The notes under the pieces were generated by a model, which worked only from the letters and a program-made list of their open reading frames with translations, did not search any database and was not told the DNA's origin. This document shows, one piece after another, positions 1 through 64,000 of a DNA stretch of 64,000 nucleotides (position 1 is the stretch's first letter; each line of letters opens with the position of its first letter). Origin of the DNA: Funiculus sociatus GB2-C1. Lineage in GTDB: Bacteria > Cyanobacteriota > Cyanobacteriia > Cyanobacteriales > FACHB-T130. Where the stretch lies: positions 62,001-126,000 of the forward strand of contig NZ_JAMPKJ010000001.1 in NCBI RefSeq assembly GCF_039962115.1, written 5' to 3'. The translations under genes and the position numbers were made by a program.

Positions 1-57
1 GCTGGCAGTTGCCCGACATCCGTAAAGGCGATCGCCCAATATCGTAACAAATAATTT

Positions 58-765
58 CTAAGTGACCGCTGCAACCTTGGCAGTATCACTTATTAAGTGT
101 CCATCTTCCATGTGAACAATGCGATCGGCAATATCTAAAATGCGGTTGTCATGAGTGACCAGTAGAATTGTGCAACCTTGTTCTTTTGCCAGTGTTTGCA
201 TCAGGCTAACGACTTCACGACCGGATTTGCTATCGAGAGCAGCAGTCGGTTCATCAGCAAGAATTAGTTTAGGATGGCTTACCAAGGCGCGGGCGATCGC
301 TACTCGCTGCTTTTGCCCACCCGATAGATCGGCGGGATAGTAATTGATCCGATTTCCCAATCCTACCTGTTCTAGCATTTCGGCTGAGCGCTGGCGCATC
401 TGGTGCAGAGAAATATCCCTGTGCAACTCTAAGCCCATCTTGACGTTCTGGAGTGCCGTTAAGCTACCGTGCAAGTTGTGTGCCTGAAAGATATAACCAT
501 TGTGCCGTCGCGCTTGTACCAGTGCTGTTGGATTTGCACCACAGAGTTCTTGTCCTAACACCTTGAGACTACCCGATTGGGCAGATCGCAATCCACCAAC
601 TAAAGTTAGCAGTGTGGTTTTGCCGGAACCAGAAGGCCCGGTCATGATGATAATCTCACCAGCTTTAATTTCTAAACTGATGTCAAATAAAACTTGTTTG
701 CGGAGTTGACCTTGACCAAAGTAGTGATCGAGGTTGTGAATAGAGATGACAGGTTGAAGAGACAT
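58..765 (-). CDS. devA: DevA-type ABC exporter ATP-binding subunit
   Basis: The 235-residue protein is an ABC ATPase that should power the DevBC membrane complex next to it. Visible motifs are a Walker A loop (GPSGSGKT, about residues 43-50), the signature LSGGQKQR, Walker B ending LADEP, and a switch histidine in VTHD. The length and the close LolD/MacB-like pattern fit the DevA family, which exports glycolipids or other envelope compounds in cyanobacteria. It is the last gene of devB-devC-devA, starting 9 bp after devC on the same strand. The substrate cannot be told from sequence. In heterocyst formers DevBCA exports heterocyst glycolipids, but paralogues occur widely, so this need not be that copy. 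The TetR-linked context suggests an inducible efflux role (inference). Confidence 0.93.
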   Translation of the reverse strand: MSLQPVISIHNLDHYFGQGQLRKQVLFDISLEIKAGEIIIMTGPSGSGKTTLLTLVGGLRSAQSGSLKVLGQELCGANPTALVQARRHNGYIFQAHNLHGSLTALQNVKMGLELHRDISLHQMRQRSAEMLEQVGLGNRINYYPADLSGGQKQRVAIARALVSHPKLILADEPTAALDSKSGREVVSLMQTLAKEQGCTILLVTHDNRILDIADRIVHMEDGHLISDTAKVAAVT

Positions 766-774
766 AATATAAAC

Positions 775-1947
775 CTAAAACATATCAGCCGGGTCAGCCG
801 ATTGTAATTTGCGGGTAGCGATCGCTCCAGACAAGGTACACATCACCATCGTCAACATCAACACGAAAATTCCTCGTGCCACAGTCATGTAGAGAGGCAA
901 ATTCGTCGCATTACGAGTCAGGTGGTACAATCCTGCGGAAATGGCAATACTAGGGATAAAGCCGATGATTGCCAAGATAACGGCTTCTTCAAACACCACC
1001 ATGAGTAGGTAGCGATTGCGGTAGCCCATTGCCTTGAAAGTGGCGTATTCTCCCATGTGTGCGTTCACATCCGTTGAGAGAACTTGGTAGACAATAATGA
1101 CGCCAACAATGAAGCCCATTGTCACGCCCAAGTTAAAAATAAATCCAATCGGTGTATTCTTTGCCCAGTAGCTTCTTTCAAATTCGATAAATTCCTGCCG
1201 AGTCAGAACCTGAACATCATTCGGCAAGTGTGCTTTCAAAGCTTGTACCGTTTGCACTGGATCGGTTCCAGGTTGCAGTTGCAGTAAGCCGACACTGACG
1301 CTGCTTGCCTGTCTGCGGGGAAATAGCCGCAGAAAGTTTTGGTCGCTGGTAATCAGGTGTCCGTCTGCACCAAAGGAAGATCCGATGCGAATTTTGCCAG
1401 CAACGGTAACACTATGGCGCTCAATTTCTGTCTTTAGTGGCTGGTTTTGTTCGAGTTGCGCGATCGCTGCTTTGTAGTCTCCACGGCTACCGCTGTCAAA
1501 CAAAACTGTGTTAGGTAGCTTGATCGAGTTTAATTGTTGGTTAATGTCTGGTTGCTCAAAGACTGAGCTATTAGGGTCAAATCCCAACATCAGCATACTG
1601 GTTTCGCGCTGGGTGGTCGGATGCTTCCAGTTCACCATGTTGGCGTACAGCGCTTCCGCAGACTGAACGCCCGGAATATCCATCGACTGGTACAAACGCC
1701 GTCGCGGGAAGGACGACATATTGGTTAGATTGCGCGCTTGAGGGCTGAGCAGAACGACATCGGCGCGAACGCTATTGTGGACAAGAACGGCACTGTTGAA
1801 TAGCGCACCTTGAAACCCCAACTGCATCAACATCAAGACATCTGCAAAGACAACGCCCGCACAGGCTACGACCAGTTTTCCTTTTTGATGACTCAGTTGC
1901 AGCCATCCTAAAGGTGTCCGGCGTTGGAGTTGTTGGAAGCCAATCAT
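775..1947 (-). CDS. devC: DevC-type ABC exporter permease
   Basis: This 390-residue inner-membrane permease has one membrane segment near the N-terminus (about residues 27-47), a large extracytoplasmic domain, and a C-terminal FtsX-like block with three hydrophobic helices (about residues 270-385). That is the MacB/DevC topology. It should work with the DevA ATPase and the DevB fusion protein in a tripartite exporter. Its ATG overlaps the devB stop by 4 bp, indicating translational coupling, and devA follows after 9 bp. The length is normal for the family and no lesions are seen. The exported compound is unknown. Confidence 0.92.
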   Translation of the reverse strand: MIGFQQLQRRTPLGWLQLSHQKGKLVVACAGVVFADVLMLMQLGFQGALFNSAVLVHNSVRADVVLLSPQARNLTNMSSFPRRRLYQSMDIPGVQSAEALYANMVNWKHPTTQRETSMLMLGFDPNSSVFEQPDINQQLNSIKLPNTVLFDSGSRGDYKAAIAQLEQNQPLKTEIERHSVTVAGKIRIGSSFGADGHLITSDQNFLRLFPRRQASSVSVGLLQLQPGTDPVQTVQALKAHLPNDVQVLTRQEFIEFERSYWAKNTPIGFIFNLGVTMGFIVGVIIVYQVLSTDVNAHMGEYATFKAMGYRNRYLLMVVFEEAVILAIIGFIPSIAISAGLYHLTRNATNLPLYMTVARGIFVLMLTMVMCTLSGAIATRKLQSADPADMF

Positions 1948-3140
1948 AATTTAATGACCACCTTAACTTGCTGATTCGTTAGTCGAGCAGCCTTGCCACT
2001 GGAGTCTGCATCCAGACGAATTTTGACTTCCACAATCCGCCCATCAATATTGGCGGACGGATCGCTATTCACAATGTCTTGGCGTAGCACTTTGTAGCCA
2101 ACCTGTTCGACAGTACCGATAAGTTCGCTGTCAATGGAGTCACTACTTACCTGTGCCGTTTGCCCTGGACGGATGTTCTTGATGTCACTCTGGTAAACTT
2201 CTGCGATCGCAAACATCTGCTGCGTTCGCCCAATTTCGGCAATCCCGTCGTTGCTAATTAGTTCGCCAGGACGGGTATAGATTTTGAGGATTTGACCATC
2301 CTGAGGCGATCGCACGGATGCCTGCTCTAAGTTTGCCTTGGCTTGCTCAACGGCTGCTAGGGCTTGTCTGACATCCGCTTGGGCTACCTGCACGTCAACT
2401 GGACGCACCTCTGCAATTCGATCCAAAGTGGCGCGGGCTTCATTCAGTTGCTGTTGGCGAGAATTCTGAGTGCGATCGCGGGCGGCTTGCGCTTCTTGGA
2501 GTTGCTTTTGGGCAGTTGTAAATGCTAGTCGCTTACTATCGCGCTGGGATGCCGAAACCGCTCCGTTTTGATAAAGCAATGCGTAGCGCTGATACTCTAC
2601 CTGTGCATTTTGGACTTCCGCTTCCAGACGGGCAACGGTAGCGGCTTGCTCGTTCAAGTCCCCAACCCGTTCCGCTTCCAGTTGGGCTATCTGGGAACGT
2701 TGCGCCTGGATTTCGCCTGTCTTTGCTCCCGCACGCACCTGATCGAGTTTGGCTTGGGCAACTCGCACCTGTTCTTGTGCCTGCATTACAGATGCCTGGA
2801 GGCGATCGCGACTGTTGAGTATCGCAATTGCTTGTCCTTTGCGAACGCGATCGCCTTCCTTGACTAACAGTTGATCCACTCGATTCCCTTCAGCAGATGT
2901 GGGTGCAGAAAGCGCGATCGCTTCACCCTCTGGCTCTAGCCGTCCCAACGCTGTCACAGTTTTGATTTGGGGCGTACTGATCACTGTGGATTCGATGGGA
3001 CTGGATTGCTGGATACGCCCTTGCCAAACGGTATATGCCATCACTCCACCTGTTGCCAAGGTTGCAGCAATCGCCAGCAGAGTCAGTGGTCGAGAAAGAC
3101 GTTTAGAGGATGGATTACCTGCTGCCACTTCTTGCATCAT
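1944..3140 (-). CDS. devB: DevB-type membrane fusion protein (HlyD family)
   Basis: The 398-residue protein has an N-terminal membrane anchor (about residues 19-36), a lipoyl/barrel half starting near the VTALGRLEPEG motif, and a long coiled-coil hairpin rich in Gln, Ala and Arg (about residues 105-275). It then returns through a second lipoyl segment and a beta-barrel domain. This is the periplasmic adaptor of DevBCA-type exporters, linking the permease to a TolC-like outer-membrane channel. It is the first gene of the operon. The upstream spacer holds two palindromes shared with the divergent tetR gene, so repression by that TetR protein is likely. Two adjacent ATG codons could serve as the start. 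Confidence 0.92.
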   Translation of the reverse strand: MMQEVAAGNPSSKRLSRPLTLLAIAATLATGGVMAYTVWQGRIQQSSPIESTVISTPQIKTVTALGRLEPEGEAIALSAPTSAEGNRVDQLLVKEGDRVRKGQAIAILNSRDRLQASVMQAQEQVRVAQAKLDQVRAGAKTGEIQAQRSQIAQLEAERVGDLNEQAATVARLEAEVQNAQVEYQRYALLYQNGAVSASQRDSKRLAFTTAQKQLQEAQAARDRTQNSRQQQLNEARATLDRIAEVRPVDVQVAQADVRQALAAVEQAKANLEQASVRSPQDGQILKIYTRPGELISNDGIAEIGRTQQMFAIAEVYQSDIKNIRPGQTAQVSSDSIDSELIGTVEQVGYKVLRQDIVNSDPSANIDGRIVEVKIRLDADSSGKAARLTNQQVKVVIKL

Positions 3141-3168
3141 CTGTCAGATTCCCCAGTTCTATGAGGTT

Positions 3169-3217
3169 ACTAAACTAAACGGTTTAGTTTTTATACAACT
3201 AAACTAAACGGTTTAGT
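3169..3217. promoter_or_regulatory. Tandem palindromic operators between devB and tetR
   Basis: A 20-base unit, ACTAAACTAAACGGTTTAGT, occurs exactly twice, at 3169-3188 and 3198-3217. Each unit holds the inverted repeat ACTAAAC-G-GTTTAGT (3174-3188 and 3203-3217), with centres 29 bp apart. The location in the divergent promoter region and the AAAC...GTTT symmetry are typical of TetR-family operators. The adjacent TetR protein is the obvious ligand and probably controls both itself and devBCA (inference). Confidence 0.8.
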
Positions 3218-3306
3218 ACAATAACGTCAAGGGAGTCCTGAAAATTCTCTAGAACTCCTCAAAGCGAATACCCCTAGAATGACTGTGACAATCAGATCAG
3301 GAATGA

Positions 3307-3924
3307 ATGAGACGGACGAAGATGACGGAACCGAAGCAGGATGGGTTAGCAGAGAAAGCTGAACAGATATTGACAGGCGCAATGCAAGAGTTTCTGGTGC
3401 ATGGCTATGCCGCGACTAGCATGGATCGGGTGGCGAAGGCGGCTGGCGTATCCAAACCAACGGTTTACACCTACTTTCAAGATAAAGAAGGACTGTTCAC
3501 TGCCCTCGTCCAACGGTTTGCTCAGAGAAAGTTTTCCATCATCCAACGTTTCCTGCCGTCGGAAGGAGATGCTTTCGTCGTGCTGCGGCAGCTATTAACG
3601 AAGGCACTGAATGAGATCATTTGCGATGGTGAAGAAATTGCCCTGTTGCGGCTAATTATTGGCGAGTCTGGACGCTTTCCCGAACTGGCGCAAATCTTTG
3701 TTCGGACGTTGGTAAAACCGGGCGTTGAAACATTAAGCCAGTATCTAGCATCGAGTCCAAACTTAAAGATTGCCGATCCTGAAGCAACCGCACGCATTTT
3801 TTTAGGTGCATTAGTTCATTTCATGATGGTACAGAAAATGCTTCACGGTCAGGATATTTTGCCGATGGAGAGCGATCGCTTGATCGATAGCTTAATGCAT
3901 CTCCTCAAGGAATCCGAAGCTTGA
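3307..3924 (+). CDS. TetR/AcrR-family transcriptional regulator
   Basis: This 205-residue protein has a TetR helix-turn-helix at about residues 15-65, with the typical run GVSKPTVYTYFQDKEGL. A C-terminal ligand-binding helical domain (about 80-200) resembles the AcrR/TetR_C_11 type. It is transcribed away from devBCA and is separated from it by two identical palindromes, so it probably represses both the exporter and itself until a ligand binds. The start used has AGGA just upstream; a second ATG five codons later is possible. The ligand is unknown. A weak hairpin lies 45 bp past the stop. Confidence 0.9.
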   Translation: MRRTKMTEPKQDGLAEKAEQILTGAMQEFLVHGYAATSMDRVAKAAGVSKPTVYTYFQDKEGLFTALVQRFAQRKFSIIQRFLPSEGDAFVVLRQLLTKALNEIICDGEEIALLRLIIGESGRFPELAQIFVRTLVKPGVETLSQYLASSPNLKIADPEATARIFLGALVHFMMVQKMLHGQDILPMESDRLIDSLMHLLKESEA

Positions 3925-3968
3925 GCGGAGTTGATATTAGCAACGGTTTGCACATTCTTGTCACCACA

Positions 3969-3995
3969 CCCCGAACAGTTGATGACAATTCGGGG
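3969..3995 (+). terminator. Possible terminator hairpin after tetR
   Basis: A perfect 7-bp stem CCCCGAA/TTCGGGG encloses a 13-base loop 45 bp after the tetR stop. There is no T-run after it, so it is only a weak candidate for transcription termination. Confidence 0.35.
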
Positions 3996-4578
3996 GCTAC
4001 CGATCTAGTTGTGAGCAAATTTCTAGATATGCGATCGCATCAGCTATTTCCAGTGCTGAAATAATTCCTTTTAGTTGCCAGAGGGAAGCCTTAACATCAG
4101 CTCATCAGCAGCCCTTCTCCTGGCTCTAAAGAGAAAACATATACTTTTATTGCGATTGTTACATTCCCATGCTAAACTTGCCTCAAATATCTGTTCCTCT
4201 ATAAGGATACAGCGGTAAGTAGGTCTGGGAAATGTCGCAAGTCACGCTCTCTGCGGTAGTTTTAAATCGTTTGGATTGTCCACCTTAAGGATAGTTCGGA
4301 CTTTTGTATAGTGGACGACATTTAGACCTAGCCATACAAAGATTTAGGCTGAACTCTAATTTAACGTGAGCGCGATCGCATCAGATAAATCAAATACCTT
4401 TTGATTTTGTCAGCCTTTGAGCTAACAGAAATACGTTTTGCGGCGAGCGAAGCAAGTGCGTCCCTGTGCTTGGTGTGCAGCATCTAGCTGTACTGGACTT
4501 ATTTTATTCTTTTGCCTATCGAGCGTACTGGCGAGTGCTTTTCAACTATTACATTCAGGTTTATCACTTGCACGATAA
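3996..4578. other. Intergenic region before sulP, no feature recognised
   Basis: About 580 bp without a convincing reading frame on either strand. It contains two HIP1-type octamers and AT-rich stretches. It presumably carries the promoter of the sulP-usp-bicA transcript, but no consensus promoter or operator stands out. Confidence 0.5.
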
Positions 4579-6123
4579 GTGAGCCAATTTGAGCGTGTCA
4601 AAATGGCAATTCTATATTTAATGACAACATTAGGAGGAAAATTGGACGCAACCATTTTGAGGCGAGAGTGGTTTTCTAACACTCAAAAAGACATTGTGGC
4701 GGGTGCAGTGGTTGCACTAGCGTTGATTCCAGAAGCGATCGCTTTTTCCATCATTGCTGGAGTCGATCCTAAAGTTGGGTTATACGCCTCTTTCACTATG
4801 GCAGTTGTAACCGCGATCGTGGGCGGACGACCCGGATTAATCTCCGCCGCGACAGGTGCAATGGCACTGTTGATGATTCACTTAGTGAAAGATCATGGAT
4901 TGCAATATCTATTTGCTGCCACAATTTTGACAGGAATAATTCAGATTTTGTTTGGAGTCTGCAAACTGGGTCGCCAGATGAAATATATTCCTCGTGCAGT
5001 GATGATTGGGTTTGTGAATGCGCTGGCGATTCTGATTTTCATGGCGCAGCTTCCCCAACTCACCAACACATCCTTGACAGTGTATGCGATGACAGCAATT
5101 GGGCTGGCAATTATCTACATTTTGCCCAGATTCACAAAAGCTGTGCCTTCACCGTTAGTTGCCATTGTGGTACTCACTGCGGCATCAATTTTTGGCAACA
5201 TTGACGTGCCAACAGTAGGCGACATGGGAGAATTGCCGACCGCATTTCCCTCTTTGTTACTACCCAATGTGCCACTGAATCTAGAAACGCTGCAAATCAT
5301 CTTTCCTTACGCGCTGACATTGGCAACCGTCGGCTTACTAGAATCTTTGCTAACCGCCTCACTGCTGGATGAACTAACTGATACTCCCAGTGATAAAAAC
5401 CGGGAAGCTAAAGGGCAAGGAATTGCCAATATTGTCACCGGATTCTTTGGCGGTATGGCAGGCTGCGCCATGATTGGACAATCGGTGATTAATATCCAGT
5501 CGGGCGGACGAAAACGCCTTTCTACACTGGCTTCAGGAGTTTTCCTGCTGTTCTTTATTTTGGCGCTAGGCACTTGGGTTAAACAAATTCCGATGGCATC
5601 CCTGGTGGCGGTGATGATTATGGTTTCCATCGGAACCTTTAGCTGGGCTTCCATTCGCAATATTAAACGTGTTCCCCGCAGTGAAACTGCGGTAATGCTG
5701 ACAACTGTTTTGATTACAGTGTTGTCTCATAATCTGGCAATCGGGGTCGTGATTGGGATTGCACTCAGCACTGTTTTCTTCTCGCGCCAGATTGCCAAGG
5801 TTGTGTTTGTCGATACGGTGTTGAGTCCTGAGGGAACCAAGCGAACCTATAGTGTTGCAGGGCAATTGTTCTTTGTCTCAGTAGATGATTTCCTGAGTGT
5901 GTTCAACTTTGACGAAGAGTTGGAATTTGTTCTAATTGACCTGACCCATGCTCACATTTGGGATCAGTCCGCAGTAACAGCAATCGACAAAGTGGTACTG
6001 AAATTCCGTCGTAATGGGGCAGAGGTAGAACTGATTGGGCTGAACGAAGCCAGCTCTAAAATGCTCGATCAGCTAGCCCTTCACAATCGCCCTGATGCCC
6101 TCGGAAGCCTCTCTAGTCACTAA
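4579..6123 (+). CDS. SulP-family anion transporter with STAS domain
   Basis: The 514-residue polytopic membrane protein has the SulP signature near the N-terminus ([22 protein letters not shown]) followed by about a dozen hydrophobic segments. The C-terminal cytoplasmic STAS domain starts near residue 415 (readable as [17 protein letters not shown]). SulP proteins move sulfate, bicarbonate or related anions, and cyanobacterial members include Na+-dependent bicarbonate carriers. The substrate here is not decidable, but the next genes (usp, then a broken bicA) suggest an inorganic-carbon or anion operon. The first codon is a GTG; ATG codons at residues 9 and 15 are alternatives and none has a strong ribosome site. 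The usp gene follows after 12 bp. Confidence 0.88.
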
Positions 6124-6135
6124 TTAAATACAATC

Positions 6136-6996
6136 ATGAAACGAATTCTTCTGTGTACTGATGGGTCTAGCTTTGCCCAGAGCAGCTATCGCTACGCTGC
6201 TTGGTTAGCGCCCCGTCTAAATGCTGGTGTTGATGTGCTTTATGTAACGGATGTGCGTAGTCAGATTGCGTCAACGGGTAATCTCAGCGGCAGCATTGGC
6301 ATTGATGCGTCTAAAGAGTTGCTCAATAAGTTAGTTGATTTGGAGCATGAAAAAGCCAAGGTCAATCACCAGCGTGCCAAGCTGATTCTGGAAGAAGCAA
6401 GGCAGTTTTTCGACACCCAAGGCATCCAGAATGTGAATTTGATTCACGAAACCGGCTTTTTGGTGGATAGCTTCCATGAGTTTGAAGCCACCGCCGACCT
6501 GATTATGTTGGGGAAACGGGGTGAAGCGGCTGAGTTTGCCTCTGGTCATTTGGGTGCCAACTTAGAACGGATTGTTCGCGCTAGTCACAAACCTTGCTTG
6601 GTGACTTCACGGCAATTTAAACCGATTGAGCGATTGCTGTTGGCTTATGATGGCGGTCAAAGCGGTCAGAAGATGCTGCAATTTTTGGTTCAATCTCCGG
6701 CTTTTAAGGGATTGGAATTACATATTTTGACGGTTTCCAAAAAAGCGGATGATCCCGAAGCGATCGCTCATCTCAATGAGGCAGAACAAAAGGCGAAGGC
6801 GGCTGGTTTCAATCCAGTTCGTCAGTTGATTCAGGGTGAGCCTGAGAAGGTTATTGCTCACTATGTTGAAGAAAAAGACATCAGCCTGTTGCTAATGGGT
6901 GCTTATGGACACAGCCGGATTCGGCATCTGGTTATTGGCAGCACGACTGCTCAGATGCTCCGCAGCAGCCATATTCCCGTGTTGTTGTTTCGATAA
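6136..6996 (+). CDS. Tandem universal stress protein (UspA family)
   Basis: Two Usp domains are fused (about residues 1-145 and 150-286). The second ends in the ATP-binding pattern G-2x-G-9x-GST (GAYG...GST). The first has a slightly longer, degenerate version (GKRG...GA). The gene follows sulP by 12 bp and precedes a truncated bicA, so it was probably the middle gene of a transporter operon. Usp partners of SulP proteins are thought to adjust transport to energy state, but that is inference here. The last codons and the stop form the left half of a 16-bp perfect inverted repeat. Confidence 0.9.
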   Translation: MKRILLCTDGSSFAQSSYRYAAWLAPRLNAGVDVLYVTDVRSQIASTGNLSGSIGIDASKELLNKLVDLEHEKAKVNHQRAKLILEEARQFFDTQGIQNVNLIHETGFLVDSFHEFEATADLIMLGKRGEAAEFASGHLGANLERIVRASHKPCLVTSRQFKPIERLLLAYDGGQSGQKMLQFLVQSPAFKGLELHILTVSKKADDPEAIAHLNEAEQKAKAAGFNPVRQLIQGEPEKVIAHYVEEKDISLLLMGAYGHSRIRHLVIGSTTAQMLRSSHIPVLLFR

Positions 6997-7010
6997 CAAC
7001 ACGGGAATAT
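6971..7010 (+). terminator. 16-bp perfect hairpin spanning the usp stop codon
   Basis: ATATTCCCGTGTTGTT (6971-6986) pairs perfectly with AACAACACGGGAATAT (6995-7010) across an 8-base loop that contains part of the last codons. No T-run follows, so it may be a processing or 3'-protection stem or an attenuator before bicA rather than a classic terminator. Confidence 0.55.
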
Positions 7011-7042
7011 CATCTACTCAAACACTTGAATTGAGTTACACC

Positions 7043-7210
7043 GTGTCGAGCAAACTTGTCAACAGCATTCATTTCCGAAACCTGCGGGGCGATCTGTTTG
7101 GTGGCTTAACAGCGGCAATTGTGGCTTTACCACTGGCGTTAGCTTTTGGGGTTTCTTCTGGTGCGGGCGCGATCGCAGAGTCAGAGATATCAACTCCTAA
7201 AACCCGATAG
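7043..7210 (+). pseudogene. bicA: bicA 5' fragment (SulP bicarbonate transporter N-terminus)
   Basis: From the GTG at 7043 the frame reads a clear BicA-type N-terminus: a short lead, IHFRNLRGDLFGGL, then the first helix TAAIVALPLALAFGV and SSGAGAIA. The similarity stops exactly at a HIP1 octamer (7169-7176). The following codons are unrelated (they are the antisense of a methyltransferase) and end at 7208-7210. Only about 45 of some 550 residues remain. It sits 46 bp after usp, as the third gene of a sulP-usp-bicA operon. The STAS 3' end of a bicA-like gene lies at 11521-12014 in the same orientation, so the two are probably parts of one broken gene. Confidence 0.75.
7169..7176. other. HIP1 octamer at the junction of two truncated genes
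   Basis: GCGATCGC lies exactly where the bicA 5' fragment (+ strand) and the methyltransferase 5' fragment (- strand) lose recognisable similarity to their families. It marks a recombination joint (see findings). Confidence 0.6.
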
Positions 7211-7389
7211 TGAGCCTTTTCCAGTTCTTGCGCCCACAACCCAGTTCCACAACCCAAATCTACTACTAAACCTTCTCGTATATTGCTCCGCTCCAAAATT
7301 TCTAATATACCGGGAGCAGATTTGAGAGCGTATTCACTGAAACCAACGTCATGAATAAAGGCGAGGTCTTCTTTGTACCACTCTGTCAT
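7177..7389 (-). pseudogene. Class I SAM methyltransferase, 3'-truncated remnant
   Basis: Starting at the ATG at 7389, which has a good AGGTGG site 5 bases upstream, the frame gives a normal methyltransferase N-terminal half. It includes the motif I run VVDLGCGTGLWAQEL and motif II region VLGVDIS. It then runs into a HIP1 site and out of register into antisense bicA sequence. About 70 of the expected 200-250 residues survive, so the catalytic domain is incomplete and the gene is presumably dead. The missing 3' half is not seen elsewhere in the window. Confidence 0.7.
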
Positions 7390-7513
7390 ATTGCCACCTT
7401 AGCACCAATCGTCTCACTCATGAATTTATAGTCAGCATTTACATTCAGCCCTAATGAACTCAACTAGAGCTGATTGAAACATTGAGTAATTTGATATCAC
7501 GCTAGAGCCTAGA

Positions 7514-8830
7514 TTACATAATTGGAAGCGTTATCGCAAACTCTGTACCTCCTCCCCATTCAGAATTTACTTCGATGCTTCCCCCATGCTTTTCAACAAT
7601 AATTTGATGAGCGATCGTCAGTCCTAAACCTGTTCCTTTTCCAACGGGTTTAGTCGTGAATAGATGGTCAAAGATACGTTGTTTGACATCTTTCGTCATC
7701 CCCATCCCATTATCTATAATTCGGATTGCAACCTGCTGTTCATTTTTCATTTCGGTTTCAACGATAATTTGGTTGGGACTTGCTTTAATCGCTTCATAGC
7801 TGCGCCCCAAGTTCGCTTCTTCCAAGGCGTCGATCGCATTTGCCAAAATATTCATAAATACCTGATTGAGTTGTCCTAAATAACACTCGACTTTAGGAAT
7901 TTCACCATACTTTTTGATTACTTGAATTGCCGGACGATAATCCTGAGCTTTCAAACGATGTTGCAAAATCATCAGGGTACTTTCAAGTCCCTCATGGATG
8001 TTAACTGATACCTTGCAATCTACATCAGCACGCGAGAATGTTCTGAGTGATGTACTAATGTTGCGAATTCGCTCGATTCCTGTCTGCATAGATACGAACA
8101 TTTTAGGTAAGTCTTCTAGAAGAAATTCAATATCAATCTCTTCCGCTTTTTGTTCAATTTCTATGCCAGGATTAGGAAAATTGGTTTGATAAAGACGTAT
8201 ATAATCGACCGCATCTTTAACAGCAAGAGTAGCTTGCTCTAGATTGCCAGTAATACAACCAACTGGATTATTAATTTCATGAGCGATCCCAGAAACTAAC
8301 TGACCAATTGTAGATAGTTTTTCATTTTGGATTAATTGCAATTGCGTTTTTTTTAGTTCTTGTAGCGTGAATGTTAATTCAGACGTGCGTTTTTGAACAA
8401 CTTGCTCAAGTTCTTGTTTTTGTTGTTCGAGTTCCAAACTTAAACGTCGAATTTTTAAGTGGGTTTGAATCCGGGCAAGCGCTTCTTCTTGGCGAAACGG
8501 TTTTGTAATATAGTCTACTGCCCCTAAATGTAACCCCTTAACCTTGTCTGTCGTATCAGTCATTGCCGTCATGAAAATCACTGGAATGTTTTTTGTAGAC
8601 GGATCGAACTGCAATTTACGGCAGGTTTCAAATCCATCAATTCCTGGCATCTGAACATCTAACAAAATTAAGTCTGGCGGATAGTTCTTGGCTTGCTCAA
8701 TTCCACTAAAACCATCCATCTCTACCAAAACTTCATAGCCACACGAACCCAAAGCATTATGCAGTAATTCTAGATTGGTTGGGTTGTCGTCAATTACTAA
8801 AATAATTTCATGAGTGGCATTAAATGACAT
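7514..8830 (-). CDS. REC-histidine kinase (response regulator fused to kinase)
   Basis: This 438-residue soluble protein begins with a receiver domain (residues 8-125, phospho-acceptor Asp58, Lys in the KPF motif). A coiled coil (about 130-165) leads to a HisKA-like dimerisation segment with His184 in GIAHEINNPVG and a HATPase_c domain. The ATPase domain has an intact N-box (NILANAIDALEE), DNGMGM and GTGLGLTIAHQ. REC-kinase proteins of this order are common in cyanobacteria, where an upstream kinase phosphorylates the receiver and so tunes the output kinase. The start has AGGAG nine bases upstream. The MASE1 hybrid kinase lies directly upstream on the same strand (59 bp), so they may form one relay. 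Both lie between the two bicA fragments. Confidence 0.9.
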   Translation of the reverse strand: MSFNATHEIILVIDDNPTNLELLHNALGSCGYEVLVEMDGFSGIEQAKNYPPDLILLDVQMPGIDGFETCRKLQFDPSTKNIPVIFMTAMTDTTDKVKGLHLGAVDYITKPFRQEEALARIQTHLKIRRLSLELEQQKQELEQVVQKRTSELTFTLQELKKTQLQLIQNEKLSTIGQLVSGIAHEINNPVGCITGNLEQATLAVKDAVDYIRLYQTNFPNPGIEIEQKAEEIDIEFLLEDLPKMFVSMQTGIERIRNISTSLRTFSRADVDCKVSVNIHEGLESTLMILQHRLKAQDYRPAIQVIKKYGEIPKVECYLGQLNQVFMNILANAIDALEEANLGRSYEAIKASPNQIIVETEMKNEQQVAIRIIDNGMGMTKDVKQRIFDHLFTTKPVGKGTGLGLTIAHQIIVEKHGGSIEVNSEWGGGTEFAITLPIM

Positions 8831-8889
8831 GATTTAATTGCTCCTGCGGTCGAATCCCGGTGTATTTATAGATAGGCGAGACGGGAAAA

Positions 8890-11289
8890 TTACCCTACCT
8901 TTTCCTGAAGAAATTGGCGAATTTTCCGAATGTTAAATTCTTTCACAAACAAACTTAATTTATTGACAAACGGCTGATAGCTTTCATCTAGCTGGGCAAG
9001 TCGTTCCAGTTCTTGTTGGATGCCTTTGATTTGTCCTCGCTTGGCACATTCCAGCAGGCTCGACAGTTCAGATAGGGGTGGCACAGCGAGTTCCGTTGGG
9101 GTTGCGTTTGCCAAGCGCGTTGCGATCGCTGATTCAATAGGGTTTGGCTCCGCATAGATCCAGTCTAGTTGTAGATGTTGTGCCAAGATGTGATATAAAT
9201 CCTCGGCTTGCAAGGGTTTAGCTAGAAAATCGTTGCCGCCTGCTGCTAGGCTTTTCTGGCGATCGGTATCGTAAACGCTTGCCGATGACACAATGACTGG
9301 CACATCCTTGAACGTTTCTGACTGGCGCAGAAGCGCGAGAAAATCCCAACCGTTCATGTTGGGCATGAGTAGGTCAGTAATAATCAAATCTGGTTGAACT
9401 TGATGCGCCTTCTCCAAGCCTTCCCGTCCATCACTGGCTTCAATGACGGTGAATCCCAACGGTTGCAGCAAGTTAACAAAGACCGAGCGATTTTCCCATC
9501 GATCGTCCAGAATTAAGATGCTTCTGCGATCGCCTGTATAACCCGTAATGCGTCCTGCTTTGTTCAGTGTGTTGGTTGCTATCGAGTTTGTTACTAAAGC
9601 ACACTCGATCTCAAACTCAAACGTACTACCGACATTTAGTAAGCTCTTAACGTGAATGTCTCCTCCCATTATCTCGACAATTTTTTTGCTGATGGCAAGT
9701 CCTAATCCAGTCCCCTCCGCTTGTCGCTTGAGATCACCAACCTGCTCGAAGGGGAGGAAAATTTGTTCTAGTTGCTCTGGTGACATTCCAATGCCAGTGT
9801 CTTCTACAACAAAGCGAAGTCGAGTCAACGAGGGTTGCAGCGAATTTTCAGTCACCTCTACTCGTAATGTGACGCTACCGGAGTCTGTAAACTTGATAGC
9901 ATTGCCCAAGAGGTTCAGCAGCACTTGTCGCAAGCGTTTATGATCGGTGGCGATCGCTATGGGCAAATTATCGGGTGGCTGATAAATGAACTGAATGCCT
10001 TTTTGTTCGGCGCGGATGCAGCAAATTTCCTCGACTCCTTGCAGGAAGACAGGTAGATGTAAATCGCTCAGATGCAGTTCCATCTTCCGGGCTTCGATTT
10101 TGGAAAGATCGAGTACGTCTTCGATCAGCGTGAGCAAATGAGAGCCGCAATTATAGATAATTTCGATGCCGTGTTGTTGCTGTTCCGTAAGGTTGGGGGC
10201 AGCAGAAAGAACTTGAGCATACCCCAGGACACCGTTGAGAGGGGTGCGTAGTTCGTGGCTCATGTTGGCAAGAAATTCACTTTTAGCTTGGTTGGCAACT
10301 TCGGCAGAATTTTTCGCCTCATTGAGTTCAGTCGTCCGTTCTTCGACTCGTTGCTCCAATTCATCATTCGCTTGCCGGAGTTTTCTTTCTGCCCTGCGAT
10401 TTTCATTCGTCACCGCAGAGATGACAAATGTGATGATTGCGATGACGCAAATAAACGATTGCAGCAAGATGAGCGATTCATTGGGCGAGGCTTGTTTGGC
10501 AAACGAACCGAAACCGCGAACGGTGCCAAAAACTGCGATCGCTGACACAATTAGCACGAGTAGCGTTGATATCCGCGCTTCAAACCGAAACGCCGACCAA
10601 ATCAGTGGGGGAATCACCATGTATTCGATTGGGTATCCTCCCGAAAAAGCTATATGGTCGAGTGCGATTACGCAGACCAATACAAATACAAACTCTATAA
10701 TTTGTTGCTTGTTAAATTTTTTGGGATGTTCAGATTTTTGCCACCATGCCAGCAATAGGGGTGTAACGACCAAAATGCCCGTGCTATCTGATGCCAACCA
10801 GGTACGAAACACTTCTGCAAAGGCTGTCCAGGGAGCAATCCCACTTGTGCAAAGCGTGACGGCGGCTAGGAGAGAACTGAGCAGGGGGGTGGGGATGGTC
10901 AGGATGATAAATTTAAAAACGTCTTGCGATCGCTCTAAAAAATTGTGGCGTTTGATGAAGCGATTAATTAGAAAAGTCCCGCTGAATGGAGTGAGCAGGT
11001 TGACAGCGGGAATAATCAGACTGATTAAAAGATTGTTTGGGAAAAAAAGAATATGACTAACAATGAAATCACTCACAAATAAAATCGGCCAGACGCGATA
11101 GCCCAGTATCAGCATTGCTGCCAAAAAGACACCGAGTGAAGGCCAAAATACGGAGGCACCATTGACAAATGTCGTGGATAATCCTATGTATCCTAAATAG
11201 AGGTGAACAGCCGGAATTACCAGTGCTGCTATCAAGAAAGTGCGGTCGAGTTTAACTGGGAATTTCTGCTTTATCGCTATCGGCTGCAT
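8890..11289 (-). CDS. MASE1 hybrid histidine kinase with receiver domain
   Basis: From the chosen ATG (GGAG seven bases upstream) the protein has 799 residues. About eight hydrophobic segments (residues 15-305) form a MASE1-type membrane sensor, with the telling [10 protein letters not shown] and [19 protein letters not shown] runs. A coiled coil leads to HisKA with His345 ([12 protein letters not shown]), a HATPase_c domain with intact N and G boxes ([21 protein letters not shown]), a REC domain ([13 protein letters not shown]) and a tail of about 90 helical residues. A TTG or an ATG 8-12 codons upstream could also start it. MASE1 domains sense unknown, probably membrane-related, signals. 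The gene is probably co-transcribed with the REC-kinase downstream. Confidence 0.9.
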
Positions 11290-11520
11290 TTCCGGTCTCC
11301 GCGCACATACCATAAGAGCAGCCAATCTCTAGAAAGGCTGCTACCCTTATAGTTCCCAAATTGAATTTGAATTTAACAGCAGGTGAGATTGAGATAGGTT
11401 AAGCCACAGAAATCTCAATTTGGGCTAAGGCAAGGACTCCTGCGTTTCAGATCATTTTGAAACTTACTCAGCTTGCCGAGGAGTCCTGCCCTCTTAATTT
11501 ATTGATAAGTTTGCGCGGAT

Positions 11521-12014
11521 GTTGGACGCGATCGCGTCCAAGCCATCACCGACCCGGCTCAATCTCCGAACCTGACTCCTGCCGAGAAAGATACCTTAAC
11601 CCAGGCTGGGGGAGACATTTTGCTATTCCAATTGGGCGGCCCCTTGAGCTTTGGAGCCGCCAAGATTATCTCTCAGCGATGGCAATCGTTAAAGACTATC
11701 AAGCGCTGGTGCTGGATTTGAGTGAAGTCCCATCGATTGGTGTTACGGCTGCCTTAGCAATCGAAACAATGGTGGAGGATGCAGTAAAACGGCAACGTCA
11801 TGTATGGATTGTCATCACACCCGGACAAGTTCAGCGCCGCATTGAGAAACTTAAATTACAACGATTTTCCGCAGCAGCCAACAGCTTAAATGGACAAACT
11901 GCTGCCATACCGCCACAAATTTACCAACTAGAAAACCGCTTCCAGGCGTTGCAATCTGCATTAGCGATCGCTCAACCCGAAATTCCTGTCACCACCACAA
12001 CGATCGACCCGTGA
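11521..12014 (+). pseudogene. bicA: bicA 3' fragment (STAS domain) with a frameshift
   Basis: From 11521 the first frame reads a BicA-like linker and STAS start (ITDP, then ILLFQLGGPLSFGAAKIISQR). It then breaks: the rest of the domain (MAIVKDYQALVLDLSEVPSIGVTA and on to 12014) is in another frame. One base is missing near 11678. Upstream, an in-frame stop at 11506 and the loss of similarity mark the left edge, beside a 16-bp palindrome with a HIP1 core (11524-11539). The membrane part of the transporter is absent. Orientation matches the 5' fragment at 7043. A full-length frame annotated from 11457 would join unrelated upstream codons to the STAS half. Confidence 0.75.
11524..11539. repeat. 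16-bp palindrome with HIP1 core at the bicA 3' fragment edge
   Basis: GGACGCGATCGCGTCC is a perfect palindrome centred on GCGATCGC, within a few bases of the point where bicA-like coding resumes. Confidence 0.7.
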
Positions 12015-12037
12015 ATAGCATTCCTCTGATTCCATTT

Positions 12038-12445
12038 TTAACCTTGATTTATTGCACTAGGTTCCATGTAGACAAGTTCCCAAATGTGGCTATCTAAATC
12101 TTGAAAGCCATGTGCGTACATAAAACCGTGGTCTTGTGGTTCATTGTAAGTTGACCCACCAGCGGCGACTGCCTTGCGAACCATTTCATCGACTTGTTCT
12201 CGGCTATCAGAAGATAAGCAAACCAGCACTTCTGTGCTTTTGGTTGCATCACAAATTTCTTTCGGAGTAAACGTTTTAAACTTGTCATGAGTCAAGAGCA
12301 TCACGAAGATGTCATCGCTGACGATCATGCAAGTCGCCGTTTCATCAGTAAATTGAGCGTTAAAACTGAAGCCAAGTTTTGTAAAAAACTCGACCGACTG
12401 ATTGAGGTCTTTTACAGGCAGATTTACGAAAATTTTAGTAGCCAT
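12038..12445 (-). CDS. VOC-family (glyoxalase/bleomycin-resistance fold) protein
   Basis: This 135-residue protein has the paired beta-alpha-beta-beta-beta units of the vicinal oxygen chelate fold. It opens FVNLPVKDLNQSVEFFTKLGF and ends with GFQDLDSHIWELVYM, where the Asp/His/Glu pattern includes a probable metal ligand. It resembles the YtfN/PhnB-like lactoylglutathione-lyase relatives often annotated only as VOC protein. AAGGAG lies five bases before the ATG. It is the third gene of an ArsR-SRPBCC-VOC group on the minus strand, 121 bp after the SRPBCC gene. The substrate is unknown. Confidence 0.85.
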   Translation of the reverse strand: MATKIFVNLPVKDLNQSVEFFTKLGFSFNAQFTDETATCMIVSDDIFVMLLTHDKFKTFTPKEICDATKSTEVLVCLSSDSREQVDEMVRKAVAAGGSTYNEPQDHGFMYAHGFQDLDSHIWELVYMEPSAINQG

Positions 12446-12566
12446 GTTTTCTCCTTTTGAGAGTTCATTGCATATATGGAAGTATCGGCAAGGCGATACT
12501 TATGTTCCGCTTGAGTCGTTTCACAAAAGACCATCAATTGGCCATCTCATGCGTGGCAAAGGAGAC

Positions 12567-13064
12567 TCAAGCCGTCGCCAAAAACTCATCAAGACAGTCA
12601 AAGCTGGAGTTCCACCCACCAATAACCCCCATCTCCTCATGCTTCCGGCGGTCTTCGGCAGACTCATGCACAATGCGGAGTGTGAGCTTGGTCTTGCCGT
12701 CCAAATCCTCGAACAGCACCGTCATCACGATTCCCTTTGGCAGATCGGCGTTCACGACCTGTTCAAAGCCTTCATCAAATTCATCAGTGGTAACAATCCG
12801 TTCAAGAGGCACAACTTCGCGGAAGACACCTTTGACCGGGTACTCCGTACCGTCTGGGCCAATCATGACGTAGCGCGATTTACCGCCTGGACGCAGATCC
12901 AGCTCAGTCACCTTCGTCGTGAAGCCTTTCGGCCCCCACCACTGCGCTACGTGTTTCGGGTCAGTCCACGCCTTGAACACCAGTTCACGGGGCGCGTTGA
13001 AGACGCGGGTGATGACGATCTCGCGATCGCTTTGAGCATCAATGGAATCATTTTTATTGCCCAT
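12567..13064 (-). CDS. SRPBCC/AHSA1-domain protein
   Basis: A START-like SRPBCC protein of 165 residues from the ATG at 13064. It opens with the family pattern REIVITRVFNAPRELVFKAW...PKHVAQWWGP and closes near GWNSSFDCLDEFLA. AGGAG lies eight bases upstream of this ATG. The longer frame to 13115 would overlap arsR by more than 60 bp and lacks such a site. The chosen start overlaps the arsR stop by 11 bp, so the two are translationally coupled. ArsR-AHSA1 pairs are common in bacteria. The AHSA1 member is thought to bind a hydrophobic ligand or act with the regulator, but its role is unproven. Confidence 0.87.
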   Translation of the reverse strand: MGNKNDSIDAQSDREIVITRVFNAPRELVFKAWTDPKHVAQWWGPKGFTTKVTELDLRPGGKSRYVMIGPDGTEYPVKGVFREVVPLERIVTTDEFDEGFEQVVNADLPKGIVMTVLFEDLDGKTKLTLRIVHESAEDRRKHEEMGVIGGWNSSFDCLDEFLATA

Positions 13065-13398
13065 CTTGTTTCTCCTGGGTTTGTAACTCGTGCAGGTAAT
13101 CATCCAGCCGATCAAGTCTCTCTTCCCAAAATTGGCGATATTGCTCGATCCAATCCATTGCGTCCTTGAGTGGCTCCGCTTTGATTTGGCAGGGTCGCCA
13201 TTGAGCCTCCCGACCCCGCGTGATCAGTCCAGCACGCTCCAGCACTTTGAGATGCTTGGAGATAGCAGGAAGGCTCATCTCAAAGGGTTTAGCTAACTCC
13301 GTGACCGATGCCTCACCCTTGGCAAGGTGGGCCAGGATGGCACGCCGGGTGGGATCAGCAAGGGCGGCAAAGGTGACGCTCAGTTGATCGGAAGACAT
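13054..13398 (-). CDS. ArsR-family winged-helix regulator
   Basis: A 114-residue ArsR/SmtB-like winged helix. The visible core is LADPTRRAILAHLAKGEASVTELAKPF followed by the recognition helix MSLPAISKHLKVLERAGLI and the wing. The metal-binding cysteines of classic ArsR/SmtB are absent, as usual for members paired with AHSA1 proteins. Five bp upstream of its start lies a 36-bp compound palindrome, the likely operator for autorepression of the arsR-SRPBCC-VOC operon. Confidence 0.9.
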   Translation of the reverse strand: MSSDQLSVTFAALADPTRRAILAHLAKGEASVTELAKPFEMSLPAISKHLKVLERAGLITRGREAQWRPCQIKAEPLKDAMDWIEQYRQFWEERLDRLDDYLHELQTQEKQDGQ

Positions 13399-13403
13399 CT
13401 TGT

Positions 13404-13439
13404 ATTTAACCGCACAGTTAATTAACTAATAGGTTAAAT
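13404..13439. promoter_or_regulatory. 36-bp compound palindromic operator upstream of arsR
   Basis: ATTTAACC and GGTTAAAT form outer 8-bp arms (13404-13411, 13432-13439) around a central 12-bp palindrome AGTTAATTAACT (13416-13427), with 4-bp spacers on both sides. This symmetry and its place directly before arsR fit an ArsR dimer-of-dimers operator overlapping the promoter. Confidence 0.75.
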
Positions 13440-13647
13440 GTACTACCCAAGAATGTCAAGCCCTTATTTCATGAATTGCTTGGACTAGTACATTGCAGTA
13501 GGGTATGCCCTGACAGTCCCTAAGGCTACGGCAACACAATTGATCCTGAAATACTAGAGGACTGTGTTGTCGCACGAACGTTCATCGCGGTGGTTTGGTC
13601 AGTGATTTTACAGCAACAGCATCCGAGTCCGGAAAAGATTACGCGAT

Positions 13648-14541
13648 TCAAGGACTTTCGATTATACGACCTATCAACTCACACGAACTACTCCATGCAT
13701 AAGTTATTTCATCTGTTTCTGGATTTCGATACCAAGACTCATCACAAGCACTGTTTCTACTCCATACACGGATTACATGCAATCCTTTTTTGAAAACAGT
13801 AGATGTTGTTGGATGAATAGAATATCCTGCAAAAATATTTCCAGTTTGCTGTCTATTATCAAGAATAATACCCACTATGTCTGAGCGCAAATATTGACAA
13901 CTTGGGTCAGAGAACAAGGGTACATTTACTTGACAGACAGTTCTTACAACAGAATCTGGTGTAACTTCCTCTATAGGTGAATAGTCTTCCTGACTCGATC
14001 TATGAAGAATCTGATATGTAGTCTTGAAAACTCCTGTCATAAGAGATTCAGAGTCAACCAAATAACTCAAACGTTGAAGCTTCTCTAGGCTCAAGGATGG
14101 AAGCTTTCGCACAATGTCCTTAATGTCTAAAATGTCTCTGCATGGATCAAACTCGAAAAGATCAGACCTTTGAAGATTTTTGGGATATCTCCCCTGCTTC
14201 TTCCCAATAATGAAAAATTTTATTTGGCTAAACTCTTTGTACCTTTCTTTACGAATAAATGTCTCTATAGTTTCTCTGATTTTGATCGTTTTTCTTGTAG
14301 ATGTTACCTGGAAAGATATTCTTCTATAAAAGTCTCCTAAGTCTATTGCAGGACTCTGGCGATTGCCCGTATCTAAATTAACAAGATCGTACCCGTATAC
14401 AATATTAAGGAGGTTTGCAAGAAACGACTGAGCAATGAGATTTTGATCGAGCAAGCCAATTAACCCTCGATTTTCCACCGAAAATTCTAAGACTGCTAAA
14501 AAATCGCTTATTTTCTTCTGGAGTTCTTCTTGAACAAGCAT
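13648..14541 (-). CDS. SMEK-domain protein of unknown function
   Basis: The 297-residue protein opens with a region of SMEK type (about residues 1-130). The run of helices contains NLLNIVYGYDLVNLD, then AIDLGD and ISFQVTSTRKTIKIRETIETF. A central helical part and a C-terminal beta-rich domain (about 190-297, with many Trp, Tyr and Ser) follow. The AIDLGD...ISFQVTS arrangement recalls a nuclease-like Asp/Gln motif, and SMEK domains often occur at the N-terminus of multidomain proteins suspected in phage defence. No membrane segment or known effector is visible. It stands alone next to a transposase remnant, so it may have arrived by transfer (inference). Confidence 0.6.
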   Translation of the reverse strand: MLVQEELQKKISDFLAVLEFSVENRGLIGLLDQNLIAQSFLANLLNIVYGYDLVNLDTGNRQSPAIDLGDFYRRISFQVTSTRKTIKIRETIETFIRKERYKEFSQIKFFIIGKKQGRYPKNLQRSDLFEFDPCRDILDIKDIVRKLPSLSLEKLQRLSYLVDSESLMTGVFKTTYQILHRSSQEDYSPIEEVTPDSVVRTVCQVNVPLFSDPSCQYLRSDIVGIILDNRQQTGNIFAGYSIHPTTSTVFKKGLHVIRVWSRNSACDESWYRNPETDEITYAWSSSCELIGRIIESP

Positions 14542-14642
14542 AAAGCTAATTCTGTAAGCCTAATTAGTGCGATTGTACTCTTAGAAGTGCATATTTAACA
14601 GCCAGACCGTGATAAGGGAGGTGGGATTAAATAAAATACCAG

Positions 14643-14855
14643 TCACGCCGGATTGATTGAAATATCCCGCTTGGGCAAAGTTTCATAGCGTTGCCAAAAC
14701 GGCAGGTAGTCTTCTTCTAGTTCTAGCAAAGGAACTTTGATTCCTTTCTCATAGAGAGTATCGAGCCGGTGGACAATCGGAGTAATTCCCTTCCAAGTCA
14801 TGTTGGCAGCCCATTGGAGTGCAGGTGTAAGAAGACAATCTCTTCTGGGATGCAT
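14643..14855 (-). pseudogene. Transposase C-terminal remnant, ISAzo13-like
   Basis: A 70-codon frame contains WAANMTWKGITPIVHRLD, then YEKGIKV and LPKRDISI, resembling the C-terminal end of ISAzo13/Rhodopirellula-type DDE transposases. The DDE core is missing, and upstream sequence to about 15060 gives only broken frames with no family match. No terminal inverted repeats were found. The assignment is from memory of the family's end motif and is tentative. Confidence 0.45.
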
Positions 14856-15064
14856 ACAATGAGTTACAGACGTTTTTGCAAGTCCTTTCTTTACCCTTCG
14901 CTTCTATGACTTTCCCTCCCTGGTAATCTTCTAGAACCCGTTCCAACCAGCGATTCGCCTTACAACTAAGGCGGAGAGTTTGTTCGTGGATTCCCCCTCC
15001 TTTCGCCAACGCCCTTGAAGATGTTGCGCTGGTGTTCAAATTTTGAGGACGGGAGAATTTCACG

Positions 15065-16243
15065 ATGTCATTGAATGGTAAAAACAAAACGACCAGGACT
15101 GTCATTTTATTAACGATGATCTTCCTGGTGATTGAATTATTAGACGAACTGGTGGATGGAGTCCGGGGTGCTGCGTATCCATTGATTCGCAATGACCTGC
15201 ATCTTTCTTACCTGCAAGTTGGACTGTTACTGACCATACCCAATACAATCAGCAGCCTGATAGAGCCAATTCTGGGAATTTGGGGAGATATTGGTCAGCG
15301 ACGACAATTGATTTTAGGGGGAGGTATTGGGTTTGCGATCGCATTACTGCTCATCTCCCTTAGCGATAACTTTTCCTGGTTATTAGCAGCCTTTGTGCTG
15401 TTTTATCCAGCATCCGGTGCCTTTGTCAGTCTTTCCCAGGCGACGCTGATGGACATGGAACCGACTCGTCACGAGCAAAACATGGCACGCTGGGCATTGG
15501 CGGGTTCTGTCGGCAATGTCCTGGGACCTTTGGCTTTAGCGGGTGCGATCGCATTCCATCAAAGTTGGCGGAGTGTATTTTTAATATTGGCGGTACTAAC
15601 GGTATTACTTGTAGGGATGTTGTGGAAGTATCCGTTTGCAACTCCAACAACATCTTCTCAAGTTGACGAGCCTGTACTTAGTTTCAAAGATGGTGTCTCT
15701 AATGCCATCAACGCATTAAAACGACGCAACGTGCTACGTTGGCTAACCTTGTTGCAATTTTGCGATTTGATGTTGGATGTTCTGCGTGGCTTTTTGGCAC
15801 TGTATTTTGTTGATGTCGTGGGTGTAAACAATACGCAAGCAAGTTTTGCTCTCACGGTCTGGTTAGGGTTTGGCTTGCTAGGAGATTTTCTTCTCATTCC
15901 CTTACTAGAGCGGGTGCGAGGATTAGATTATTTGAGGATTAGCGCCATCCTTGTTTTGTGTCTTTATCCAGCTTTTTTGGTTGTACCCAATATCAATATC
16001 AAGTTGGTCATTCTTGGCTTCCTGGGTCTCCTTAATTCGGGTTGGTACTTAATTCTCCAAGGGCAATTGTACACAGCGATGCCGGGTCAGAGTGGTACCG
16101 TCATGACGCTCGATAACCTGGCGGGTTTCGTGGGTGGTTTAGCTCCGTTGGCGCTGGGTTTGGTTGCTCAACAGTATGGTTTGCAACCGACGATGTGGAT
16201 GTTGCTTGCAGCACCCATTGCCTTACTGATTGGGCTTTTTTGA
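15065..16243 (+). CDS. Major facilitator superfamily transporter
   Basis: A 392-residue membrane protein with about 11-12 hydrophobic segments. The MFS loop 2-3 motif is seen as GIWGDIGQRRQL, and the segment before it includes the acidic run IELLDELVDGVRGAA. It should be a drug or metabolite exporter or permease of the inner membrane. GGGAG stands nine bases before the ATG. The C-terminus ends right after the last helix (ALLIGLF), slightly short but plausible. It converges on a TipA-like MerR gene; the two share a terminator hairpin, so a drug-efflux pairing is conceivable but not shown. Confidence 0.85.
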   Translation: MSLNGKNKTTRTVILLTMIFLVIELLDELVDGVRGAAYPLIRNDLHLSYLQVGLLLTIPNTISSLIEPILGIWGDIGQRRQLILGGGIGFAIALLLISLSDNFSWLLAAFVLFYPASGAFVSLSQATLMDMEPTRHEQNMARWALAGSVGNVLGPLALAGAIAFHQSWRSVFLILAVLTVLLVGMLWKYPFATPTTSSQVDEPVLSFKDGVSNAINALKRRNVLRWLTLLQFCDLMLDVLRGFLALYFVDVVGVNNTQASFALTVWLGFGLLGDFLLIPLLERVRGLDYLRISAILVLCLYPAFLVVPNINIKLVILGFLGLLNSGWYLILQGQLYTAMPGQSGTVMTLDNLAGFVGGLAPLALGLVAQQYGLQPTMWMLLAAPIALLIGLF

Positions 16244-16248
16244 ATTCT

Positions 16249-16296
16249 TTACCACTGGCAGGCTTTGCATTCATTTCGCAGTCTTGCCAGTGGTAA
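16249..16296. terminator. Bidirectional hairpin between MFS and merR genes
   Basis: A perfect 12-bp stem TTACCACTGGCA/TGCCAGTGGTAA with a 24-base loop lies between the two convergent stop codons. No long T-run is present on either side. Confidence 0.6.
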
Positions 16297-16307
16297 TCTG
16301 ATATTCA

Positions 16308-17048
16308 CTATTCGGGTTGCTTCAGGGCTGATCTTGCTTTGCTCATATATTCCATCAAAGCTGAATCCATTGCGCCTCGGCTGGCAACTTCGACACCTTC
16401 TTGCTGATACATCTGGCTAAGCGATCGCTCAATTCCGGCATCGCCTCCGGTGAATTCTTGAATCAGTTCTTGTGAGCGTCGAGCTAATTTCTGCACTGCT
16501 TCACTGGTTGGATCAATGCCGTTTTGCATTGCCGTTCGAGCTTGATCGATCAATTCTTGCCATTGCGCTTCAACCTGCCGAATCCGTTCCTCACCCAGCA
16601 TTTGCCGTCTTTCTTTGAGATAGTCTAGCTGTTCTGGGGTGTAGTAGTTTTCTACCATCATCGTGACCTCGATTAATTGAATAAATTCCTGAAGGTCGAT
16701 TGTTTCTGCGGATTGCAGATGAGCAGCGATCGCTTCCAGTCGCGCATAAAGCTGCTGCTGTAACTCCATCTGCTCCTTCAACCGGGAGAGGTGCAGTTGC
16801 ACCACATGGTGAGGCGAAAACTGACTTTGCTCCAGACACTCTCGGATTTGTTCCAAGGAGAAGCCAATTTGCCGTAACGACACGATTTGCTGTAACCGGA
16901 TAATGTCATCGTCGATATACAGTCGGTAGCCTGTTTCCGTCCTTCGAGAAGGCGAGAGCAATCCAATCTCGTCGTAATAGTGCAATGTCCGAACGGAAAC
17001 TCCTGTCTGTTTTGCCAGATCACCGACTTTCATTGCAACGGGTTGCAT
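16308..17048 (-). CDS. MerR-family regulator with TipAS-like domain
   Basis: The 246-residue protein has an N-terminal MerR winged helix (VGDLAKQTGVSVRTLHYYDEIGLL, then the wing GYRLY), a dimerisation coiled coil (about residues 80-120), and a C-terminal TipAS-type domain (about 130-246, with YYTPEQLDYLKERR). TipAL-type regulators bind thiopeptide-like or other drugs and activate promoters with overlong spacers. Exactly such a promoter precedes this gene, so autoactivation is expected. AAGGAGG lies ten bases before the first ATG; a second ATG is five codons in. The convergent MFS gene is a possible target. Confidence 0.88.
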   Translation of the reverse strand: MQPVAMKVGDLAKQTGVSVRTLHYYDEIGLLSPSRRTETGYRLYIDDDIIRLQQIVSLRQIGFSLEQIRECLEQSQFSPHHVVQLHLSRLKEQMELQQQLYARLEAIAAHLQSAETIDLQEFIQLIEVTMMVENYYTPEQLDYLKERRQMLGEERIRQVEAQWQELIDQARTAMQNGIDPTSEAVQKLARRSQELIQEFTGGDAGIERSLSQMYQQEGVEVASRGAMDSALMEYMSKARSALKQPE

Positions 17049-17098
17049 TTCTTTCTTTCCTCCTTGCCGCTCCGAGACAATTCCAATTTATAAATTCA

Positions 17099-17129
17099 TC
17101 GTAAGAGCCTCACGTTGCGTGAGAGTCAA
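17099..17129 (-). promoter_or_regulatory. MerR-type promoter with 19-bp spacer and operator
   Basis: On the minus strand TTGACT (17124-17129) and TTACGA (17099-17104) are separated by 19 bp that hold the palindrome CTCACG-CAA-CGTGAG. The long spacer with a central dyad is the hallmark of MerR-activated promoters. It faces the merR gene about 50 bp upstream of its start. Confidence 0.8.
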
Positions 17130-17706
17130 GGGGAAAAGCAAACAAATTAGCTATTGCATTCGTTACCCTGAAGAATGTACAGTGCCTCTTTATTCGTTAA
17201 GATGCCAAATTAGTGTTATCGGGAGTGTGAAGCTTGGCTTTTCTAGCGTTCAGCTCTAAGTGAGTACAAGGAACTTACAAGCGGAGCATCAACCTAAATT
17301 GCTGTAAGCGTGCAGCGATCCGGCTTGCGTGATGACACGAATTTGTCCCGATCTCATTTAATTCGGCACTGTATAGTCATGCTCATCTGCTGCTTTAAGA
17401 TTATATTTTTCTTAACTATTACTAAGTTATAAATAAGTTTTGGATGTCAACCCTAGAAAGTTTTTAGCGCTACTCTTTTAGGCTTTTATTCCCCTTCATT
17501 TACCTACTAAACTACTTTTTATGATGCTAGGTACTGAAGAGCAATAATATAAAATTTAATTTTGCCAAAATATGCTTTAATTTGTAAAGGTTGCGCGAAA
17601 CCGTTGCTCTATCAGTAGAACAAGTCTGGTAAGCTCATGGAGACAATGTTTAAGCTGCGGATGGAAAACCTGAAAGCGTTGTTTAAGGACAATTTTTTGA
17701 CAAAAT
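17130..17706. other. Intergenic region, no gene recognised
   Basis: About 580 AT-rich bases. A 25-codon frame at 17646-17723 with GGAG just upstream overlaps the next gene's start, but nothing supports it as a gene. No tRNA, repeat array or strong terminator is seen. Confidence 0.45.
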
Positions 17707-17955
17707 ATGATGATGAAAGATAAACTCCTCAATTGGCTAAACCTGATTTTAGTAGCTGATGTATTCTTAGTATTCCTAAGCTTTGGATGGTTAGCGATCG
17801 CAGTCTTCGGTCACTCGGTGGGGGTTCCCCTTGGACTCGATTTATGGTATAAGCTTTGGCAACCATTGTTTACCCCAGCGCTTGGCGTTCTCATGGGAGG
17901 AGCAATTCTCAGTGCGTTGGTTAGCCAAATTTCCAAGCGGCTGAACTCCAACTGA
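17707..17955 (+). CDS. Small two-helix membrane protein, unknown
   Basis: An 82-residue protein with two hydrophobic segments (about residues 12-34 and 54-76) joined by a loop with GVPLGLDLWYKLW. It looks like a small cyanobacterial integral membrane protein without assigned function. Three ATG codons in a row open it. It stands alone, about 160 bp before a secreted-protein gene on the same strand. Confidence 0.65.
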   Translation: MMMKDKLLNWLNLILVADVFLVFLSFGWLAIAVFGHSVGVPLGLDLWYKLWQPLFTPALGVLMGGAILSALVSQISKRLNSN

Positions 17956-18113
17956 AGACGGGGAATGGGGAATAAGAGAACAATCCATTACCAAATTTTA
18001 AAGAAATCACCCAATCGGGCGATCCTATTGTACGAAGTCATCACAAGGTCAGAGAAGCGAAGCTAGAGACAACAGAGGATTTACTTGTTTCCAGCCTCTA
18101 AAAGCCGCGAACT

Positions 18114-18581
18114 ATGAAACGCGCAATTCTAGCGATCGCAACCTTGCTTCTGACCAGTAGTATTATTGCACCAGTGCAGGCGCAAACAGTTGAAACCCAA
18201 TCTTCCAGGGAAATTGCTGCTGGTTTAACTCTAGCGCGTGCCGAAAGCGTACTGCAAAAATATTTTCAAGCGATCGCACTCCGAAACTATCAAGAAGCTT
18301 ACAATCTGCTTTCTCCCCGCTATCGGGCGCAGATATCCTACCAGCAGTTCGTGAAGATGTATCGAGACTACATCATCAAAGGTGTCAGTATCCAGTCTGT
18401 GCAGCTAATGCCGGAGTTCTCGACTAACAACGGTCACAAATTTGCTGTGGAGTACAGCGCCTCCTATATCCAGCCAGTTTTCTCTAGCAGCGATCAGCAG
18501 TTGCCCGAATTTTACACCTTAGTTGCCCCGAACAGTTCAGTTGGTGAATGGCTGATCGATGGCATTGGTACAGCCCCATAA
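18114..18581 (+). CDS. Secreted protein with NTF2/DUF4864-like fold, unknown
   Basis: The 155-residue precursor has a clean Sec signal peptide (residues 1-23, cleavage after PVQAQ or nearby). The mature domain begins with ARAESVLQKYFQAIALRNYQEAYNLLSPRYR, a pattern of NTF2-like or DUF4864-type proteins, followed by a C-terminal beta-sheet. Such domains bind small ligands or act as scaffolds in the periplasm. The specific role is unknown and the fold assignment is by eye. Confidence 0.65.
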   Translation: MKRAILAIATLLLTSSIIAPVQAQTVETQSSREIAAGLTLARAESVLQKYFQAIALRNYQEAYNLLSPRYRAQISYQQFVKMYRDYIIKGVSIQSVQLMPEFSTNNGHKFAVEYSASYIQPVFSSSDQQLPEFYTLVAPNSSVGEWLIDGIGTAP

Positions 18582-18677
18582 TCGATTTTAAATAAACATA
18601 GACTGGGTTGAGGGGAGTATTACTTGCTATATAACACTTAATAAGTAGATAGACATAATTAAACTAAACATCTGATG

Positions 18678-18751
18678 TAGGTTGGGTTGAGGCATGAAAC
18701 CCAACATGGACATGGGTTTGATGGGTTTCGCTTACGCTCTACCCATCCTAC
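18678..18751. repeat. GTAGGTTGGG-type interspersed inverted repeat
   Basis: Imperfect 11-bp ends GTAGGTTGGGT/ACCCATCCTAC (one mismatch) enclose ATGGGTTT-rich stems. It is related to the two larger elements at 19274 and 20264 and to a repeat type common in cyanobacterial spacers. Confidence 0.65.
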
Positions 18752-18771
18752 AAATAATTAGATCCCTCTAC

Positions 18772-19260
18772 TTACTCTTCATCAATTTGCATTTCTAAAA
18801 CCCCCAGTTCAGCACGTCGCTGACTCAGTTCAAATTCCAAAGATTGAATTATTCTCAACAATTCCTGGCGACGAATTTCTGCACTTGTTTCCTGTATTTG
18901 CATATAAGCTTCAATATCAGGCCACAACTGCACCGCCCAATCTTTAGTAGTTGTTTTCAGTTCCCTAAAAACCTTAACTTCGGCATTTGGCTCAAGTGCA
19001 AAAAGGGCATATAATTGCACCTGATTGCCCTGCTTGCGTCCCTTCTTTTCGCAGAACAGATAAAGTCCTGGTTGTTGATAAGTTACCAAGTCGATTTGAC
19101 TTACAAACGACCCTTCAATGGAATAGCCATCAGTCCGCGTCTTATCAATACCATCAATAATTTTGCACCAATTACCTTGGCGTGGCTTTAGGGTACTTTC
19201 CCATAAACCGGGGGCATTAAGAAAAGCACTTCTTATGCTAACTAGAACAGCTTCACTCAT
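18772..19260 (-). CDS. Conserved cyanobacterial protein, unknown
   Basis: A 162-residue soluble protein. The first two thirds are mixed alpha/beta with QIDLVTYQQPGLYLFCEKKGRK and a Trp-rich segment. The last 50 residues form an acidic coiled coil (RRQELLRIIQSLEFELSQRR). No catalytic motif is recognised. Its weak upstream site and its place between interspersed repeats give no clue to function. Confidence 0.55.
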   Translation of the reverse strand: MSEAVLVSIRSAFLNAPGLWESTLKPRQGNWCKIIDGIDKTRTDGYSIEGSFVSQIDLVTYQQPGLYLFCEKKGRKQGNQVQLYALFALEPNAEVKVFRELKTTTKDWAVQLWPDIEAYMQIQETSAEIRRQELLRIIQSLEFELSQRRAELGVLEMQIDEE

Positions 19261-19273
19261 GGGGTTTGTATGT

Positions 19274-19422
19274 CAATACTTCTCGGTTATTAAAAATTGT
19301 AGGTTGGACTCGTGTGCCAGCAAAACCCAACAAACGTAATATTAGCGTTGGGTTTCCTTACCTCAAACGCCACGCACCAAGGGCGCGGGGAACACAGCGG
19401 AGGGGGTGGACTCCCAACCTAC
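19274..19422. repeat. MITE-like repeat, copy 1
   Basis: It starts with CAATACTTCTCGG, then TAGGTTGG (19300), AAACCCAACAAAC, CTCAAACGCCACGCACC and CCAACCTAC (19414-19422). The same blocks in the same order and orientation make up the element at 20264-20438, on the other side of the hydrolase gene. The right-hand CCGAGAAGTATTG end is missing here. Confidence 0.7.
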
Positions 19423-19428
19423 TTGCTA

Positions 19429-20211
19429 TTAGTTGATATTTTCAATTTTATCAATAAAATCGAGAATCATAGATGCAAATTTTTCGGGGAAAAAGAGTAC
19501 CCATTCGTGATAGACTTCATCCACGACAATTAATTGCGAATCTTTAATATTTTGATAAAATTCGTGAGCAAATGAAACGGGAGTAAGCAAATCGTTTTTA
19601 CCCCACAAAATTAGACAGGGAGATTCAATACTTGCCAACAGCGGTCTGATGTCTTTTTCTATACCAATAAATCCCATATTTATCAGATTTTGAGTATTGG
19701 TAAGGCTGTTATAAAGCAAGTTTTTAAAAACCTCAGTCACAGGTTCAACCTTCATTTGCCACATTTGTGCAGGCATCTCAACCGCCCTTTTGGCAACGAC
19801 TTCCAGCACGGAACCCAGAGGAATTCCCGTACTATCTGCTATTGTGAGACTGCGAACCATAGATGGCATTAAGGCTGCCAATGCCATGCCTATTGCTCCG
19901 CCTTCGGAATGCCCAAGTACATGAACCTTTTTCAGATTCAGCGCCATTAAAAAATCAATTAACACCCGCCCATAATCTGTGTAATCTTGGATAATTTCAG
20001 GCGCGGTTGATTGTCCTAAACCTGGTAATATAGGCGCGATAACGTGATAACGCTCCGATAAAATATTTAAGCTGGCTTGATAAGGTTCAACTAATACACC
20101 CCAGCCGTGGATAAACAGTATGGGAGATAATCCTGATGCTACCCCTTTTTCAAAGTAGGTAATGCAACATTCCCCTAAATTAACTTGTTTTTCGATAAAT
20201 TGTTGCTCCAT
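19429..20211 (-). CDS. Alpha/beta hydrolase
   Basis: A 260-residue alpha/beta hydrolase from the ATG at 20211, which has AAGGAT seven bases upstream. A longer frame to 20352 would translate a repeat element and is rejected. The oxyanion motif HGWG, the nucleophile elbow GHSEGG, the acid in WGKNDLLTP and the late His in VYHEW complete the fold. The substrate is unknown; such proteins include esterases and C-C hydrolases. MITE-like elements in the same orientation flank it on both sides, so it may have been carried or duplicated by them (inference). Confidence 0.85.
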   Translation of the reverse strand: MEQQFIEKQVNLGECCITYFEKGVASGLSPILFIHGWGVLVEPYQASLNILSERYHVIAPILPGLGQSTAPEIIQDYTDYGRVLIDFLMALNLKKVHVLGHSEGGAIGMALAALMPSMVRSLTIADSTGIPLGSVLEVVAKRAVEMPAQMWQMKVEPVTEVFKNLLYNSLTNTQNLINMGFIGIEKDIRPLLASIESPCLILWGKNDLLTPVSFAHEFYQNIKDSQLIVVDEVYHEWVLFFPEKFASMILDFIDKIENIN

Positions 20212-20263
20212 TGAATTATCCTTTAACTTGTTGAGATGATTTTTAGGTAAATAGGTCGAGAAG

Positions 20264-20438
20264 CAATACTTCTCGGATAAGCGACAATTTGAGATCAAGT
20301 AGGTTGGGCCTGTGGGATAGCGAAACCCAACAAACCTAATATTATTTAGCATTGGGTAACGCTCACCTCAAACGCCACGCACCCCCGCGCACGGGGCTGG
20401 TTCCCCAACCTACAATTTTTCCTAACCGAGAAGTATTG
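20264..20438. repeat. MITE-like repeat, copy 2, with 13-bp terminal inverted repeats
   Basis: CAATACTTCTCGG (20264-20276) and CCGAGAAGTATTG (20426-20438) are perfect inverted ends. Inside, TAGGTTGG (20300) and CCAACCTAC (20405) form a second pair. The 175-bp element has no coding capacity. It overlaps a small hairpin CGAGAAG-CAATA-CTTCTCG at its left tip. Confidence 0.75.
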
Positions 20439-20536
20439 GGTGAGAAGCAGATTTTATATAAATTAACATAGTTGCCTAGATTTCTATTCTGTCTGAAGTT
20501 TGAATACTCAAGAATATGCAGTGTTCTCAATAAATG

Positions 20537-20615
20537 GAGGCACCTCTTTATCCTCATTCCCAGACCGCAGCCTGGGAATGAAAATAACATAAGCATTTGT
20601 CGGGTGAGGTGCCTC
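20537..20615. repeat. Nested hairpin repeat upstream of intergenic MITE
   Basis: Outer arms GAGGCACCTC/GAGGTGCCTC enclose a hairpin CATTCCCAG/CTGGGAATG (20555-20580). CTGGGAAT-type hairpins are a frequent cyanobacterial spacer motif. It lies just past the 3' end of the SLH glycoside hydrolase gene and could act as its terminator. Confidence 0.6.
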
Positions 20616-20640
20616 AAACAAAGCTAGAAACTACAAGTTT

Positions 20641-22653
20641 TTAAGTGACGGAAACGAGGACTCCTCCACTTTCATTTGCCATTTTGTCCACTGCGCTTAA
20701 GGCATATTTTCCTGGTTCCAGAGTGGCAAATGTGGTTCCTGCTGGAAGGATTCTTTGTAGCGTCCAGGTAGAACCATTCTGTTTATAAAGCGTCCAAGAA
20801 CGAATATCGGGATTGGCAGCATTCCACGTTAGTTTGCCATCTTTCACCGCTACTCCGGCTGGGGGGGCTGGTGGTATTGTGTCCCGCCATGACATATTAG
20901 GAACGAGTGCTGGTTGGGTATAAGTTGAAGTTTTGAAGTTGTCGTAAATGCCCTGACGATTTTGGGTGAAAGCTTCCATACTGAAGAAGATATTCCCCAG
21001 TGACAAGTTATCACTCAAGTTGCGGGTAATTTGAACTTGCTTTTTAATCTCGTCAAGTGTCCAAGCTTTTCCGTCCAGCTGTCCTAAATTGTTACCTGCA
21101 TAAATGTGTCGGTCTTTGGGGTTGTTCTCAGTCCACCACTTGAGTAAGACGGGGTAACTCTGGGCGGTTTGGTCGGTGCGCCAATAGAGTTGTGGGGCTA
21201 GATAATCTATCCAACCTTGTTCTAGCCATTTTTTTGAGTCGGCATAAAGTACGCTGTAGGCATCTAGTCCTCTAATCTGCGCCGGTTGTCCGGGGCGGTA
21301 AATGCCAAAGGGACTAATGCCAAATTTGACGTGGGATTTTGCTGCTTTAATGCCTGTGGAGAGGCGTTGAACCATTTGATTGACATTTTCTCGCCGCCAG
21401 TCGCCCAAGGAGAGTTTGCCACCACTCCCCTGATATGCGGCGTAGGTTTTGTTGTCGGGGAAGGATTTGCCTTCGATGGGATAGGGATAGAAGTAGTCAT
21501 CTAAATGGACGCCATCTATGTCGTAGCGACGCACTACGTCGAGAATTACGTTGTATGCTCTGTCTTGAACTACTTTTAGTCCGGGGTCCATCCACAGCTG
21601 ATTTCCCCAGGGGTAAACGGCTTCGGGATTGGTGACAGAGATGTGAGGGCGGACGTTTGGCGGTAGCTTGGCGCTAACTTTGGCGCGGTAGGGGTTGAAC
21701 CAAGCATGAAGTTCAATGTTGCGCTGGTGGCTTTGGGCGATCGCATACTCCAGAGGATCGTAAAATGGGTTTGGTGCCTTTCCCGGCGCTCCTGAGAGCC
21801 AATAGCTCCAAGGCTCTAATTGCGAAGCATAAAAGGCATCCCCTTCCGGTCGTACTTGCAAGATTAAAGCATTCAGCTTCATTGCTTGCATCCGGTCTAG
21901 AATTGCTCTTAATTCGGCTTGCTGTTGTTCAACGGGCAATCCCGGTTTGGAGGGCCAGTCACTGTTCCAGACTGTTGCTACCCACGCACCCCGAAATTCT
22001 CGCTGATGACTAACTTTAACTGTTTGCGGTAAAGTTCCCGGTTTTGGGGGAACTACGATATAGGGAGATGCAATTGCTGGAGCTTCATCTTGATACACTA
22101 AAGCTTGATAGATAAAAGCTGCAACATCGGCGCGAGTTGCTGCACCATTGGGATTTAGTAATTTTATATTCGGGTAGTTAACTACCATTCCCGCACTGGT
22201 AGCTACGGCTATATCATCTGTTGCATAGTTCGGAATTTGAGCAGCATCTAAATATATTTGTGACAGTGATGTTTGGAGGTGAGGTTTTATATTGGCGGCA
22301 ACTTCTAAGCCACTGGCTAGGGAAACTAAAACTTCTACCTTGGAGATTCTGTTTGTCGGACGAAAGGTATTATCGGGAAAACCGCTGATAAATCCTCTTT
22401 CGTAAGCATTTACAATTGCCGCCCCTGCCCAGTAGCCAGATGGAACATCGGCAAAGCGGACATATTTTCGCTTTACAGGTCTCACAAAGGCGTTGCTAAT
22501 GATAGTAGCAAATTCAGCGCGGGTCATTGATTGATTAGGGCGAAAAGTGCCATTGGGAAACCCGCTAATGATGCGACGTCTGGCGAGGGCTTCTATGAAT
22601 AAACGCGCCCAATGATCTTGAATATCAGAGAATTGAGGAGGGGATGTAACCAT
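20641..22653 (-). CDS. SLH-domain glycoside hydrolase-like protein (GHL10 type)
   Basis: The 670-residue protein carries three S-layer homology units (about residues 5-60, 65-125 and 130-195; FSDIQDHWARLFIEALARR, then NGTFRPNQSMTRAEFA). The catalytic-like GHL10 domain follows (about 215-530), with FRGAWVATVWNSDWPS and the acidic run DGVHLDDYFYPYP. A C-terminal fibronectin-like part (about 590-670) ends it. GHL10 proteins probably cleave cell-wall or surface glycans. The frame begins at the first SLH unit without any signal peptide, although SLH proteins normally work outside the cell. Upstream is a GCTAATT triplet repeat with stop codons, so no missed leader exists in this frame. Confidence 0.85.
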   Translation of the reverse strand: MVTSPPQFSDIQDHWARLFIEALARRRIISGFPNGTFRPNQSMTRAEFATIISNAFVRPVKRKYVRFADVPSGYWAGAAIVNAYERGFISGFPDNTFRPTNRISKVEVLVSLASGLEVAANIKPHLQTSLSQIYLDAAQIPNYATDDIAVATSAGMVVNYPNIKLLNPNGAATRADVAAFIYQALVYQDEAPAIASPYIVVPPKPGTLPQTVKVSHQREFRGAWVATVWNSDWPSKPGLPVEQQQAELRAILDRMQAMKLNALILQVRPEGDAFYASQLEPWSYWLSGAPGKAPNPFYDPLEYAIAQSHQRNIELHAWFNPYRAKVSAKLPPNVRPHISVTNPEAVYPWGNQLWMDPGLKVVQDRAYNVILDVVRRYDIDGVHLDDYFYPYPIEGKSFPDNKTYAAYQGSGGKLSLGDWRRENVNQMVQRLSTGIKAAKSHVKFGISPFGIYRPGQPAQIRGLDAYSVLYADSKKWLEQGWIDYLAPQLYWRTDQTAQSYPVLLKWWTENNPKDRHIYAGNNLGQLDGKAWTLDEIKKQVQITRNLSDNLSLGNIFFSMEAFTQNRQGIYDNFKTSTYTQPALVPNMSWRDTIPPAPPAGVAVKDGKLTWNAANPDIRSWTLYKQNGSTWTLQRILPAGTTFATLEPGKYALSAVDKMANESGGVLVSVT

Positions 22654-22660
22654 AGTTTTT

Positions 22661-22681
22661 GCTAATTGCTAATTGCTAATT
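22661..22681. repeat. Tandem heptamer GCTAATT x3
   Basis: Three exact copies of GCTAATT lie eight bases before the start of the SLH protein gene. Short tandem heptamers of this sort are typical of filamentous cyanobacterial genomes. Confidence 0.75.
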
Positions 22682-22704
22682 GTTTAAGATTTCTTAGCTG
22701 TTAG

Positions 22705-23244
22705 CTAGTTCAAAATTTGTTGCAATTCTTCCGAGATAACTTGGCGTTGTTCGGCATCATAACCCCATTTTGCTAAAAAAGCTTTGTATTCGCCTTCGCC
22801 AGTGATGGCACTTTCCAGCAAGCTTTGAGCCTGTTGGTACACTTGGGGAAGTTTAACCAGTTCTATGATACGGGCAGTACGCGATCGCACTCTATCCGAA
22901 CCCTCAGCCATCTCTTGATTATCATTGCGACGATGGGTAATTGCCATCGTCGCAGACATTGCCAGATTTTTCACTAATAATTCGGAAACTGTGTCTGGAT
23001 TTGATTGCAATGCCTGCACGACTTCCTGACTGGGATTGTCTGCAATTGTGCTTTCCGATGTTAGATAGTTGACAAAAAAGCCTCTGGCACCATTTTTAGT
23101 TTTCACTAATTCTGAGATTGCGGCGGCGATCGCGTCTGGCGATAATTCACCCGCTTGCATCTTGTCGAGAATTGATTGGGTGAGGGCGATCGCTTCCTCA
23201 AATGTGACTGTTTCTGGAACTGTAAACGCAAATTCGCTCATCAT
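22705..23244 (-). CDS. Conserved cyanobacterial protein, unknown
   Basis: A 179-residue helical, acidic protein from the ATG at 23244; an upstream TTG would add 12 codons. The N-terminal half has two amphipathic helices around FEEAIALTQSILDKMQAGELSPD, and the middle reads KTKNGARGFFVNYLT. No enzyme motif is visible. It lies just upstream of the SLH hydrolase gene on the same strand (51 bp), so they may be co-transcribed. Function unknown. Confidence 0.6.
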   Translation of the reverse strand: MMSEFAFTVPETVTFEEAIALTQSILDKMQAGELSPDAIAAAISELVKTKNGARGFFVNYLTSESTIADNPSQEVVQALQSNPDTVSELLVKNLAMSATMAITHRRNDNQEMAEGSDRVRSRTARIIELVKLPQVYQQAQSLLESAITGEGEYKAFLAKWGYDAEQRQVISEELQQILN

Positions 23245-23345
23245 CGTGCCTGAAACTCTTTCTCCTGCGATGATAGCCAATTTCGGGTAGTGCTAGAGTA
23301 CCCATTGGGTAATTCTCAAAGAACTGCTCCCCAAGCCGGTTGGTT

Positions 23346-23478
23346 CAGGGTGGTTTCATACAACCCTTAGAAAATATCGAAAATTGTGACATTTTGTAGG
23401 GCATGGCAATCAAAAAGCCCCTACCGCCAACCAAAATTAACGTTACAGAATTTTCTTTTAATAAATGAAACCACCCTG
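23346..23478. repeat. MITE-like element with 14-bp terminal inverted repeats
   Basis: CAGGGTGGTTTCAT (23346-23359) and ATGAAACCACCCTG (23465-23478) are perfect inverted ends of a 133-bp noncoding element. Its inside holds a partial GGGCATGGCA motif also found at 25600. No clear target duplication is visible. Confidence 0.7.
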
Positions 23479-23622
23479 CTGAAACGGGGGGATTGAGGGA
23501 GTTTCGTAAGAGTAGCTGGTACCAGCAAATTGATTCTAGTGGTATAAATATGAGCTGGCTCATATTCGCACTCTTGAACCTCTGTCAGAGTGGAGATATC
23601 AGCAATCGGGAGGGTCAAGGAT

Positions 23623-24402
23623 ATGACCAATACTACTACTACCCTCAATTTTAAAACGGCTCCGGGGCATCAAGTTTTAGCAGCAGCTGGGAAGAAAATG
23701 TTGCGTCCGGGGGGAGGAGTTGCTACAGAGAAACTGTTTCAATGGGCTGACTTCAAAGCAGGCGAGACAGTTCTAGAATTAGCTTCTAGTTTTGGCTACA
23801 GCGCGATCGCATTAGCCCAACGCTACGGCGTGCGAGTGGTCGGTGTGGAGAAAAACCCCGACAGTGTGGCGCGTGCGCGTGCCAACATTGCGGCGGCGGG
23901 TTTGGTGGGTCAGGTGGAGGTCATTGAGGGCGATATTTTCCGCCTGGATGCAATATCTGAGAAGTTTGATTACGTCTTAGCAGAAGCAATTCTGACGATG
24001 CAATCTCCATCAGGGAAGGCTAAAATTCTGCGTTCCATCCACGACCGCCTGAAGCCGGGAGGAAAATTTCTCTCTCATGAACTTTTAGCACGCGATCGCG
24101 AAGAACAAATTCACCGCGATTTAGCCCAGGTAATTCGCATGAATAGCACACCTCTATCAGAAACCAATTGGATAGCCGCTTTTTCCACCGCTGGGTTAGA
24201 GGTACAGCAACATCAAACTGGATCAATGGCATTGCTAAATCTGCGGCAAATGTTGCGGGATGAAGGGTTGCTGAATACGGCACGTATTTTGTGGAATGTG
24301 TTAACTAAACCTGCTATTCGCAGCCGAGTTCTGGAAATGCGTCGCGTTTTCAGCCAATACCAGCAAGAGTTGGGATATATCGCTGTGTGCGCGATCGCGT
24401 AG
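23623..24402 (+). CDS. Class I SAM-dependent methyltransferase
   Basis: The 259-residue protein starts at the ATG at 23623, preceded by GGGAGG and AAGGAT. A Rossmann methyltransferase core is clear: motif I VLELASSFGYSAI, the acidic end of strand 2 (VVGVEKN), VIEGDIF and the post-motif DYVLAEAIL. The N-terminal lead GHQVLAAAGKKMLRPGG is typical of a cyanobacterial small-molecule methyltransferase group. The substrate is unknown. It stands alone between a MITE-like element and a heptamer repeat. Confidence 0.82.
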   Translation: MTNTTTTLNFKTAPGHQVLAAAGKKMLRPGGGVATEKLFQWADFKAGETVLELASSFGYSAIALAQRYGVRVVGVEKNPDSVARARANIAAAGLVGQVEVIEGDIFRLDAISEKFDYVLAEAILTMQSPSGKAKILRSIHDRLKPGGKFLSHELLARDREEQIHRDLAQVIRMNSTPLSETNWIAAFSTAGLEVQQHQTGSMALLNLRQMLRDEGLLNTARILWNVLTKPAIRSRVLEMRRVFSQYQQELGYIAVCAIA

Positions 24403-24404
24403 CT

Positions 24405-24504
24405 GGGGATTGGGGACTGGGGATTGGGGATTGGGAAGAATCTTACCTAGTCCCTAGTCCCCAGCCCCTAGTCCCTAGTCCCTAGTCCCCAATCCCCAAT
24501 CCCC
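24405..24504. repeat. Inverted heptamer repeat tracts (GGGGATT / AGTCCCT)
   Basis: GGGGATT/GGGGACT heptamers (24405-24435) face a longer opposing tract of CTAGTCC and CCCCAAT units (24446-24504). The two tracts can pair into a long hairpin after the methyltransferase stop. Such low-complexity heptamers are widespread in filamentous cyanobacteria. Confidence 0.8.
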
Positions 24505-24551
24505 ATTCTTTGTTCATTAACCAAATCAACTATTCAGGTGGAAAGTTAATT

Positions 24552-24899
24552 ATGGCTTCTATAACAACAAACAGTACATCTTTCGTTAGTAATCTTCGAG
24601 AGCAGATTGAGTATCCAAAATCTGGAGTTTTGAGCAAGGTACTGATAAAAGACAACAACTGTCAACATACGCTTTTTTGTTTAGCAACTGGAACTGAGAT
24701 TGCCGAACACACCTCAACTCGCAATGCCACAGTTACGGTTATCGAAGGACGAGGAATTCTAACTTTGGAAGAAAGAGAAATCCCCCTCCAAGCAGGTGTA
24801 TTCGTCTTTATGCCTGCTAATGCCCCCCATGCTTTACAAGCTCAGGAAAATCTAGCGTTTTTGCTAACACTTTCTGAAAATCCTTCACATGAAAACTGA
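24552..24899 (+). CDS. Small cupin protein
   Basis: A 115-residue single-domain cupin from the ATG at 24552 (GGAAAG six bases upstream). The first cupin motif is seen around ATGTEIAEHTSTRNATVTVIEGRGIL and the second around LQAGVFVFMPANAPHAL. The metal ligands appear partly kept (His in EHTS, Glu in VIEG, His in PHAL). Such proteins may be dioxygenase-like or simply bind a small ligand. No partner gene is obvious. Confidence 0.8.
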   Translation: MASITTNSTSFVSNLREQIEYPKSGVLSKVLIKDNNCQHTLFCLATGTEIAEHTSTRNATVTVIEGRGILTLEEREIPLQAGVFVFMPANAPHALQAQENLAFLLTLSENPSHEN

Positions 24900-24966
24900 G
24901 GTAGCTCATAGTTGCCAACTCTTCTCAAACACCATAATATCTGTAGTAGCAAACCAATAGACAATC

Positions 24967-25452
24967 ATGCTTAACACTTTTACTGAACACCTCAATCTCT
25001 CCCAAGCCGAACTAGAAAAACTGCTTTCATTACGGTTTTCGGAGTTACTCAACACACCTGATTTTAAGGAGAAACTCGACAGTTTGAATATTGGGTTGCT
25101 GCAACAAACTTTACCCACCGCTGCCGCCGTTTTAGCCGATGAATTGCCGCCCTTTTATAATTGGCTGAAAAACGAATTAGGACTGAAGCGCGTTCCAGAT
25201 AGCCCTGACCATACTACCAAATGGGTTGTTAATTTTCTTAAACAGGAGGAAAGTCTGACGCGCTTGGTGGAACTGCATCGTCCAGTTCCGCGTCCGGCTT
25301 TGGAAGCCTCAATTCCTCGCTTAGTGGGGTTGTTTGACGGTGTAGAAGATACCCAAGTGCGTCAAGAATGGCAACAAGCGATCGCAGCCCTTTGTCTAGT
25401 TCTAGTTGTCGCCGCCCGTGAAGAGGCTCAGTCTCGTTTAGTTGCTGTCTAA
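24967..25452 (+). CDS. Conserved helical protein, unknown
   Basis: The 161-residue protein is mostly alpha-helical and leucine-rich, with a hydrophobic stretch near the C-terminus (AALCLVLVVAAREEA). No recognised domain or active-site motif is seen. It lies 67 bp after the cupin on the same strand and may share its transcript. Confidence 0.5.
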   Translation: MLNTFTEHLNLSQAELEKLLSLRFSELLNTPDFKEKLDSLNIGLLQQTLPTAAAVLADELPPFYNWLKNELGLKRVPDSPDHTTKWVVNFLKQEESLTRLVELHRPVPRPALEASIPRLVGLFDGVEDTQVRQEWQQAIAALCLVLVVAAREEAQSRLVAV

Positions 25453-25806
25453 TTTTTGTTGAGGATTGTTGCACTGGTACTTTTCCAGCAGCATTTTCAC
25501 CATCAATCTGCGTAAGCAAAGTATAGAGACACTATTAATCTAGTCTCTACAATCTTAAAAACGTGGATTCAATAACTTACATTCATTCGCGCTCTGTAGG
25601 GGCATGGCAATGCCATGCCCAAGAGCAGGAAATGGGGGGTTAATAAATCCATGTTCTTTAGAGATGGTGTGCCATGCGATCGCAAGCCTAATTACTATCG
25701 CCCTCTACTGTATAAAATGTACCATTTCAGGATTAGTTCTTTCTGAAGAGGGAGGGCGATACTAAATGCAAGTATTTCCATTGAAAAAGATTAAGAGGAT
25801 ACCAAA
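25453..25806. other. Intergenic region with GGGCATGGCA palindrome
   Basis: About 350 bp without a gene. GGGCATGGCA (25600-25609) pairs with TGCCATGCCC (25611-25620) around one base, a widespread cyanobacterial palindrome that could terminate the upstream transcript. The rest should hold the oxidase promoter, but no consensus stands out. Confidence 0.6.
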
Positions 25807-26547
25807 ATGATCAGACTCCTCGTGAATTTTCTAGAAGCACTGTTGAACACTTTTTATCGCACTCGTGTATATCCGCGATTTTTTGTCTTAGAAACAGTTG
25901 CTCGCGTTCCCTACTTCGCCTACACCTCAGTCCTGCACCTATATGAAACTATGGGTTGGTGGCGTAAGGCTGACTGGTTAAAAGTCCACTTTGCCGAATC
26001 TTGGAACGAATTACATCACCTGCTAATTGCCGAGTCACTTGGTGGTAATAAATACTGGATTGATCGCTTTGTTGCTCATACGGGAGCCTTCGTTTACTAC
26101 TGGATTATTGTCTTGGTATATATGGTGTCTCCCCGGTCTGCTTATAACTTCATGCAACAGGTGGAAGAACACGCATACCACACTTATGACACTTTTCTGA
26201 AAGAGCATGGCGAGGAACTTAAAACTTTGCCAGCCCCAGAAGTAGCCATCGATTACTACCATAACGGCGACCTGTATTTATTTGATGAATTTCAAACTAT
26301 GCGCGATCCCCAACAACGTCGTCCCCACATCGAAAATCTCTATGATGTGTTTTTTGCTATCCGAGATGACGAATTAGAACACGTCAAAACGATGATTGCT
26401 TGTCAGCAACCCAACGCTCAACAAACTTTCCAGAGTCCTCACAGCGCCAACAAACTACCTCTACCAGAATCAATCAGAGCTGCCATTGACGAGCATACTG
26501 CTAACATTGCACAGCAGGCAGAAAAAGAGCCAGTAGAAATGTCGTAG
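25807..26547 (+). CDS. Plastoquinol terminal oxidase (PTOX/alternative oxidase)
   Basis: The 246-residue protein is a di-iron alternative-oxidase family member of the plastid terminal oxidase type. It moves electrons from plastoquinol to oxygen at the thylakoid or plasma membrane without pumping protons. All four ligand motifs are present: LETVARVPYFAY (Glu29), ESWNELHHLL (Glu68, His71), VEEHAYHTY (Glu120/121) and RDDELEHV (Glu189, His192). One hydrophobic hairpin (about residues 92-108) anchors it in the membrane. AAGAGGAT precedes the ATG. Among cyanobacteria the gene is patchily present and is a safety valve against over-reduction. Confidence 0.93.
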   Translation: MIRLLVNFLEALLNTFYRTRVYPRFFVLETVARVPYFAYTSVLHLYETMGWWRKADWLKVHFAESWNELHHLLIAESLGGNKYWIDRFVAHTGAFVYYWIIVLVYMVSPRSAYNFMQQVEEHAYHTYDTFLKEHGEELKTLPAPEVAIDYYHNGDLYLFDEFQTMRDPQQRRPHIENLYDVFFAIRDDELEHVKTMIACQQPNAQQTFQSPHSANKLPLPESIRAAIDEHTANIAQQAEKEPVEMS

Positions 26548-26686
26548 TTAGTACCCAGAATATTTCTACTACCAGTTAAATTGTTTGGTATCGCAAGTTT
26601 GCTCCCCTTGATCAGGGGAGTTTTTCGCTATCTGTTGCCGATAATTAGCGAAACATTTGCAATTCTCAAGACTACTATTCGCAAAG

Positions 26687-26728
26687 GCGATCGCATCTTC
26701 CCTCTTGTGCAACGATAAGCGTGATCGC
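26687..26728. repeat. 42-bp HIP1-ended repeat, copy A
   Basis: Begins GCGATCGCATCTTCCCTC, continues TTGTGCAACGATAAGC and ends GTGATCGC. It is almost identical to the copy at 28891 (two differences) and clearly related to those at 29464, 28251 and 29534. Confidence 0.75.
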
Positions 26729-26734
26729 CTTGCC

Positions 26735-28186
26735 TTATGGAATTGGTAAGCCTAAAAATTGCAAAGCTGACTTCACCACAGTCACTACTGCTTCACCTAT
26801 CAGACCATTAACAGCAGCATCACCTAGATACTGACCCCACTTCTCTAGCTTGCTCTTGACGGCTGGATCATTATTGGCTTTGATTGCTAAGTCACTAGCG
26901 ACTTTCTGTTGAGCAGCTTCTGGGCTATATCCTTGAGTTCGTTGTTGCTTGAGGAGTTCTTGAATCTCAGCCTCAGCCTCAGCTAATATTTGCTTTTGTT
27001 CAAAAGTATAGTTGTAATTGTTTTGAATGCTTTCCTGGTTGCCTTTAACATCACCAGCCGTATTACCAATAGAGTTTTGATTTCCAGAACTGCCTAAATT
27101 ACCTTGATTAGCAATACTGCCTGGAGAACCAGAGATATAGAAAGTATTGTTAATCTTAGAATTTTCTTGCTCAGCCATTATTTTAATAAATTCTAGTAAA
27201 TTTGTGTTTTCTTTACGCATCAATTTTATCTGTTCATTATAGCAATTTATCACACTATCTTTATCATTTAGCCGTTCTCGCAGATACTTTCGATATTGTT
27301 CATCTTTGTTTTTGAGTGCAAGTTGATACTTCTGCTTGAAAAAGTTCTCAATTTCTGCCTTATCTAGCTCAGGAGGAACACTAATACGAATAACAAAAGC
27401 ACCATCATTCTTGTCCTCAATAGCTTGAATGGATAAAACCTTATCCCCTGCTTCAACCTGTAATTGCTGAAAGGAAACAAGGAATGCTTGCCAATCAATA
27501 CCGTGACGGAATATCAAGTCAACAGTTACTCTAGCTTTTTGGAATAATTTTGTGAACTCTCCAGGCTTAAAGTTTCCGCTATGGGGGCGGCGTTCTTGCT
27601 TGTCATATCGTAAATAAACGTAGTCGCAAATTACATCATCAAAGCTAGTGCGGTCATCAGTGTTTAAAGCTTCAATACAAGCTCCAGTTAATATAGCTCT
27701 CTTAAAATTTGCAGCTAAGCCATGACTATAAGCTAAAAATGCTTCGCTCAGGTTAGCACCCTCAAGATTAGTCGCAATAAGATGTGTCTTAGAAATTTGG
27801 GCTTGGTAGAGATTAGCTTCTCTAAGGTCTGCACTACTTAAATCAGTTTGAGTAAGAAATGCTCCTCTAAGGTCTGCCCTATAAAGGCAAGCTACAGTAA
27901 GATTGGCTTCATGAAGAGATGCTCTACGGAGGTCAGCTCCAGTTAGATCAATTCCAAGAAGGTAACTATTTTGTAAAAAAGACCAAGTAAGTAAGGTTCC
28001 CCTAAGTGACGAACCACCGAAAGAAGAATACCAAAGACATGTTTTGCTGAGGTCAAATCCATCAAGATTAATGCCACTGAAGCTAACATAGCCAAGGTCG
28101 GGACTTACATTAGGGTTCTCTTTCCTCCAGCGATTCCAAACTTCTACTCCCTGCTTAAGTATCTCAAGATGCTCCTCATTCGCCAT
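26735..28186 (-). CDS. Pentapeptide-repeat protein with coiled coil and C-terminal helical module
   Basis: A 483-residue multidomain protein. Residues about 35-155 are pentapeptide repeats (ADLRRASLHEANL, ADLREANLYQA), a right-handed beta-helix that often serves as a protein-binding platform. Then comes a module common behind such repeats in cyanobacteria (CDYVYLRYDKQERRPHSGNF, then FRHGIDWQAFLVSF), followed by a coiled coil (about 285-345). Next is a Gly/Asn-rich linker (FYISGSPGSIANQGN...) and a C-terminal helical segment that ends in a hydrophobic, possibly membrane-active helix (GEAVVTVVKSALQFLG). Similar tails occur on cyanobacterial signalling or conflict-type proteins, so an effector role is possible but unproven. 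Confidence 0.75.
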   Translation of the reverse strand: MANEEHLEILKQGVEVWNRWRKENPNVSPDLGYVSFSGINLDGFDLSKTCLWYSSFGGSSLRGTLLTWSFLQNSYLLGIDLTGADLRRASLHEANLTVACLYRADLRGAFLTQTDLSSADLREANLYQAQISKTHLIATNLEGANLSEAFLAYSHGLAANFKRAILTGACIEALNTDDRTSFDDVICDYVYLRYDKQERRPHSGNFKPGEFTKLFQKARVTVDLIFRHGIDWQAFLVSFQQLQVEAGDKVLSIQAIEDKNDGAFVIRISVPPELDKAEIENFFKQKYQLALKNKDEQYRKYLRERLNDKDSVINCYNEQIKLMRKENTNLLEFIKIMAEQENSKINNTFYISGSPGSIANQGNLGSSGNQNSIGNTAGDVKGNQESIQNNYNYTFEQKQILAEAEAEIQELLKQQRTQGYSPEAAQQKVASDLAIKANNDPAVKSKLEKWGQYLGDAAVNGLIGEAVVTVVKSALQFLGLPIP

Positions 28187-28250
28187 TTAGTTTGAACCCA
28201 CCAGCTTCACCATTACCCCACTATAACTTAGCGCTTTGTTTAGCCACTCG

Positions 28251-28292
28251 TCGCGATCACACCTCTCCTTTTGTGCAAAAATAAACGCGAGC
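28251..28292. repeat. 42-bp HIP1-ended repeat, copy E (diverged)
   Basis: Same length and layout as copy A (CGCGATCAC, CTCTCCTTTTGTGCAA, ATAAACGCGAG) with several changes, including decayed HIP1 ends. Confidence 0.5.
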
Positions 28293-28388
28293 ACGTCCCT
28301 GAGAGCGATCGCGAACAGCTTGCATAGAGTAGGTTGTGACGTGTAACATTGCTTCCGGCTCGATTCTGAATTAGCCTTACATTAGTGC

Positions 28389-28679
28389 ATGAATCTACAA
28401 TTTGAGTGGGATGACCAAAAAGCTAACCTGAATCTCAAAAAGCACAGTGTCAGTTTTGAAGTCGCAAAAACAGTCTTCGATGACCCCCTTGCTTATATCT
28501 TTGATGATGAATTGCACTCTGTCGGTGAGCAACGTGAAATCATTATTGGGCATGATCAAAATAATCGGCTGTTGCTGATCTGTTTTACTCAGAAGGCAAC
28601 AAATGTGATCCGCATCATCAGCGCACGTCTAGCAACCAAGAAAGAACGCAAAGACTATGAAGAATTCACAGGCTTCTGA
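28389..28679 (+). CDS. brnT: BrnT-family toxin (RNase-like)
   Basis: The 96-residue protein carries the BrnT pattern: FEWDDQKANLNLKKHSVSFEVAKTVFDDP near the N-terminus and RIISARLATKKERKDYEEF at the end. BrnT is a RelE-like ribonuclease toxin neutralised by BrnA. The downstream brnA-like gene overlaps it by 23 bp, the usual arrangement. The catalytic-type residues (Lys/His/Arg of the fold) appear intact. Confidence 0.87.
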   Translation: MNLQFEWDDQKANLNLKKHSVSFEVAKTVFDDPLAYIFDDELHSVGEQREIIIGHDQNNRLLLICFTQKATNVIRIISARLATKKERKDYEEFTGF

Positions 28680-28887
28680 ATCTCCGGACAACACAGATAA
28701 CGATCTGCTCCCAGAATACGACTTTGACTATCGCAAAGCTCGTCCTAACCGTTTTGCTACTCAAACAGACAAAGCTGCTGTAACAATCATCCTAGATCCA
28801 GATATTGCTGAGGTTTTCCAGACATCAGAAGCAGTAAATAATGCGCTCCGTGCTTTATTATCTGCAATTCCAAAGACGGTAAAATAA
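28657..28887 (+). CDS. brnA: BrnA-family antitoxin
   Basis: A 76-residue protein read in another frame from within the end of brnT (23-bp overlap). It has the short lead LLPEYDFDYRKARPNRFA and a C-terminal ribbon-helix-helix-like part (VTIILDPDIAEVFQTSEAVNNALRAL). It should bind BrnT and repress the pair's promoter. The coupled reading frames support a working toxin-antitoxin unit. Confidence 0.87.
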   Translation: MKNSQASESPDNTDNDLLPEYDFDYRKARPNRFATQTDKAAVTIILDPDIAEVFQTSEAVNNALRALLSAIPKTVK

Positions 28888-28890
28888 ATG

Positions 28891-28932
28891 GCGATCGCAT
28901 CTTCCCTCTTGGGCAACGATAAGCGCGATCGC
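28891..28932. repeat. 42-bp HIP1-ended repeat, copy B
   Basis: GCGATCGCATCTTCCCTC...GCGATCGC, 40 of 42 bases as in copy A, starting 3 bp after the brnA stop codon. Confidence 0.75.
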
Positions 28933-29003
28933 ACTTTATCCAGCTCTCGACTGAAAGGGAGTACCCACGGTTGTTATAGTTATCTCAAAGCCTCAGAGAG
29001 ATA

Positions 29004-29369
29004 ATGATGCAAATTACGCTCGATCTCCCCGAAGAATTGGTATCGCAACTGAATTCGCTAGGAGACAAACTACCACAAATCTTGGAATTGGGACTGCGTG
29101 AGTTTAACGCAAGTTCTCAAACGGGTTTTGCAGGTGTAGCCGAAATATTGGAATTTTTAGCAACACTTCCCACACCCGAAGAAATTATTGCCCTGCGTCC
29201 CTCCGAAGCACTGCAAGCTCAGATTAGTAGCCTGCTAGAGAACAACCGCACCCAAAGTCTAACGCTTGCTGAAGCACAGAGTTGGGAACAGTATCAGTAC
29301 CTTGAACACTTAATTCGGCTGGCGAAGGCGAAAGCATACCTAAAACTCAAGAAATTGAGTCAAGGATGA
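29004..29369 (+). CDS. Antitoxin-like protein, partner of a dead HNH gene
   Basis: A 121-residue helical protein that opens MQITLDLPEELVSQLNSLGDKLPQ, like the short antitoxins or accessory proteins found before HNH endonucleases in cyanobacteria. Its C-terminus is a basic helix (RLAKAKAYLKLKKL). Its stop overlaps the ATG of an HNH gene remnant (ATGA), so the two were coupled. With the HNH gene broken, this may be a leftover antitoxin. Either of the first two ATGs may be used. Confidence 0.6.
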   Translation: MMQITLDLPEELVSQLNSLGDKLPQILELGLREFNASSQTGFAGVAEILEFLATLPTPEEIIALRPSEALQAQISSLLENNRTQSLTLAEAQSWEQYQYLEHLIRLAKAKAYLKLKKLSQG

Positions 29370-29434
29370 GCAGCACGTATATCCCATCCGCGCTACGACG
29401 CCTCATTTACGATCATGCGAAAGGATGCTGCTAA
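29366..29434 (+). pseudogene. HNH endonuclease remnant with early nonsense codon
   Basis: The frame starts at ATG 29366, overlapping the previous stop, and reads MSSTYIPSALRRLIYDHAKGCC, the standard start of a cyanobacterial HNH endonuclease family. It is followed by TAA (29432-29434) where the family has a Glu in CCEYC. After the stop, tgc follows for the next Cys, then similarity is lost at once and the repeat copy C begins at 29464. Only the N-terminal zinc-ribbon lead survives. Confidence 0.7.
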
Positions 29435-29463
29435 TATTGCCGGATGTCGGACGGTGAGCATAA

Positions 29464-29505
29464 CCGATCGCATCTTCCCTCCTGTGCAACCATAAATGCG
29501 ATCGC
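29464..29505. repeat. 42-bp HIP1-ended repeat, copy C
   Basis: CCGATCGCATCTTCCCTCCTG...ATGCGATCGC, same register as copies A and B with a handful of changes. It lies in the region where the HNH gene has been lost. Confidence 0.7.
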
Positions 29506-29533
29506 ACTTTTTCCTCTTCTACAAGGCTCCCGC

Positions 29534-29574
29534 GCGATCGCATTTTCTCCTCTGCATTAAAGGAAAGCGATCGC
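29534..29574. repeat. HIP1-ended repeat, diverged copy D
   Basis: GCGATCGCATTTTCTCCTCTGCA...AAGCGATCGC, 41 bases. The ends and the CATNTTC...CTC core follow copies A-C; the middle is diverged. Confidence 0.5.
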
Positions 29575-29679
29575 TCTATCTCATTCCCAAGAGTATCAAA
29601 TTACTATCAGAGGATAGATAATTCCTCGGACTTCTAGAGTGTAAGTTAATTAAAAGATGTAAAAATATTAACTGAAACT

Positions 29680-30456
29680 ATGCCAGTAAAGAGCAGAGAA
29701 GGTTCATCCACAAACCAAATGAGTGAAGCGATCGCTACAGCAACTCAAATGGCTGCTTGTGCGGCTAAGTGGGGTTCTAATGTAGCAATGGTTACAGCAG
29801 AAGAGATTACAAATACTACTACTGCTGTCAGCAAGTCGGCGGTACCTGCGGCTGTGCAATTCGTGGAGCAGGGGACGGAAACGGTAGGCAAAATCGTTAC
29901 TCCTATCGCTGAAAATCCGTTAATCAAATATGCTGCCAAAGTACCAGGCATTAATGTGTTAATGACTGCCCTCGGTCAGGTTGATGTCCAAAAGGCTCAG
30001 AATGAGGTAGACAAGCTGCGACAAGAATATCCTCTAGAAAAACCTGAGCAACTGGCTCACCGAATCATGGTCGATACTGCCCTGAAAGCGGGGGGAATTG
30101 GATTAGCTACTAACTTTTTGCCTCCTTTAGCGCTTGCTTTGTTCGGGATCGAGCTAGCTGCGATCGCAGCACTGCAATCTGAGATGATCTATCGCATTGC
30201 TGCGGCATACGGATTTCCGCTAAAAGATCCCACACGCCGGGGCGAAGTCTTGGTAATTTTCGGTTTGTCTGTGGGAAGTTCTGGAGTCCTCAAAGGCGGG
30301 CTGAGTTTTGTAGAAATCCTGCCTGTAATCGGTGCTGTGGTTGGAGCGTCGAGTAACGCTAGTTTGATTTACACTCTAGGATATGTTGCCAGCCGCTTCT
30401 ATGAAGCAAAGAAAAATTCTGCTGCAAGTAGCGCAGGTGTCACGACGACAGGCTAA
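29680..30456 (+). CDS. DUF697 (YcjF-like) membrane-associated protein
   Basis: The 258-residue protein has a helical Ala/Thr-rich N-terminal part (about 15-120) and a C-terminal domain like DUF697. The latter has hydrophobic helices around NFLPPLALALFGIELAAIAA, then MIYRIAAAYGFPL and a Gly-rich helix pair (GLSVGSSGVLKGGLS, LPVIGAVVGASSN). DUF697 helices often sit behind GTPase domains in the membrane; no GTPase is fused here. It probably acts at the membrane, function unknown. It closes the accessory patch and is followed by a broken trhO piece on the other strand. Confidence 0.65.
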   Translation: MPVKSREGSSTNQMSEAIATATQMAACAAKWGSNVAMVTAEEITNTTTAVSKSAVPAAVQFVEQGTETVGKIVTPIAENPLIKYAAKVPGINVLMTALGQVDVQKAQNEVDKLRQEYPLEKPEQLAHRIMVDTALKAGGIGLATNFLPPLALALFGIELAAIAALQSEMIYRIAAAYGFPLKDPTRRGEVLVIFGLSVGSSGVLKGGLSFVEILPVIGAVVGASSNASLIYTLGYVASRFYEAKKNSAASSAGVTTTG

Positions 30457-30497
30457 GCAGCCAATCCTAGCAGTGATGTTGTTGCTTCCTATCGTAC

Positions 30498-30645
30498 TCA
30501 TTTCTCTTGCGTGAGGCGATCGCAACAATAGGGACAGGAAATGTCTTGTTGATAATGAGGGGAAGTTTTTTCAGCTTCCGAGATGGCATGACCGCAACTG
30601 GGACACATTTGGTGAGTTCCTAGCGAATGCCGCCAGTGCAGAATA
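30498..30645 (-). pseudogene. trhO: trhO fragment with internal deletion
   Basis: On the minus strand the piece reads FCTGGIR (catalytic loop), jumps directly at about 30621 to the C-terminal region (QMCPSCGHAISEAEKTSPHY and [13 protein letters not shown]) and stops at 30498. Both parts match the intact trhO gene at 32292-33116 closely, but the stretch between them is missing. It lies 42 bp past the end of the adenylate cyclase gene, on the side opposite to the intact trhO. Confidence 0.8.
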
Positions 30646-30687
30646 AACTAACTCTCCCACTCTTACGGGCAATAACCTTTGCTCTCA

Positions 30688-32238
30688 CTAAGCCCCAATT
30701 CTTGTATTTGCAAAGGAGCCAACGAGCCAATATGTCACCATTTCTCCCTTCCCTTTGACTTTGATAGCGCCTCGTTTTTGGAACACATACTTATCCTTGA
30801 GTCGCTCATAGGTGGCTTCCGTCACCTGAATGCTTCCTGCTTGACCGGAAGACTCCATGCGCGAAGCAATATTGACAGCATCTCCCCACAAGTCATAGAT
30901 AAATTTCTTCGTGCCAATGACTCCAGCGATAACAATGCCTGTATTAATACCAATGCGGATTTGAACGTTCACACCTCCTTCGGTTCGCAAGCGCTCGATC
31001 GCAGCTTGCATTGCCAGTGCCATATCTGCGATCGCTTCGGCATGATCGGCTCTCGGAAGTGGTAGCCCAGCGGCTACCATGTAGGCATCGCCAATCGTCT
31101 TGATTTTTTCTAATCCCAACTGTTGAGCCAGTGCGTCGAAAGTGCAAAAAATCTGATTGAGTAAGTTAACCAGCTCAATCGGTTTTAAGCGAGCCGATAG
31201 GGGCGTAAACCCAACAAGATCGGCAAACATAATTGTCACCTCGTTGAATTGTTCAGCGATCGCAGCTGGATTTTGTTTGAGCTGCTTGGCGATTGCCTCT
31301 GGCAAAATATTGAGCAATAACTCTTCTGACTTTTGCGCGGAGTCCGCCAGTTGCTCTATGGCTTGTTCGAGTCGATCGGATTGTACTAAGATCGATTTCT
31401 CAAAAACATCTAGCAACTGCGTTAAAGTCACTACCTGGGATTTAAGCTGCGCTACCTCACGCTCAGTGTTTCTTGTGAATATTTGCCTAGAGGCTGGAGC
31501 AGATTCATCTTTTTGAGCGAAGACAGCTCCTCGATCGAAGGGCAGCAGTGCTGTCTTTACATTAAGCGCCAGAGTGCTGAACATCTGAGCCGTGCTATGA
31601 GGAATCTGGACTTTCAAGAACATGATGATTGCAAACAGATTGCCCGAAGGCAATAGACCACCAAACCCCAACACAGACTTGATTCCGAATGGAATCACAA
31701 AAGAGTCCTGGGCGGGAATATAGGGGTTGCCAATCGCTTCAGGCACATAGAAAACGTTGTATTTCCTTTGCTCGATTTCTACTAAAAGATTCGGGTCAGG
31801 GTTGATAACTGTTTTTATATCTAAGCCAAGCTGTCTGATGAGTTGTGAGATCATCGGCATCTGAGCGACTACAGATTCGCTTGCCAGTGGAATAGCCTTG
31901 TGTCCAACGGATGTGTGTCTTGAGTTCCATTCCGTTTGTTCTCCTACCGTTGCCAGTGGAGTCATGCACTTCATGGCAGGCAAAGGGGGATATTCGCCCA
32001 ACATACTACGGGCATACTCGGCAAGTTCGGCTTCTAAGTCTTCATAAGGGTGAGTTTTGAACAAACGGACGAGGGCGCAGGATTTCTCACCAGTTAACTT
32101 AGTACAGAAATTTTCGTAAAGATACCTAACAATTCTGTTACTCGCCTCTTCCATACTTTCAGCCCCCAAGCCGAACTGGCGTAGAGCCAACCCGCATTCC
32201 ACCATGTCCCTTAAAGTGAATCTCGTCAAGTCGTACAT
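30688..32238 (-). CDS. Class III adenylate cyclase with N-terminal sensory region
   Basis: From the ATG at 32238 (GAGGAAG just upstream; a longer frame to 32322 lacks this) the protein has 516 residues. The first 300 form an uncharacterised sensor region. A coiled coil (about 275-315) leads to the cyclase domain, with metal Asp in VTIMFADLVGFTP and in the KTIGDAYMVAAG block, and NIASRM with the transition-state Asn and Arg. The adenine-choosing Lys (EKIKTIGD) and Asp (YDLWGD) are both present, so it should make cAMP rather than cGMP. No membrane segment is seen. A Crp-family gene about 1 kb upstream could read out cAMP (inference). Confidence 0.9.
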   Translation of the reverse strand: MYDLTRFTLRDMVECGLALRQFGLGAESMEEASNRIVRYLYENFCTKLTGEKSCALVRLFKTHPYEDLEAELAEYARSMLGEYPPLPAMKCMTPLATVGEQTEWNSRHTSVGHKAIPLASESVVAQMPMISQLIRQLGLDIKTVINPDPNLLVEIEQRKYNVFYVPEAIGNPYIPAQDSFVIPFGIKSVLGFGGLLPSGNLFAIIMFLKVQIPHSTAQMFSTLALNVKTALLPFDRGAVFAQKDESAPASRQIFTRNTEREVAQLKSQVVTLTQLLDVFEKSILVQSDRLEQAIEQLADSAQKSEELLLNILPEAIAKQLKQNPAAIAEQFNEVTIMFADLVGFTPLSARLKPIELVNLLNQIFCTFDALAQQLGLEKIKTIGDAYMVAAGLPLPRADHAEAIADMALAMQAAIERLRTEGGVNVQIRIGINTGIVIAGVIGTKKFIYDLWGDAVNIASRMESSGQAGSIQVTEATYERLKDKYVFQKRGAIKVKGKGEMVTYWLVGSFANTRIGA

Positions 32239-32291
32239 CTGACTTCCTCGTCGATTTGGAAATTGGGGTGCTGTTGAATACCGCTCTTGTG

Positions 32292-33116
32292 TCAAACTGG
32301 GCGATCGCAACAGTAGGGACAAGAAACATTCTCTTGATAATGAGGTGAAGTCTTATCAGCTTCCGAGATGGGATGCCCGCAACTGCGGCACATTTGGTGG
32401 GTTCCTGCTGCCAAACCTTCACGGACAGCGACACGTTGATCGAAGACAAAACATTCCCCTTCCCACAAACTTTCTTCTGGTGGAATTTCCTCTAAATACT
32501 TGAGAATGCCGCCCTTGAGGTGATAGACCTCTTGGAACCCTTGAGCCATCATAAATGATGTCGCTTTTTCACAGCGAATGCCGCCAGTGCAGAATAGGGC
32601 AACCTTTTTGTGTTTGCTGGGATTGAGATCGTTGCGAACGTAGTGGGGAAATTGGCGGAATGAGGCAGTTTTGGGATTTTGCGCTCCTTTAAAGCTACCA
32701 ATAGACACCTCATAATCGTTGCGGGTGTCAATAATCGTTACTTCTGGATCTGAAATCAGCTCATTCCACTCCTTCGGACTGACATAGGTGCCGACGCGAT
32801 CGCTTGGATCGATTTGGGGCAATCCCAATGTGACAATTTCTTTCTTCAACCGCACCTTCATCCGGTCAAATGGTGGAGAATCGGCATAAGACTCTTTATG
32901 CTCTAAGTCAACCAGACGCGGATCGGAGCGTAAAAACGATAGCACCGAGTCAATTGCCTGACGCGATCCTGCAATCGTCCCGTTAATGCCTTCTGCTGCA
33001 AGCAATATCGTCCCTCTAATACCCTGTACTTCGCAGTGCAATAACAAGGGATATCGCTTCTCGGCAAAGTCCGGCAACTTGACGAATTTATAGAAAGTTA
33101 CAACAACTTGGCTCAT
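32292..33116 (-). CDS. trhO: tRNA U34 hydroxylase TrhO (rhodanese family)
   Basis: The 274-residue protein is a YceA/TrhO-type rhodanese that makes 5-hydroxyuridine at tRNA position 34 together with other enzymes. The N-terminal ferredoxin-like part reads [14 protein letters not shown]. The rhodanese domain has the catalytic loop [10 protein letters not shown], and the C-terminus carries two CxxC pairs (CRSCG, CPYCC). The ATG at 33116 follows GAGGGGG; the TTG four codons upstream is an unlikely start. It lies upstream of, and on the same strand as, the adenylate cyclase. A broken second copy lies beyond that gene. Confidence 0.92.
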
Positions 33117-33287
33117 TTTCCCCCTCAACCCGAAGGAGTAGAAATATTTTCCTCTGGTTTCCCATCTAACCTAACAAAGGAAGCTTTACGATGGCTTGCG
33201 TCTAGATATTTTTTCCTTTACCCCCTTTACTCATAGAAAGATATGAGCTACTATAACAAAAGTGGGTTTAGTTCCTACTGAAATTTC

Positions 33288-33360
33288 GGGGGTTTAGCTC
33301 AGTTGGTAGAGCGCCTGCTTTGCAAGCAGGATGTCAGCGGTTCGAGTCCGCTAACCTCCA
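33288..33360 (+). tRNA. tRNA-Ala (UGC anticodon)
   Basis: A complete 73-base cloverleaf: acceptor GGGGGTT pairing AACCTCC (one G-U), D-arm AGCTCAGTTGGTAGAGC, anticodon stem CCTGC/GCAGG with the loop TTTGCAA (anticodon TGC at 33321-33323), and T-arm with GGTTCGAGTCC. CCA is not encoded. TATAAC at 33252-33257 may be its -10 box. Confidence 0.97.
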
Positions 33361-33372
33361 TTTCGCACTCTC

Positions 33373-34077
33373 TCAAGCATGGAGTTCTGAGGTGCCGGAA
33401 GCGATCGCTTCTAATTTTTCAGCATCCAACACTGTAATCTTACCACCGCGACTGTAAGCCACAACCGACTTCAAACTCTTGAACATTCGCACGCACTCCT
33501 CGTAAGTGATGCCAATACTCCGCGCTATTTGATAATAGGAAAGCTTCACCTTCAAAGATGCGCCAGTGGGGGTTGGTTCGGTTCCTTGAGATGCAAAATA
33601 CTGAATAAACCGCGCTAAGCGTACAATTGCCCTTTCAGAAACCAATCCATGCACTGTGTCATGGAGTTGTTGCAATCGAGAATTGAAAACCATCAGCATT
33701 CGCAGGGAAATTTCTGGGGTTTGCCTAATTGCTTCTAAGAGGGCATCTCGTTGTACTGTAAGAATTATTGAATCAAGTTCAGCTGTCACCATCGCCGGAG
33801 AAATTCCATCACCCAATAAGGCGGGTGCGGCGAAAATTTCCCCCGGTGGTAGGGTACGCAGAATCGTTTCTTTGCCTGTTGTTGCAGTTTTGGTGATTTG
33901 CAAAGAGCCACCCAGCAGGGCGTATAGTTTAGGAGGTAAGCGATCGCCTTCATGTAAGACTATCTCCCCTTTGCTGTATTTCTGTACTTGGGTGTAAGGT
34001 TGTAAATGTTCTAATTCCGCAGGAGTTAGATCCACAAAAACCCGAATCTCAGAAAGTTGCTCGACTGTTGCCTGCAT
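33373..34077 (-). CDS. Crp/Fnr-family transcriptional regulator
   Basis: A 234-residue regulator with an N-terminal cyclic-nucleotide-binding-type barrel (about residues 10-120, containing GEIVLHEGDRLP and TLPPGEIFAAPALLG). A long dimer helix and a C-terminal HTH (about 150-225; YYQIARSIGITYEECVRMFKSL) follow. The typical cAMP-binding Arg/Ser loop is not obvious, so the effector may differ from cAMP. It is 18 bp upstream of nothing else on its strand except the dehydratase-like gene behind it, which could share its transcript. Confidence 0.88.
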   Translation of the reverse strand: MQATVEQLSEIRVFVDLTPAELEHLQPYTQVQKYSKGEIVLHEGDRLPPKLYALLGGSLQITKTATTGKETILRTLPPGEIFAAPALLGDGISPAMVTAELDSIILTVQRDALLEAIRQTPEISLRMLMVFNSRLQQLHDTVHGLVSERAIVRLARFIQYFASQGTEPTPTGASLKVKLSYYQIARSIGITYEECVRMFKSLKSVVAYSRGGKITVLDAEKLEAIASGTSELHA

Positions 34078-34095
34078 TATCTCTTAATGTTACTT

Positions 34096-35055
34096 TTAGC
34101 GGGCTAGGAAAATGTTACCAATTTGTGTCATATCCACATTTCCCCCAGTGATGATGACACCAATCTTTGCATCTGTAACAACTCCTGAAAGTAAAGCAGC
34201 TGCTGCTAAAGCGCCTGTGGGTTCTACGACAATCTTTAAGCGGAGCCACAAGAAAAACATGGTGCTGCGGATGGCTTCTTCAGATACTGTCACCATATCA
34301 TCAACATAATGCAACACCAGCGGAAAGGTAATTTTCCCTAAACAGGGTGTGCGTGCGCCATCGGCGATGGTGTCAGGATTGGTAACAGTATGCAGCGTTT
34401 TGGTGTGAAACGAGCGGGTAGCATCGTCGGCGCGTTCGGGTTCTACGCCGATGACTCGACAATTGGGTGAAAAAGCTTTGGTAGCGATCGCGCAGCCGGA
34501 TAATAAACCACCGCCACCGCAACAAACTAACACTAAGTCTAATTTTCCAACTTCCTGAATTAGTTCTAAAGCTGTTGTTCCTTGTCCTGCTATCACATGA
34601 GGATGATCGTAGGGGGGAATTAGGGTGAGATGGCGATCGCTGACCATATCTTTCGCCAAAGCTTCCCGCGTCGTTTCCTGACGATTGTACAAAATTACCT
34701 CAGCACCATAACCGCGAGTTGCGGCTTGCTTCACTGCTGGTGCATCATCAGGCATGATGATAGTAGTGCGAATGCCTAGCAGTTGTCCAGCAAGCGCGAT
34801 CGCTTGGGCATGATTTCCCGATGAATACGTCAAAACGCCGCTTTGCTTTTGTGCTTTTGATAACTGCGCCATTGCATTGTACGCACCCCGAAACTTAAAC
34901 GAACCTGTGCGTTGAAAATTCTCGCACTTGAAGAACACCTGAGAGTTGGTGCGCTGATTGACAGTTTTTGAGGTTAACACAGGTGTACGGTGGGCAATAC
35001 CGCTAAGGCGCACCGCAGCAGCTTCCACCTCGGCGATGGTAACGGATAATACCAT
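34096..35055 (-). CDS. PLP-dependent threonine/serine dehydratase-like enzyme
   Basis: The 319-residue form from the ATG at 35055 fits the single-domain fold-type II family (TdcB-like, also serine racemase or hydroxyaspartate ammonia-lyase). The longer frame to 35130 would include repeat-like spacer codons. The Schiff-base Lys is in the motif SFKFRGA, the substrate loop is SSGNHAQ, and the PLP-phosphate Gly-rich loop is CCGGGGLLSG. No regulatory ACT domain is fused, which separates it from biosynthetic IlvA. The exact substrate (Thr, Ser or 3-hydroxyaspartate) is open. The Crp-type gene follows 18 bp downstream on the same strand. Confidence 0.87.
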   Translation of the reverse strand: MVLSVTIAEVEAAAVRLSGIAHRTPVLTSKTVNQRTNSQVFFKCENFQRTGSFKFRGAYNAMAQLSKAQKQSGVLTYSSGNHAQAIALAGQLLGIRTTIIMPDDAPAVKQAATRGYGAEVILYNRQETTREALAKDMVSDRHLTLIPPYDHPHVIAGQGTTALELIQEVGKLDLVLVCCGGGGLLSGCAIATKAFSPNCRVIGVEPERADDATRSFHTKTLHTVTNPDTIADGARTPCLGKITFPLVLHYVDDMVTVSEEAIRSTMFFLWLRLKIVVEPTGALAAAALLSGVVTDAKIGVIITGGNVDMTQIGNIFLAR

Positions 35056-35375
35056 TTTGGATTTTGGATTGGTAATTGGGGGTTCCTTGTCAGCCAAGGA
35101 TGCGATCGCGATCGCATCCTTGGTTGGCATTCCTGAGTAAAAATTATAAAGTTACTCTAAATAGAGATTTTTTCTTTTATCTTTTCCCGTAAGCTTACCA
35201 AAGGTAAGCCAAAAATATCTAATTTTCTACTGCTTTTTTTTGCGGACAAAAGCTGTGAGCTTTTTTATTTAGCAGCAAACACAAAAATTAGTTAAAATCC
35301 ACTACATTTTTTAATCTTATCTCCCCTCTCAACAAACTGAAGACACCCGAACAGGGCATTTTAATCTTTACTATT
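35056..35375. other. Divergent promoter region before the signalling island
   Basis: About 320 bp between the dehydratase and the CBS-PAS kinase. It contains short GGATTTT tandem units, a GATGCGATCGCGATCGCATC palindrome (35099-35118) and a T-rich tract, but no coding frame or clear promoter consensus. Confidence 0.5.
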
Positions 35376-38300
35376 ATGCAACTCCACAATCAGCCCAATT
35401 GTTCTTTAGTTTCAGAACAAGCAATTGACCGTCACTTGTTAACTGTTGCTCGTGACAACCCTCTACCAGAAGTTATAGCTAGTCTTCAGTCTGGAGATTC
35501 GAGCCGGTGTGCTTTAGTGATGGAGGAGTCCCGGTTAGTTGGGTTGTTTAGTGAGCATAATATTATATCGCTTAACCTAGCTCAAAGGCATTTAGAAAAG
35601 GTTAAAGTTGCTGAGGTGATGACGACACCCGTTATTACCCTAAATATATCAAATTTACCAGATATTTTTATATTATCTTCATTATTGCAACAACATCAAA
35701 TTCACCATCTGCCTGTAGTAGGCGATCGCGATCAAATATTGGGAGTAATCACCCCTCAAAGTATTTGCCGAGTGCTGGAAAAAGAAATTTCAAATCTTAA
35801 TTCTGCATTTGCCAATTTGGAATCTGCGAAAGGGGAAAATTTGAGTAGCGTCACCCAGGATAGATCAAAAGGTAGCGAGAAAATCGGGCTTATAGCTCCA
35901 AACACAAGCCAACACCAGCAATTAGAAGGAAGCTGGCAACAGGCGAAGGAAAAATTAGCAATTACAGTAGAAGCGCCTGCAACTTACCTAAAAGAACCTT
36001 ATGAAACCCTATCAGTTAAAGTTGCCAAGGAGCAGAGTTTTAAGACTCTCTTAGTAAGAGAGAGACAGTATAAGTCGGTTGTTGACAACGTTAAAGAAGT
36101 ATTTTTCCAGACAGATACAGCAGGTTTCTGGACATTTCTAAATCCTGCATGGACGGAAATTACTGGATTCAGCATCGAAGAAAGCCTCGATACAAATTTT
36201 CTAAATTACATCCATCCTGACGATCGCCAACACAATCTAGAGCTATTTCAACTATTGATTAATGGAGAGAAAGACTATTGCAAACATGAGATTAGGTACT
36301 TGACAAAAGATGGTGACTACAGATGGATTGAGGTTTATGTAAGTCTGACATTTGCTGACGACAATGCGATATTGGGTACTTGCGGTACGCTGAACGATAT
36401 CACGGAGCGCAAGCAAGCTGAATTTGCTTTGCAGGAAAGCGAACTGCGGTTCCGCTCTTTAGTTTCCAATATTCCCGGCGTAGTTTATCGCTCTGGCTGC
36501 GATTCGGACTGGACAATGGAGTTTATCGGCGATGCGATCGCAGAAATTTCCGGCTATCCACCTAGTGACTTTATTCACAACAAAATTCGCACTTTCGCTA
36601 GTATTATTCATCCCGAAGACACAGCCAATTGTGAAAATTTAGTTTTGAAAGCCGTGAAAGAGAGACAACTGTTTCTCGCTGAATATCGGATTATTCGAGC
36701 AGATGGCAGCATCAGATGGGTCTATGATAGAGGTCAAGGATTCTTTAGTGATGATGGGAGCGTACTTTGGCTCGACGGGGCAATCTTTGATATCACTGAA
36801 CGCAAGCGAGCCGAAGCAGAATTAGAAAAGTCAAATCAGCGGACTATTAAAATTTTAGAAAGTATCACAGATGCTTTTTTTGCCCTCGATAAATCCTGGT
36901 GCTTCACTTACTTAAACTCAAAAGCCGAGCAGTACTTATTAAAAACCAGAGACGAATTAATTGGCAAATGTATTTGGGACGAGTTGCCAGAGGTAGCTAA
37001 TTCTAGCTTGATAAAGCAATATCACAAAGCTGTATCCGAAAATATTACAATTCATTTTGAGACATTTTATGGGTCATCAAATACCTGGTATCAGTTACAA
37101 GTTTATCCTTATGAAGATGGCTTAAGCGTTTACTGCCATGACATTACTGAGCGTAAACAAGCAGAAGTTGCACTGCAAGAAAGTGAGGCGCGATATCGCG
37201 CAGTTGTTGAAGATCAAACGGAAATGATCTGTCGTTTTTTGCCTGATGGAAGCTTAAGTTTTGTCAACGACGCTTACTGTCGTTTCTTCAACAAACAGCC
37301 TAAAGAGTTAGTAGGGCAAACTTTTGCTCCCTTCATGTTAGAAGAGAAGCAAGAATGGATAACACAAGAAATGGCTTTTCTTACCCCAGAAAAATCAGTA
37401 CTGAGTTACGAACATCAGGTAGTAATGCCAAGCAAGGAGATTTGCATTCAGCAGTGGACAAACCGGGCAATATTTAACGAATTTGGTCAGTTTGTCGAAT
37501 TCCAGGCAGTCGGTCGGGATATCACTCTACGCAAAGCCGCTGAGAAAGCACTGGCAAAGCGCGAACGCCACTGGGCAGCATTGGTTACAATTGGGCGTCG
37601 GTTATTGGTTTCGAACGACAAAGAAAGCTGCTACAAACAGGTGTTGAAAACGCTGGGGACGGTTTCGCGTGCCAGCCGGATTTACGTGTTTGAGAACCAC
37701 ACAGATGAGTCGGGTTGTCTGCGGATGAGTCAGCGTGCCGAGTGGTGCGGCGAGGGTGTCAACCCCAAAATTGACAATCCTTTGCTGCAAAACCTCTCTT
37801 ATGACGACTATTTTCCTCGCTGGGCTAACCAATTGGCGCGGGGGAAAATCGTTTCTGGGGTAGTGGCAAAATTTCCAGAGTCAGAGCGTCAGGTTTTAGA
37901 ACCGCAGGGCATTCTTTCGATTTTAGTCTTGCCGATGATTGTTAATGACAAGTTCTTTGGCTTTATTGGCTTTGATAATTGCTATGAAGCTCGCCCCTGG
38001 GCTTCATCAGATGTGGATATTCTCCGAGCGGCAGCAACGGCAATATCTATGTACCAACAACGCAGACTTGCGGAGTTGGCGCTGCGGGAGAGTGAGGAAC
38101 GGTTCCGGCAGCTGGCAGAAAATATTGATGAGGTGTTCTGGATGACTAACCCTGATAAAACCCAGATTATCTACATTAGTTCTGCATTTGAGAAGATTTG
38201 GGGGCGCACCTGCGAGAGTTTGTATAACAATCCTAAATATTGGGTGGAATCAATCCATCCAGAGGATCGCGATCGCATCGTTGCTCTCATTCGTAACAAT

Positions 38301-39914
38301 CCCCAACGGACTTTAAACGAAGAATATCGAATTGTGCGCCCCGATGGTTCGGTTCGCTGGGTCTGGGATCGCGCCTTTCCCATCCGGAACGCCGCCGGAG
38401 AAATCTGCCGCATCACCGGACTTGCAGAAGACATCACCGAACGCAAGTCAGCACAGCAGACTCTTTTACGCATCAGCGCCGCTGTGGAAAAATCCAGCGA
38501 TGCTATCGGGATATCTGGTGTAAATGCTGAACCCATCTATATCAATGAAGCTTTTCGCAACTTATTCGGCTACTCCTTGGATGAATTAGACACCTCTGGA
38601 GGTCTAGCGCTACTGTTCACCCAAAAAGCAGTTAACCAAGAGGTGTTCGCCACCGTCAACGGCGGTAAATCTTGGAGAGGTGAAGTAGAGATGCGATCGC
38701 GTAGCGGCTGCATCATCCAAATTTCCCTTCGTACAGATGCCATCAAAGATACTTCCGGTCAAGTTGTTGGGTCAATTGCCATCTTTACTGATATCACCGA
38801 ACGCCTGCAAGCCGAGCAAGCACTACGGGAGAGTGAGGAGAAGTATCGCAATCTTGTCGAACAAACCAACGATTGGGTGTGGGAAATTGATAGCAATGGT
38901 GTCTTTACCTACGTCAGCCCAAAAGCCTCTGACATTGCAGGCTATCAAGTTGGGGAAATTCTTGGTAAGACTACTTTCAATTTTATGTCGCCGGATGAGG
39001 CAAAGCGATTTCAGTCAGTTCTCAACTACTTTGTTTCTGCACAGCAACCCTTCTCCAATCTAGAAAAAACTGTAATTCACAAAAACGGTCACTCAATTGT
39101 TTTAGAAAGCAGCGGTTCGCCTGTTTTTGAAAGCCAAGGTGTACTGCAAGGTTATCGCGGCATAAGTCGCGACATCACTGAGCGCAAAAAAGCCGACTCA
39201 GAAATCCGTTCATCACTGGAAAAAGAAAAAGAACTCAACGAACTAAAATCTCGCTTCGTCTCAATGGTTTCTCATGAGTTCCGTACTCCCCTAAGCACTA
39301 TTTTGCTTTATACAGAATTGTTAGAACACTATCACCATAAGTGGGATGAGGAGCAAAAACGCCAGTATTTTCTCCGCATTCAAACTGCCATTAAAAATAT
39401 GACCAATCTGCTAAATGATGTTTTAATTATCGGGAAATCCGAAATTGGAAAACTAGAATTTAGCCCAATTTTTTTAAATATAGATGTTTTCTGCCGCAAC
39501 TTGGTGAGCGAAATGCAACTAACAGCAGGTAGTCAACAAACTATTATGTTGCAAAGCTCTAGCTGCTTTCAAAAAGTTTATGTAGATGAACAACTTTTGC
39601 GGCAAATTTTTACAAACTTACTTTCAAATGCTCTGAAATATTCTCCCCAAGGAGGTGTAATTAATTTTTCCTATTATTTTCAAAATGAAAAGTTAGTTTT
39701 TGAAGTGCAAGATGAGGGCATCGGTATTCCCATAGAAGACCAACAACATTTATTTGAAAGCTTCCATCGCGCTACTAATGTAGGTACTATTCCCGGCACT
39801 GGATTGGGGCTGGCGATAGTTAAAGAATGTGTTAAATTACACCAAGGAGAAATTAGCGTAAACAGTCAATTAGGGTTAGGCACGAAGTTTGTAGTCAAGT
39901 TGCCATATCAATAA
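35376..39914 (+). CDS. CBS-PAS7-GAF sensor histidine kinase
   Basis: This 1512-residue soluble kinase opens with a pair of CBS domains (about residues 10-135), which commonly bind adenine nucleotides. PAS domains lie at about 228-347, 353-480, 485-595, 602-722, 905-1026, 1030-1147 and 1152-1275, and a GAF at about 728-898. The kinase core has His1300 (SMVSHEFRTPLS), N-box NLLSNALKYSP, DEGIGIP and [11 protein letters not shown]. No membrane segment, so it senses inside the cell. The next gene (REC-GGDEF-EAL, 33 bp on) is the natural phosphotransfer partner. PAS2-PAS3 resemble two modules of the 1870-residue kinase downstream. No strong ribosome site is seen at the ATG. Confidence 0.9.
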   Translation: MQLHNQPNCSLVSEQAIDRHLLTVARDNPLPEVIASLQSGDSSRCALVMEESRLVGLFSEHNIISLNLAQRHLEKVKVAEVMTTPVITLNISNLPDIFILSSLLQQHQIHHLPVVGDRDQILGVITPQSICRVLEKEISNLNSAFANLESAKGENLSSVTQDRSKGSEKIGLIAPNTSQHQQLEGSWQQAKEKLAITVEAPATYLKEPYETLSVKVAKEQSFKTLLVRERQYKSVVDNVKEVFFQTDTAGFWTFLNPAWTEITGFSIEESLDTNFLNYIHPDDRQHNLELFQLLINGEKDYCKHEIRYLTKDGDYRWIEVYVSLTFADDNAILGTCGTLNDITERKQAEFALQESELRFRSLVSNIPGVVYRSGCDSDWTMEFIGDAIAEISGYPPSDFIHNKIRTFASIIHPEDTANCENLVLKAVKERQLFLAEYRIIRADGSIRWVYDRGQGFFSDDGSVLWLDGAIFDITERKRAEAELEKSNQRTIKILESITDAFFALDKSWCFTYLNSKAEQYLLKTRDELIGKCIWDELPEVANSSLIKQYHKAVSENITIHFETFYGSSNTWYQLQVYPYEDGLSVYCHDITERKQAEVALQESEARYRAVVEDQTEMICRFLPDGSLSFVNDAYCRFFNKQPKELVGQTFAPFMLEEKQEWITQEMAFLTPEKSVLSYEHQVVMPSKEICIQQWTNRAIFNEFGQFVEFQAVGRDITLRKAAEKALAKRERHWAALVTIGRRLLVSNDKESCYKQVLKTLGTVSRASRIYVFENHTDESGCLRMSQRAEWCGEGVNPKIDNPLLQNLSYDDYFPRWANQLARGKIVSGVVAKFPESERQVLEPQGILSILVLPMIVNDKFFGFIGFDNCYEARPWASSDVDILRAAATAISMYQQRRLAELALRESEERFRQLAENIDEVFWMTNPDKTQIIYISSAFEKIWGRTCESLYNNPKYWVESIHPEDRDRIVALIRNNPQRTLNEEYRIVRPDGSVRWVWDRAFPIRNAAGEICRITGLAEDITERKSAQQTLLRISAAVEKSSDAIGISGVNAEPIYINEAFRNLFGYSLDELDTSGGLALLFTQKAVNQEVFATVNGGKSWRGEVEMRSRSGCIIQISLRTDAIKDTSGQVVGSIAIFTDITERLQAEQALRESEEKYRNLVEQTNDWVWEIDSNGVFTYVSPKASDIAGYQVGEILGKTTFNFMSPDEAKRFQSVLNYFVSAQQPFSNLEKTVIHKNGHSIVLESSGSPVFESQGVLQGYRGISRDITERKKADSEIRSSLEKEKELNELKSRFVSMVSHEFRTPLSTILLYTELLEHYHHKWDEEQKRQYFLRIQTAIKNMTNLLNDVLIIGKSEIGKLEFSPIFLNIDVFCRNLVSEMQLTAGSQQTIMLQSSSCFQKVYVDEQLLRQIFTNLLSNALKYSPQGGVINFSYYFQNEKLVFEVQDEGIGIPIEDQQHLFESFHRATNVGTIPGTGLGLAIVKECVKLHQGEISVNSQLGLGTKFVVKLPYQ

Positions 39915-39947
39915 AAACTTAACAGGGTCAGGGAGAAACCGGCAAAA

Positions 39948-41687
39948 ATGAACAAGATTTTAGTTATTGAAGATGAAGAACCAGTTTTAGCTGGAATGAG
40001 CGCCCTTTTAATAGCTGAGAATTTCGATGTAATAGGCGCAGAAAATGGTAAACTTGGGGTAAAGCTGGCACTCAAAAACCAACCAGAGTTAATTATTTGT
40101 GATGTCACAATGCCGGAACTGGATGGATACGGTGTATTGAGAGAACTGCGTCAAAATCCAGCCACGGCTATGATTCCTTTTATTTTTCTAACTGCAAAAT
40201 CTACCAAATCCGATCTGCGTCAGGGTATGGAACTGGGGGCTGATGATTATCTTACCAAACCGTTTACCAGAGATGAATTATTGGGCGCGATCGCTGCTAG
40301 ATTCAAAAAACAAACAGTAATGTTTGAACATTACTCAACTGAATTAAAACATACAGAAGAAAAAGTCAATCACCTGGTATATTACAATAACTTGACCGAC
40401 CTGCCCAATCGCTTGTCACTACAAGAACAGTTCCATCAAGTGATTGCTCATATAGACAAATTACCAAGCCAATCTTCTATTAGTATTCTCTCTATTAGTT
40501 TAGATAGATTTAGCCGCGTCAACGACTCTTTAGGCTATACACTAGGCGACTTGCTACTTAAGTCTGTAGCCGAACGCCTGACAATGTGTGTTAGTAGCGG
40601 CGACTTTGTTGCTCACTTGCAAGCCGATATATTTGCAATTATTCTTCTAACTGATGACACAAAATCAGATGTTGGCGTTATCCACGACATTTTAAATACA
40701 ATTTCTCAACCTTTCATGCTGGAGGGTCACGAAGTCTTTATCACCTCCAGCATTGGCATCTCGTGCTATCCGTCGGATGGTGGTGACATTGACACTTTAA
40801 TTAAAAATGCTTCTCTAGCAACATTCGGGGCTAAAAAGCAAGGGGGAAATACTTATCAGTTTTACACATCAGATATGCAGGCTGACTCTGTCGATCAATT
40901 GACCCTAGAATCTAGCTTGCGCCGTGCCTTAGAACGAGAAGAATTTCAGGTATACTATCAGCCGCAAGTCGAATTAAAAACCGGAAAGATTGTTGGGATA
41001 GAAGCGTTAATACGTTGGCAACATCCAGAACTAGGGCTAATTTCTCCGGCAACATTTATACCATTGGCAGAAGAAACAGGCTTGATTATGCCCATTGGCG
41101 AATGGGTTTTAAAAACTGCTTGCGCTCAAACTCAAGCATGGCAAACCGCTGGTTTTTCTTCTTTACGAGTAGCAGTTAATTTGTCATGCAGACAATTCAA
41201 TCAAGAAAACTTGGGTGAGAGTATAGTCGAAATTTTAAATAACACAGGTCTGGCTCCGCAATTTTTAGAATTAGAAATTACTGAAAGCGTACTAACCCAA
41301 AATGAATCAGCAGCTATCAAGACATTAAATAAGTTGAAGCTTTTAGGAATCGAAATATCTATTGATGATTTCGGGACTGGATATTCTTCTTTAAGTTATC
41401 TCAAAAAATTTCCTTTTTCTACTTTAAAAATAGACCAGAGTTTCATCCGGAATATTAACACTGATGCTAGATGTAAAAACATCACTATGGCAATTATTCA
41501 AATGTCACAAAAATTGAATTTAAAAGTGATTGCTGAGGGAGTAGAAGCGGCAGAAGAAGTATCTTTTCTTTGCCAACATAATTGTGATGAAGTCCAAGGA
41601 TATTTGTTTTGTCGCCCTGTACCACCGGAAGAATTGGAAAAACTACTGTGGAAAGGTAAGAAACTGCCGATTCCTATTTTAATTTAA
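39948..41687 (+). CDS. REC-GGDEF-EAL response regulator (c-di-GMP phosphodiesterase)
   Basis: A 579-residue response regulator: REC (residues 1-118, Asp52), a degenerate GGDEF domain (about 145-310, signature changed to LQADIF so no cyclase activity is expected) and an intact EAL domain (about 325-570). The EAL catalytic set is all there: EALIRW, NLSCRQF, ELEITES, DDFGTGYSS, KIDQSF, IAEGVE and QGYLFCRP. It should cleave c-di-GMP when phosphorylated by the kinase encoded just upstream. The inactive GGDEF may be an allosteric GTP site, as in some family members. It converges on a GGDEF-containing operon. Confidence 0.92.
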   Translation: MNKILVIEDEEPVLAGMSALLIAENFDVIGAENGKLGVKLALKNQPELIICDVTMPELDGYGVLRELRQNPATAMIPFIFLTAKSTKSDLRQGMELGADDYLTKPFTRDELLGAIAARFKKQTVMFEHYSTELKHTEEKVNHLVYYNNLTDLPNRLSLQEQFHQVIAHIDKLPSQSSISILSISLDRFSRVNDSLGYTLGDLLLKSVAERLTMCVSSGDFVAHLQADIFAIILLTDDTKSDVGVIHDILNTISQPFMLEGHEVFITSSIGISCYPSDGGDIDTLIKNASLATFGAKKQGGNTYQFYTSDMQADSVDQLTLESSLRRALEREEFQVYYQPQVELKTGKIVGIEALIRWQHPELGLISPATFIPLAEETGLIMPIGEWVLKTACAQTQAWQTAGFSSLRVAVNLSCRQFNQENLGESIVEILNNTGLAPQFLELEITESVLTQNESAAIKTLNKLKLLGIEISIDDFGTGYSSLSYLKKFPFSTLKIDQSFIRNINTDARCKNITMAIIQMSQKLNLKVIAEGVEAAEEVSFLCQHNCDEVQGYLFCRPVPPEELEKLLWKGKKLPIPILI

Positions 41688-41691
41688 GGAG

Positions 41692-41720
41692 ATTCCTAAT
41701 AGCAATTAGCTATTAGGAAT
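41692..41720. terminator. Hairpin between convergent c-di-GMP genes
   Basis: A perfect 12-bp stem ATTCCTAATAGC/GCTATTAGGAAT with a 5-base loop lies within the 25-bp gap between the two convergent stop codons. It overlaps the last codons of the minus-strand gene, so it probably serves both directions. Confidence 0.6.
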
Positions 41721-43485
41721 TAGCAATAACAACTTTATTTCGTCCGTGTCGTTTGGCTTCGTAGAGTGCTTTGTCTGCGGCTTCATTGAGTTGCGTCGCA
41801 TCAACCACACTGGGAAAAACAGCAACACCACAGCTAAAAGTGACGGAAAATTCAGCCCCTTCAGACTGTTGCCGAACTTTGGCAAAGCCTTCCCGGATGC
41901 GATTGAGCACCTTGACTGCTGTTAGACCATCTGTATGCGGCAAGATGATAGCAAATTCTTCACCGCCGTAACGACCAGTAATATCAGTTTTACGCAAACG
42001 CTGCTGCAATAGACGGGAGAGACTTTTCAAAACGCGATCGCCTGTCAAATGCCCATAGGTATCATTAACTGACTTAAAATCATCAATATCAATCATGGCA
42101 AAGGCGACTGTGGTATTTTCCCGGCTAGCCCGTTGCACTTCAATACTTAATTGCTCTTTGATAGTCGTATGATTAAGTAGCCCCGTCAAACTATCGCGCA
42201 CCATCACAGAACGTAAAAGACGCGATCGCTGCACTCGCGGCATCACCGACGCCACGAGATGGTGTGGCAAAATTGGCTTAGTCAAAAAATCGTCCCCGCC
42301 TAGCTGAATCGCCGTCAGCTGCTTATTAAAATCAGTCTCTACCGAGAGAAACACAATCGGAATCCCCATATAAGCAGGTTGCTGACGGATCACCGATGCC
42401 AATTCCAAGCCATCGCAACCCGGCATATACATATCCATCAAAATCAAATCCGGTCTAAACTCAATCAAAGGCTGCATCACCTGCAAAGGATCAGCGATCG
42501 CTACCGTCATCATCCCCGCCTGCTCTAAAGTTAAGCTATAGAAAGTAGCCAAAGACGCATCATCGTCAACAATTAAAATTCGATACGGTTCTGGGGTTTG
42601 CGGTGCCGTCAGCGAATCCAAAGCATCAATCAACTCTCCGATATTAATCGGCTTAGGGAAATATGCCTTCCCACCTGCCCTCACTGCCTGCAAACGCGCT
42701 GTCAGATCGTTTCTGCAAGAGATAAATACAACTGGCAAAGGTTGTTCGCGCCCTTTCTGGATTTGGGTGATAGTTTTCGGGCCTGCCAAATTGTCTTCAG
42801 GGAACACCACATCCATGATGACTGCTGCTGGGGGTGTTTGAGCGATCGCGTCCTGAAGTTCAACAAACTCGTTAAAGGCGCGAACATCATAACCAAAACA
42901 ACCGATTTGCAACACTAAATCCTGTGACAAAAGTGGATCGTCTTCAACCAGAAAAATCAGCCGATTGTCTGACTCCGGTAGGGGAGGAAGTGTCAGCGGC
43001 AGGTTTACCGACAATTCTTGAGTGGACAGTAAACAAATTTCACTCGCCGCGTGTTTCAATACCCCTAGCAGCACCAAAATTTGTGCTTGCTGTTCCGAAG
43101 TTGGCAAATCCCCACATTCCAGCATCGCTTTGAAAACAAGTTCCAATGTTCGGGCGGCATTGCCTAACGTTAGAAAGCCAAATGTAGCGCCCGATCCAGC
43201 CAGACGGTGTGTTAAGTTGTGCAGCGTTACCAAAAGTGAGGAAGCTTCGGAGAGGGGCAGAGGCGGTGAGGCGGTGATGGGGTGATGAGGTGAAAAGAGG
43301 AATTTAGTATTATCTTTTCCCACTCTCCCACTCTCCCCCTCCTCCACTGCGATACTCTTTTCCAAACTTGCAAGCAGCTGATTCCACATAGCTTCAATCT
43401 GCTCAACTCGACTTGGTAGTTGCTGCGTGTAAGCAATACGTAAGGCGTTTAGTTGTTCTTGTGGATTTTTCACAGAATTAAACAT
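41713..43485 (-). CDS. Hpt-REC-REC-GGDEF diguanylate cyclase
   Basis: The 590-residue protein has an Hpt domain (about 1-155, His93 in LTHRLAGSGATF), two receivers (about 178-300 and 305-425; Asp in VIMDVVFP and LILMDMYMPG) and a GGDEF domain (about 430-590) with the intact signature RYGGEEFAIILP and DIDDFKSVNDTYGH. It is PleD-like and should make c-di-GMP when phosphorylated. Between Hpt helices a 35-residue low-complexity insert (about 45-80) derives from spacer-type DNA (43255-43350). It is the third gene after the hybrid kinase and a CheY-like protein, overlapping the latter by 8 bp. Confidence 0.9.
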   Translation of the reverse strand: MFNSVKNPQEQLNALRIAYTQQLPSRVEQIEAMWNQLLASLEKSIAVEEGESGRVGKDNTKFLFSPHHPITASPPLPLSEASSLLVTLHNLTHRLAGSGATFGFLTLGNAARTLELVFKAMLECGDLPTSEQQAQILVLLGVLKHAASEICLLSTQELSVNLPLTLPPLPESDNRLIFLVEDDPLLSQDLVLQIGCFGYDVRAFNEFVELQDAIAQTPPAAVIMDVVFPEDNLAGPKTITQIQKGREQPLPVVFISCRNDLTARLQAVRAGGKAYFPKPINIGELIDALDSLTAPQTPEPYRILIVDDDASLATFYSLTLEQAGMMTVAIADPLQVMQPLIEFRPDLILMDMYMPGCDGLELASVIRQQPAYMGIPIVFLSVETDFNKQLTAIQLGGDDFLTKPILPHHLVASVMPRVQRSRLLRSVMVRDSLTGLLNHTTIKEQLSIEVQRASRENTTVAFAMIDIDDFKSVNDTYGHLTGDRVLKSLSRLLQQRLRKTDITGRYGGEEFAIILPHTDGLTAVKVLNRIREGFAKVRQQSEGAEFSVTFSCGVAVFPSVVDATQLNEAADKALYEAKRHGRNKVVIANS

Positions 43486-43870
43486 GGTACTGAGACCACA
43501 AGCGATTAAGAGTTGCAGAAAGAGTCATCGGGTCAAACGGCTTTGCAATTACATCCAAAACGCCGAGTTGTTTATAGGAAGCTACTTCGTGAGTTTGAAC
43601 TTTGGCAGTCAAAAAAATCACAGGAGTAGTTAAAGTTTCTCTTAGTTCGCGCAGAGCCTTTAGCGTACTAATACCGTCCATACCCGGCATCATCACATCA
43701 AGCAGAATCAAATCTGGGGCAAAAGTTGGCGCGGCTTGAATTGCTTCACTGCCAGAACTACATATTTGCACAGTAAAACCGCCGACAGCCTGCAAACCCA
43801 AGCTGGCAACAGTTTGGATATCTGGGTCATCTTCCACAAACAAAATCCGGTTTAGAGGTGGGGTAGACAA
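43478..43870 (-). CDS. CheY-like single-domain response regulator
   Basis: A 130-residue lone receiver with acidic pocket (FVEDDPD), phospho-Asp58 (LILLDVMMPG), Thr in TAK and Lys in AKPFD. It ends 8 bp inside the start of the Hpt-REC-REC-GGDEF gene and follows the big hybrid kinase by 128 bp. It probably acts as a phosphate shuttle between that kinase and the Hpt protein, or as a sink (inference). Confidence 0.9.
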   Translation of the reverse strand: MSTPPLNRILFVEDDPDIQTVASLGLQAVGGFTVQICSSGSEAIQAAPTFAPDLILLDVMMPGMDGISTLKALRELRETLTTPVIFLTAKVQTHEVASYKQLGVLDVIAKPFDPMTLSATLNRLWSQYHV

Positions 43871-43998
43871 AGCGTTTCTCTAAGTTGTACTTCCAAAAAA
43901 GAGTCTGCTGAAGAAAACAAATTAAAAATTTAAGAGTTTCTTGGCGATTTTTAATTTGCATTTCTAATGTGGCATTTCGTCAGCGTAACTGGCTACGG

Positions 43999-46900
43999 TT
44001 ATTTAAGGGTATTTATCGAGTCACTGCGCCCAATTAAGGATTTGATGGTATCCAGCAGTTGCTGATTTGAGGTGCGGGATTTTACGAGTGCCGCAGCCAC
44101 ATGATTCGCGGCTTCAATACCAACTGTATTGGCAGAGAAAACCACTGCTGGAATTGGGACGCGAGCCTGATTGTTTAGGTAAGGTAGCAACTCCAGACCA
44201 GAACCATCAGGTAAACTTAGGTCTAGAATAACCAGGTCGTAAGTATTTGTCCGTAGCTTGTGTTTTGCCTCCTGAAGATTCTTAGCTGAGTCAATTTCGG
44301 CTAGGGTCTGCAAAATTTTTGAGACGACTTGGGTTAAATCCGGATCGTCCTCTACGTACAAAATTTGTAGCTGGGTGCCAGTTTGTTGTCGCACTGCTTG
44401 CCGGACTGCTGCCATCAATCGCTGTTGATCGATTGGTTTATCCAGCCAGTCTATCACCGCCAAGCCGCCGCCGTTGAATTCCTGCCGCCCTTGCTGCGCC
44501 TTGGCAGAAACCACAACAATTGGCAGGCTGTGGGTGTTTTGCGCCTCCCGCAACTCGCGGATCAATGAAATACCGTCTTGACCGGGTAATGCCAGATCCA
44601 CTGTCATTGCTGCATAGCGGTTTTGGCCCAGTAGCTGCTTGGCTTGTGCTGCACTATAAGCGATATCTGCGCTCAAACCCTCTTGCTTTAGCATTAGCCA
44701 GAGCAATTGGGCAATATCCGGGTCGTCTTCACACACTAAGATGCGGAGGCTGTCAGATGAGTTTGAGCTGGATACAATTGGCACAAGTGCATCCTGCCAT
44801 TCTGGTAAGTCAAAATAGAAGGTGCTGCCGACATTGGTAGTGGTGGTAAAGCCAATTTGTCCGCCGAGTTTTTCGACAATCGCTTTGCAAATGCTCAAAC
44901 CCAAGCCAGTTCCGCCCTTTTGACGGGTATCTGAGGAATCAGCTTGGGCAAACTTCTTAAAGATCCGGGAACGAAATTCTTCGGGGATGCCCGTACCTTG
45001 GTCGGTGATGGCAACGCGAATGAAGGAGGAAGAAGGCAGGAGGCAATAGGTAGGATAAATATTATCAGTTGCCAATAAGTCTGGACTTCTATCTTCTGGG
45101 TTTAAGCGGGAGACACAGACTTTGACTTGGCCATTGGGGGGAGAGAATTTGGCGGCGTTGGAGAGCAGGTTAGTGATCACCTGCATCAAGCGATCGCGAT
45201 CTACATTCACCATAGCATCCGTTAGTTGCGGCTCCAACACCAACTGCACGCCAAACTGTTCGCTATAGCCACGATTCACGTCTATTGCCTGCTGCACTAA
45301 TGGCATCAGCTCCAGCGGCGTAAGATGGAAATCCATTTTACCGGATTCAATCTTTTCGATATCCAAAATGTCATTGATCAGCAGGATCAGACGTTCGCTA
45401 TTTTTATAAGCAATGTCTACCAAGGCTTTCGCCTGTGGGGGAATTTCACCTGCCACGCCGCCACTAATTAAACTCAAAGAACCGCGAACTGAAGTTAGCG
45501 GCGTTCGCAATTCATGGCTAACAATTGAGACAAATTCGTTTTTCAATCGCTCTACCTCCTTGCGCTCAGTAATATCGCGCACAATTGCCAGCACTTCATC
45601 CGGGCCATTGACTACAACTCTAGCCTCATAAGTCTCAATCTTTTTGCCTTTAGGCATTTGATATTCAAACACTTGTGCTTTGTTGGTGGAAAGAGCGATC
45701 GCGCTATAGTGTAAAGCAGCTTGAGCTACACTCATGGGCAAAACATCATAAATATTTTTGCCAACAACAGCATCAGCACTCATCTCCATAGGATCGTTCT
45801 TAGCGGCTTTGAAATCTAGAAAAATGCCCTCTTTGTTCATGCGATACATCGCATCTGGAATAGCGTCTAGAAGGGCGCGGGTTTTCGCCTCGCTTTCGCG
45901 TAACACTTCGCTTTGGCGCAAGGCTTCCTCAGCGGCTTTGCGTTCAGTAATGTCCTTCATAAAGCAGTGATGTCCGATAAAACGCCGTTGCGAATCGTAA
46001 GCACAGATCATCACTAATTGCTTATAAAAAATAGAGCCGTCTTTACGCACACCCCTGGCTTCAGCTTCTACCTTGCCATCTTTGAGCATTTGTTCATAGG
46101 CAGCTATCATCTTTTCTACATCTTCAGGATGTACAGTTAAGGGCCATTCCATACCAATCATTTCTTCTGGTTGGTATCCAGCAGCGCTGGCGTAGGCTCG
46201 GTTGACAGCCAGGTAGCGCCCTTGCGTGTCTAAGCGCGAGATCCCTTCAACGGCATTTTCCAGGGCAGATCCTAAATCGCGTAATTCTGCCTCAGCAGCT
46301 TTGCGCTCAGTGATATCAAAAATCGCCCCATCAAGGCGAATTAATTCTCCTTCCTTATTAAGGATACCCTGACCTTTTTCATAAACCCATCTGACAGTTT
46401 CATCAGCTCGAATAACCCGATACTCGATAATGTAAGGCTGTTTTGCTGACACACCTTCTAAAATAGTTTTCTCCACCATCGCCACGTCTTCGGGATAGAT
46501 AATGCTGGCAAAGGTGCGTACTTGATTGTTAATAAAGTCACTAGCCGGATAGTCAGAAATCCCGGCGATCGCATCACTGATAAACTCCATTGTCCAGTTA
46601 GCATCACAGGCGCAGCGGTAAACAGCACCAGGAATATTAGCAACTAGGGTTCGGAATCTTTCTTCCCTTTCCTGTATAGATGCGTTTAACTGTATCTGTA
46701 CTGTCTCGGCTTGCTTGCGCTCGTTGATATCGTGGAAATAAACTGATAAACCATCGGCATAGGGATAAGTTCGCACCTGATACCAGGTGTTTAATGGTGA
46801 ATAAAATTCCTCAAACTCAACCGTGACTTGTTCGGTAGCAGCTTTGTGATACTGCGAGTAGAACTTGGAGTTAACAGCCTCTGGAAATTCATCCCATATA

Positions 46901-49611
46901 TTTTTGCCAATTAACTCATCCTTGGTTCTCAACAAAAGCTGCTCGGCTCGTGAATTTATGTAGGTGAACCGCCACTCCCGATCTAAGGAAAGAAAGGCAT
47001 CGTTGATGCTTTCTAATATCTTGTTGATTTGCTGGTTAGACTTGTGCAAATCCTCTTCAGCTTGTTTACGTCTTGTGATATCTCGGAAGTACCAAATTCT
47101 GCCATAATTGTCTCCTTCTGGGGAAAGCACCGCTGATGAGTAACGGTCAAAAACGCGCTCATCATTTAAGGAAATTTCATCGCGGCTAGATTCAGTTGGA
47201 TGAGCATATAAATACTCGACTTTGGCAATAAACTCTTGTGGCTGCACCAGGGTTGAGAGTACATAGCCTAGCAGTTGTCTGTCGTCCCCAGACTTCATCA
47301 CCTCGTCGGGGATTTGCCACAATTCTTTGAAGCGACGATTGTAGGAGGCGACTTTTCTGTTCTCGTCTATCACCAAAATGCCATCGAGGGCTGCTTCTTG
47401 CTGCGCCTTCAGAAGTGAATTAGTGCGTCGCAAGCTTTCTTGAGCTTGCTGGCGTTCGGTGATGTCGGTAGAGATACCGCAGACTGCATAAGGGACACCA
47501 GTAGCATCCTGTAGGGGAAACTTGACTGAAAGGTAGCTGTGTAAAACACCTTCGACAGGTGCGACTTCTTCCAACTCTATCGGAGTTCCAGATGCGATTA
47601 CTTGCTGGTCGGTGATATGAAAAGCGTCAGCTACTTCTTTGGGAAAAATTTCGTGGTTGGTTTTGCCGACTATCTGCTCTCGGTCGAGGTGGAATAGGGT
47701 TTGGAATAGACGGTTGACCAAAATAAATCGTCCTTCCCTATCCTTGACGTAGATCATGGCGGTGGAGTTATCTAAAATTGCTTGTAGTCGCTCCTCGCTA
47801 ACGCGCAATGCTGTTTCGGCGGATTGAGTACGAGCGAGTTCAGCTTGCAGCTGCTCGAAAAGGTTAGCTTGCTGAATAGCGATCGCTAGTTGTACGGAAA
47901 GCTGCTTGAGAAATTGTACTTCCCAGTTTTGCCATTGTCTGGTTCCATGACAGTGATGGACAATTAGCAGTCCCCATAATTTGGAGTTTGAAGGTTTAAC
48001 AGTTGCAAGGTTGGAAGTAGAACCATTTTCCCACCTTCCCTGATGCCAACGAGAATCCCTGCTCAATGTGGCAACGCTTTCTTGGAAAATCGGCACTACC
48101 AGATTGGCTCTGACCTGAAACCGCTCTAGCAATTGAATATGAGGCTGTTCTAAACCCGCTGTGTAAATATCTTCAATAGCTTGAATCTCACCTGTGAGGT
48201 ACGGGGTGGCAAGAGGATCACTAAAATTGGATAAGCTGGTGCGATCGCATGACTGGTAATTTTCCTGAATATTGATGCCTAATGTTGATGAAACCCCGAT
48301 ACCCAGCGATTCCACAACTACAGTACCACTCCCATCTGGCTCAAAGCGGTAAATAGCTGCTCGGTCGGCATGGAGAGCTTGTCGAACTTCCGCTACAGTG
48401 GTGTTGAGGACATCTTCTAGTTTCAAGGATTGGCGAATTCGCTCTTGCATTGCTCCTAAAAGCAATTCCCGTTGCAAGAGTTGCCGTAAGGCTGCTTCAG
48501 CTTCCACCCGGTAGGTGATGTCTGTTTGGATACCAATAAAGTTTGTCAGTTTGCCTTGGGGATTGCGTACCGGGGAAATCCGGAGTTCGTTCCAGAAAAG
48601 GGTGCCATCTTTGCGATAATTCCGCAAGACTGCACTACACTCTCTGCCCTCAGCAATTGCCATTCTAAGTTGAGCGATCGCTAGTTGATTTGTGTCTGTC
48701 CCCTGCAAGAAGCGGCAATTGATACCAATGACTTCAGCCGCAGCATATCCAGTCATCTGCTCAAAACGGGGATTGACATAAATAATTGGGTTGTCTGGCT
48801 GGGTGGTGTCGCTGATGGCGATGCCATTGCTACTAGATGCGATCGCTCTCTCCAGCAATCGTAGGGATTCTTCTTGTTGTTTGCGCTCGGTGATGTCCTG
48901 CGTCACTTTCGAGAAGCCGCGCAGATTTCCCTCCCTGTCGTGCAAAGCTGTAATCACTACGTTTGCCCAAAACCGCGTACCATCCTTACGCACCCGCCAG
49001 CCTTCCTTTTCGCACCGACCAAGTTTTGCTGCTAGTTCTAAATTTTGCTCCGGCTTTCCCAGCTCAATCTCTTCAGGCGGATAAAAGTAGGAAAAATGCT
49101 GTCCGACAATTTCTTCTAACTGATACCCTTTGATGCGTTCGGCTCCGGCGTTCCAGCTGACAACGTGTCCATTGGTATCCAGCTTAATAATTGCATAGTC
49201 TTTTACGCCTTCGACTAGCAACTGGAAGTTTTGCTCTCTCTGTCTGAGCGCCGATTTTGCCCATTTGCGCGAGCTGAGGATTTCTGTAAATATAATGATG
49301 CCGCCGATTTCACCTGCACTTGTCGTCCACGGTTGGGCTTCCCACTTTACCCAGTCCCCAGTCCCATCCAAACGCCTGATAAATTCTTCATCACCCTTTT
49401 CGATGGTTAAGAGTTGGTCGTTCCAACTTTCAGGAACTTCCTTGAACGTCTCATAGAGCGATCGCTGGCTGATATCCCCGCTTAGTCTAAAATCTGTCCG
49501 CCAGCGATCGCTACAAAGCAGGTAACGCATTTCGTGGTCGAACATGGCGATTGCAGCAGGCGATCGCTGGATAAATTTTTGCAGTAGCTCTTGGTTATCT
49601 ATGTGATTCAT
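43999..49611 (-). CDS. LOV/PAS/GAF hybrid histidine kinase with two receivers
   Basis: The 1870-residue soluble protein has nine PAS-type domains. The third (about 255-375) is LOV-like: GINCRFLQG with Cys299, NYRKDGTLFWN and FIGIQTDIT. A GAF (about 380-585) follows. It resembles a cyanobacteriochrome (IEDIYTAGL, LLERFQVRANLVVPI) but has Pro490-His491 where Cys-His would hold the bilin. It also has a 30-residue insert. Six more PAS domains (about 600-1350) lead to HisKA (His1366 in [12 protein letters not shown]), HATPase_c with intact boxes, and two REC domains (TVDLALPG, VILDLSLPD). It heads an operon with a CheY-like and an Hpt-REC-REC-GGDEF protein, so the predicted output is c-di-GMP. Confidence 0.9.
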   Translation of the reverse strand: MNHIDNQELLQKFIQRSPAAIAMFDHEMRYLLCSDRWRTDFRLSGDISQRSLYETFKEVPESWNDQLLTIEKGDEEFIRRLDGTGDWVKWEAQPWTTSAGEIGGIIIFTEILSSRKWAKSALRQREQNFQLLVEGVKDYAIIKLDTNGHVVSWNAGAERIKGYQLEEIVGQHFSYFYPPEEIELGKPEQNLELAAKLGRCEKEGWRVRKDGTRFWANVVITALHDREGNLRGFSKVTQDITERKQQEESLRLLERAIASSSNGIAISDTTQPDNPIIYVNPRFEQMTGYAAAEVIGINCRFLQGTDTNQLAIAQLRMAIAEGRECSAVLRNYRKDGTLFWNELRISPVRNPQGKLTNFIGIQTDITYRVEAEAALRQLLQRELLLGAMQERIRQSLKLEDVLNTTVAEVRQALHADRAAIYRFEPDGSGTVVVESLGIGVSSTLGINIQENYQSCDRTSLSNFSDPLATPYLTGEIQAIEDIYTAGLEQPHIQLLERFQVRANLVVPIFQESVATLSRDSRWHQGRWENGSTSNLATVKPSNSKLWGLLIVHHCHGTRQWQNWEVQFLKQLSVQLAIAIQQANLFEQLQAELARTQSAETALRVSEERLQAILDNSTAMIYVKDREGRFILVNRLFQTLFHLDREQIVGKTNHEIFPKEVADAFHITDQQVIASGTPIELEEVAPVEGVLHSYLSVKFPLQDATGVPYAVCGISTDITERQQAQESLRRTNSLLKAQQEAALDGILVIDENRKVASYNRRFKELWQIPDEVMKSGDDRQLLGYVLSTLVQPQEFIAKVEYLYAHPTESSRDEISLNDERVFDRYSSAVLSPEGDNYGRIWYFRDITRRKQAEEDLHKSNQQINKILESINDAFLSLDREWRFTYINSRAEQLLLRTKDELIGKNIWDEFPEAVNSKFYSQYHKAATEQVTVEFEEFYSPLNTWYQVRTYPYADGLSVYFHDINERKQAETVQIQLNASIQEREERFRTLVANIPGAVYRCACDANWTMEFISDAIAGISDYPASDFINNQVRTFASIIYPEDVAMVEKTILEGVSAKQPYIIEYRVIRADETVRWVYEKGQGILNKEGELIRLDGAIFDITERKAAEAELRDLGSALENAVEGISRLDTQGRYLAVNRAYASAAGYQPEEMIGMEWPLTVHPEDVEKMIAAYEQMLKDGKVEAEARGVRKDGSIFYKQLVMICAYDSQRRFIGHHCFMKDITERKAAEEALRQSEVLRESEAKTRALLDAIPDAMYRMNKEGIFLDFKAAKNDPMEMSADAVVGKNIYDVLPMSVAQAALHYSAIALSTNKAQVFEYQMPKGKKIETYEARVVVNGPDEVLAIVRDITERKEVERLKNEFVSIVSHELRTPLTSVRGSLSLISGGVAGEIPPQAKALVDIAYKNSERLILLINDILDIEKIESGKMDFHLTPLELMPLVQQAIDVNRGYSEQFGVQLVLEPQLTDAMVNVDRDRLMQVITNLLSNAAKFSPPNGQVKVCVSRLNPEDRSPDLLATDNIYPTYCLLPSSSFIRVAITDQGTGIPEEFRSRIFKKFAQADSSDTRQKGGTGLGLSICKAIVEKLGGQIGFTTTTNVGSTFYFDLPEWQDALVPIVSSSNSSDSLRILVCEDDPDIAQLLWLMLKQEGLSADIAYSAAQAKQLLGQNRYAAMTVDLALPGQDGISLIRELREAQNTHSLPIVVVSAKAQQGRQEFNGGGLAVIDWLDKPIDQQRLMAAVRQAVRQQTGTQLQILYVEDDPDLTQVVSKILQTLAEIDSAKNLQEAKHKLRTNTYDLVILDLSLPDGSGLELLPYLNNQARVPIPAVVFSANTVGIEAANHVAAALVKSRTSNQQLLDTIKSLIGRSDSINTLK

Positions 49612-49870
49612 ATATTAAAAGTGGATTGGTCGCTGTGAATTTAAACTCAAATTTAGCTATATCGTCCTACCTACTTAGGATGCCCAAATTTCCAGGTTTA
49701 ATTTTCACTGAGATAAATAAATACTCTTCCACCGAGAACTTTGCTCAAAGCTCTCTATCCTTTATGAAGATACTATTAAGCTGAAACTGTACTTCCTCCT
49801 TCCCTGCTCTGTCGCGCTATAGAACGTATATTTTATAACATCTATCCTCAGCAGCACCCAGGAAAAACTG

Positions 49871-50446
49871 ATGTCACAAGTCAATGAGATTTTAGATTTT
49901 TGGTTTGGACGAGAAGATGAGCCGGGTTATGGCAAACCGCGTCAGGTATGGTTTACAAAAAAACCGGAGTTTGACCAAGAGATACAAACTCGCTTCCGAC
50001 AAGACTACGAACTAGCAGCTGCGGGTCAGTTAGATTACTGGAAGTCTTCACCCCACAGTTGCCTAGCTTTAATTATCTTGTTGGATCAATTTCCTCGCAA
50101 CATCTTCAGAGGTACTGCCCAAGCCTTTGCCACAGACCCGCAAGCACTTGCAGCAGCAAAGTATGCTGTAGTTAATAATTTTGATAAAGAACTGCTACCA
50201 GTGCAGCGATGGTTTGTTTACTTACCTTTTGAACACAGTGAAGATTTGAATCATCAGCGTCAGTCGCTGGAGTTGTTTAAGCAACTGAGTGATGACCCTG
50301 ATAGTGCTGACACTATTTCCTACGCAGTTCGACACTTGGAGGTAATTGAGCGTTTTGGGCGCTTTCCCCATCGAAATCTGATTTTGGGTCGAAAGTCAAC
50401 ACCCGAAGAGGCAGAATTTCTCACGCAGCCCGGATCATCTTTTTAA
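49871..50446 (+). CDS. DUF924-family protein
   Basis: A 191-residue helical protein of the DUF924 family. It opens EILDFWFGREDEPGYGKPRQVWFTKKPEFD and contains LALIILLDQFPRNIFRGT and the run VYLPFEHSED, all typical. The fold is a TPR-like superhelix and no enzyme activity is established. It stands alone, with a spacer hairpin and an intrinsic terminator downstream. Confidence 0.9.
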   Translation: MSQVNEILDFWFGREDEPGYGKPRQVWFTKKPEFDQEIQTRFRQDYELAAAGQLDYWKSSPHSCLALIILLDQFPRNIFRGTAQAFATDPQALAAAKYAVVNNFDKELLPVQRWFVYLPFEHSEDLNHQRQSLELFKQLSDDPDSADTISYAVRHLEVIERFGRFPHRNLILGRKSTPEEAEFLTQPGSSF

Positions 50447-50527
50447 CACTAAAAACCTCTCCCCCAACCGCGCCCCTCCTAGCCTGGACAGGCTAAGCAA
50501 GTTGGGTTGCGCCGCGCTCTTAGTAAG

Positions 50528-50557
50528 AAACCCGGTTTCTTCTTTGAAACCGGGTTT
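50528..50557. repeat. AAACCCGGTTTC hairpin repeat
   Basis: A perfect 12-bp stem AAACCCGGTTTC/GAAACCGGGTTT with a 6-base loop. This is a frequent interspersed palindrome of filamentous cyanobacteria. Confidence 0.75.
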
Positions 50558-50578
50558 GGAGGAAACATTTAATGTGAA

Positions 50579-50638
50579 CAAGAGGGCAACTATACTTGGC
50601 ACGAGAGTAGTTACGCCCTCTTGTTTTTCTCGTTAATA
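50579..50638 (+). terminator. Intrinsic terminator
   Basis: CAAGAGGGC (50579-50587) pairs with GCCCTCTTG (50625-50633), with an inner AACTA/TAGTT pair, and is followed by five T. It is a good rho-independent terminator, probably for the DUF924 transcript. Confidence 0.75.
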
Positions 50639-50688
50639 GGCGTTACTTTTGGGAATAATTTTGTTGATAACAGCAAATCAAAAAGCAG

Positions 50689-51243
50689 ATGATTGTAGCT
50701 GAAACACCGCGATTGATTCTGCGACATTTAACCTTAGATGACGCGGACGACTTAGCGACGATTTACGCCGATACTGTTGTTATGAAGTTCTATCCCAGTA
50801 CGCAGACATACGAAGAGACAAAGCAACAGGTTGAGCGGATAATCAATTGTTACGATAAAAACGGGTTCGGTTTGTGGGCAACCATTTACAAAGCCGATAA
50901 TAAATTTATTGGTAGATGCGGATTAAGCCTTCAGTTGGTGGATGGAGAGCAAGAAGTTGAAATTGGCTATCTACTTGCCAAAGAATACTGGGGGCAAGGT
51001 TTGGCAACAGAAGCGGCTTGTGCAATTCGAGATTATGGATTTGAAAAAGTTGGTTGTAACCGTCTTATATCGTTAATAGATCCGGGAAATATAGCGTCTC
51101 AAAAAGTTGCCATTAAAGTTGGTTTAAATTACGAAAAAGAATCAACGCTGTGGGGAAAAAATATTCGCGTTTATGCAATTGATATCTTACAAAATTCGCA
51201 ATACCTGGAGGCTTTGCCTCGCCTGAATCATTCCCAGGAATAA
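50689..51243 (+). CDS. GNAT N-acetyltransferase, RimJ/RimL type
   Basis: The 184-residue protein is a GNAT of the RimJ/RimL group. It has TPRLILRHLTLDDADDLATIY at the start and the acetyl-CoA-binding run YLLAKEYWGQGLATEAACAI, then RLISLIDPGN and SQKVAIKVGL. It should move an acetyl group to a protein N-terminus or an amino group of a small molecule. The acceptor is unknown. A single gene between two terminator-like hairpins. Confidence 0.9.
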   Translation: MIVAETPRLILRHLTLDDADDLATIYADTVVMKFYPSTQTYEETKQQVERIINCYDKNGFGLWATIYKADNKFIGRCGLSLQLVDGEQEVEIGYLLAKEYWGQGLATEAACAIRDYGFEKVGCNRLISLIDPGNIASQKVAIKVGLNYEKESTLWGKNIRVYAIDILQNSQYLEALPRLNHSQE

Positions 51244-51410
51244 GGCTTCTTAACGAGAATAAAATATTTCAATTACCAAGCGTGGAAACTATGACGGTAA
51301 AGGCGTTGGAATCGGTAGCGGATGAAACTGGTTATCTAAGTGCGGCAGATGGTTACACGCGGTTGCATATTACAAGCGATCGCAAGCCTAGAAGCGTGGA
51401 TGGTTTATTA

Positions 51411-51439
51411 CCTCGTTCCCGCAGGGGATGGGAACGAGG
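51411..51439. repeat. CCTCGTTCCC hairpin before SLH gene end
   Basis: A 10-bp stem CCTCGTTCCC/GGGAACGAGG with a 9-base loop lies 24 bp beyond the 3' end of the minus-strand SLH gene. It is a common cyanobacterial spacer hairpin and may end that transcript. Confidence 0.6.
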
Positions 51440-51462
51440 ATAAAGTTCCCAGTTCCAGCCCC

Positions 51463-52671
51463 TTATTCCGATTTAACGCAGTTAAGCATTCGCAAAGTGG
51501 CGGCGGCGGCGTAGTTGCGACGAGTGGCAGAGTTTGGCTCAAACTTGCTGCCAGTTTCATTTACTGGGGAGGCAACATTACAATAAGAAGACATTTGGTT
51601 AACCAGTGATGCTGCCCAGTGTTTTTCTGTGTCTGAGAAGGTTTTAGCTGAGTTCTTGACAGCAAGCTCTGTGGGGAGTCCGCGCATATTTTTCCCAAAT
51701 TCCGCAGCACGTCGCAATACTGCTAATAGTTCGGCTCTGGTGACTGGTTGGGTGGGTTTAAATGAGCCGTCTTGATAGCCACTGACAATTTTGTTATCCC
51801 GCGCCCATTGAATTTTAGCAGCACTCCAGCGCGTAGCATCGACATCGGGATATGGTCGGGATGATGCTTGGGTGGGAATTGTGACGTTAGCACTCGGTAG
51901 CTTGGTTAATGATTCCAATACCATAGATACCAGTTGTTCTCTAGTTAAAGCGACTTGGGGACGGAAGGTATTGTCTTCTTTGAACCCGGCGACGAATCCA
52001 AGGGATACTGCTTGTTCAATTTCTCTAGCATAGACATCTGTGGCGATGTCTCGGAAGGAAGAGGTTCCGCTTGGAGGTGTGGCAATATCGCCAAATCCGG
52101 GGGGTGGTGCTTGGTCGCTAGTAAGATAGACGTGACCTAGTGTTTTACCGTTGAAGCTTCTTTTGGCAAACCGCCAAGCCGGATCGAGATTGATTTTCAC
52201 GAAGCCGTTGTTGATGCCGTTGGCTCTACCGATTTCGATGACCGGAGCGTTGCGATCGCTCAAATTTTTCCCAACTAGCACAAAGTCATTACCGCTTTTG
52301 ACGATGTTGAAGCTGTACTTCAGTCCCAAATCTGTACCCGCCATCCGGATAGAATAGCCGTTGCTGTCCGTACTGCGTCCGCAAATGCCACTGAAGTCAA
52401 AGTTCACAAGTAGCGGATCTACTATGACGGGGCTGGCTCCGTTTTCGCTCCAGCACTGCTGCTTGTCTGATATCTGTTCCAAAATCAATAGTTGATGACT
52501 ATTTGTGCCATAAGGTGCGGCTACGGCAATAAATTTAGATTGTTCAACTTCTTTTTGATCAAAAGTGGCAGCGTGGCTGGGGTTTACGACATTTAGTGTT
52601 GAGACTACGGTGGCTATGGCTGCAATTGACCACCGAAGTAGACGCTTGGAGGAGCTTGAAGTCAAAGTCAT
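51463..52671 (-). CDS. DUF3747 plus SLH-domain secreted protein
   Basis: The 402-residue precursor has a Sec signal peptide (about residues 1-34, ending SHAATF), a DUF3747 domain (about 35-195, with IAVAAPYGTNSHQLLILEQ and the paired cysteines around CWSE and FSGICGR) and three SLH units (about 205-395; FRDIATDVYAREIEQAV, YPDVDATRWSAAKIQWA, FSDTEKHWAASLV). Such proteins sit on the cell surface or periplasmic wall. In contrast to the other SLH protein in this window, it has a proper leader. Single gene. Confidence 0.9.
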   Translation of the reverse strand: MTLTSSSSKRLLRWSIAAIATVVSTLNVVNPSHAATFDQKEVEQSKFIAVAAPYGTNSHQLLILEQISDKQQCWSENGASPVIVDPLLVNFDFSGICGRSTDSNGYSIRMAGTDLGLKYSFNIVKSGNDFVLVGKNLSDRNAPVIEIGRANGINNGFVKINLDPAWRFAKRSFNGKTLGHVYLTSDQAPPPGFGDIATPPSGTSSFRDIATDVYAREIEQAVSLGFVAGFKEDNTFRPQVALTREQLVSMVLESLTKLPSANVTIPTQASSRPYPDVDATRWSAAKIQWARDNKIVSGYQDGSFKPTQPVTRAELLAVLRRAAEFGKNMRGLPTELAVKNSAKTFSDTEKHWAASLVNQMSSYCNVASPVNETGSKFEPNSATRRNYAAAATLRMLNCVKSE

Positions 52672-52781
52672 GGTGAGGAGCTTAATGATTCAGATGGATT
52701 TATCTTCTTTAGATATGTGATACAATTATCCGCTCAAAAGTTCCCACATTTTTTGCCATCAGAATCGATGACACAAAGCTG

Positions 52782-55253
52782 CTAAATGCCTTGTCGTTCT
52801 AGGGTTGCCAAGGGTAAGGTGAACCAGAAAGTTGTCCCCCTATTTGGGCGACTTGTTACGCCAATTTGTCCACCGTGAGCAGTAATAATTTGCCGACACA
52901 GATGTAGTTTTAAACCAGTGCCTGTTGAGCAGCGAGATTGGGGATCGCGCACGTAGAGATCGAATAAGCGATCGCACTCTAGCTGACTCATCCCTACACC
53001 GTCATCTTCCAGGGTGCAGCGGATTGTCTGATGCTCTACTGTAGCTTTGAGAGTCAGATTCAGTCCCGGTGGGTTGTGTTTTAAGGTGGTAGTGAAGAGG
53101 GTTTCTAAAACTCGCTGTAGCTGAGTTGGATCTGCCATAACTAATGGTAAATCCCAATTTACCAAATTGGTCAGAGTTGCTTGGTTTTGCGCCAGCAGTG
53201 GTTCTAAGTCTATGAGAATTGCTGGTAAAATTGTATTTAACTGGACAAAATTTCGCTGAATTACAACTCCCTGAACTTCCGTAGAATTGCTTTCAAGCAA
53301 GGAGTTAATCATACATAGTTGGCGCTCGTTGCCTTGAATCATTCGTTCTACAATAGAGCGAGAAATGGTTAATTTCTCTTCCGGCGAACAAAGCAAGTTT
53401 TTGAAAACCATTACAGTTCCTTGGACAGATGTGCGGAGGTCGTGAGAAATTGTATGTAAAACAACATCTTTAATGCGGTTTAGCTCTTGCAATTCCTGCA
53501 TTTTTTGCTGTAACTGATTAGTGCGTTCTTCTACTTGGCGTTCCAGATTAGTATTGAGGGTTTGTACTTGTTGGAAAAGAGAAGATTGCTGAATAGCGAT
53601 CGCTACCTGAATTCCCAGTTGATCTATCAAATCAATTTCAAATTGCTGCCATTCACGAGGTGCAGAGCATTGATTGGCAATCAATAACCCAAACAGTTTT
53701 TCACCTAGCATAATCGGTACACCAATACCAGCTTTTACTTGACAGCGGTGATAGTATTCTGCTAAAAAGGGAGATTTGTTTATTGGGGTTGTATCGTTGA
53801 TAACTCGAATGGAATTGCCACCAAAAATTTCCTTAACTTCCTTAAAAGCCATGTCATCCGTAACCCATCCCAAAATTGAATTAAAATTGGGATCTACAGA
53901 TTCGGCTACGGCTCGTGCGTGTCCATCTTCATCAAAGTAACTGATGAAGACGCGATCAGCTTGCAAAAATTGTCGGACTTCCGCTACAGTAGTGTTCAGA
54001 ATTTCATTTAGATCCAGCGATCGCCTAATTTTTAAAGCAATCTCATAAAGTAAGCGATCGCGCTCGGCTGCGACTCTAACCAGAGCTTCAGCAGCTTTGC
54101 GCTCAGTTATATCAGTAACTACAGCAAGCACGGATGACTCGCCGTTAATATTAACAAGTTCTGCTGACAAGAGGGCTGCTACAACTTCGCCACACTTTTT
54201 GCGAAACTGACATTCTAGGTTGTGAACTGCACCTTGTTCTAGCAACATTTGTTGCATTTTTATACGTTCTTCTGGATTTACCCAGGCATTTATCTCAGCT
54301 ACAGTATGCCCAATTACCTCTTCCCGAAGATAACCACTAAGCTCCAGAAAGTTATCATTAACCTCCAGATAGCGTCCCTCTTTAAATGTAGTAATACTGA
54401 TACAATCAGGACTATGACGAAAGGCTATAGAAAATTTTTCTTCTGAGAGCAAAAGCGCTTCTTCCGACGCTTTCCGCTCGGTAATATCTATCAGCAAACC
54501 ATTCCAAAATATATCGCCATTCGCCTGCACAATAGGGCGGGTAGCGCCTTGCAACCATTTCAACTTACCTGATTTGGTAATTACCCGACCTTCCCAAATC
54601 CACGGCTGTAAGTTATCCGCCGAATCAATCAGCGATTGTTCATAAGATTCCCGATCTTCAGGGTGAACCAGATTCCTAAACAAAATTAGGTTAGAGCGAG
54701 CTGAATGGGACGTTAATTCTAATAATTCTTCACAGCTTGCATGGGCAAATAGTAACCATCGAGAGTTATCGTTACGCTCTATAAGTTTAAAAATTATTCC
54801 GAGCTTGTTGGCGGCAATTTTGTTTAATTCTGGGACAGATTGGGAGATTGAGGCTTCTGTTGGGAGAAAATCCCAAGAATGAGCAACATTTTGTGACTGA
54901 AAATCTGTATTAATTTGTGTTGATGGCACACTGATATCTAGCCCGGTTAGCCCATCATTAAAACACCGCGCCCCCAGTCCCTCTAGACAAGCGGAGAGGG
55001 GAGCCGGAGGCGGGGTGAGGTTGTTCGCAGATGGTTCATGAAGCTGATTTGGTATAGCTATTTCCTCAATACTTTGCCCAGCCAAAGTTAGGAGGTGTTT
55101 AAGTTCTTCAAAAGCAGCTTCATTTCGGCAACAATTCCGTAAAGCTTGTAAATACTCTAAATTAGAAATCATATTTTCTCGATAGCATTTAATGAGTGAC
55201 AGATGAGCAGCAAGTGGCGCAGTTTCATTAGTCACAACTTTTTTTTTAAACAT
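52782..55253 (-). CDS. PAS-GAF histidine kinase homologue with degraded ATP site
   Basis: From the ATG at 55253 (AGGA eight bases upstream) the protein has 823 residues: an N-terminal helical part with a low-complexity Pro-rich insert, two PAS domains (about 160-275 and 285-400), a GAF (about 405-570), a coiled coil and a kinase core. His604 is kept, but the box reads HDLRTS instead of HDLRTP. In the ATPase domain both N-box asparagines are replaced (Thr718, Thr722 where the paralogue at 55442 has Asn), and the last G box is GTGLKL. It is the downstream paralogue of the dCache kinase and probably cannot bind ATP normally, so it may act as a phosphoacceptor or decoy (inference). Confidence 0.85.
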   Translation of the reverse strand: MFKKKVVTNETAPLAAHLSLIKCYRENMISNLEYLQALRNCCRNEAAFEELKHLLTLAGQSIEEIAIPNQLHEPSANNLTPPPAPLSACLEGLGARCFNDGLTGLDISVPSTQINTDFQSQNVAHSWDFLPTEASISQSVPELNKIAANKLGIIFKLIERNDNSRWLLFAHASCEELLELTSHSARSNLILFRNLVHPEDRESYEQSLIDSADNLQPWIWEGRVITKSGKLKWLQGATRPIVQANGDIFWNGLLIDITERKASEEALLLSEEKFSIAFRHSPDCISITTFKEGRYLEVNDNFLELSGYLREEVIGHTVAEINAWVNPEERIKMQQMLLEQGAVHNLECQFRKKCGEVVAALLSAELVNINGESSVLAVVTDITERKAAEALVRVAAERDRLLYEIALKIRRSLDLNEILNTTVAEVRQFLQADRVFISYFDEDGHARAVAESVDPNFNSILGWVTDDMAFKEVKEIFGGNSIRVINDTTPINKSPFLAEYYHRCQVKAGIGVPIMLGEKLFGLLIANQCSAPREWQQFEIDLIDQLGIQVAIAIQQSSLFQQVQTLNTNLERQVEERTNQLQQKMQELQELNRIKDVVLHTISHDLRTSVQGTVMVFKNLLCSPEEKLTISRSIVERMIQGNERQLCMINSLLESNSTEVQGVVIQRNFVQLNTILPAILIDLEPLLAQNQATLTNLVNWDLPLVMADPTQLQRVLETLFTTTLKHNPPGLNLTLKATVEHQTIRCTLEDDGVGMSQLECDRLFDLYVRDPQSRCSTGTGLKLHLCRQIITAHGGQIGVTSRPNRGTTFWFTLPLATLERQGI

Positions 55254-55441
55254 GGAATTTTCCTGCACGTACACTTCTACTCTTCCAAGTTAAGAGAAGA
55301 GGTCGCGATCGCGCTTCGTGCTGCTGACTCACCCGATTGGGTGATTTTTAGCCAGTCACTCATAACTTGCAAGGCCAAAGCATTTGCGTATAACAATTTA
55401 CAACTTACTGATAATCTATCTGCGCGAATGCTTCGCCCCTA

Positions 55442-58400
55442 CTAATTACCTACTTCTTCAGTAGGAGACGCGAACAGGGGTAATGTGAACCAAAAAGTTG
55501 CTCCGGCTCCGGGGGCGCTAATAGCACCAATTTGTCCGCCATGAGCTGTGATGATTTGCCGACAAAGATATAACCCTAGACCGATGCCAGTTGAACGGGC
55601 GCGGGAACCGCGAACATAACGCTCGAACAGGTGATCGCACGCTTCGGGGTTCATTCCCACGCCGTTATCCGCAACGGTGCAATGAACCATTTCTTCCTCA
55701 ACTGTGGCTTGCAGGGTGAGAATAAGTCCGGGCGGGTTATGATTTAGGGCATTGGTGAGCAGATTTTCAAATACTCGTCTCAGCTGCAATGGATCTGCTG
55801 TCACGCCTGGTAAAGAAGCTGGAACTAAGTTGTTCAGGGTAGCTTGATTTTTCAGGAGCAGTGGTTCCATATCTTGAGCGATCGCTGAAGTTAGCTGACC
55901 CAGTTGTACTAGCTGGTAATTGAGGATAACGCCTCGAACTTCGCTGGAGTGGGTTTCGAGGAGAGAGTTAATCAAACTCAGTTGGCGATCGCTACTCTGG
56001 ATCATTCGCTCTAAAATTGAGCGAGAAATCGGGATTGTTTCCCCTGATTTATTTAATAAATTATTTACCACTAAAGACATACCCATAATCGGGGTACGCA
56101 AATCGTGAGAAACTGCGTGTAAAAACTCATCTTTGAGTTCATTTAGCTCTTTGAGTTCCTGCATTTTTTGAGAAAGTTGAGCAGTACGTTCCTCCACTTT
56201 ACGTTCTAACCGAGCATTTAAGTCCTGTACCTCTTGGTAGAGTTTTGCTTGTTTAATAGCTATAGTCACTTGCGTTCCCAATGATGATAGCAAATCAATT
56301 TCAGATTGCTGCCAATCACGCGGTGACGTACACTGATCGACTATCAACAGTCCCCAAGGTTCCTCATCCAGAATAATTGGTACAGCCAAGAAAGCTCTAA
56401 TTTGATAATTATTGAAATCCTCTGCAACAACTGAAGAAATCTCTATTTGAGAGGTATCTTTGACAACATGGACAGATTTATTTTCAAAAACTTTCCTAAT
56501 TGCTTGATAATGTTCTTCATTTTTGGGAGTCCATTCTTGAATAGGTCGCCACGGCGGAATAACCGACTCAGCAACAACCTGAAAATCGTCATAGATACGA
56601 CTGATAAAAACCCGATCTGCTGAAAGAAAATTTCGGACTTCGCTGACAGTAGTATCTAAAATTTGCTGGAGATCGAGGGATTGACGAATCCGCAGAGCAA
56701 TGACACCAAGTAAGCGATCGCGTTCTAAAGCGTCGCGTAGTTGCGCGTCCGCAGCTTTGCGTTCGGTGATGTCGTTAACAACAGCCAACACGCATAATTC
56801 ATCGCCAAAATTAATAATTTCTGCTGAGAGTAATCCTATAGCCACCTCACCAGACTTTTTGCGAAACTCACATTCTAAATTGCGAATATTTCCCGCCTCT
56901 TGCAACATATCTATCATCTTAAGACGGTCTTCCGGATTGTTCCATATATTTAATTCAATGGCGGTATGTCCAATTAGCTCTTCACGAGTGTAACCAGTCG
57001 TTCGTAAAAGACTTTCATTAATTTCTACATAACGTCCATCTTTGATCGTACTGATAGCAATCGAATCCGGACTAGAAAGAAAAGCTTTAGAAAACTTTTC
57101 TTCTGAAAGTAACAACGCCTCTTCCGCACGTTTACGTTCAGTAATGTCAATTCCGGTGCCAATCATATACTTAATCGAACTATCAGCATCGAGTAGAACA
57201 GTAGTTGACCAACTAATTAGCCGCCGCGTTCCATCCCTTGTAGTCCAATAATTATCATAGGTTTTGGGAAACTTACCAGTGTGCAACTGATCGAAAATAT
57301 CTTTAATAGATTTTGCTTCCTCTGGAATTAGAAAAATATCCCAAAAAGGCTGATCTTTTACCTCTGCAAACGAGTAATTAGTTATTTCTTCACAAGCTGT
57401 ATTAAACCGAATAATTCGCCCTTGTCTATCAACCACAATCATCAAAGCACCCGCTGTATCCAAAATTGCGGAAACGAAATTTCGCTCCTTACGCAACTCT
57501 TTAATCAGTCCGCGCAGCTGAGCTGTCATTTCATTAAAAGTTGTTGCTAATACTCCCATTTCGTTGTGGCGGTTAACTGTCACCTGGGTATCCAAATTTC
57601 CCGCGCTAATTTTGGCTGCTGCCTGCGTCAAACGCTGCAAAGGTGATACAATTTGCCGAGAGAAGAACCAACCTAACTCAGCCGCAAGCAGCATCGCCAC
57701 GCTCAAGGCTATACCCATCACGAAAAGCATTCTCTGCACAGGAGCGTAAGCTTCAGCCGTAGGAAGTTCTACCACCACCTTCCAGCGTACACTGCGAATG
57801 GGCGCGATCGCACCCACCACTTCCACCCCTTTCAACCCCTGATAATTCTTTAGAGTTTTCGCACCCTTCAATTTTGTTAATTTTTTGATAAAAGTGTAGT
57901 TTGAAATGTCGTGTAACTTATAATTATTAGGTGCTATCCCTTTTTCAGCAATTAAATACTTGCGGTTATCAATTACATAAGTGTAACCAGTTTTACCAAC
58001 ATCAATTTGAGATACAATAAACCAGAGAAAGTTTAAATTAATCCGCGCCATCAAAACGCCATCTACTAGATCCTGCTGGTTGCGAATTGGTAACGCTAAG
58101 GTAACAACTGGAAGTTTTGTAGCAGCGTCCATTCTAACTGGGCTAACAATGTCTTCTTTTTGTTTAAAAGCTCGCCCAAATGAGCGGTAATCATCCGGGT
58201 GAGAGAATTTTGAATCATCATAAGGAGAATACTCAGAAACAACCTCACCATTTTTATTGAAAATCGCCACTTTTTCATAAGCACTATTATGGCGCGTCAG
58301 CGCTTCCAACAAAGTTTGCTGAATTTCCGGTGAAAAATCCGTCAAGCCTTGCACTCTAGCAAGGTAACTCAGTTTACGCTGCAAGTCATCCAAGTAAGCA

Positions 58401-58654
58401 TTAATCTCGCCAGCAGCAACCAAACTTCGCTCTTGCTGGGCGACTTCTACCTGTTCTATTTGAGCCTGGAAGCTCAAAGAAATTAACATTCCTGATGTGA
58501 TTAATAAAGCTAAAACTACTAGCAGTACCAAACCATATCTAAGTTGATTGGCAATAGAAAACACACCAGAACGTGGCGAACCTCTATCCATTCTTAGAGG
58601 CAATTCATGACTTGCCCCTAGCCGTGAACCACTACCTATAGTTCGTTGGTTCAT
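55442..58654 (-). CDS. dCache-HAMP-PAS-GAF sensor histidine kinase
   Basis: The 1070-residue kinase starts at the ATG at 58654, four bases after a strong AAAGGAGG; a GTG nine codons upstream is not needed. Two membrane helices (about residues 38-62 and 315-337) enclose a periplasmic dCache sensor (containing YDDSKFSHPDDYRSFGRAF and DVGKTGYTYVIDN). HAMP (about 337-390), two PAS (about 395-510 and 520-640), GAF (about 650-815), a coiled coil and an intact kinase core follow (His850 in AVSHDLRTPIMG, NLLTNALNHNP, GIGLGLYLCRQ). A substrate-binding lipoprotein gene lies 63 bp upstream and may feed it a ligand. The next gene is a degraded paralogue. Confidence 0.9.
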   Translation of the reverse strand: MNQRTIGSGSRLGASHELPLRMDRGSPRSGVFSIANQLRYGLVLLVVLALLITSGMLISLSFQAQIEQVEVAQQERSLVAAGEINAYLDDLQRKLSYLARVQGLTDFSPEIQQTLLEALTRHNSAYEKVAIFNKNGEVVSEYSPYDDSKFSHPDDYRSFGRAFKQKEDIVSPVRMDAATKLPVVTLALPIRNQQDLVDGVLMARINLNFLWFIVSQIDVGKTGYTYVIDNRKYLIAEKGIAPNNYKLHDISNYTFIKKLTKLKGAKTLKNYQGLKGVEVVGAIAPIRSVRWKVVVELPTAEAYAPVQRMLFVMGIALSVAMLLAAELGWFFSRQIVSPLQRLTQAAAKISAGNLDTQVTVNRHNEMGVLATTFNEMTAQLRGLIKELRKERNFVSAILDTAGALMIVVDRQGRIIRFNTACEEITNYSFAEVKDQPFWDIFLIPEEAKSIKDIFDQLHTGKFPKTYDNYWTTRDGTRRLISWSTTVLLDADSSIKYMIGTGIDITERKRAEEALLLSEEKFSKAFLSSPDSIAISTIKDGRYVEINESLLRTTGYTREELIGHTAIELNIWNNPEDRLKMIDMLQEAGNIRNLECEFRKKSGEVAIGLLSAEIINFGDELCVLAVVNDITERKAADAQLRDALERDRLLGVIALRIRQSLDLQQILDTTVSEVRNFLSADRVFISRIYDDFQVVAESVIPPWRPIQEWTPKNEEHYQAIRKVFENKSVHVVKDTSQIEISSVVAEDFNNYQIRAFLAVPIILDEEPWGLLIVDQCTSPRDWQQSEIDLLSSLGTQVTIAIKQAKLYQEVQDLNARLERKVEERTAQLSQKMQELKELNELKDEFLHAVSHDLRTPIMGMSLVVNNLLNKSGETIPISRSILERMIQSSDRQLSLINSLLETHSSEVRGVILNYQLVQLGQLTSAIAQDMEPLLLKNQATLNNLVPASLPGVTADPLQLRRVFENLLTNALNHNPPGLILTLQATVEEEMVHCTVADNGVGMNPEACDHLFERYVRGSRARSTGIGLGLYLCRQIITAHGGQIGAISAPGAGATFWFTLPLFASPTEEVGN

Positions 58655-58717
58655 CGTGCCTCCTTTAGAAATCTCTTTCACCCACTAATTCCTTTAAATT
58701 TAAGTAATGGCTAATAA

Positions 58718-59719
58718 CTAATGTGTAGCATCGATTTTTCCAGTAATAATATCTTCCTTCAGGGAGTTTATAAATTCTTCTTGTTCTGGCGTAAGCGAAC
58801 CATAGAAAGGAGTCAAATCTTGGATTTCCTCTTGCAACCCGAATTTATACTGCTTGCCCTCCCAACGCCCTTGCTCTACCAAAGTTGCTCCTTCGAGCAT
58901 TACCATAGGAACCTGCTGCATGGCATTAGTTAAAATTATTTTTGGGGGTGGTTTTTGTTGCTCTGGAAGCCCAGGAATGGCATGATTCCATCTAATAGCA
59001 TAAACCCCTTTATTTTCAGCAACAACTTTTATAACACCTTTATAAGCAGTATCAGCATTGACCGTTATGATATCAACGCCTGCCGCCACTAACTTTTGAG
59101 AAATTCGGCTGGCTTTGTCTGCATCTGTCCAACTTCCCACCCAATCGATGAATACTTCGGCTGAGGGGTTAATTTGCTTGACACCTCGTTCAAATAAGGT
59201 AGCTTCCTCTTCCAAACTTGCATATTTTTGACCGCCAATGTAAGCAACTTTATTAGTTTTTGTTTTCAGGGCTGCTACTACTCCTGTTAAATACCCTAAT
59301 TCCCCAGCCCGAAACGCCAAAGCGCCAAAATTTTTATTGTTGCCAGCATCACTACTCATAACCGCAAATTTATTGCGTGGAAATTTTGCGGATACAGCTT
59401 TAGCTGTTGCGATATATTCCCCACCATGACCGATGATAAAATCAAAACCTTTTTTAGCATATTGACGAAAAAGTTTTTCAGCATCGGCTCCTGGCACACT
59501 GTCAGCATAAGCCACCTCAGCGCCAAGTTCTTTTTCAATTAGCTTTAATCCTTCATAACCTGATTGATTCCAAGCTTTGTCATCCACAGCTCCGGGAAAA
59601 ATCGCCGCTACCTTAAAAGCACCCGGTTTCACTTGGGCGGTTCGTGTAATGTCGCTTGCAGTTGTACCGCAGGCTACGAGCAGCAAGGTTAAAAGCAGAC
59701 AAATAATTTTCTTAGTCAT
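58718..59719 (-). CDS. BMP-family substrate-binding lipoprotein
   Basis: The 333-residue lipoprotein has a signal peptide with lipobox LVAC (Cys17) and a BMP/PBP1-type two-lobe fold (VAAIFPGAVDDKAWNQSGYEG, ADAEKLFRQYAKKGFDFIIGHG, then AFRAGELGYLTGVVAAL). BMP proteins normally bring nucleosides or related ligands to an ABC transporter. No permease or ATPase gene is nearby. Instead the next gene on the strand, 63 bp on, is a dCache sensor kinase, so this protein may present its ligand to the kinase (inference). TAGTCATT-type tandem repeats lie at its start. Confidence 0.9.
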   Translation of the reverse strand: MTKKIICLLLTLLLVACGTTASDITRTAQVKPGAFKVAAIFPGAVDDKAWNQSGYEGLKLIEKELGAEVAYADSVPGADAEKLFRQYAKKGFDFIIGHGGEYIATAKAVSAKFPRNKFAVMSSDAGNNKNFGALAFRAGELGYLTGVVAALKTKTNKVAYIGGQKYASLEEEATLFERGVKQINPSAEVFIDWVGSWTDADKASRISQKLVAAGVDIITVNADTAYKGVIKVVAENKGVYAIRWNHAIPGLPEQQKPPPKIILTNAMQQVPMVMLEGATLVEQGRWEGKQYKFGLQEEIQDLTPFYGSLTPEQEEFINSLKEDIITGKIDATH

Positions 59720-59870
59720 TAGTCATTGGTTATTAGTTATTAGCCATCCATAATAGACAGCTGGCAACTTTGGACTTTATCTCCAGATAGCCCAACCGGG
59801 TGCACTGCTTTGTAATGGATCAAATGCTATTATGCCTATGATTTCTTATATCGTCTATTTTTGTTCCTAT

Positions 59871-59971
59871 ACTGAGCCTGGGAACGCTATATATGAGGTT
59901 CTGCCTCATGTCTGTGTTTTTTGAAACGTTGTTGGAGGCTCGACCTCCATATCGGCGTTCGCAGGCTCAGT
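59871..59971. repeat. Cloverleaf-like nested hairpin repeat
   Basis: An outer 17-bp stem (59871-59887 with 59955-59971, one mismatch; ACTGAGCCTG/CAGGCTCAGT plus GAACGC/GCGTTC) encloses two inner hairpins: ATGAGG-TTCTG-CCTCAT (59893-59909) and TGGAGG-CTCGA-CCTCCA (59933-59949). The inner CTGGGAACG motif recurs in other spacer hairpins here. It lies between the lipoprotein and the exonuclease remnant. Confidence 0.75.
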
Positions 59972-60014
59972 CTGGGAACGAGAATTCACTCTTCAAATGT
60001 GGTGTATCAAAATG

Positions 60015-60574
60015 CTAATTAACATTTCTTCTTTGTAATACTAATCTTGACAAGATAGCGGCTATATTCCAAGCATCATCGCCTCCTCTATGATGAGTTC
60101 CTTCAAGGGGTAATTTCAATATTTCTAAGGACATGTCCATCCCTACTTCTTCAGGCAAGGTATGAATAAGGCTAAAAAGTGTTTTTACATTGATGTGTCT
60201 GGAACCAAAAGGATATTTTATAGAATGAGATTGGCACTGTTTTTGAAATTGGTTTCTATCGTAGTCCCCGTAGCTTGCCCAAACTCGCTGCTGAGTTAGG
60301 TATTTTTTTTTAGAATTGAACAAGCCTCTGCAAAGGGTAGCCCTTGATTAACTTGTTCTTGGGTTAAAGTTGTTAAATTGGTGCAAAATTAACTTATTTG
60401 GGAGCGTTCGGGTTTCACGAGTATACTTTCTTTTTCCAGTCTTTCTCCAGAAGGGACATCAAGCGGACAAATACCAATTTCGATGATTTCGCTTTCTTGC
60501 CCTTCTGGTGGTTTTTTTTCCCAGCAAGTTGATTCAATATCAACCACAATTATTTGATCTAATTTCTTAGCCAC
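60015..60574 (-). pseudogene. DnaQ-like 3'-5' exonuclease, nonsense and frameshift pseudogene
   Basis: The first frame (60574 to 60392) reads a typical start: IIVVDIESTCWEKKPP with the DEDD motif DIE, then EIIEIGICPLDV. It ends at TAA (60389-60391) where the family has a Glu after SQIS. In-frame codons continue for about 18 residues, then one base is missing near 60335 and another in the A9 run (60303-60311). The remaining part (KKYLTQQRVWASYGDYDRNQFQKQC, then HRGGDDAWNIAAIL with the catalytic His/Asp) is in a third phase to 60015. All catalytic residues remain, so the loss is recent or the homopolymer shifts are assembly errors. Confidence 0.8.
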
Positions 60575-60647
60575 TTTGGATTGACTCCTTGCTTGGGACG
60601 GATACCCCTTATGGGTGTCGTTACGGTATTTTGGTGGATGATATTAA

Positions 60648-62003
60648 TTAGGCAGTAAATTCAGCACAAAACTGATTTACAACTCGATCGAGTGCTACGG
60701 AATGGGAGGCTTTGAAGAGGATGCGATCGCTTTCTTCTACCATTTCTTTCAAACGCTCTACAATAGCTTGATGTGTTGTAAAGCACTCTGCTGGTAAAGG
60801 TGCAGCACCAAGCGCGATCGCTTCTGCTTCTTTATCGTCTACCAAAATCAGCAAAGCGTCGAGATTGAGCTTTCGCGCCGCCTCTCCCACTGCGAAGTGA
60901 AATTCGGGACTTTGCTCTCCCAATTCCTTCATCGTCCCCAAAACTGCAATATGCCTTTTCCCCGGTGTCTCTGCCAACAATTGCAGCGCTGCCAGCATAG
61001 ATTCTAAGCCAGCATTGTAAGTTTCATCAAGAATTACAACGTCGTTGGGCAAATTGTAGCGCTGCGCCCTCCCAGAAGGCAAATTAACCGCCAAACCAGC
61101 CTTAAACGGTGTCCAGTCTAGTTGGAGAATTTTAGCCACCGCTAAGGCTGCTAGGAAATTAGACGCATTGTGTCGCCCCGGTAGCGGTAAAGGTAGCCGC
61201 ATCCCCTCAACCAATAATGTCTCGTTATCAATTAACTCGCCACGCACGTCTCCGCCTTCCAAACCGTAGGTGATGGTTTGCCCTTGCCAAACCCCGGCGG
61301 CTGTTTCCATTAGGCGGCGATCATCGTGGTTAAGAACAGCGATGCTGCTGGAGGGCATTTCGGCGAGTAATTCACATTTTGCTTGTGCGATCGCTTCTTT
61401 TGAACCCAGCCGCCCAATATGGGCTGTACCCACATTAGTAATTACCCCAATTGTCGGACACGCAATCTGTGTTAACAGCGCAATTTCACCTTTTGCCCGC
61501 ATTGCCATTTCAATTACGGCATAGTCATGAATCGGTGACATTTTTAACAAAGTTTTGGGAACACCAATTTCATTGTTGTAATTGAATAAAGTTTTATGAG
61601 TATTCCCTTTGGTAGAGGACAAAACTGCCGAAACTAATTCTTTAGTAGTAGTTTTACCGCAGGAGCCAGTTATGCCAATTACTGGTATTTTAAATTGCGA
61701 TCGCCACCACCGAGCTATCTCCTGATATGCTGTCAACGTGTCTTTTACGTGTAATTGCGGAATAGCCCCTGGCATTTTGTAGTCTGTAATGACAGCAATC
61801 GCACCTTTTCTAAAGGCAGTTTCCACAAATTCATGTCCATCAAAGTTCTCTCCACGCAGTGCCACAAACACTTCTCCCGCCTTTAGAGTGCGTGTGTCGG
61901 TTGTAATCCCTGCAACATCTGCCGTTAAGAGATCGTCAGATAAGTTTACTGAACCTGCCGCTATAATTTCAGCCAGTTGCGAGAGGAGGACGTGAAAAGA
62001 CAT
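60648..62003 (-). CDS. murF: UDP-N-acetylmuramoyl-tripeptide-D-alanyl-D-alanine ligase
   Basis: The 451-residue enzyme joins D-Ala-D-Ala to the UDP-MurNAc-tripeptide, the last cytoplasmic step of peptidoglycan building. The N-terminal substrate domain (about 1-95), the central ATPase with P-loop GITGSCGKTTTKELV and the C-terminal domain (from about 310; GRAQRYNLPNDVVILDETYNAG) are all intact. The ATG at 62003 is used; a TTG five codons upstream is possible. The length fits the family. Single gene, with the exonuclease remnant 73 bp downstream on the same strand. Confidence 0.95.
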   Translation of the reverse strand: MSFHVLLSQLAEIIAAGSVNLSDDLLTADVAGITTDTRTLKAGEVFVALRGENFDGHEFVETAFRKGAIAVITDYKMPGAIPQLHVKDTLTAYQEIARWWRSQFKIPVIGITGSCGKTTTKELVSAVLSSTKGNTHKTLFNYNNEIGVPKTLLKMSPIHDYAVIEMAMRAKGEIALLTQIACPTIGVITNVGTAHIGRLGSKEAIAQAKCELLAEMPSSSIAVLNHDDRRLMETAAGVWQGQTITYGLEGGDVRGELIDNETLLVEGMRLPLPLPGRHNASNFLAALAVAKILQLDWTPFKAGLAVNLPSGRAQRYNLPNDVVILDETYNAGLESMLAALQLLAETPGKRHIAVLGTMKELGEQSPEFHFAVGEAARKLNLDALLILVDDKEAEAIALGAAPLPAECFTTHQAIVERLKEMVEESDRILFKASHSVALDRVVNQFCAEFTA

Positions 62004-62436
62004 ACAGCTTAAATTCAAACTTCAATCAGATTAATCCTAATCATGCACCAATCCCAGCACCACAACAAAATAGGCATTTTTATCAGTGACTTACATCACA
62101 TTCAGCCACTATTGGGTCTACCTACCGTAGATATAGATTTTTGAGAGGTTAACTTGATGCTTTGCCGAAGCTATACAGTTACTTCACAAAAAATTCACAA
62201 TATTGCCGCAAATTTGCTGAGCCATTTAAAGAGTTAGTCAAGATATGCTCTAATTGGGCGAAAATCTCTTAGCTTATAGGAGTATAGAGTATAGCCCCCA
62301 AAATCAGGGTTTTGTCTAGGGTGCCTCTTGTTATCTAGCGTCTACTACATCACAGTTCAATTTGCAATCTACACTGACTTAACGAAACTAATATACACTT
62401 AGCCCTAACATTTGCACGTAGGGGGGCTTTCTTGAC
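62004..62436. other. Divergent intergenic region, no feature recognised
   Basis: About 430 AT-rich bases between murF and the next divergent gene. No frame, repeat array, tRNA or clear promoter was found. Confidence 0.45.
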
Positions 62437-63717
62437 GTGACTACCTGGACAGACTGTTACCATCGACAAACTAGCATTGAAGAGCAGCAGCTTTACGAGC
62501 ATCTGCTTCACTGGGTACAAGAAGAGTCACCCAGTCGGATGATCGAGCGATTTCGTCAGCTATTTATGGATGGAGTGGGATACTCCGAGCCAAGAATTTG
62601 GATGGCTCTGGAGAGGATTGCTAGTTCCAAGCAGGCTGAGCAGGAATTTCGGTTTATTATCAATCGCTGCTGCCACATTCTGATCAATCGCTGGCAGATG
62701 CACCCGCAACTCCAAGCGTCTATCCCCGATTTGGTAGATATATTTGAGCATCCTCCAAGCGTGGGAACAGTTCGCTCTCGTTCAGCAAGACGCTTCCGAG
62801 AACTGGTGAGGATTTTTAACCAGACGGAGCAATATCTGACGCTGCGCCGCCTAGCTCAAGTTATGACTGAAGCGGCAGAGGCGAGTGGCAATGGCTCTAA
62901 GCCTTTGGGTAGCTTAATTCGCAGGTATCCCTACTTATACGAACATTGCCTGCTGAGTGAAGATAGTTCTTACGAACATCAGCAAACCGTCAGGGCAATT
63001 CAGTCTCGGATTCAGCGAGATTTTGAAGTTGATCTGTCTCAGTATGTGACTTATCAAGTGCGACGAGCGCAAATGTCACGTAAGACTTCCCCAGTCGGAG
63101 CTGAGCGAATTATACAGCCAGTACATAATCCAACGTTACTAAGCGATCGCGAACTGGGTGTTGCTCTCAAGCAATTTGTCGGCAAAGTCGAAGGCTCCCA
63201 TAGCTATCGGGATTTATCCCAAAGCTTCATTACCCATACTAGCCAGACACCCTCGTATAGAGCTTTTAAATGGGATTTATACGAATACTTGACATCTTCT
63301 ATTGACCCTGAATATGGCAAACGTCAGTTTAATGACCGATTGTATGCCCAACTGAAGAACACTTTGCCAAGTAGCGATTGTCAAAGACCCAGCGAATTTC
63401 TGATCGTGCGTACTTGCAGCCAGATTTTGAACTTCTTAGTAGTGGAAAGTCCGCAGCGACCGAATCACTATGTGTTTGTGGATCTGATTACCAACTTGGG
63501 GGCAACTTGCACAATCGGTATGCTTTTGAAAATCGTGCTACTGTGCCGCAAAGTCAAGCCCTATTTAGAAAAGCGATTTTCAATTCTTTTTAACCACTAT
63601 GAAGCTTACGCCAGGGATGGTGTACCGTGGTTAGTCAAATCTCTAGAAAATATGAATGTGGCTTTGAGTCTTCACTTTGGTGATGCTGATGTTTCCTGTC
63701 TGAGCCACATTATGTAA
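62437..63717 (+). CDS. Conserved cyanobacterial protein, unknown
   Basis: A 426-residue soluble, mostly helical protein starting at a GTG behind an AGGGGGG run. It is basic in the middle (SRSARRFRELVRIFNQ, then QVRRAQMSR). The N-terminal part reads RMIERFRQLFMDGVGYSEPRIW. No enzyme motif or membrane segment is seen. It looks like a full-length protein of a family limited to cyanobacteria. It lies 244 bp upstream of an Rbp gene on the same strand. Function unknown. Confidence 0.65.
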   Translation: MTTWTDCYHRQTSIEEQQLYEHLLHWVQEESPSRMIERFRQLFMDGVGYSEPRIWMALERIASSKQAEQEFRFIINRCCHILINRWQMHPQLQASIPDLVDIFEHPPSVGTVRSRSARRFRELVRIFNQTEQYLTLRRLAQVMTEAAEASGNGSKPLGSLIRRYPYLYEHCLLSEDSSYEHQQTVRAIQSRIQRDFEVDLSQYVTYQVRRAQMSRKTSPVGAERIIQPVHNPTLLSDRELGVALKQFVGKVEGSHSYRDLSQSFITHTSQTPSYRAFKWDLYEYLTSSIDPEYGKRQFNDRLYAQLKNTLPSSDCQRPSEFLIVRTCSQILNFLVVESPQRPNHYVFVDLITNLGATCTIGMLLKIVLLCRKVKPYLEKRFSILFNHYEAYARDGVPWLVKSLENMNVALSLHFGDADVSCLSHIM

Positions 63718-63811
63718 TTTAAAATCAGATTTGTTATTTTTTTTATTCGGTCGGGCGCACGAAGCGATCGCCACTTTTGTTAAATCCTGCAAAGTAGGCA
63801 GGTTAAGTTTA

Positions 63812-63838
63812 TTGTAATAAAATAGTTTGTGTTATAAT
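63812..63838 (+). promoter_or_regulatory. Probable promoter of the rbp gene
   Basis: TATAAT at 63833-63838 is a perfect -10 box. TTGTAA at 63812-63817 is a poorer -35 with a 15-bp gap. It would give a leader of about 120 bases before the rbp start, as known for cold-regulated Rbp genes. Confidence 0.55.
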
Positions 63839-63961
63839 ATCGCTCGTGAATCTGGATCGGCGGAAAGCTTTGTTTAATGCACAGCAAGTTTATTTATCTG
63901 TGTCGGCAGGCAAACCTCCGAAACTGAGTCTCTCAAAATAGTGAATGTTGGAGTTATTTCC

Positions 63962-64000
63962 GTGTCGATATATGTAGGGAACCTATCCTACGAAGTTACG
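63962..64000 (+). CDS. RRM RNA-binding protein (Rbp), 5' end only
   Basis: From the GTG at 63962 (GGAG 11 bases upstream) the codons read MSIYVGNLSYEVT, the standard first strand (RNP-2) of cyanobacterial RRM-type Rbp proteins. Only 13 codons lie in the window; the rest is beyond the right edge. These proteins bind RNA and several are cold-induced. Confidence 0.85.
   Translation, partial: MSIYVGNLSYEVT

Follow-up and report, generated by a model that had tools for sequence, protein, structure and literature searches.

A LOV domain among the sensors of a predicted phosphorelay to a PleD-like diguanylate cyclase in Funiculus sociatus

Three adjoining genes of the cyanobacterium Funiculus sociatus GB2-C1 raise the question of whether blue light, perceived by a LOV domain, is fed through a phosphorelay into c-di-GMP synthesis. 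They lie in a stretch of 64,000 nucleotides (hereafter referred to as the window) from an assembly of 6.47 Mb in 142 contigs. An earlier note on this DNA had described a hybrid kinase, a CheY-like protein and an Hpt-REC-REC-GGDEF protein, and all three were found where it placed them: the kinase gene (43999-49611, 1870 aa), the receiver gene (43478-43870, 130 aa, TTG start) and the cyclase gene (41713-43485, 590 aa) follow one another in this order, co-directional on the minus strand. The first two are separated by 128 bp with no terminator-like site inside, and the last two overlap by 8 bp, exactly the length shared by each of the 14 loci compared. Fewer promoter-like and terminator-like matches turned up than in shuffled sequences, and they were not counted as positive evidence. 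We infer that the three genes are co-transcribed.

The open reading frame, Pfam analysis and site conservation together gave the architecture PAS-PAS-LOV-GAF-PAS(x6)-HisKA(H1366)-HATPase-RECa(D1672)-RECb(D1797) for the kinase. HisKA, HATPase, two RECs, one GAF and several PAS domains were recognized by Pfam. Besides LOV, the protein thus has some eight additional PAS domains together with a GAF of cyanobacteriochrome type, which were absent from the earlier note. The kinase has no strongly hydrophobic 19-residue stretch (best value 1.36) and is a soluble protein with no transmembrane segment; neither CHASE nor Hpt was found in it.

The LOV domain was delimited to residues 250-372 (48496-48864, minus strand) by phmmer matches to LOV structures in the PDB and by motif positions. 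Solved LOV proteins were the top matches, with E-values from 1e-38 to 1e-26, far beyond chance, and the motifs quoted earlier, including the numbering of Cys299, proved correct. The GxNCRFLQ motif of LOV photoreceptor domains is present, with NCRFLQ beginning at residue 298, and the adduct cysteine and the FMN-contact Asn/Gln set are complete (N298, Cys299, R300, Q303, N331, N341 and Q362). The motif is absent from every other PAS domain of the window kinase. Comparison of the window with its nearest orthologue, a short distance with few substitutions, gave a LOV dN/dS of 0.12, consistent with purifying selection on the full FMN set. The domain is therefore very probably photochemically active, with predicted FMN binding and adduct formation at Cys299.

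The GAF domain next to it (residues 385-600; 47812-48459, minus strand) belongs with the cyanobacteriochromes by phmmer matches to their structures, by the orthologue alignment and by predicted fold (model mean pLDDT 74.8). It shares sequence and fold family with DXCF-type domains such as that of TePixJ but, unlike them, has lost the chromophore cysteines: both the DXCF cysteine and the canonical cysteine are missing, EQPHIQL replacing PCHIEL. The GAF domains of the window and of locus L091 have two insertions, and both bilin cysteines are gone in these two. The orthologues keep both, as DPCF...PCH in L092, L093 and L094 and as DRCF...PCH in L096. In the comparison with the nearest orthologue, the window GAF has a dN/dS of 0.30, again from few substitutions. 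With both cysteines lost, only blue light would be left to the window protein, so the proposed control by light colour is unsupported for this copy. It is conceivable, though we put it at somewhat under an even chance, that the clade is a two-colour system in which blue and a second colour, sensed by an intact LOV and an intact DXCF-type GAF, would feed a single phosphorelay to c-di-GMP, the second colour having been dropped in the window lineage to leave it blue-only. The L091 region is 94-100% identical to the window at the protein level and belongs to a genome (G002) listed as another genus; the same genome carries L094 as another, diverged operon copy.

Downstream of the kinase, Pfam and acceptor conservation identified the product of 43478-43870 as a stand-alone receiver and predicted relay carrier; its acceptor, Asp58 in the window protein, is conserved in 16 of 16 loci. 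The protein encoded at 41713-43485 was assigned by Pfam (two RECs and GGDEF), conservation and an AlphaFold model (pLDDT 83.7) as a PleD-like diguanylate cyclase, Hpt(His93)-REC1(D225)-REC2(D351)-GGDEF. PleD is its best PDB match, and the intact GGEEF that had been reported for it was located at residues 507-511, with an equally intact I-site, R498xxD501. The Hpt domain scores slightly under the Pfam cut-off (21.4 versus 24.6 bits); its region is modelled as helices and His93 is invariant in 17 orthologues. In the window, every phospho-site checked is intact, namely those of HisKA, the kinase receivers, the small receiver, the Hpt domain and the cyclase receivers. Across up to 17 loci the relay sites, GGEEF and RxxD are nearly invariant, the exceptions being three kinases without C-terminal receivers and one locus with a changed REC1. 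The small receiver is kept where the kinase has no receivers of its own (G100, G123 and G229), and both kinase receivers are present where the small one is missing (G008); we therefore suggest that the two kinds may stand in for each other, either one carrying the phosphate. Four gammaproteobacterial homologues (from Pseudomonas, Marinobacter, Hahella and one other) have lost the Hpt histidine together with the acid-pocket residues and Lys of REC1, with REC2 intact. This joint loss links Hpt with REC1, and REC2 with the output, so that REC2 is the probable output switch of the cyclase.

The cyclase was detected at strict thresholds in 7 of 60 relatives and in 14 of 390 genomes of the class, and kinase, receiver and Hpt-cyclase co-occur in distant cyanobacterial families. 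Directly upstream of the cyclase, 16 loci from several families have the same kinase core (HisKA-HATPase, in most cases with REC-REC). LOV was found in six of these 16 operons: that of the window, two in G002 and one each in G003, G004 and G007, the kinase motif of the last reading NCKFLQ. In the cyclase tree the LOV operons are confined to one clade (support 99/94), in which six of the seven members have LOV and the seventh, G017, has kept the operon without it. This is most simply explained by a single gain and a single loss of LOV. Since LOV is restricted to a minority of operons in a single clade, the relay is older than the LOV domain, which is a late accessory to a system able to run without light. 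Nor can LOV be the input that defines the system, as it is missing from the majority of operons that share this kinase core and cyclase. The receiver and Hpt-cyclase pair is the conserved core with an exchangeable sensory part, and light would therefore modulate the signal rather than create it. In G145 the receiver-cyclase pair occurs without an adjoining kinase, which indicates that the cyclase can have other partners.

The explanation that on balance fits best is that a phosphorelay controls the PleD-type cyclase and that LOV is one added sensor among about ten modules. In its first step, LOV is predicted to bind FMN and, on blue light, to form the Cys299 adduct. The adduct would then shift the kinase/phosphatase balance of HisKA in one direction or the other. 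From H1366 the phosphate would pass to an aspartate of the kinase receivers or of the small receiver, then to His93 of Hpt and on to REC1/REC2 of the cyclase; the intact sites and the co-occurrence of the genes make it likely that the kinase does drive this cyclase. By analogy with PleD, phosphorylated REC2 would bring about GGDEF dimerisation and c-di-GMP synthesis, capped by the I-site. The earlier chain from blue light through the kinase to c-di-GMP is thus well supported in its kinase-cyclase wiring, for which the conservation of gene order and the intactness of the phospho-sites speak, and not in making LOV the defining input. Motility or biofilm as the output is a guess.

Several observations weigh against this explanation: nine other sensory modules could dominate, G017 lacks LOV, the G145 pair lacks a kinase, and in Anabaena sp. 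PCC 7120 deletion of PAS2 from the related kinase CdgK left cell size unchanged (PMC9927289). The last result means that a kinase of this sort can do without its LOV domain under the conditions of that work. Together with the prevalence of LOV-less operons in this cyclase family and the loss of cysteines from the neighbouring photosensor-type GAF, it favours a reading in which the kinase drives the cyclase but the LOV domain is vestigial or is an FMN module of redox or structural function, the other PAS domains giving the real input and light being irrelevant in the cell. We consider this rather unlikely, given that the full LOV set including the cysteine is kept in six operons of one clade and is under purifying selection, at a short distance and with few substitutions; the same two facts make LOV plausible as one input to the kinase. 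Still less probable is that the targets of the LOV kinase lie elsewhere and other kinases act on the Hpt-cyclase, adjacency being incidental, as the kinase-free pair of G145 and the Pseudomonas and Marinobacter cyclase homologues with no relative of the window kinase alongside might suggest, against the recurrence of the same kinase core directly upstream of the cyclase in 16 loci of several families. As a physiologically important input, blue light is a candidate with a slightly better than even chance.

Convergent with the cyclase gene, a CBS-PAS-GAF kinase gene and then a REC-GGDEF-EAL gene occupy 35376-41687 on the plus strand. The GGDEF of the latter is degenerate (QADIF) and its EAL looks intact, so this protein, encoded tail to tail with the cyclase, is likely a phosphodiesterase. 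Among the loci compared these genes are adjacent only in the near-identical L091, and although considered as functional partners they were for that reason not counted with the system. Five LOV proteins were found in the genome of the window, G000, and two of them adjoin c-di-GMP enzymes. On contig C11 (L124:4484-12989, minus strand) a second LOV kinase of 2222 aa, REC-PAS...LOV...GAF...HisKA-HATPase-REC, has a gene overlapping one for REC-GGDEF-EAL. An 809-aa kinase on C48 (L127:7504-9933) has LOV and a GAF keeping DPCF...QCH and is a candidate dual photosensor. In Pseudanabaena mucicola a LOV-GAF-HisKA-HATPase-REC-Hpt kinase adjoins REC-GGDEF (L087:7160-11882), a compact pair similar to CdgK-CdgS. 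At L133:1523-5876 (minus strand) a protein combining a LOV motif with a DXCF...C[HY] motif of cyanobacteriochrome type overlaps a gene with an EAL-like motif.

The window system shows that cyanobacteria connect LOV hybrid kinases to c-di-GMP enzymes through at least two distinct layouts of the relay. The orthologue series, with or without LOV and with or without the bilin cysteines, provides a natural set for asking what photosensors add. Among known proteins, PleD of Caulobacter shares REC-REC-GGDEF and the I-site with the window cyclase, which differs in its N-terminal Hpt and in keeping the acceptor aspartate in both receivers. Cyanobacterial LOV control of c-di-GMP is represented by SL2, a LOV-GGDEF-EAL protein of Synechococcus elongatus; it differs from the window system in being a one-component phosphodiesterase without a phosphorelay (PMC8846402). 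Its motif set also occurs in proteins of relatives.

The closest parallel is CdgK-CdgS (All2875-All2874) of Anabaena, in which one operon encodes a hybrid kinase with multiple sensors and a cyclase of the REC-GGDEF type; the output of this system is cell size and heterocyst frequency (PMC9927289). Its relay, H1149-D1604-H1757-D60, has support from mutants, joined by phosphotransfer data for the kinase part (PMC9927289), and this genetic and biochemical backing of an analogous His-Asp-His-Asp chain (the biochemistry for the kinase steps) lends support to the kinase-cyclase relay proposed here. CdgK PAS2 is reported to bind FMN, the LOV work being cited there as Narikawa et al. 2006 (PMC9927289). 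Both systems join a giant multi-PAS/GAF hybrid kinase with an FMN-binding PAS by phosphorelay to a diguanylate cyclase, FMN binding and relay being predicted in the window, and in both the LOV kinase gene adjoins the cyclase gene. They differ in that CdgK has transmembrane and CHASE regions as input and its own C-terminal Hpt and is partnered by a REC-GGDEF protein, whereas the window has a soluble kinase, a separate receiver and an Hpt placed on the PleD-like cyclase. The CdgK-CdgS arrangement itself (LOV, GAF, HK-REC-REC-Hpt, then REC-GGDEF) was recovered through LOV matches at loci L128 and L129, the latter with CHASE (PF03924); CHASE2, used as a marker of CdgK orthologues, had no match at a LOV site. 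The L128 and L129 kinases are 28-39% identical to the window kinase over most alignments, and up to 53% around LOV, and this low identity sets the window system apart as a lineage of its own within the kind. Lacking transmembrane and CHASE regions, it offers a soluble model for the question raised for CdgK-CdgS (PMC9927289) of which signal acts through such giant kinases to set c-di-GMP. The earlier view that the chain had not been described therefore holds only for the exact relay layout, which is what is new here; the concept is not, CdgK-CdgS being already a chain of this kind (PMC9927289).

Follow-up and report, generated by a model that had tools for sequence, protein, structure and literature searches.

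The window, the whole stretch of 64,000 nucleotides that was analysed, harbours two tandem sensor kinase genes, HK1 and HK2, and its open reading frames place both on the minus strand. Judged from its residues, HK2 appears unable to form a normal Mg-ATP site, and it belongs to a clade of histidine pseudokinases, here called PSK, that is old and under selective maintenance. Both statements are part of the best explanation, to which we give slightly more than even confidence: PSK would act through an active paralogue (HK1 in the window), the two making up an old module of heterodimer or phosphorelay type. The features of the locus are:

52782..55274, minus strand: HK2 (PSK), putative PAS-PAS-GAF-DHp-CA pseudokinase, 830 aa, GTG start, in-frame ATG at codon 8
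52806..53132, minus strand: PSK HATPase_c/CA domain (residues 715-823; Pfam), predicted fold retained
52905..52928, minus strand: PSK G2 box, STGTGLK789L, with Lys in place of the invariant Gly
52992..53006, minus strand: PSK G1 box, D757-D-G-V-G761, intact
53073..53105, minus strand: PSK N-box, E724..N734, both Asn replaced (Thr725, Thr729)
53427..53444, minus strand: PSK H-box, H611-D-L-R-T615-S616, His and Thr retained, Pro replaced by Ser
53592..54014, minus strand: PSK GAF domain (residues 421-561), cyanobacteriochrome-like, no Cys at the chromophore position
54102..54410, minus strand: PSK PAS_9 domain (residues 289-391; Pfam), a homologue of HK1's second PAS
54510..54752, minus strand: PSK PAS_3 domain (residues 175-255; Pfam)
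55442..58681, minus strand: HK1, dCache-HAMP-PAS-PAS-GAF-HisKA-HATPase_c kinase, 1079 aa, in-frame ATG at 58654
55475..55795, minus strand: HK1 HATPase_c domain (Pfam and motif reading), N, G1 and G2 boxes intact
55952..56134, minus strand: HK1 HisKA domain (Pfam)
57767..58468, minus strand: HK1 dCache_1 sensor domain (Pfam)
58718..59719, minus strand: BMP/PnrA-like substrate-binding lipoprotein, directly upstream of HK1

HK2 has a soluble PAS-PAS-GAF-kinase architecture, and HK1 possesses every catalytic motif intact. Residues 172-823 of HK2 are 53% identical to HK1, which confirms the shared origin that an earlier note on this DNA had proposed for the two paralogues at this position. That note counted from internal ATG codons (codon 8 in HK2, codon 10 in HK1); its His604, Thr718 and Thr722 correspond to His611, Thr725 and Thr729 of the 830-aa, GTG-started HK2 frame. 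The order BMP-HK1 is common to all six HK1-type operons of the window's family. Rfam at gathering cut-offs detected no RNA feature in the region. In a promoter and terminator scan, which is weak evidence, promoter-like sites were fewer than in shuffles and no minus-strand terminator-like site was present between HK1 and PSK.

The catalytic motifs of the two proteins differ at the same positions that the earlier note had listed. The H-box is HDLRTS in HK2 and HDLRTP in HK1, the N-box ETLFTTTLKHN against ENLLTNALNHN, and the G2 box, the Gly-rich box that the note had called the third G box, GTGLKL against GIGLGL. The second N-box Asn is a Mg2+ ligand. Compared with an active HisKA/HATPase_c kinase, HK2 retains the H-box His and lacks both this Asn and the GxGLGL of the G2 box. 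The description of a ruined ATP site holds for the N-box and G2 residues and goes too far for the G1 box, which is intact (DDGVG) and indicates that the damage lies mainly at the Mg2+/phosphate contacts. In the same genome, the second N-box Asn is retained in 70 of 70 HATPase_c matches, these being the upper-ranking 70 of 152 and no random draw (Asn identified by motif in 65, by reading in 2 + 3), and a chance origin of the HK2 lesion was thereby rejected. The pseudokinase reading of HK2 is well supported at the level of its residues.

HK2 falls in one well-supported PSK clade, which is present in four families of the order. PSK forms one side of a branch with support of 100/99 in a tree of 33 rows, and the PSK branch has an SH-aLRT of 99 in a tree of 47 rows from which the motif columns had been removed. 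A whole-protein search of contigs with P0001 had returned a single locus that was nearly identical and four that were distant; it was replaced by whole-genome searches. The residue counts cover 103 copies of the clade, 47 of them long and the other 56 read as core stretches. The second N-box Asn, invariant in 48 active relatives, was found in only one PSK copy out of 103. This sole copy, L081, is included in every count, and it suggests that the clade's common ancestor may still have had the Asn. The G2 Gly is present in 48/48 active kinases and in 0/103 PSK copies, which carry Lys (97), Arg (3) or Gln (3) at this position. The 48 active kinases share 41 invariant columns; PSK is relaxed at 16 of them, seven of which belong to the N, G1 and G2 boxes.

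The near-invariant Lys/Arg of the G2 box could be taken as a replacement for Mg2+ in an unconventional kinase that still binds, and perhaps uses, nucleotide, and the retention of D757 (9/10) and G759 (10/10) in the window's family speaks for this. However, three copies have Gln at the G2 position, and the other families retain Gly761 of the G1 box in only 11 of 37 copies and Asp757 in 28 of 37; these losses argue against a conserved nucleotide site, and we regard an unconventional kinase as very improbable.

The H-box shows the opposite pattern, since the His and Thr615, four residues past it, are retained in 103/103 copies and an Asp or Glu occupies position 612 in 99/103. The retained HD/ExxT motif is compatible with a brake, that is, a homo- or heterodimeric, RetS-like phosphatase or phosphate sink on the active kinase or the regulator, which would use the H-box acid and Thr and no ATP chemistry. 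The kinase regions of RetS and GacS are also among the matches of PSK by sequence and by fold. Yet an unchanging His exceeds the expected need of a pure phosphatase, and a brake seems rather unlikely. Of 249 columns only 28 are invariant in PSK, and H611, R614 and T615 are three of these, whereas the neighbouring Pro varies. This invariance also weighs against a non-catalytic allosteric partner or scaffold of the DivL or RocA type, which would act by contacts alone with its His unphosphorylated. Such a scaffold, which we consider improbable, would agree with the predicted retention of the CA fold despite the lost nucleotide contacts, and with RocA and the ChrS CA-frameshift mutant, which act without their His (PMC7028121 and PMC9491836).

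The predicted PSK core retains the histidine kinase fold (pLDDT 77), and its fold matches include DivL, RetS and GacS. The second-ranking Foldseek match is the DivL structure 4q20, titled a tyrosine kinase; DivL lacks the His. PSK combines a fold that is predicted to be retained with lost catalytic residues, and it is maintained by selection, as expected of a histidine pseudokinase. Pfam found no Response_reg domain in PSK, and so the C-terminal receivers of a RetS-type hybrid are missing. The PSK GAF domain matches cyanobacteriochrome GAF domains. A cyanobacteriochrome photosensor was rejected, as the Cys position of the best match, which we take to be the chromophore position, aligns with a Phe in PSK, and no chromophore is claimed.

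Frame-disrupting changes in other strains, which the earlier note had named as a sign of simple decay, were searched for and were not found in the 47 long copies and the 56 core stretches, all of which have open frames. Whole-gene dN/dS was 0.12-0.33 in six PSK/PSK strain comparisons, indicating purifying selection; for the CA domain alone there were few changes, three to four of each kind, between the window's genome and G003/G001. Local decay of HK2 was rejected on open frames, dN/dS and clade membership. Some long branches and the stepwise loss of motif residues would fit decay after tandem duplication, but with open frames throughout, these dN/dS values and one old clade across four families, we give it almost no credence. 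Since this broken and yet preserved design is found in scores of cyanobacteria, usually beside a working kinase, HK2 is probably not a gene on its way out but a partner that is inactive by design.

All ten PSK copies of the window's family adjoin an active paralogue, and in six of these ten loci the genes run BMP-HK1-PSK. Family f33 has 82 genomes with PSK, of which 75 carry a partner kinase (type B); 65 of the 75 pairs lie within 10 kb, 63 of them on the same strand with PSK first. Seven f33 genomes with PSK have no detected partner, five of them from one genus (g137), and therefore the pair is not strictly obligate. In family f32, no close active paralogue was detected beside PSK in two of three loci, and the third runs to the contig end. 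All five PSK-bearing genomes of the window's family have a NarL-type regulator next to a pair or an active kinase, and in G025 it lies directly behind the active kinase. In the window's own genome this regulator is at C67:4258-4929; no response regulator gene was seen beside the BMP-HK1-PSK trio in the window. Across 145 f33 genomes, one response regulator of NarL type co-occurs with PSK and the partner kinase (regulator in 89 of 91 genomes with PSK or partner, versus 2 of 54 with neither); like the other family-level counts, these are raw genome counts, phylogenetically non-independent, and they leave out G375, an f33 genome with PSK and without partner B. Among the NCBIfam matches listed for PSK, HK1, partner B and the regulator, only the generic PAS model TIGR00229 was above cut-off (PSK and HK1). 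Gene pairing and co-occurrence lend support to the earlier suggestion that PSK is kept for an active paralogue. When DHp sequences were compared, PSK was no closer to the type B partner encoded with it than to others (for PSK_f33, 0.54 with B and 0.58 with A_f1), a comparison that alone gives no support for heterodimer specificity.

For the preferred module, we infer that HK1 and PSK most likely form a mixed DHp dimer, in which the HK1 catalytic domain would supply ATP and His611 of PSK would accept and/or strip phosphate in an exchange with a response regulator that is probably of NarL type. PSK would contribute its own PAS/GAF sensors and a dimerisation/His-phosphotransfer domain, and its cytosolic input could be merged with the periplasmic BMP-dCache input of HK1. 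The heterodimer, the direction of phosphotransfer and, for the window pair, the identity of the regulator are all proposals. A wider and more tentative possibility is that the sensor kinase has been split order-wide into an ATP-site subunit and a phospho-acceptor/extra-sensor subunit, the latter with a conserved Lys (rarely Arg/Gln) plug in its dead ATP site, as a near-obligate, co-inherited three-component system with one NarL-type regulator, stable over family-level divergence.

In the open-licence literature searched, a family of histidine pseudokinases from cyanobacteria was not described in any paper found. The papers found treat histidine pseudokinases as single cases, whereas PSK offers an entire clade: there are many natural replicates, the residue signature is defined, and both a gene partner and a candidate regulator are at hand. 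Why bacteria retain catalytically dead sensor kinases can be tested by comparing genomes in which the partner is retained, unlinked or lost. The pair is also a candidate route by which a ligand signal from the periplasm, received through BMP-dCache, could be joined with a PAS/GAF signal from the cytosol.

These data are best read as pointing to PSK as a dimer partner or phosphoacceptor, and the precedents cut both ways. In FasC-FasB of group A Streptococcus (PMC12675982), the proposed pseudokinase is described as forming a heterodimer with its active partner, which phosphorylates its His, and there is one regulator; the His of FasC matters and its kinase domain is dispensable. PSK shares with it two neighbouring sensor-kinase-like genes, one of them a pseudokinase. 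In contrast to FasC, PSK belongs to an unrelated lineage and has a conserved CA domain, and the likeness noted here is one of layout. For RetS-GacS of Pseudomonas, PMC12189002 describes heterodimerisation, phosphate siphoning and dephosphorylation by a kinase-like protein on an active kinase; RetS and GacS are hybrid kinases, whereas PSK has no detected REC domain and shows gene pairing and partner co-inheritance. RocA is a pseudokinase that acts via the active sensor kinase CovS, and its predicted phospho-His is dispensable (PMC7028121), unlike the His of PSK, which is invariant in sequence. In Corynebacterium glutamicum, the ChrS CA-frameshift variant, a kinase-dead paralogue, acts via the active paralogue HrrS and its His is dispensable (PMC9491836), but it is a laboratory mutant and PSK a natural family. 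RocA and the ChrS mutant suggest that a His can be conserved without being used. In DivL-CckA, a kinase-like partner controls another kinase (discussion of PMC9491836). PSK differs from DivL in that it has lost the ATP site and retained the His.

The window (positions 62001-126000 of contig C1 in the 6.47 Mb draft genome of strain GB2-C1) harbours a minus-strand trio of genes, a BMP/PnrA-like lipoprotein followed by the kinases HK1 and HK2:

58718-59719, minus strand: BMP/PnrA-like lipoprotein, directly upstream of HK1
55442-58681, minus strand: HK1, dCache-HAMP-PAS-PAS-GAF-HisKA-HATPase_c
52782-55274, minus strand: HK2, the pseudokinase (PSK), HATPase_c 77 bits in Pfam

An earlier note had described tandem kinases, one of them with degenerate ATP-site motifs, and this observation is confirmed; the residues it named are correct once the numbering is shifted by seven. 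Pfam gave no match for dCache or HAMP in HK2, and its HisKA domain was not called at E 0.01. The solved structures closest to the GAF domain of HK2 (53592-54014) are cyanobacteriochrome-type GAFs, whose Cys has no aligned counterpart in HK2. About 110 bases behind HK2, on the same strand, lies a gene for a DUF3747/SLH-domain protein (51463-52671), a position kept in genomes G001 and G003. The minus strand also encodes a hybrid kinase of 1870 aa, which has two receivers and numerous PAS domains (43999-49611); two further receiver proteins come after it (41713-43870).

The gene of the BMP/PnrA-like lipoprotein immediately precedes that of the dCache kinase in all six HK1-type operons of family f1, to which the strain belongs. 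The same arrangement is present at locus L093 of genome G375, without an adjoining PSK. Lipoprotein and dCache kinase are likely a ligand-binding protein/kinase pair. In NCBIfam the lipoprotein matched a single model, for a putative B6 transporter binding protein, with a score well short of the cut-off.

A profile (A1) built from 30 degenerate cores was searched in 388 genomes of the order. Forty-seven places in 42 genomes scored at least 376.7 bits and the next best 355.7, a gap by which the profile separates the degenerate class. Thirty-three copies belong to family f33, ten to f1 (five genomes), three to f32 and one to f21. Degenerate sequences form one side of a branch in a 33-row tree (support 100/99) and in a 47-row tree with the motif columns removed (SH-aLRT 99). 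Normal N and G2 boxes were present in 23 of 23 loci fetched from outside the order (388-genome class sample). PSK is an old clade with the window copy as a typical member. Since a PSK profile was used to collect the copies, clade members whose site is intact could be under-represented.

The H-box His is kept in 47/47 PSK copies, with Asp/Glu following it in 46, Thr at +4 in all 47 and Pro at +5 in two. The first N-box Asn is kept in 24 of the 47 and the second in one (L081), while the G2 Gly is kept in none, being replaced by Lys (43), Gln (3) or Arg (1). Fifty-six further f33 copies, read as core stretches and completing the 82 found in that family, possess His and Thr in every case, Asp/Glu in 53 (Asn in three) and Pro in none; the second N-box Asn is present in 0/56, the G2 position is Lys (54) or Arg (2), and no internal stops were found in these stretches. 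Sixteen of the 41 columns invariant across 48 active relatives are relaxed in PSK; the N, G1 and G2 boxes account for seven of these. H611, R614 and T615 belong to the 28 of 249 columns invariant across the 47 PSK. The f32 copy L081 (6505-8283) has the G2 Lys and H-box Ser, yet the second N-box Asn is present; it may be an intermediate or a reversal.

In the strain's own genome, the second N-box Asn is retained in all 70 HATPase_c matches read, which are the upper-ranking of 152 and no random draw. Contig C67 encodes another tandem pair built in the same way, with one active (841-aa frame) and one degenerate (723-aa frame) member. At this locus (L016, C67:2000-16000), the opposite strand carries nearby the gene of a NarL-type regulator and that of a small protein. 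Contig C51 encodes an isolated kinase core of 341 aa, of the type that partners PSK in f33 (L017:3307-4332; HDLRNP, LGLGL), with no PAS/GAF probe match and no PSK adjoining within the 8 kb read.

When the window PSK was compared across three genomes, whole-gene dN/dS (Nei-Gojobori) was 0.22-0.33; the C67 PSK gave 0.21, two more PSK pairs 0.19 and 0.12, and active partner kinases 0.11-0.17. The PSK catalytic domain alone gave 0.11-0.44, with few changes in the closest pairs; therefore, the dead domain remains under constraint, which in the C67 pair is weaker than that on the active partner (0.32 vs 0.14). AlphaFold models built on alignments of eight rows, drawn from window and L011 sequences, reached a mean pLDDT of 77.4 for the PSK core and 76.3 for the HK1 core, and the ATP-lid stretch is poorly defined in both. 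The PSK model matches DHp-CA (dimerisation and catalytic domain) structures, including DivL (rank 2), HK853, RetS and GacS.

An active paralogue adjoins PSK in 10/10 f1 copies, six of which have the order BMP-HK1-PSK (GB2-C1, G001, G003 twice, G004 and G005); the sixth f1 genome, G002, gave no match at E 1e-100. The f33 partner belongs to a different active clade, type B (HDLRNP, NLIxNA, LGLGL), in which no GAF match was found. Among 145 f33 genomes, 82 possess PSK, 84 type B, 75 both and 54 neither (Fisher p 2e-22, uncorrected for kinship). In 65 of the 75 genomes with both, the two genes are found within 10 kb of each other, and 63 of these pairs share a strand with PSK first. The other ten genomes keep both genes as well, but at a distance or on separate contigs. 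Type B was undetected in seven f33 PSK genomes (G346, G730, G752, G756, G771, G782 and G792; five of one genus), and PSK in nine f33 type B genomes. The three f33 copies whose G2 position is Gln (G079, G314 and G320) all belong to the unlinked group, a small-number observation. In DHp sequence, PSK showed no special match to the type B kinase encoded with it.

The most promising candidate for the cognate regulator is a NarL-type response regulator (REC + GerE). Its gene lies ~1.3-1.5 kb from the PSK of C67-type pairs, on the other strand, in GB2-C1, G001, G004 and G005. In G003 a type A active kinase is located near it, and in G025 it follows the active kinase at a distance of 36 bases. In f33 it is present in 91/145 genomes, namely 89 of the 91 having PSK or type B and two of the 54 with neither; 74 genomes harbour all three genes. 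Among the matches listed, genus g60 has all three in G750 and G768 and none in G095, and genus g37 all three in G079, G273 and G320 and none in G039. The window's own trio has no linkage to this regulator.

PSK has lost Mg/phosphate contact residues, retains the phospho-transfer H-box, is maintained by selection, and is paired and co-occurs with its partner. The case for HK2 as a pseudokinase is strong; PSK likely serves as partner of the active kinase, and a role as phosphoacceptor is plausible. PSK and the active partner would form mixed dimers, and PSK would contribute cytosolic PAS/GAF input. The partner may phosphorylate PSK His611, or PSK may pass phosphate to a NarL-type regulator or remove it from one. 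RocA (PMC7028121) and ChrS (PMC9491836) are a caution that a His may look conserved and still be dispensable. For transphosphorylation of a pseudokinase the closest precedent is FasB/FasC (PMC12675982), and RetS/GacS is the one for siphoning and phosphatase action (PMC12189002). The PSK clade is a known kind of protein, not a new one, and an unusually well replicated variant of it.
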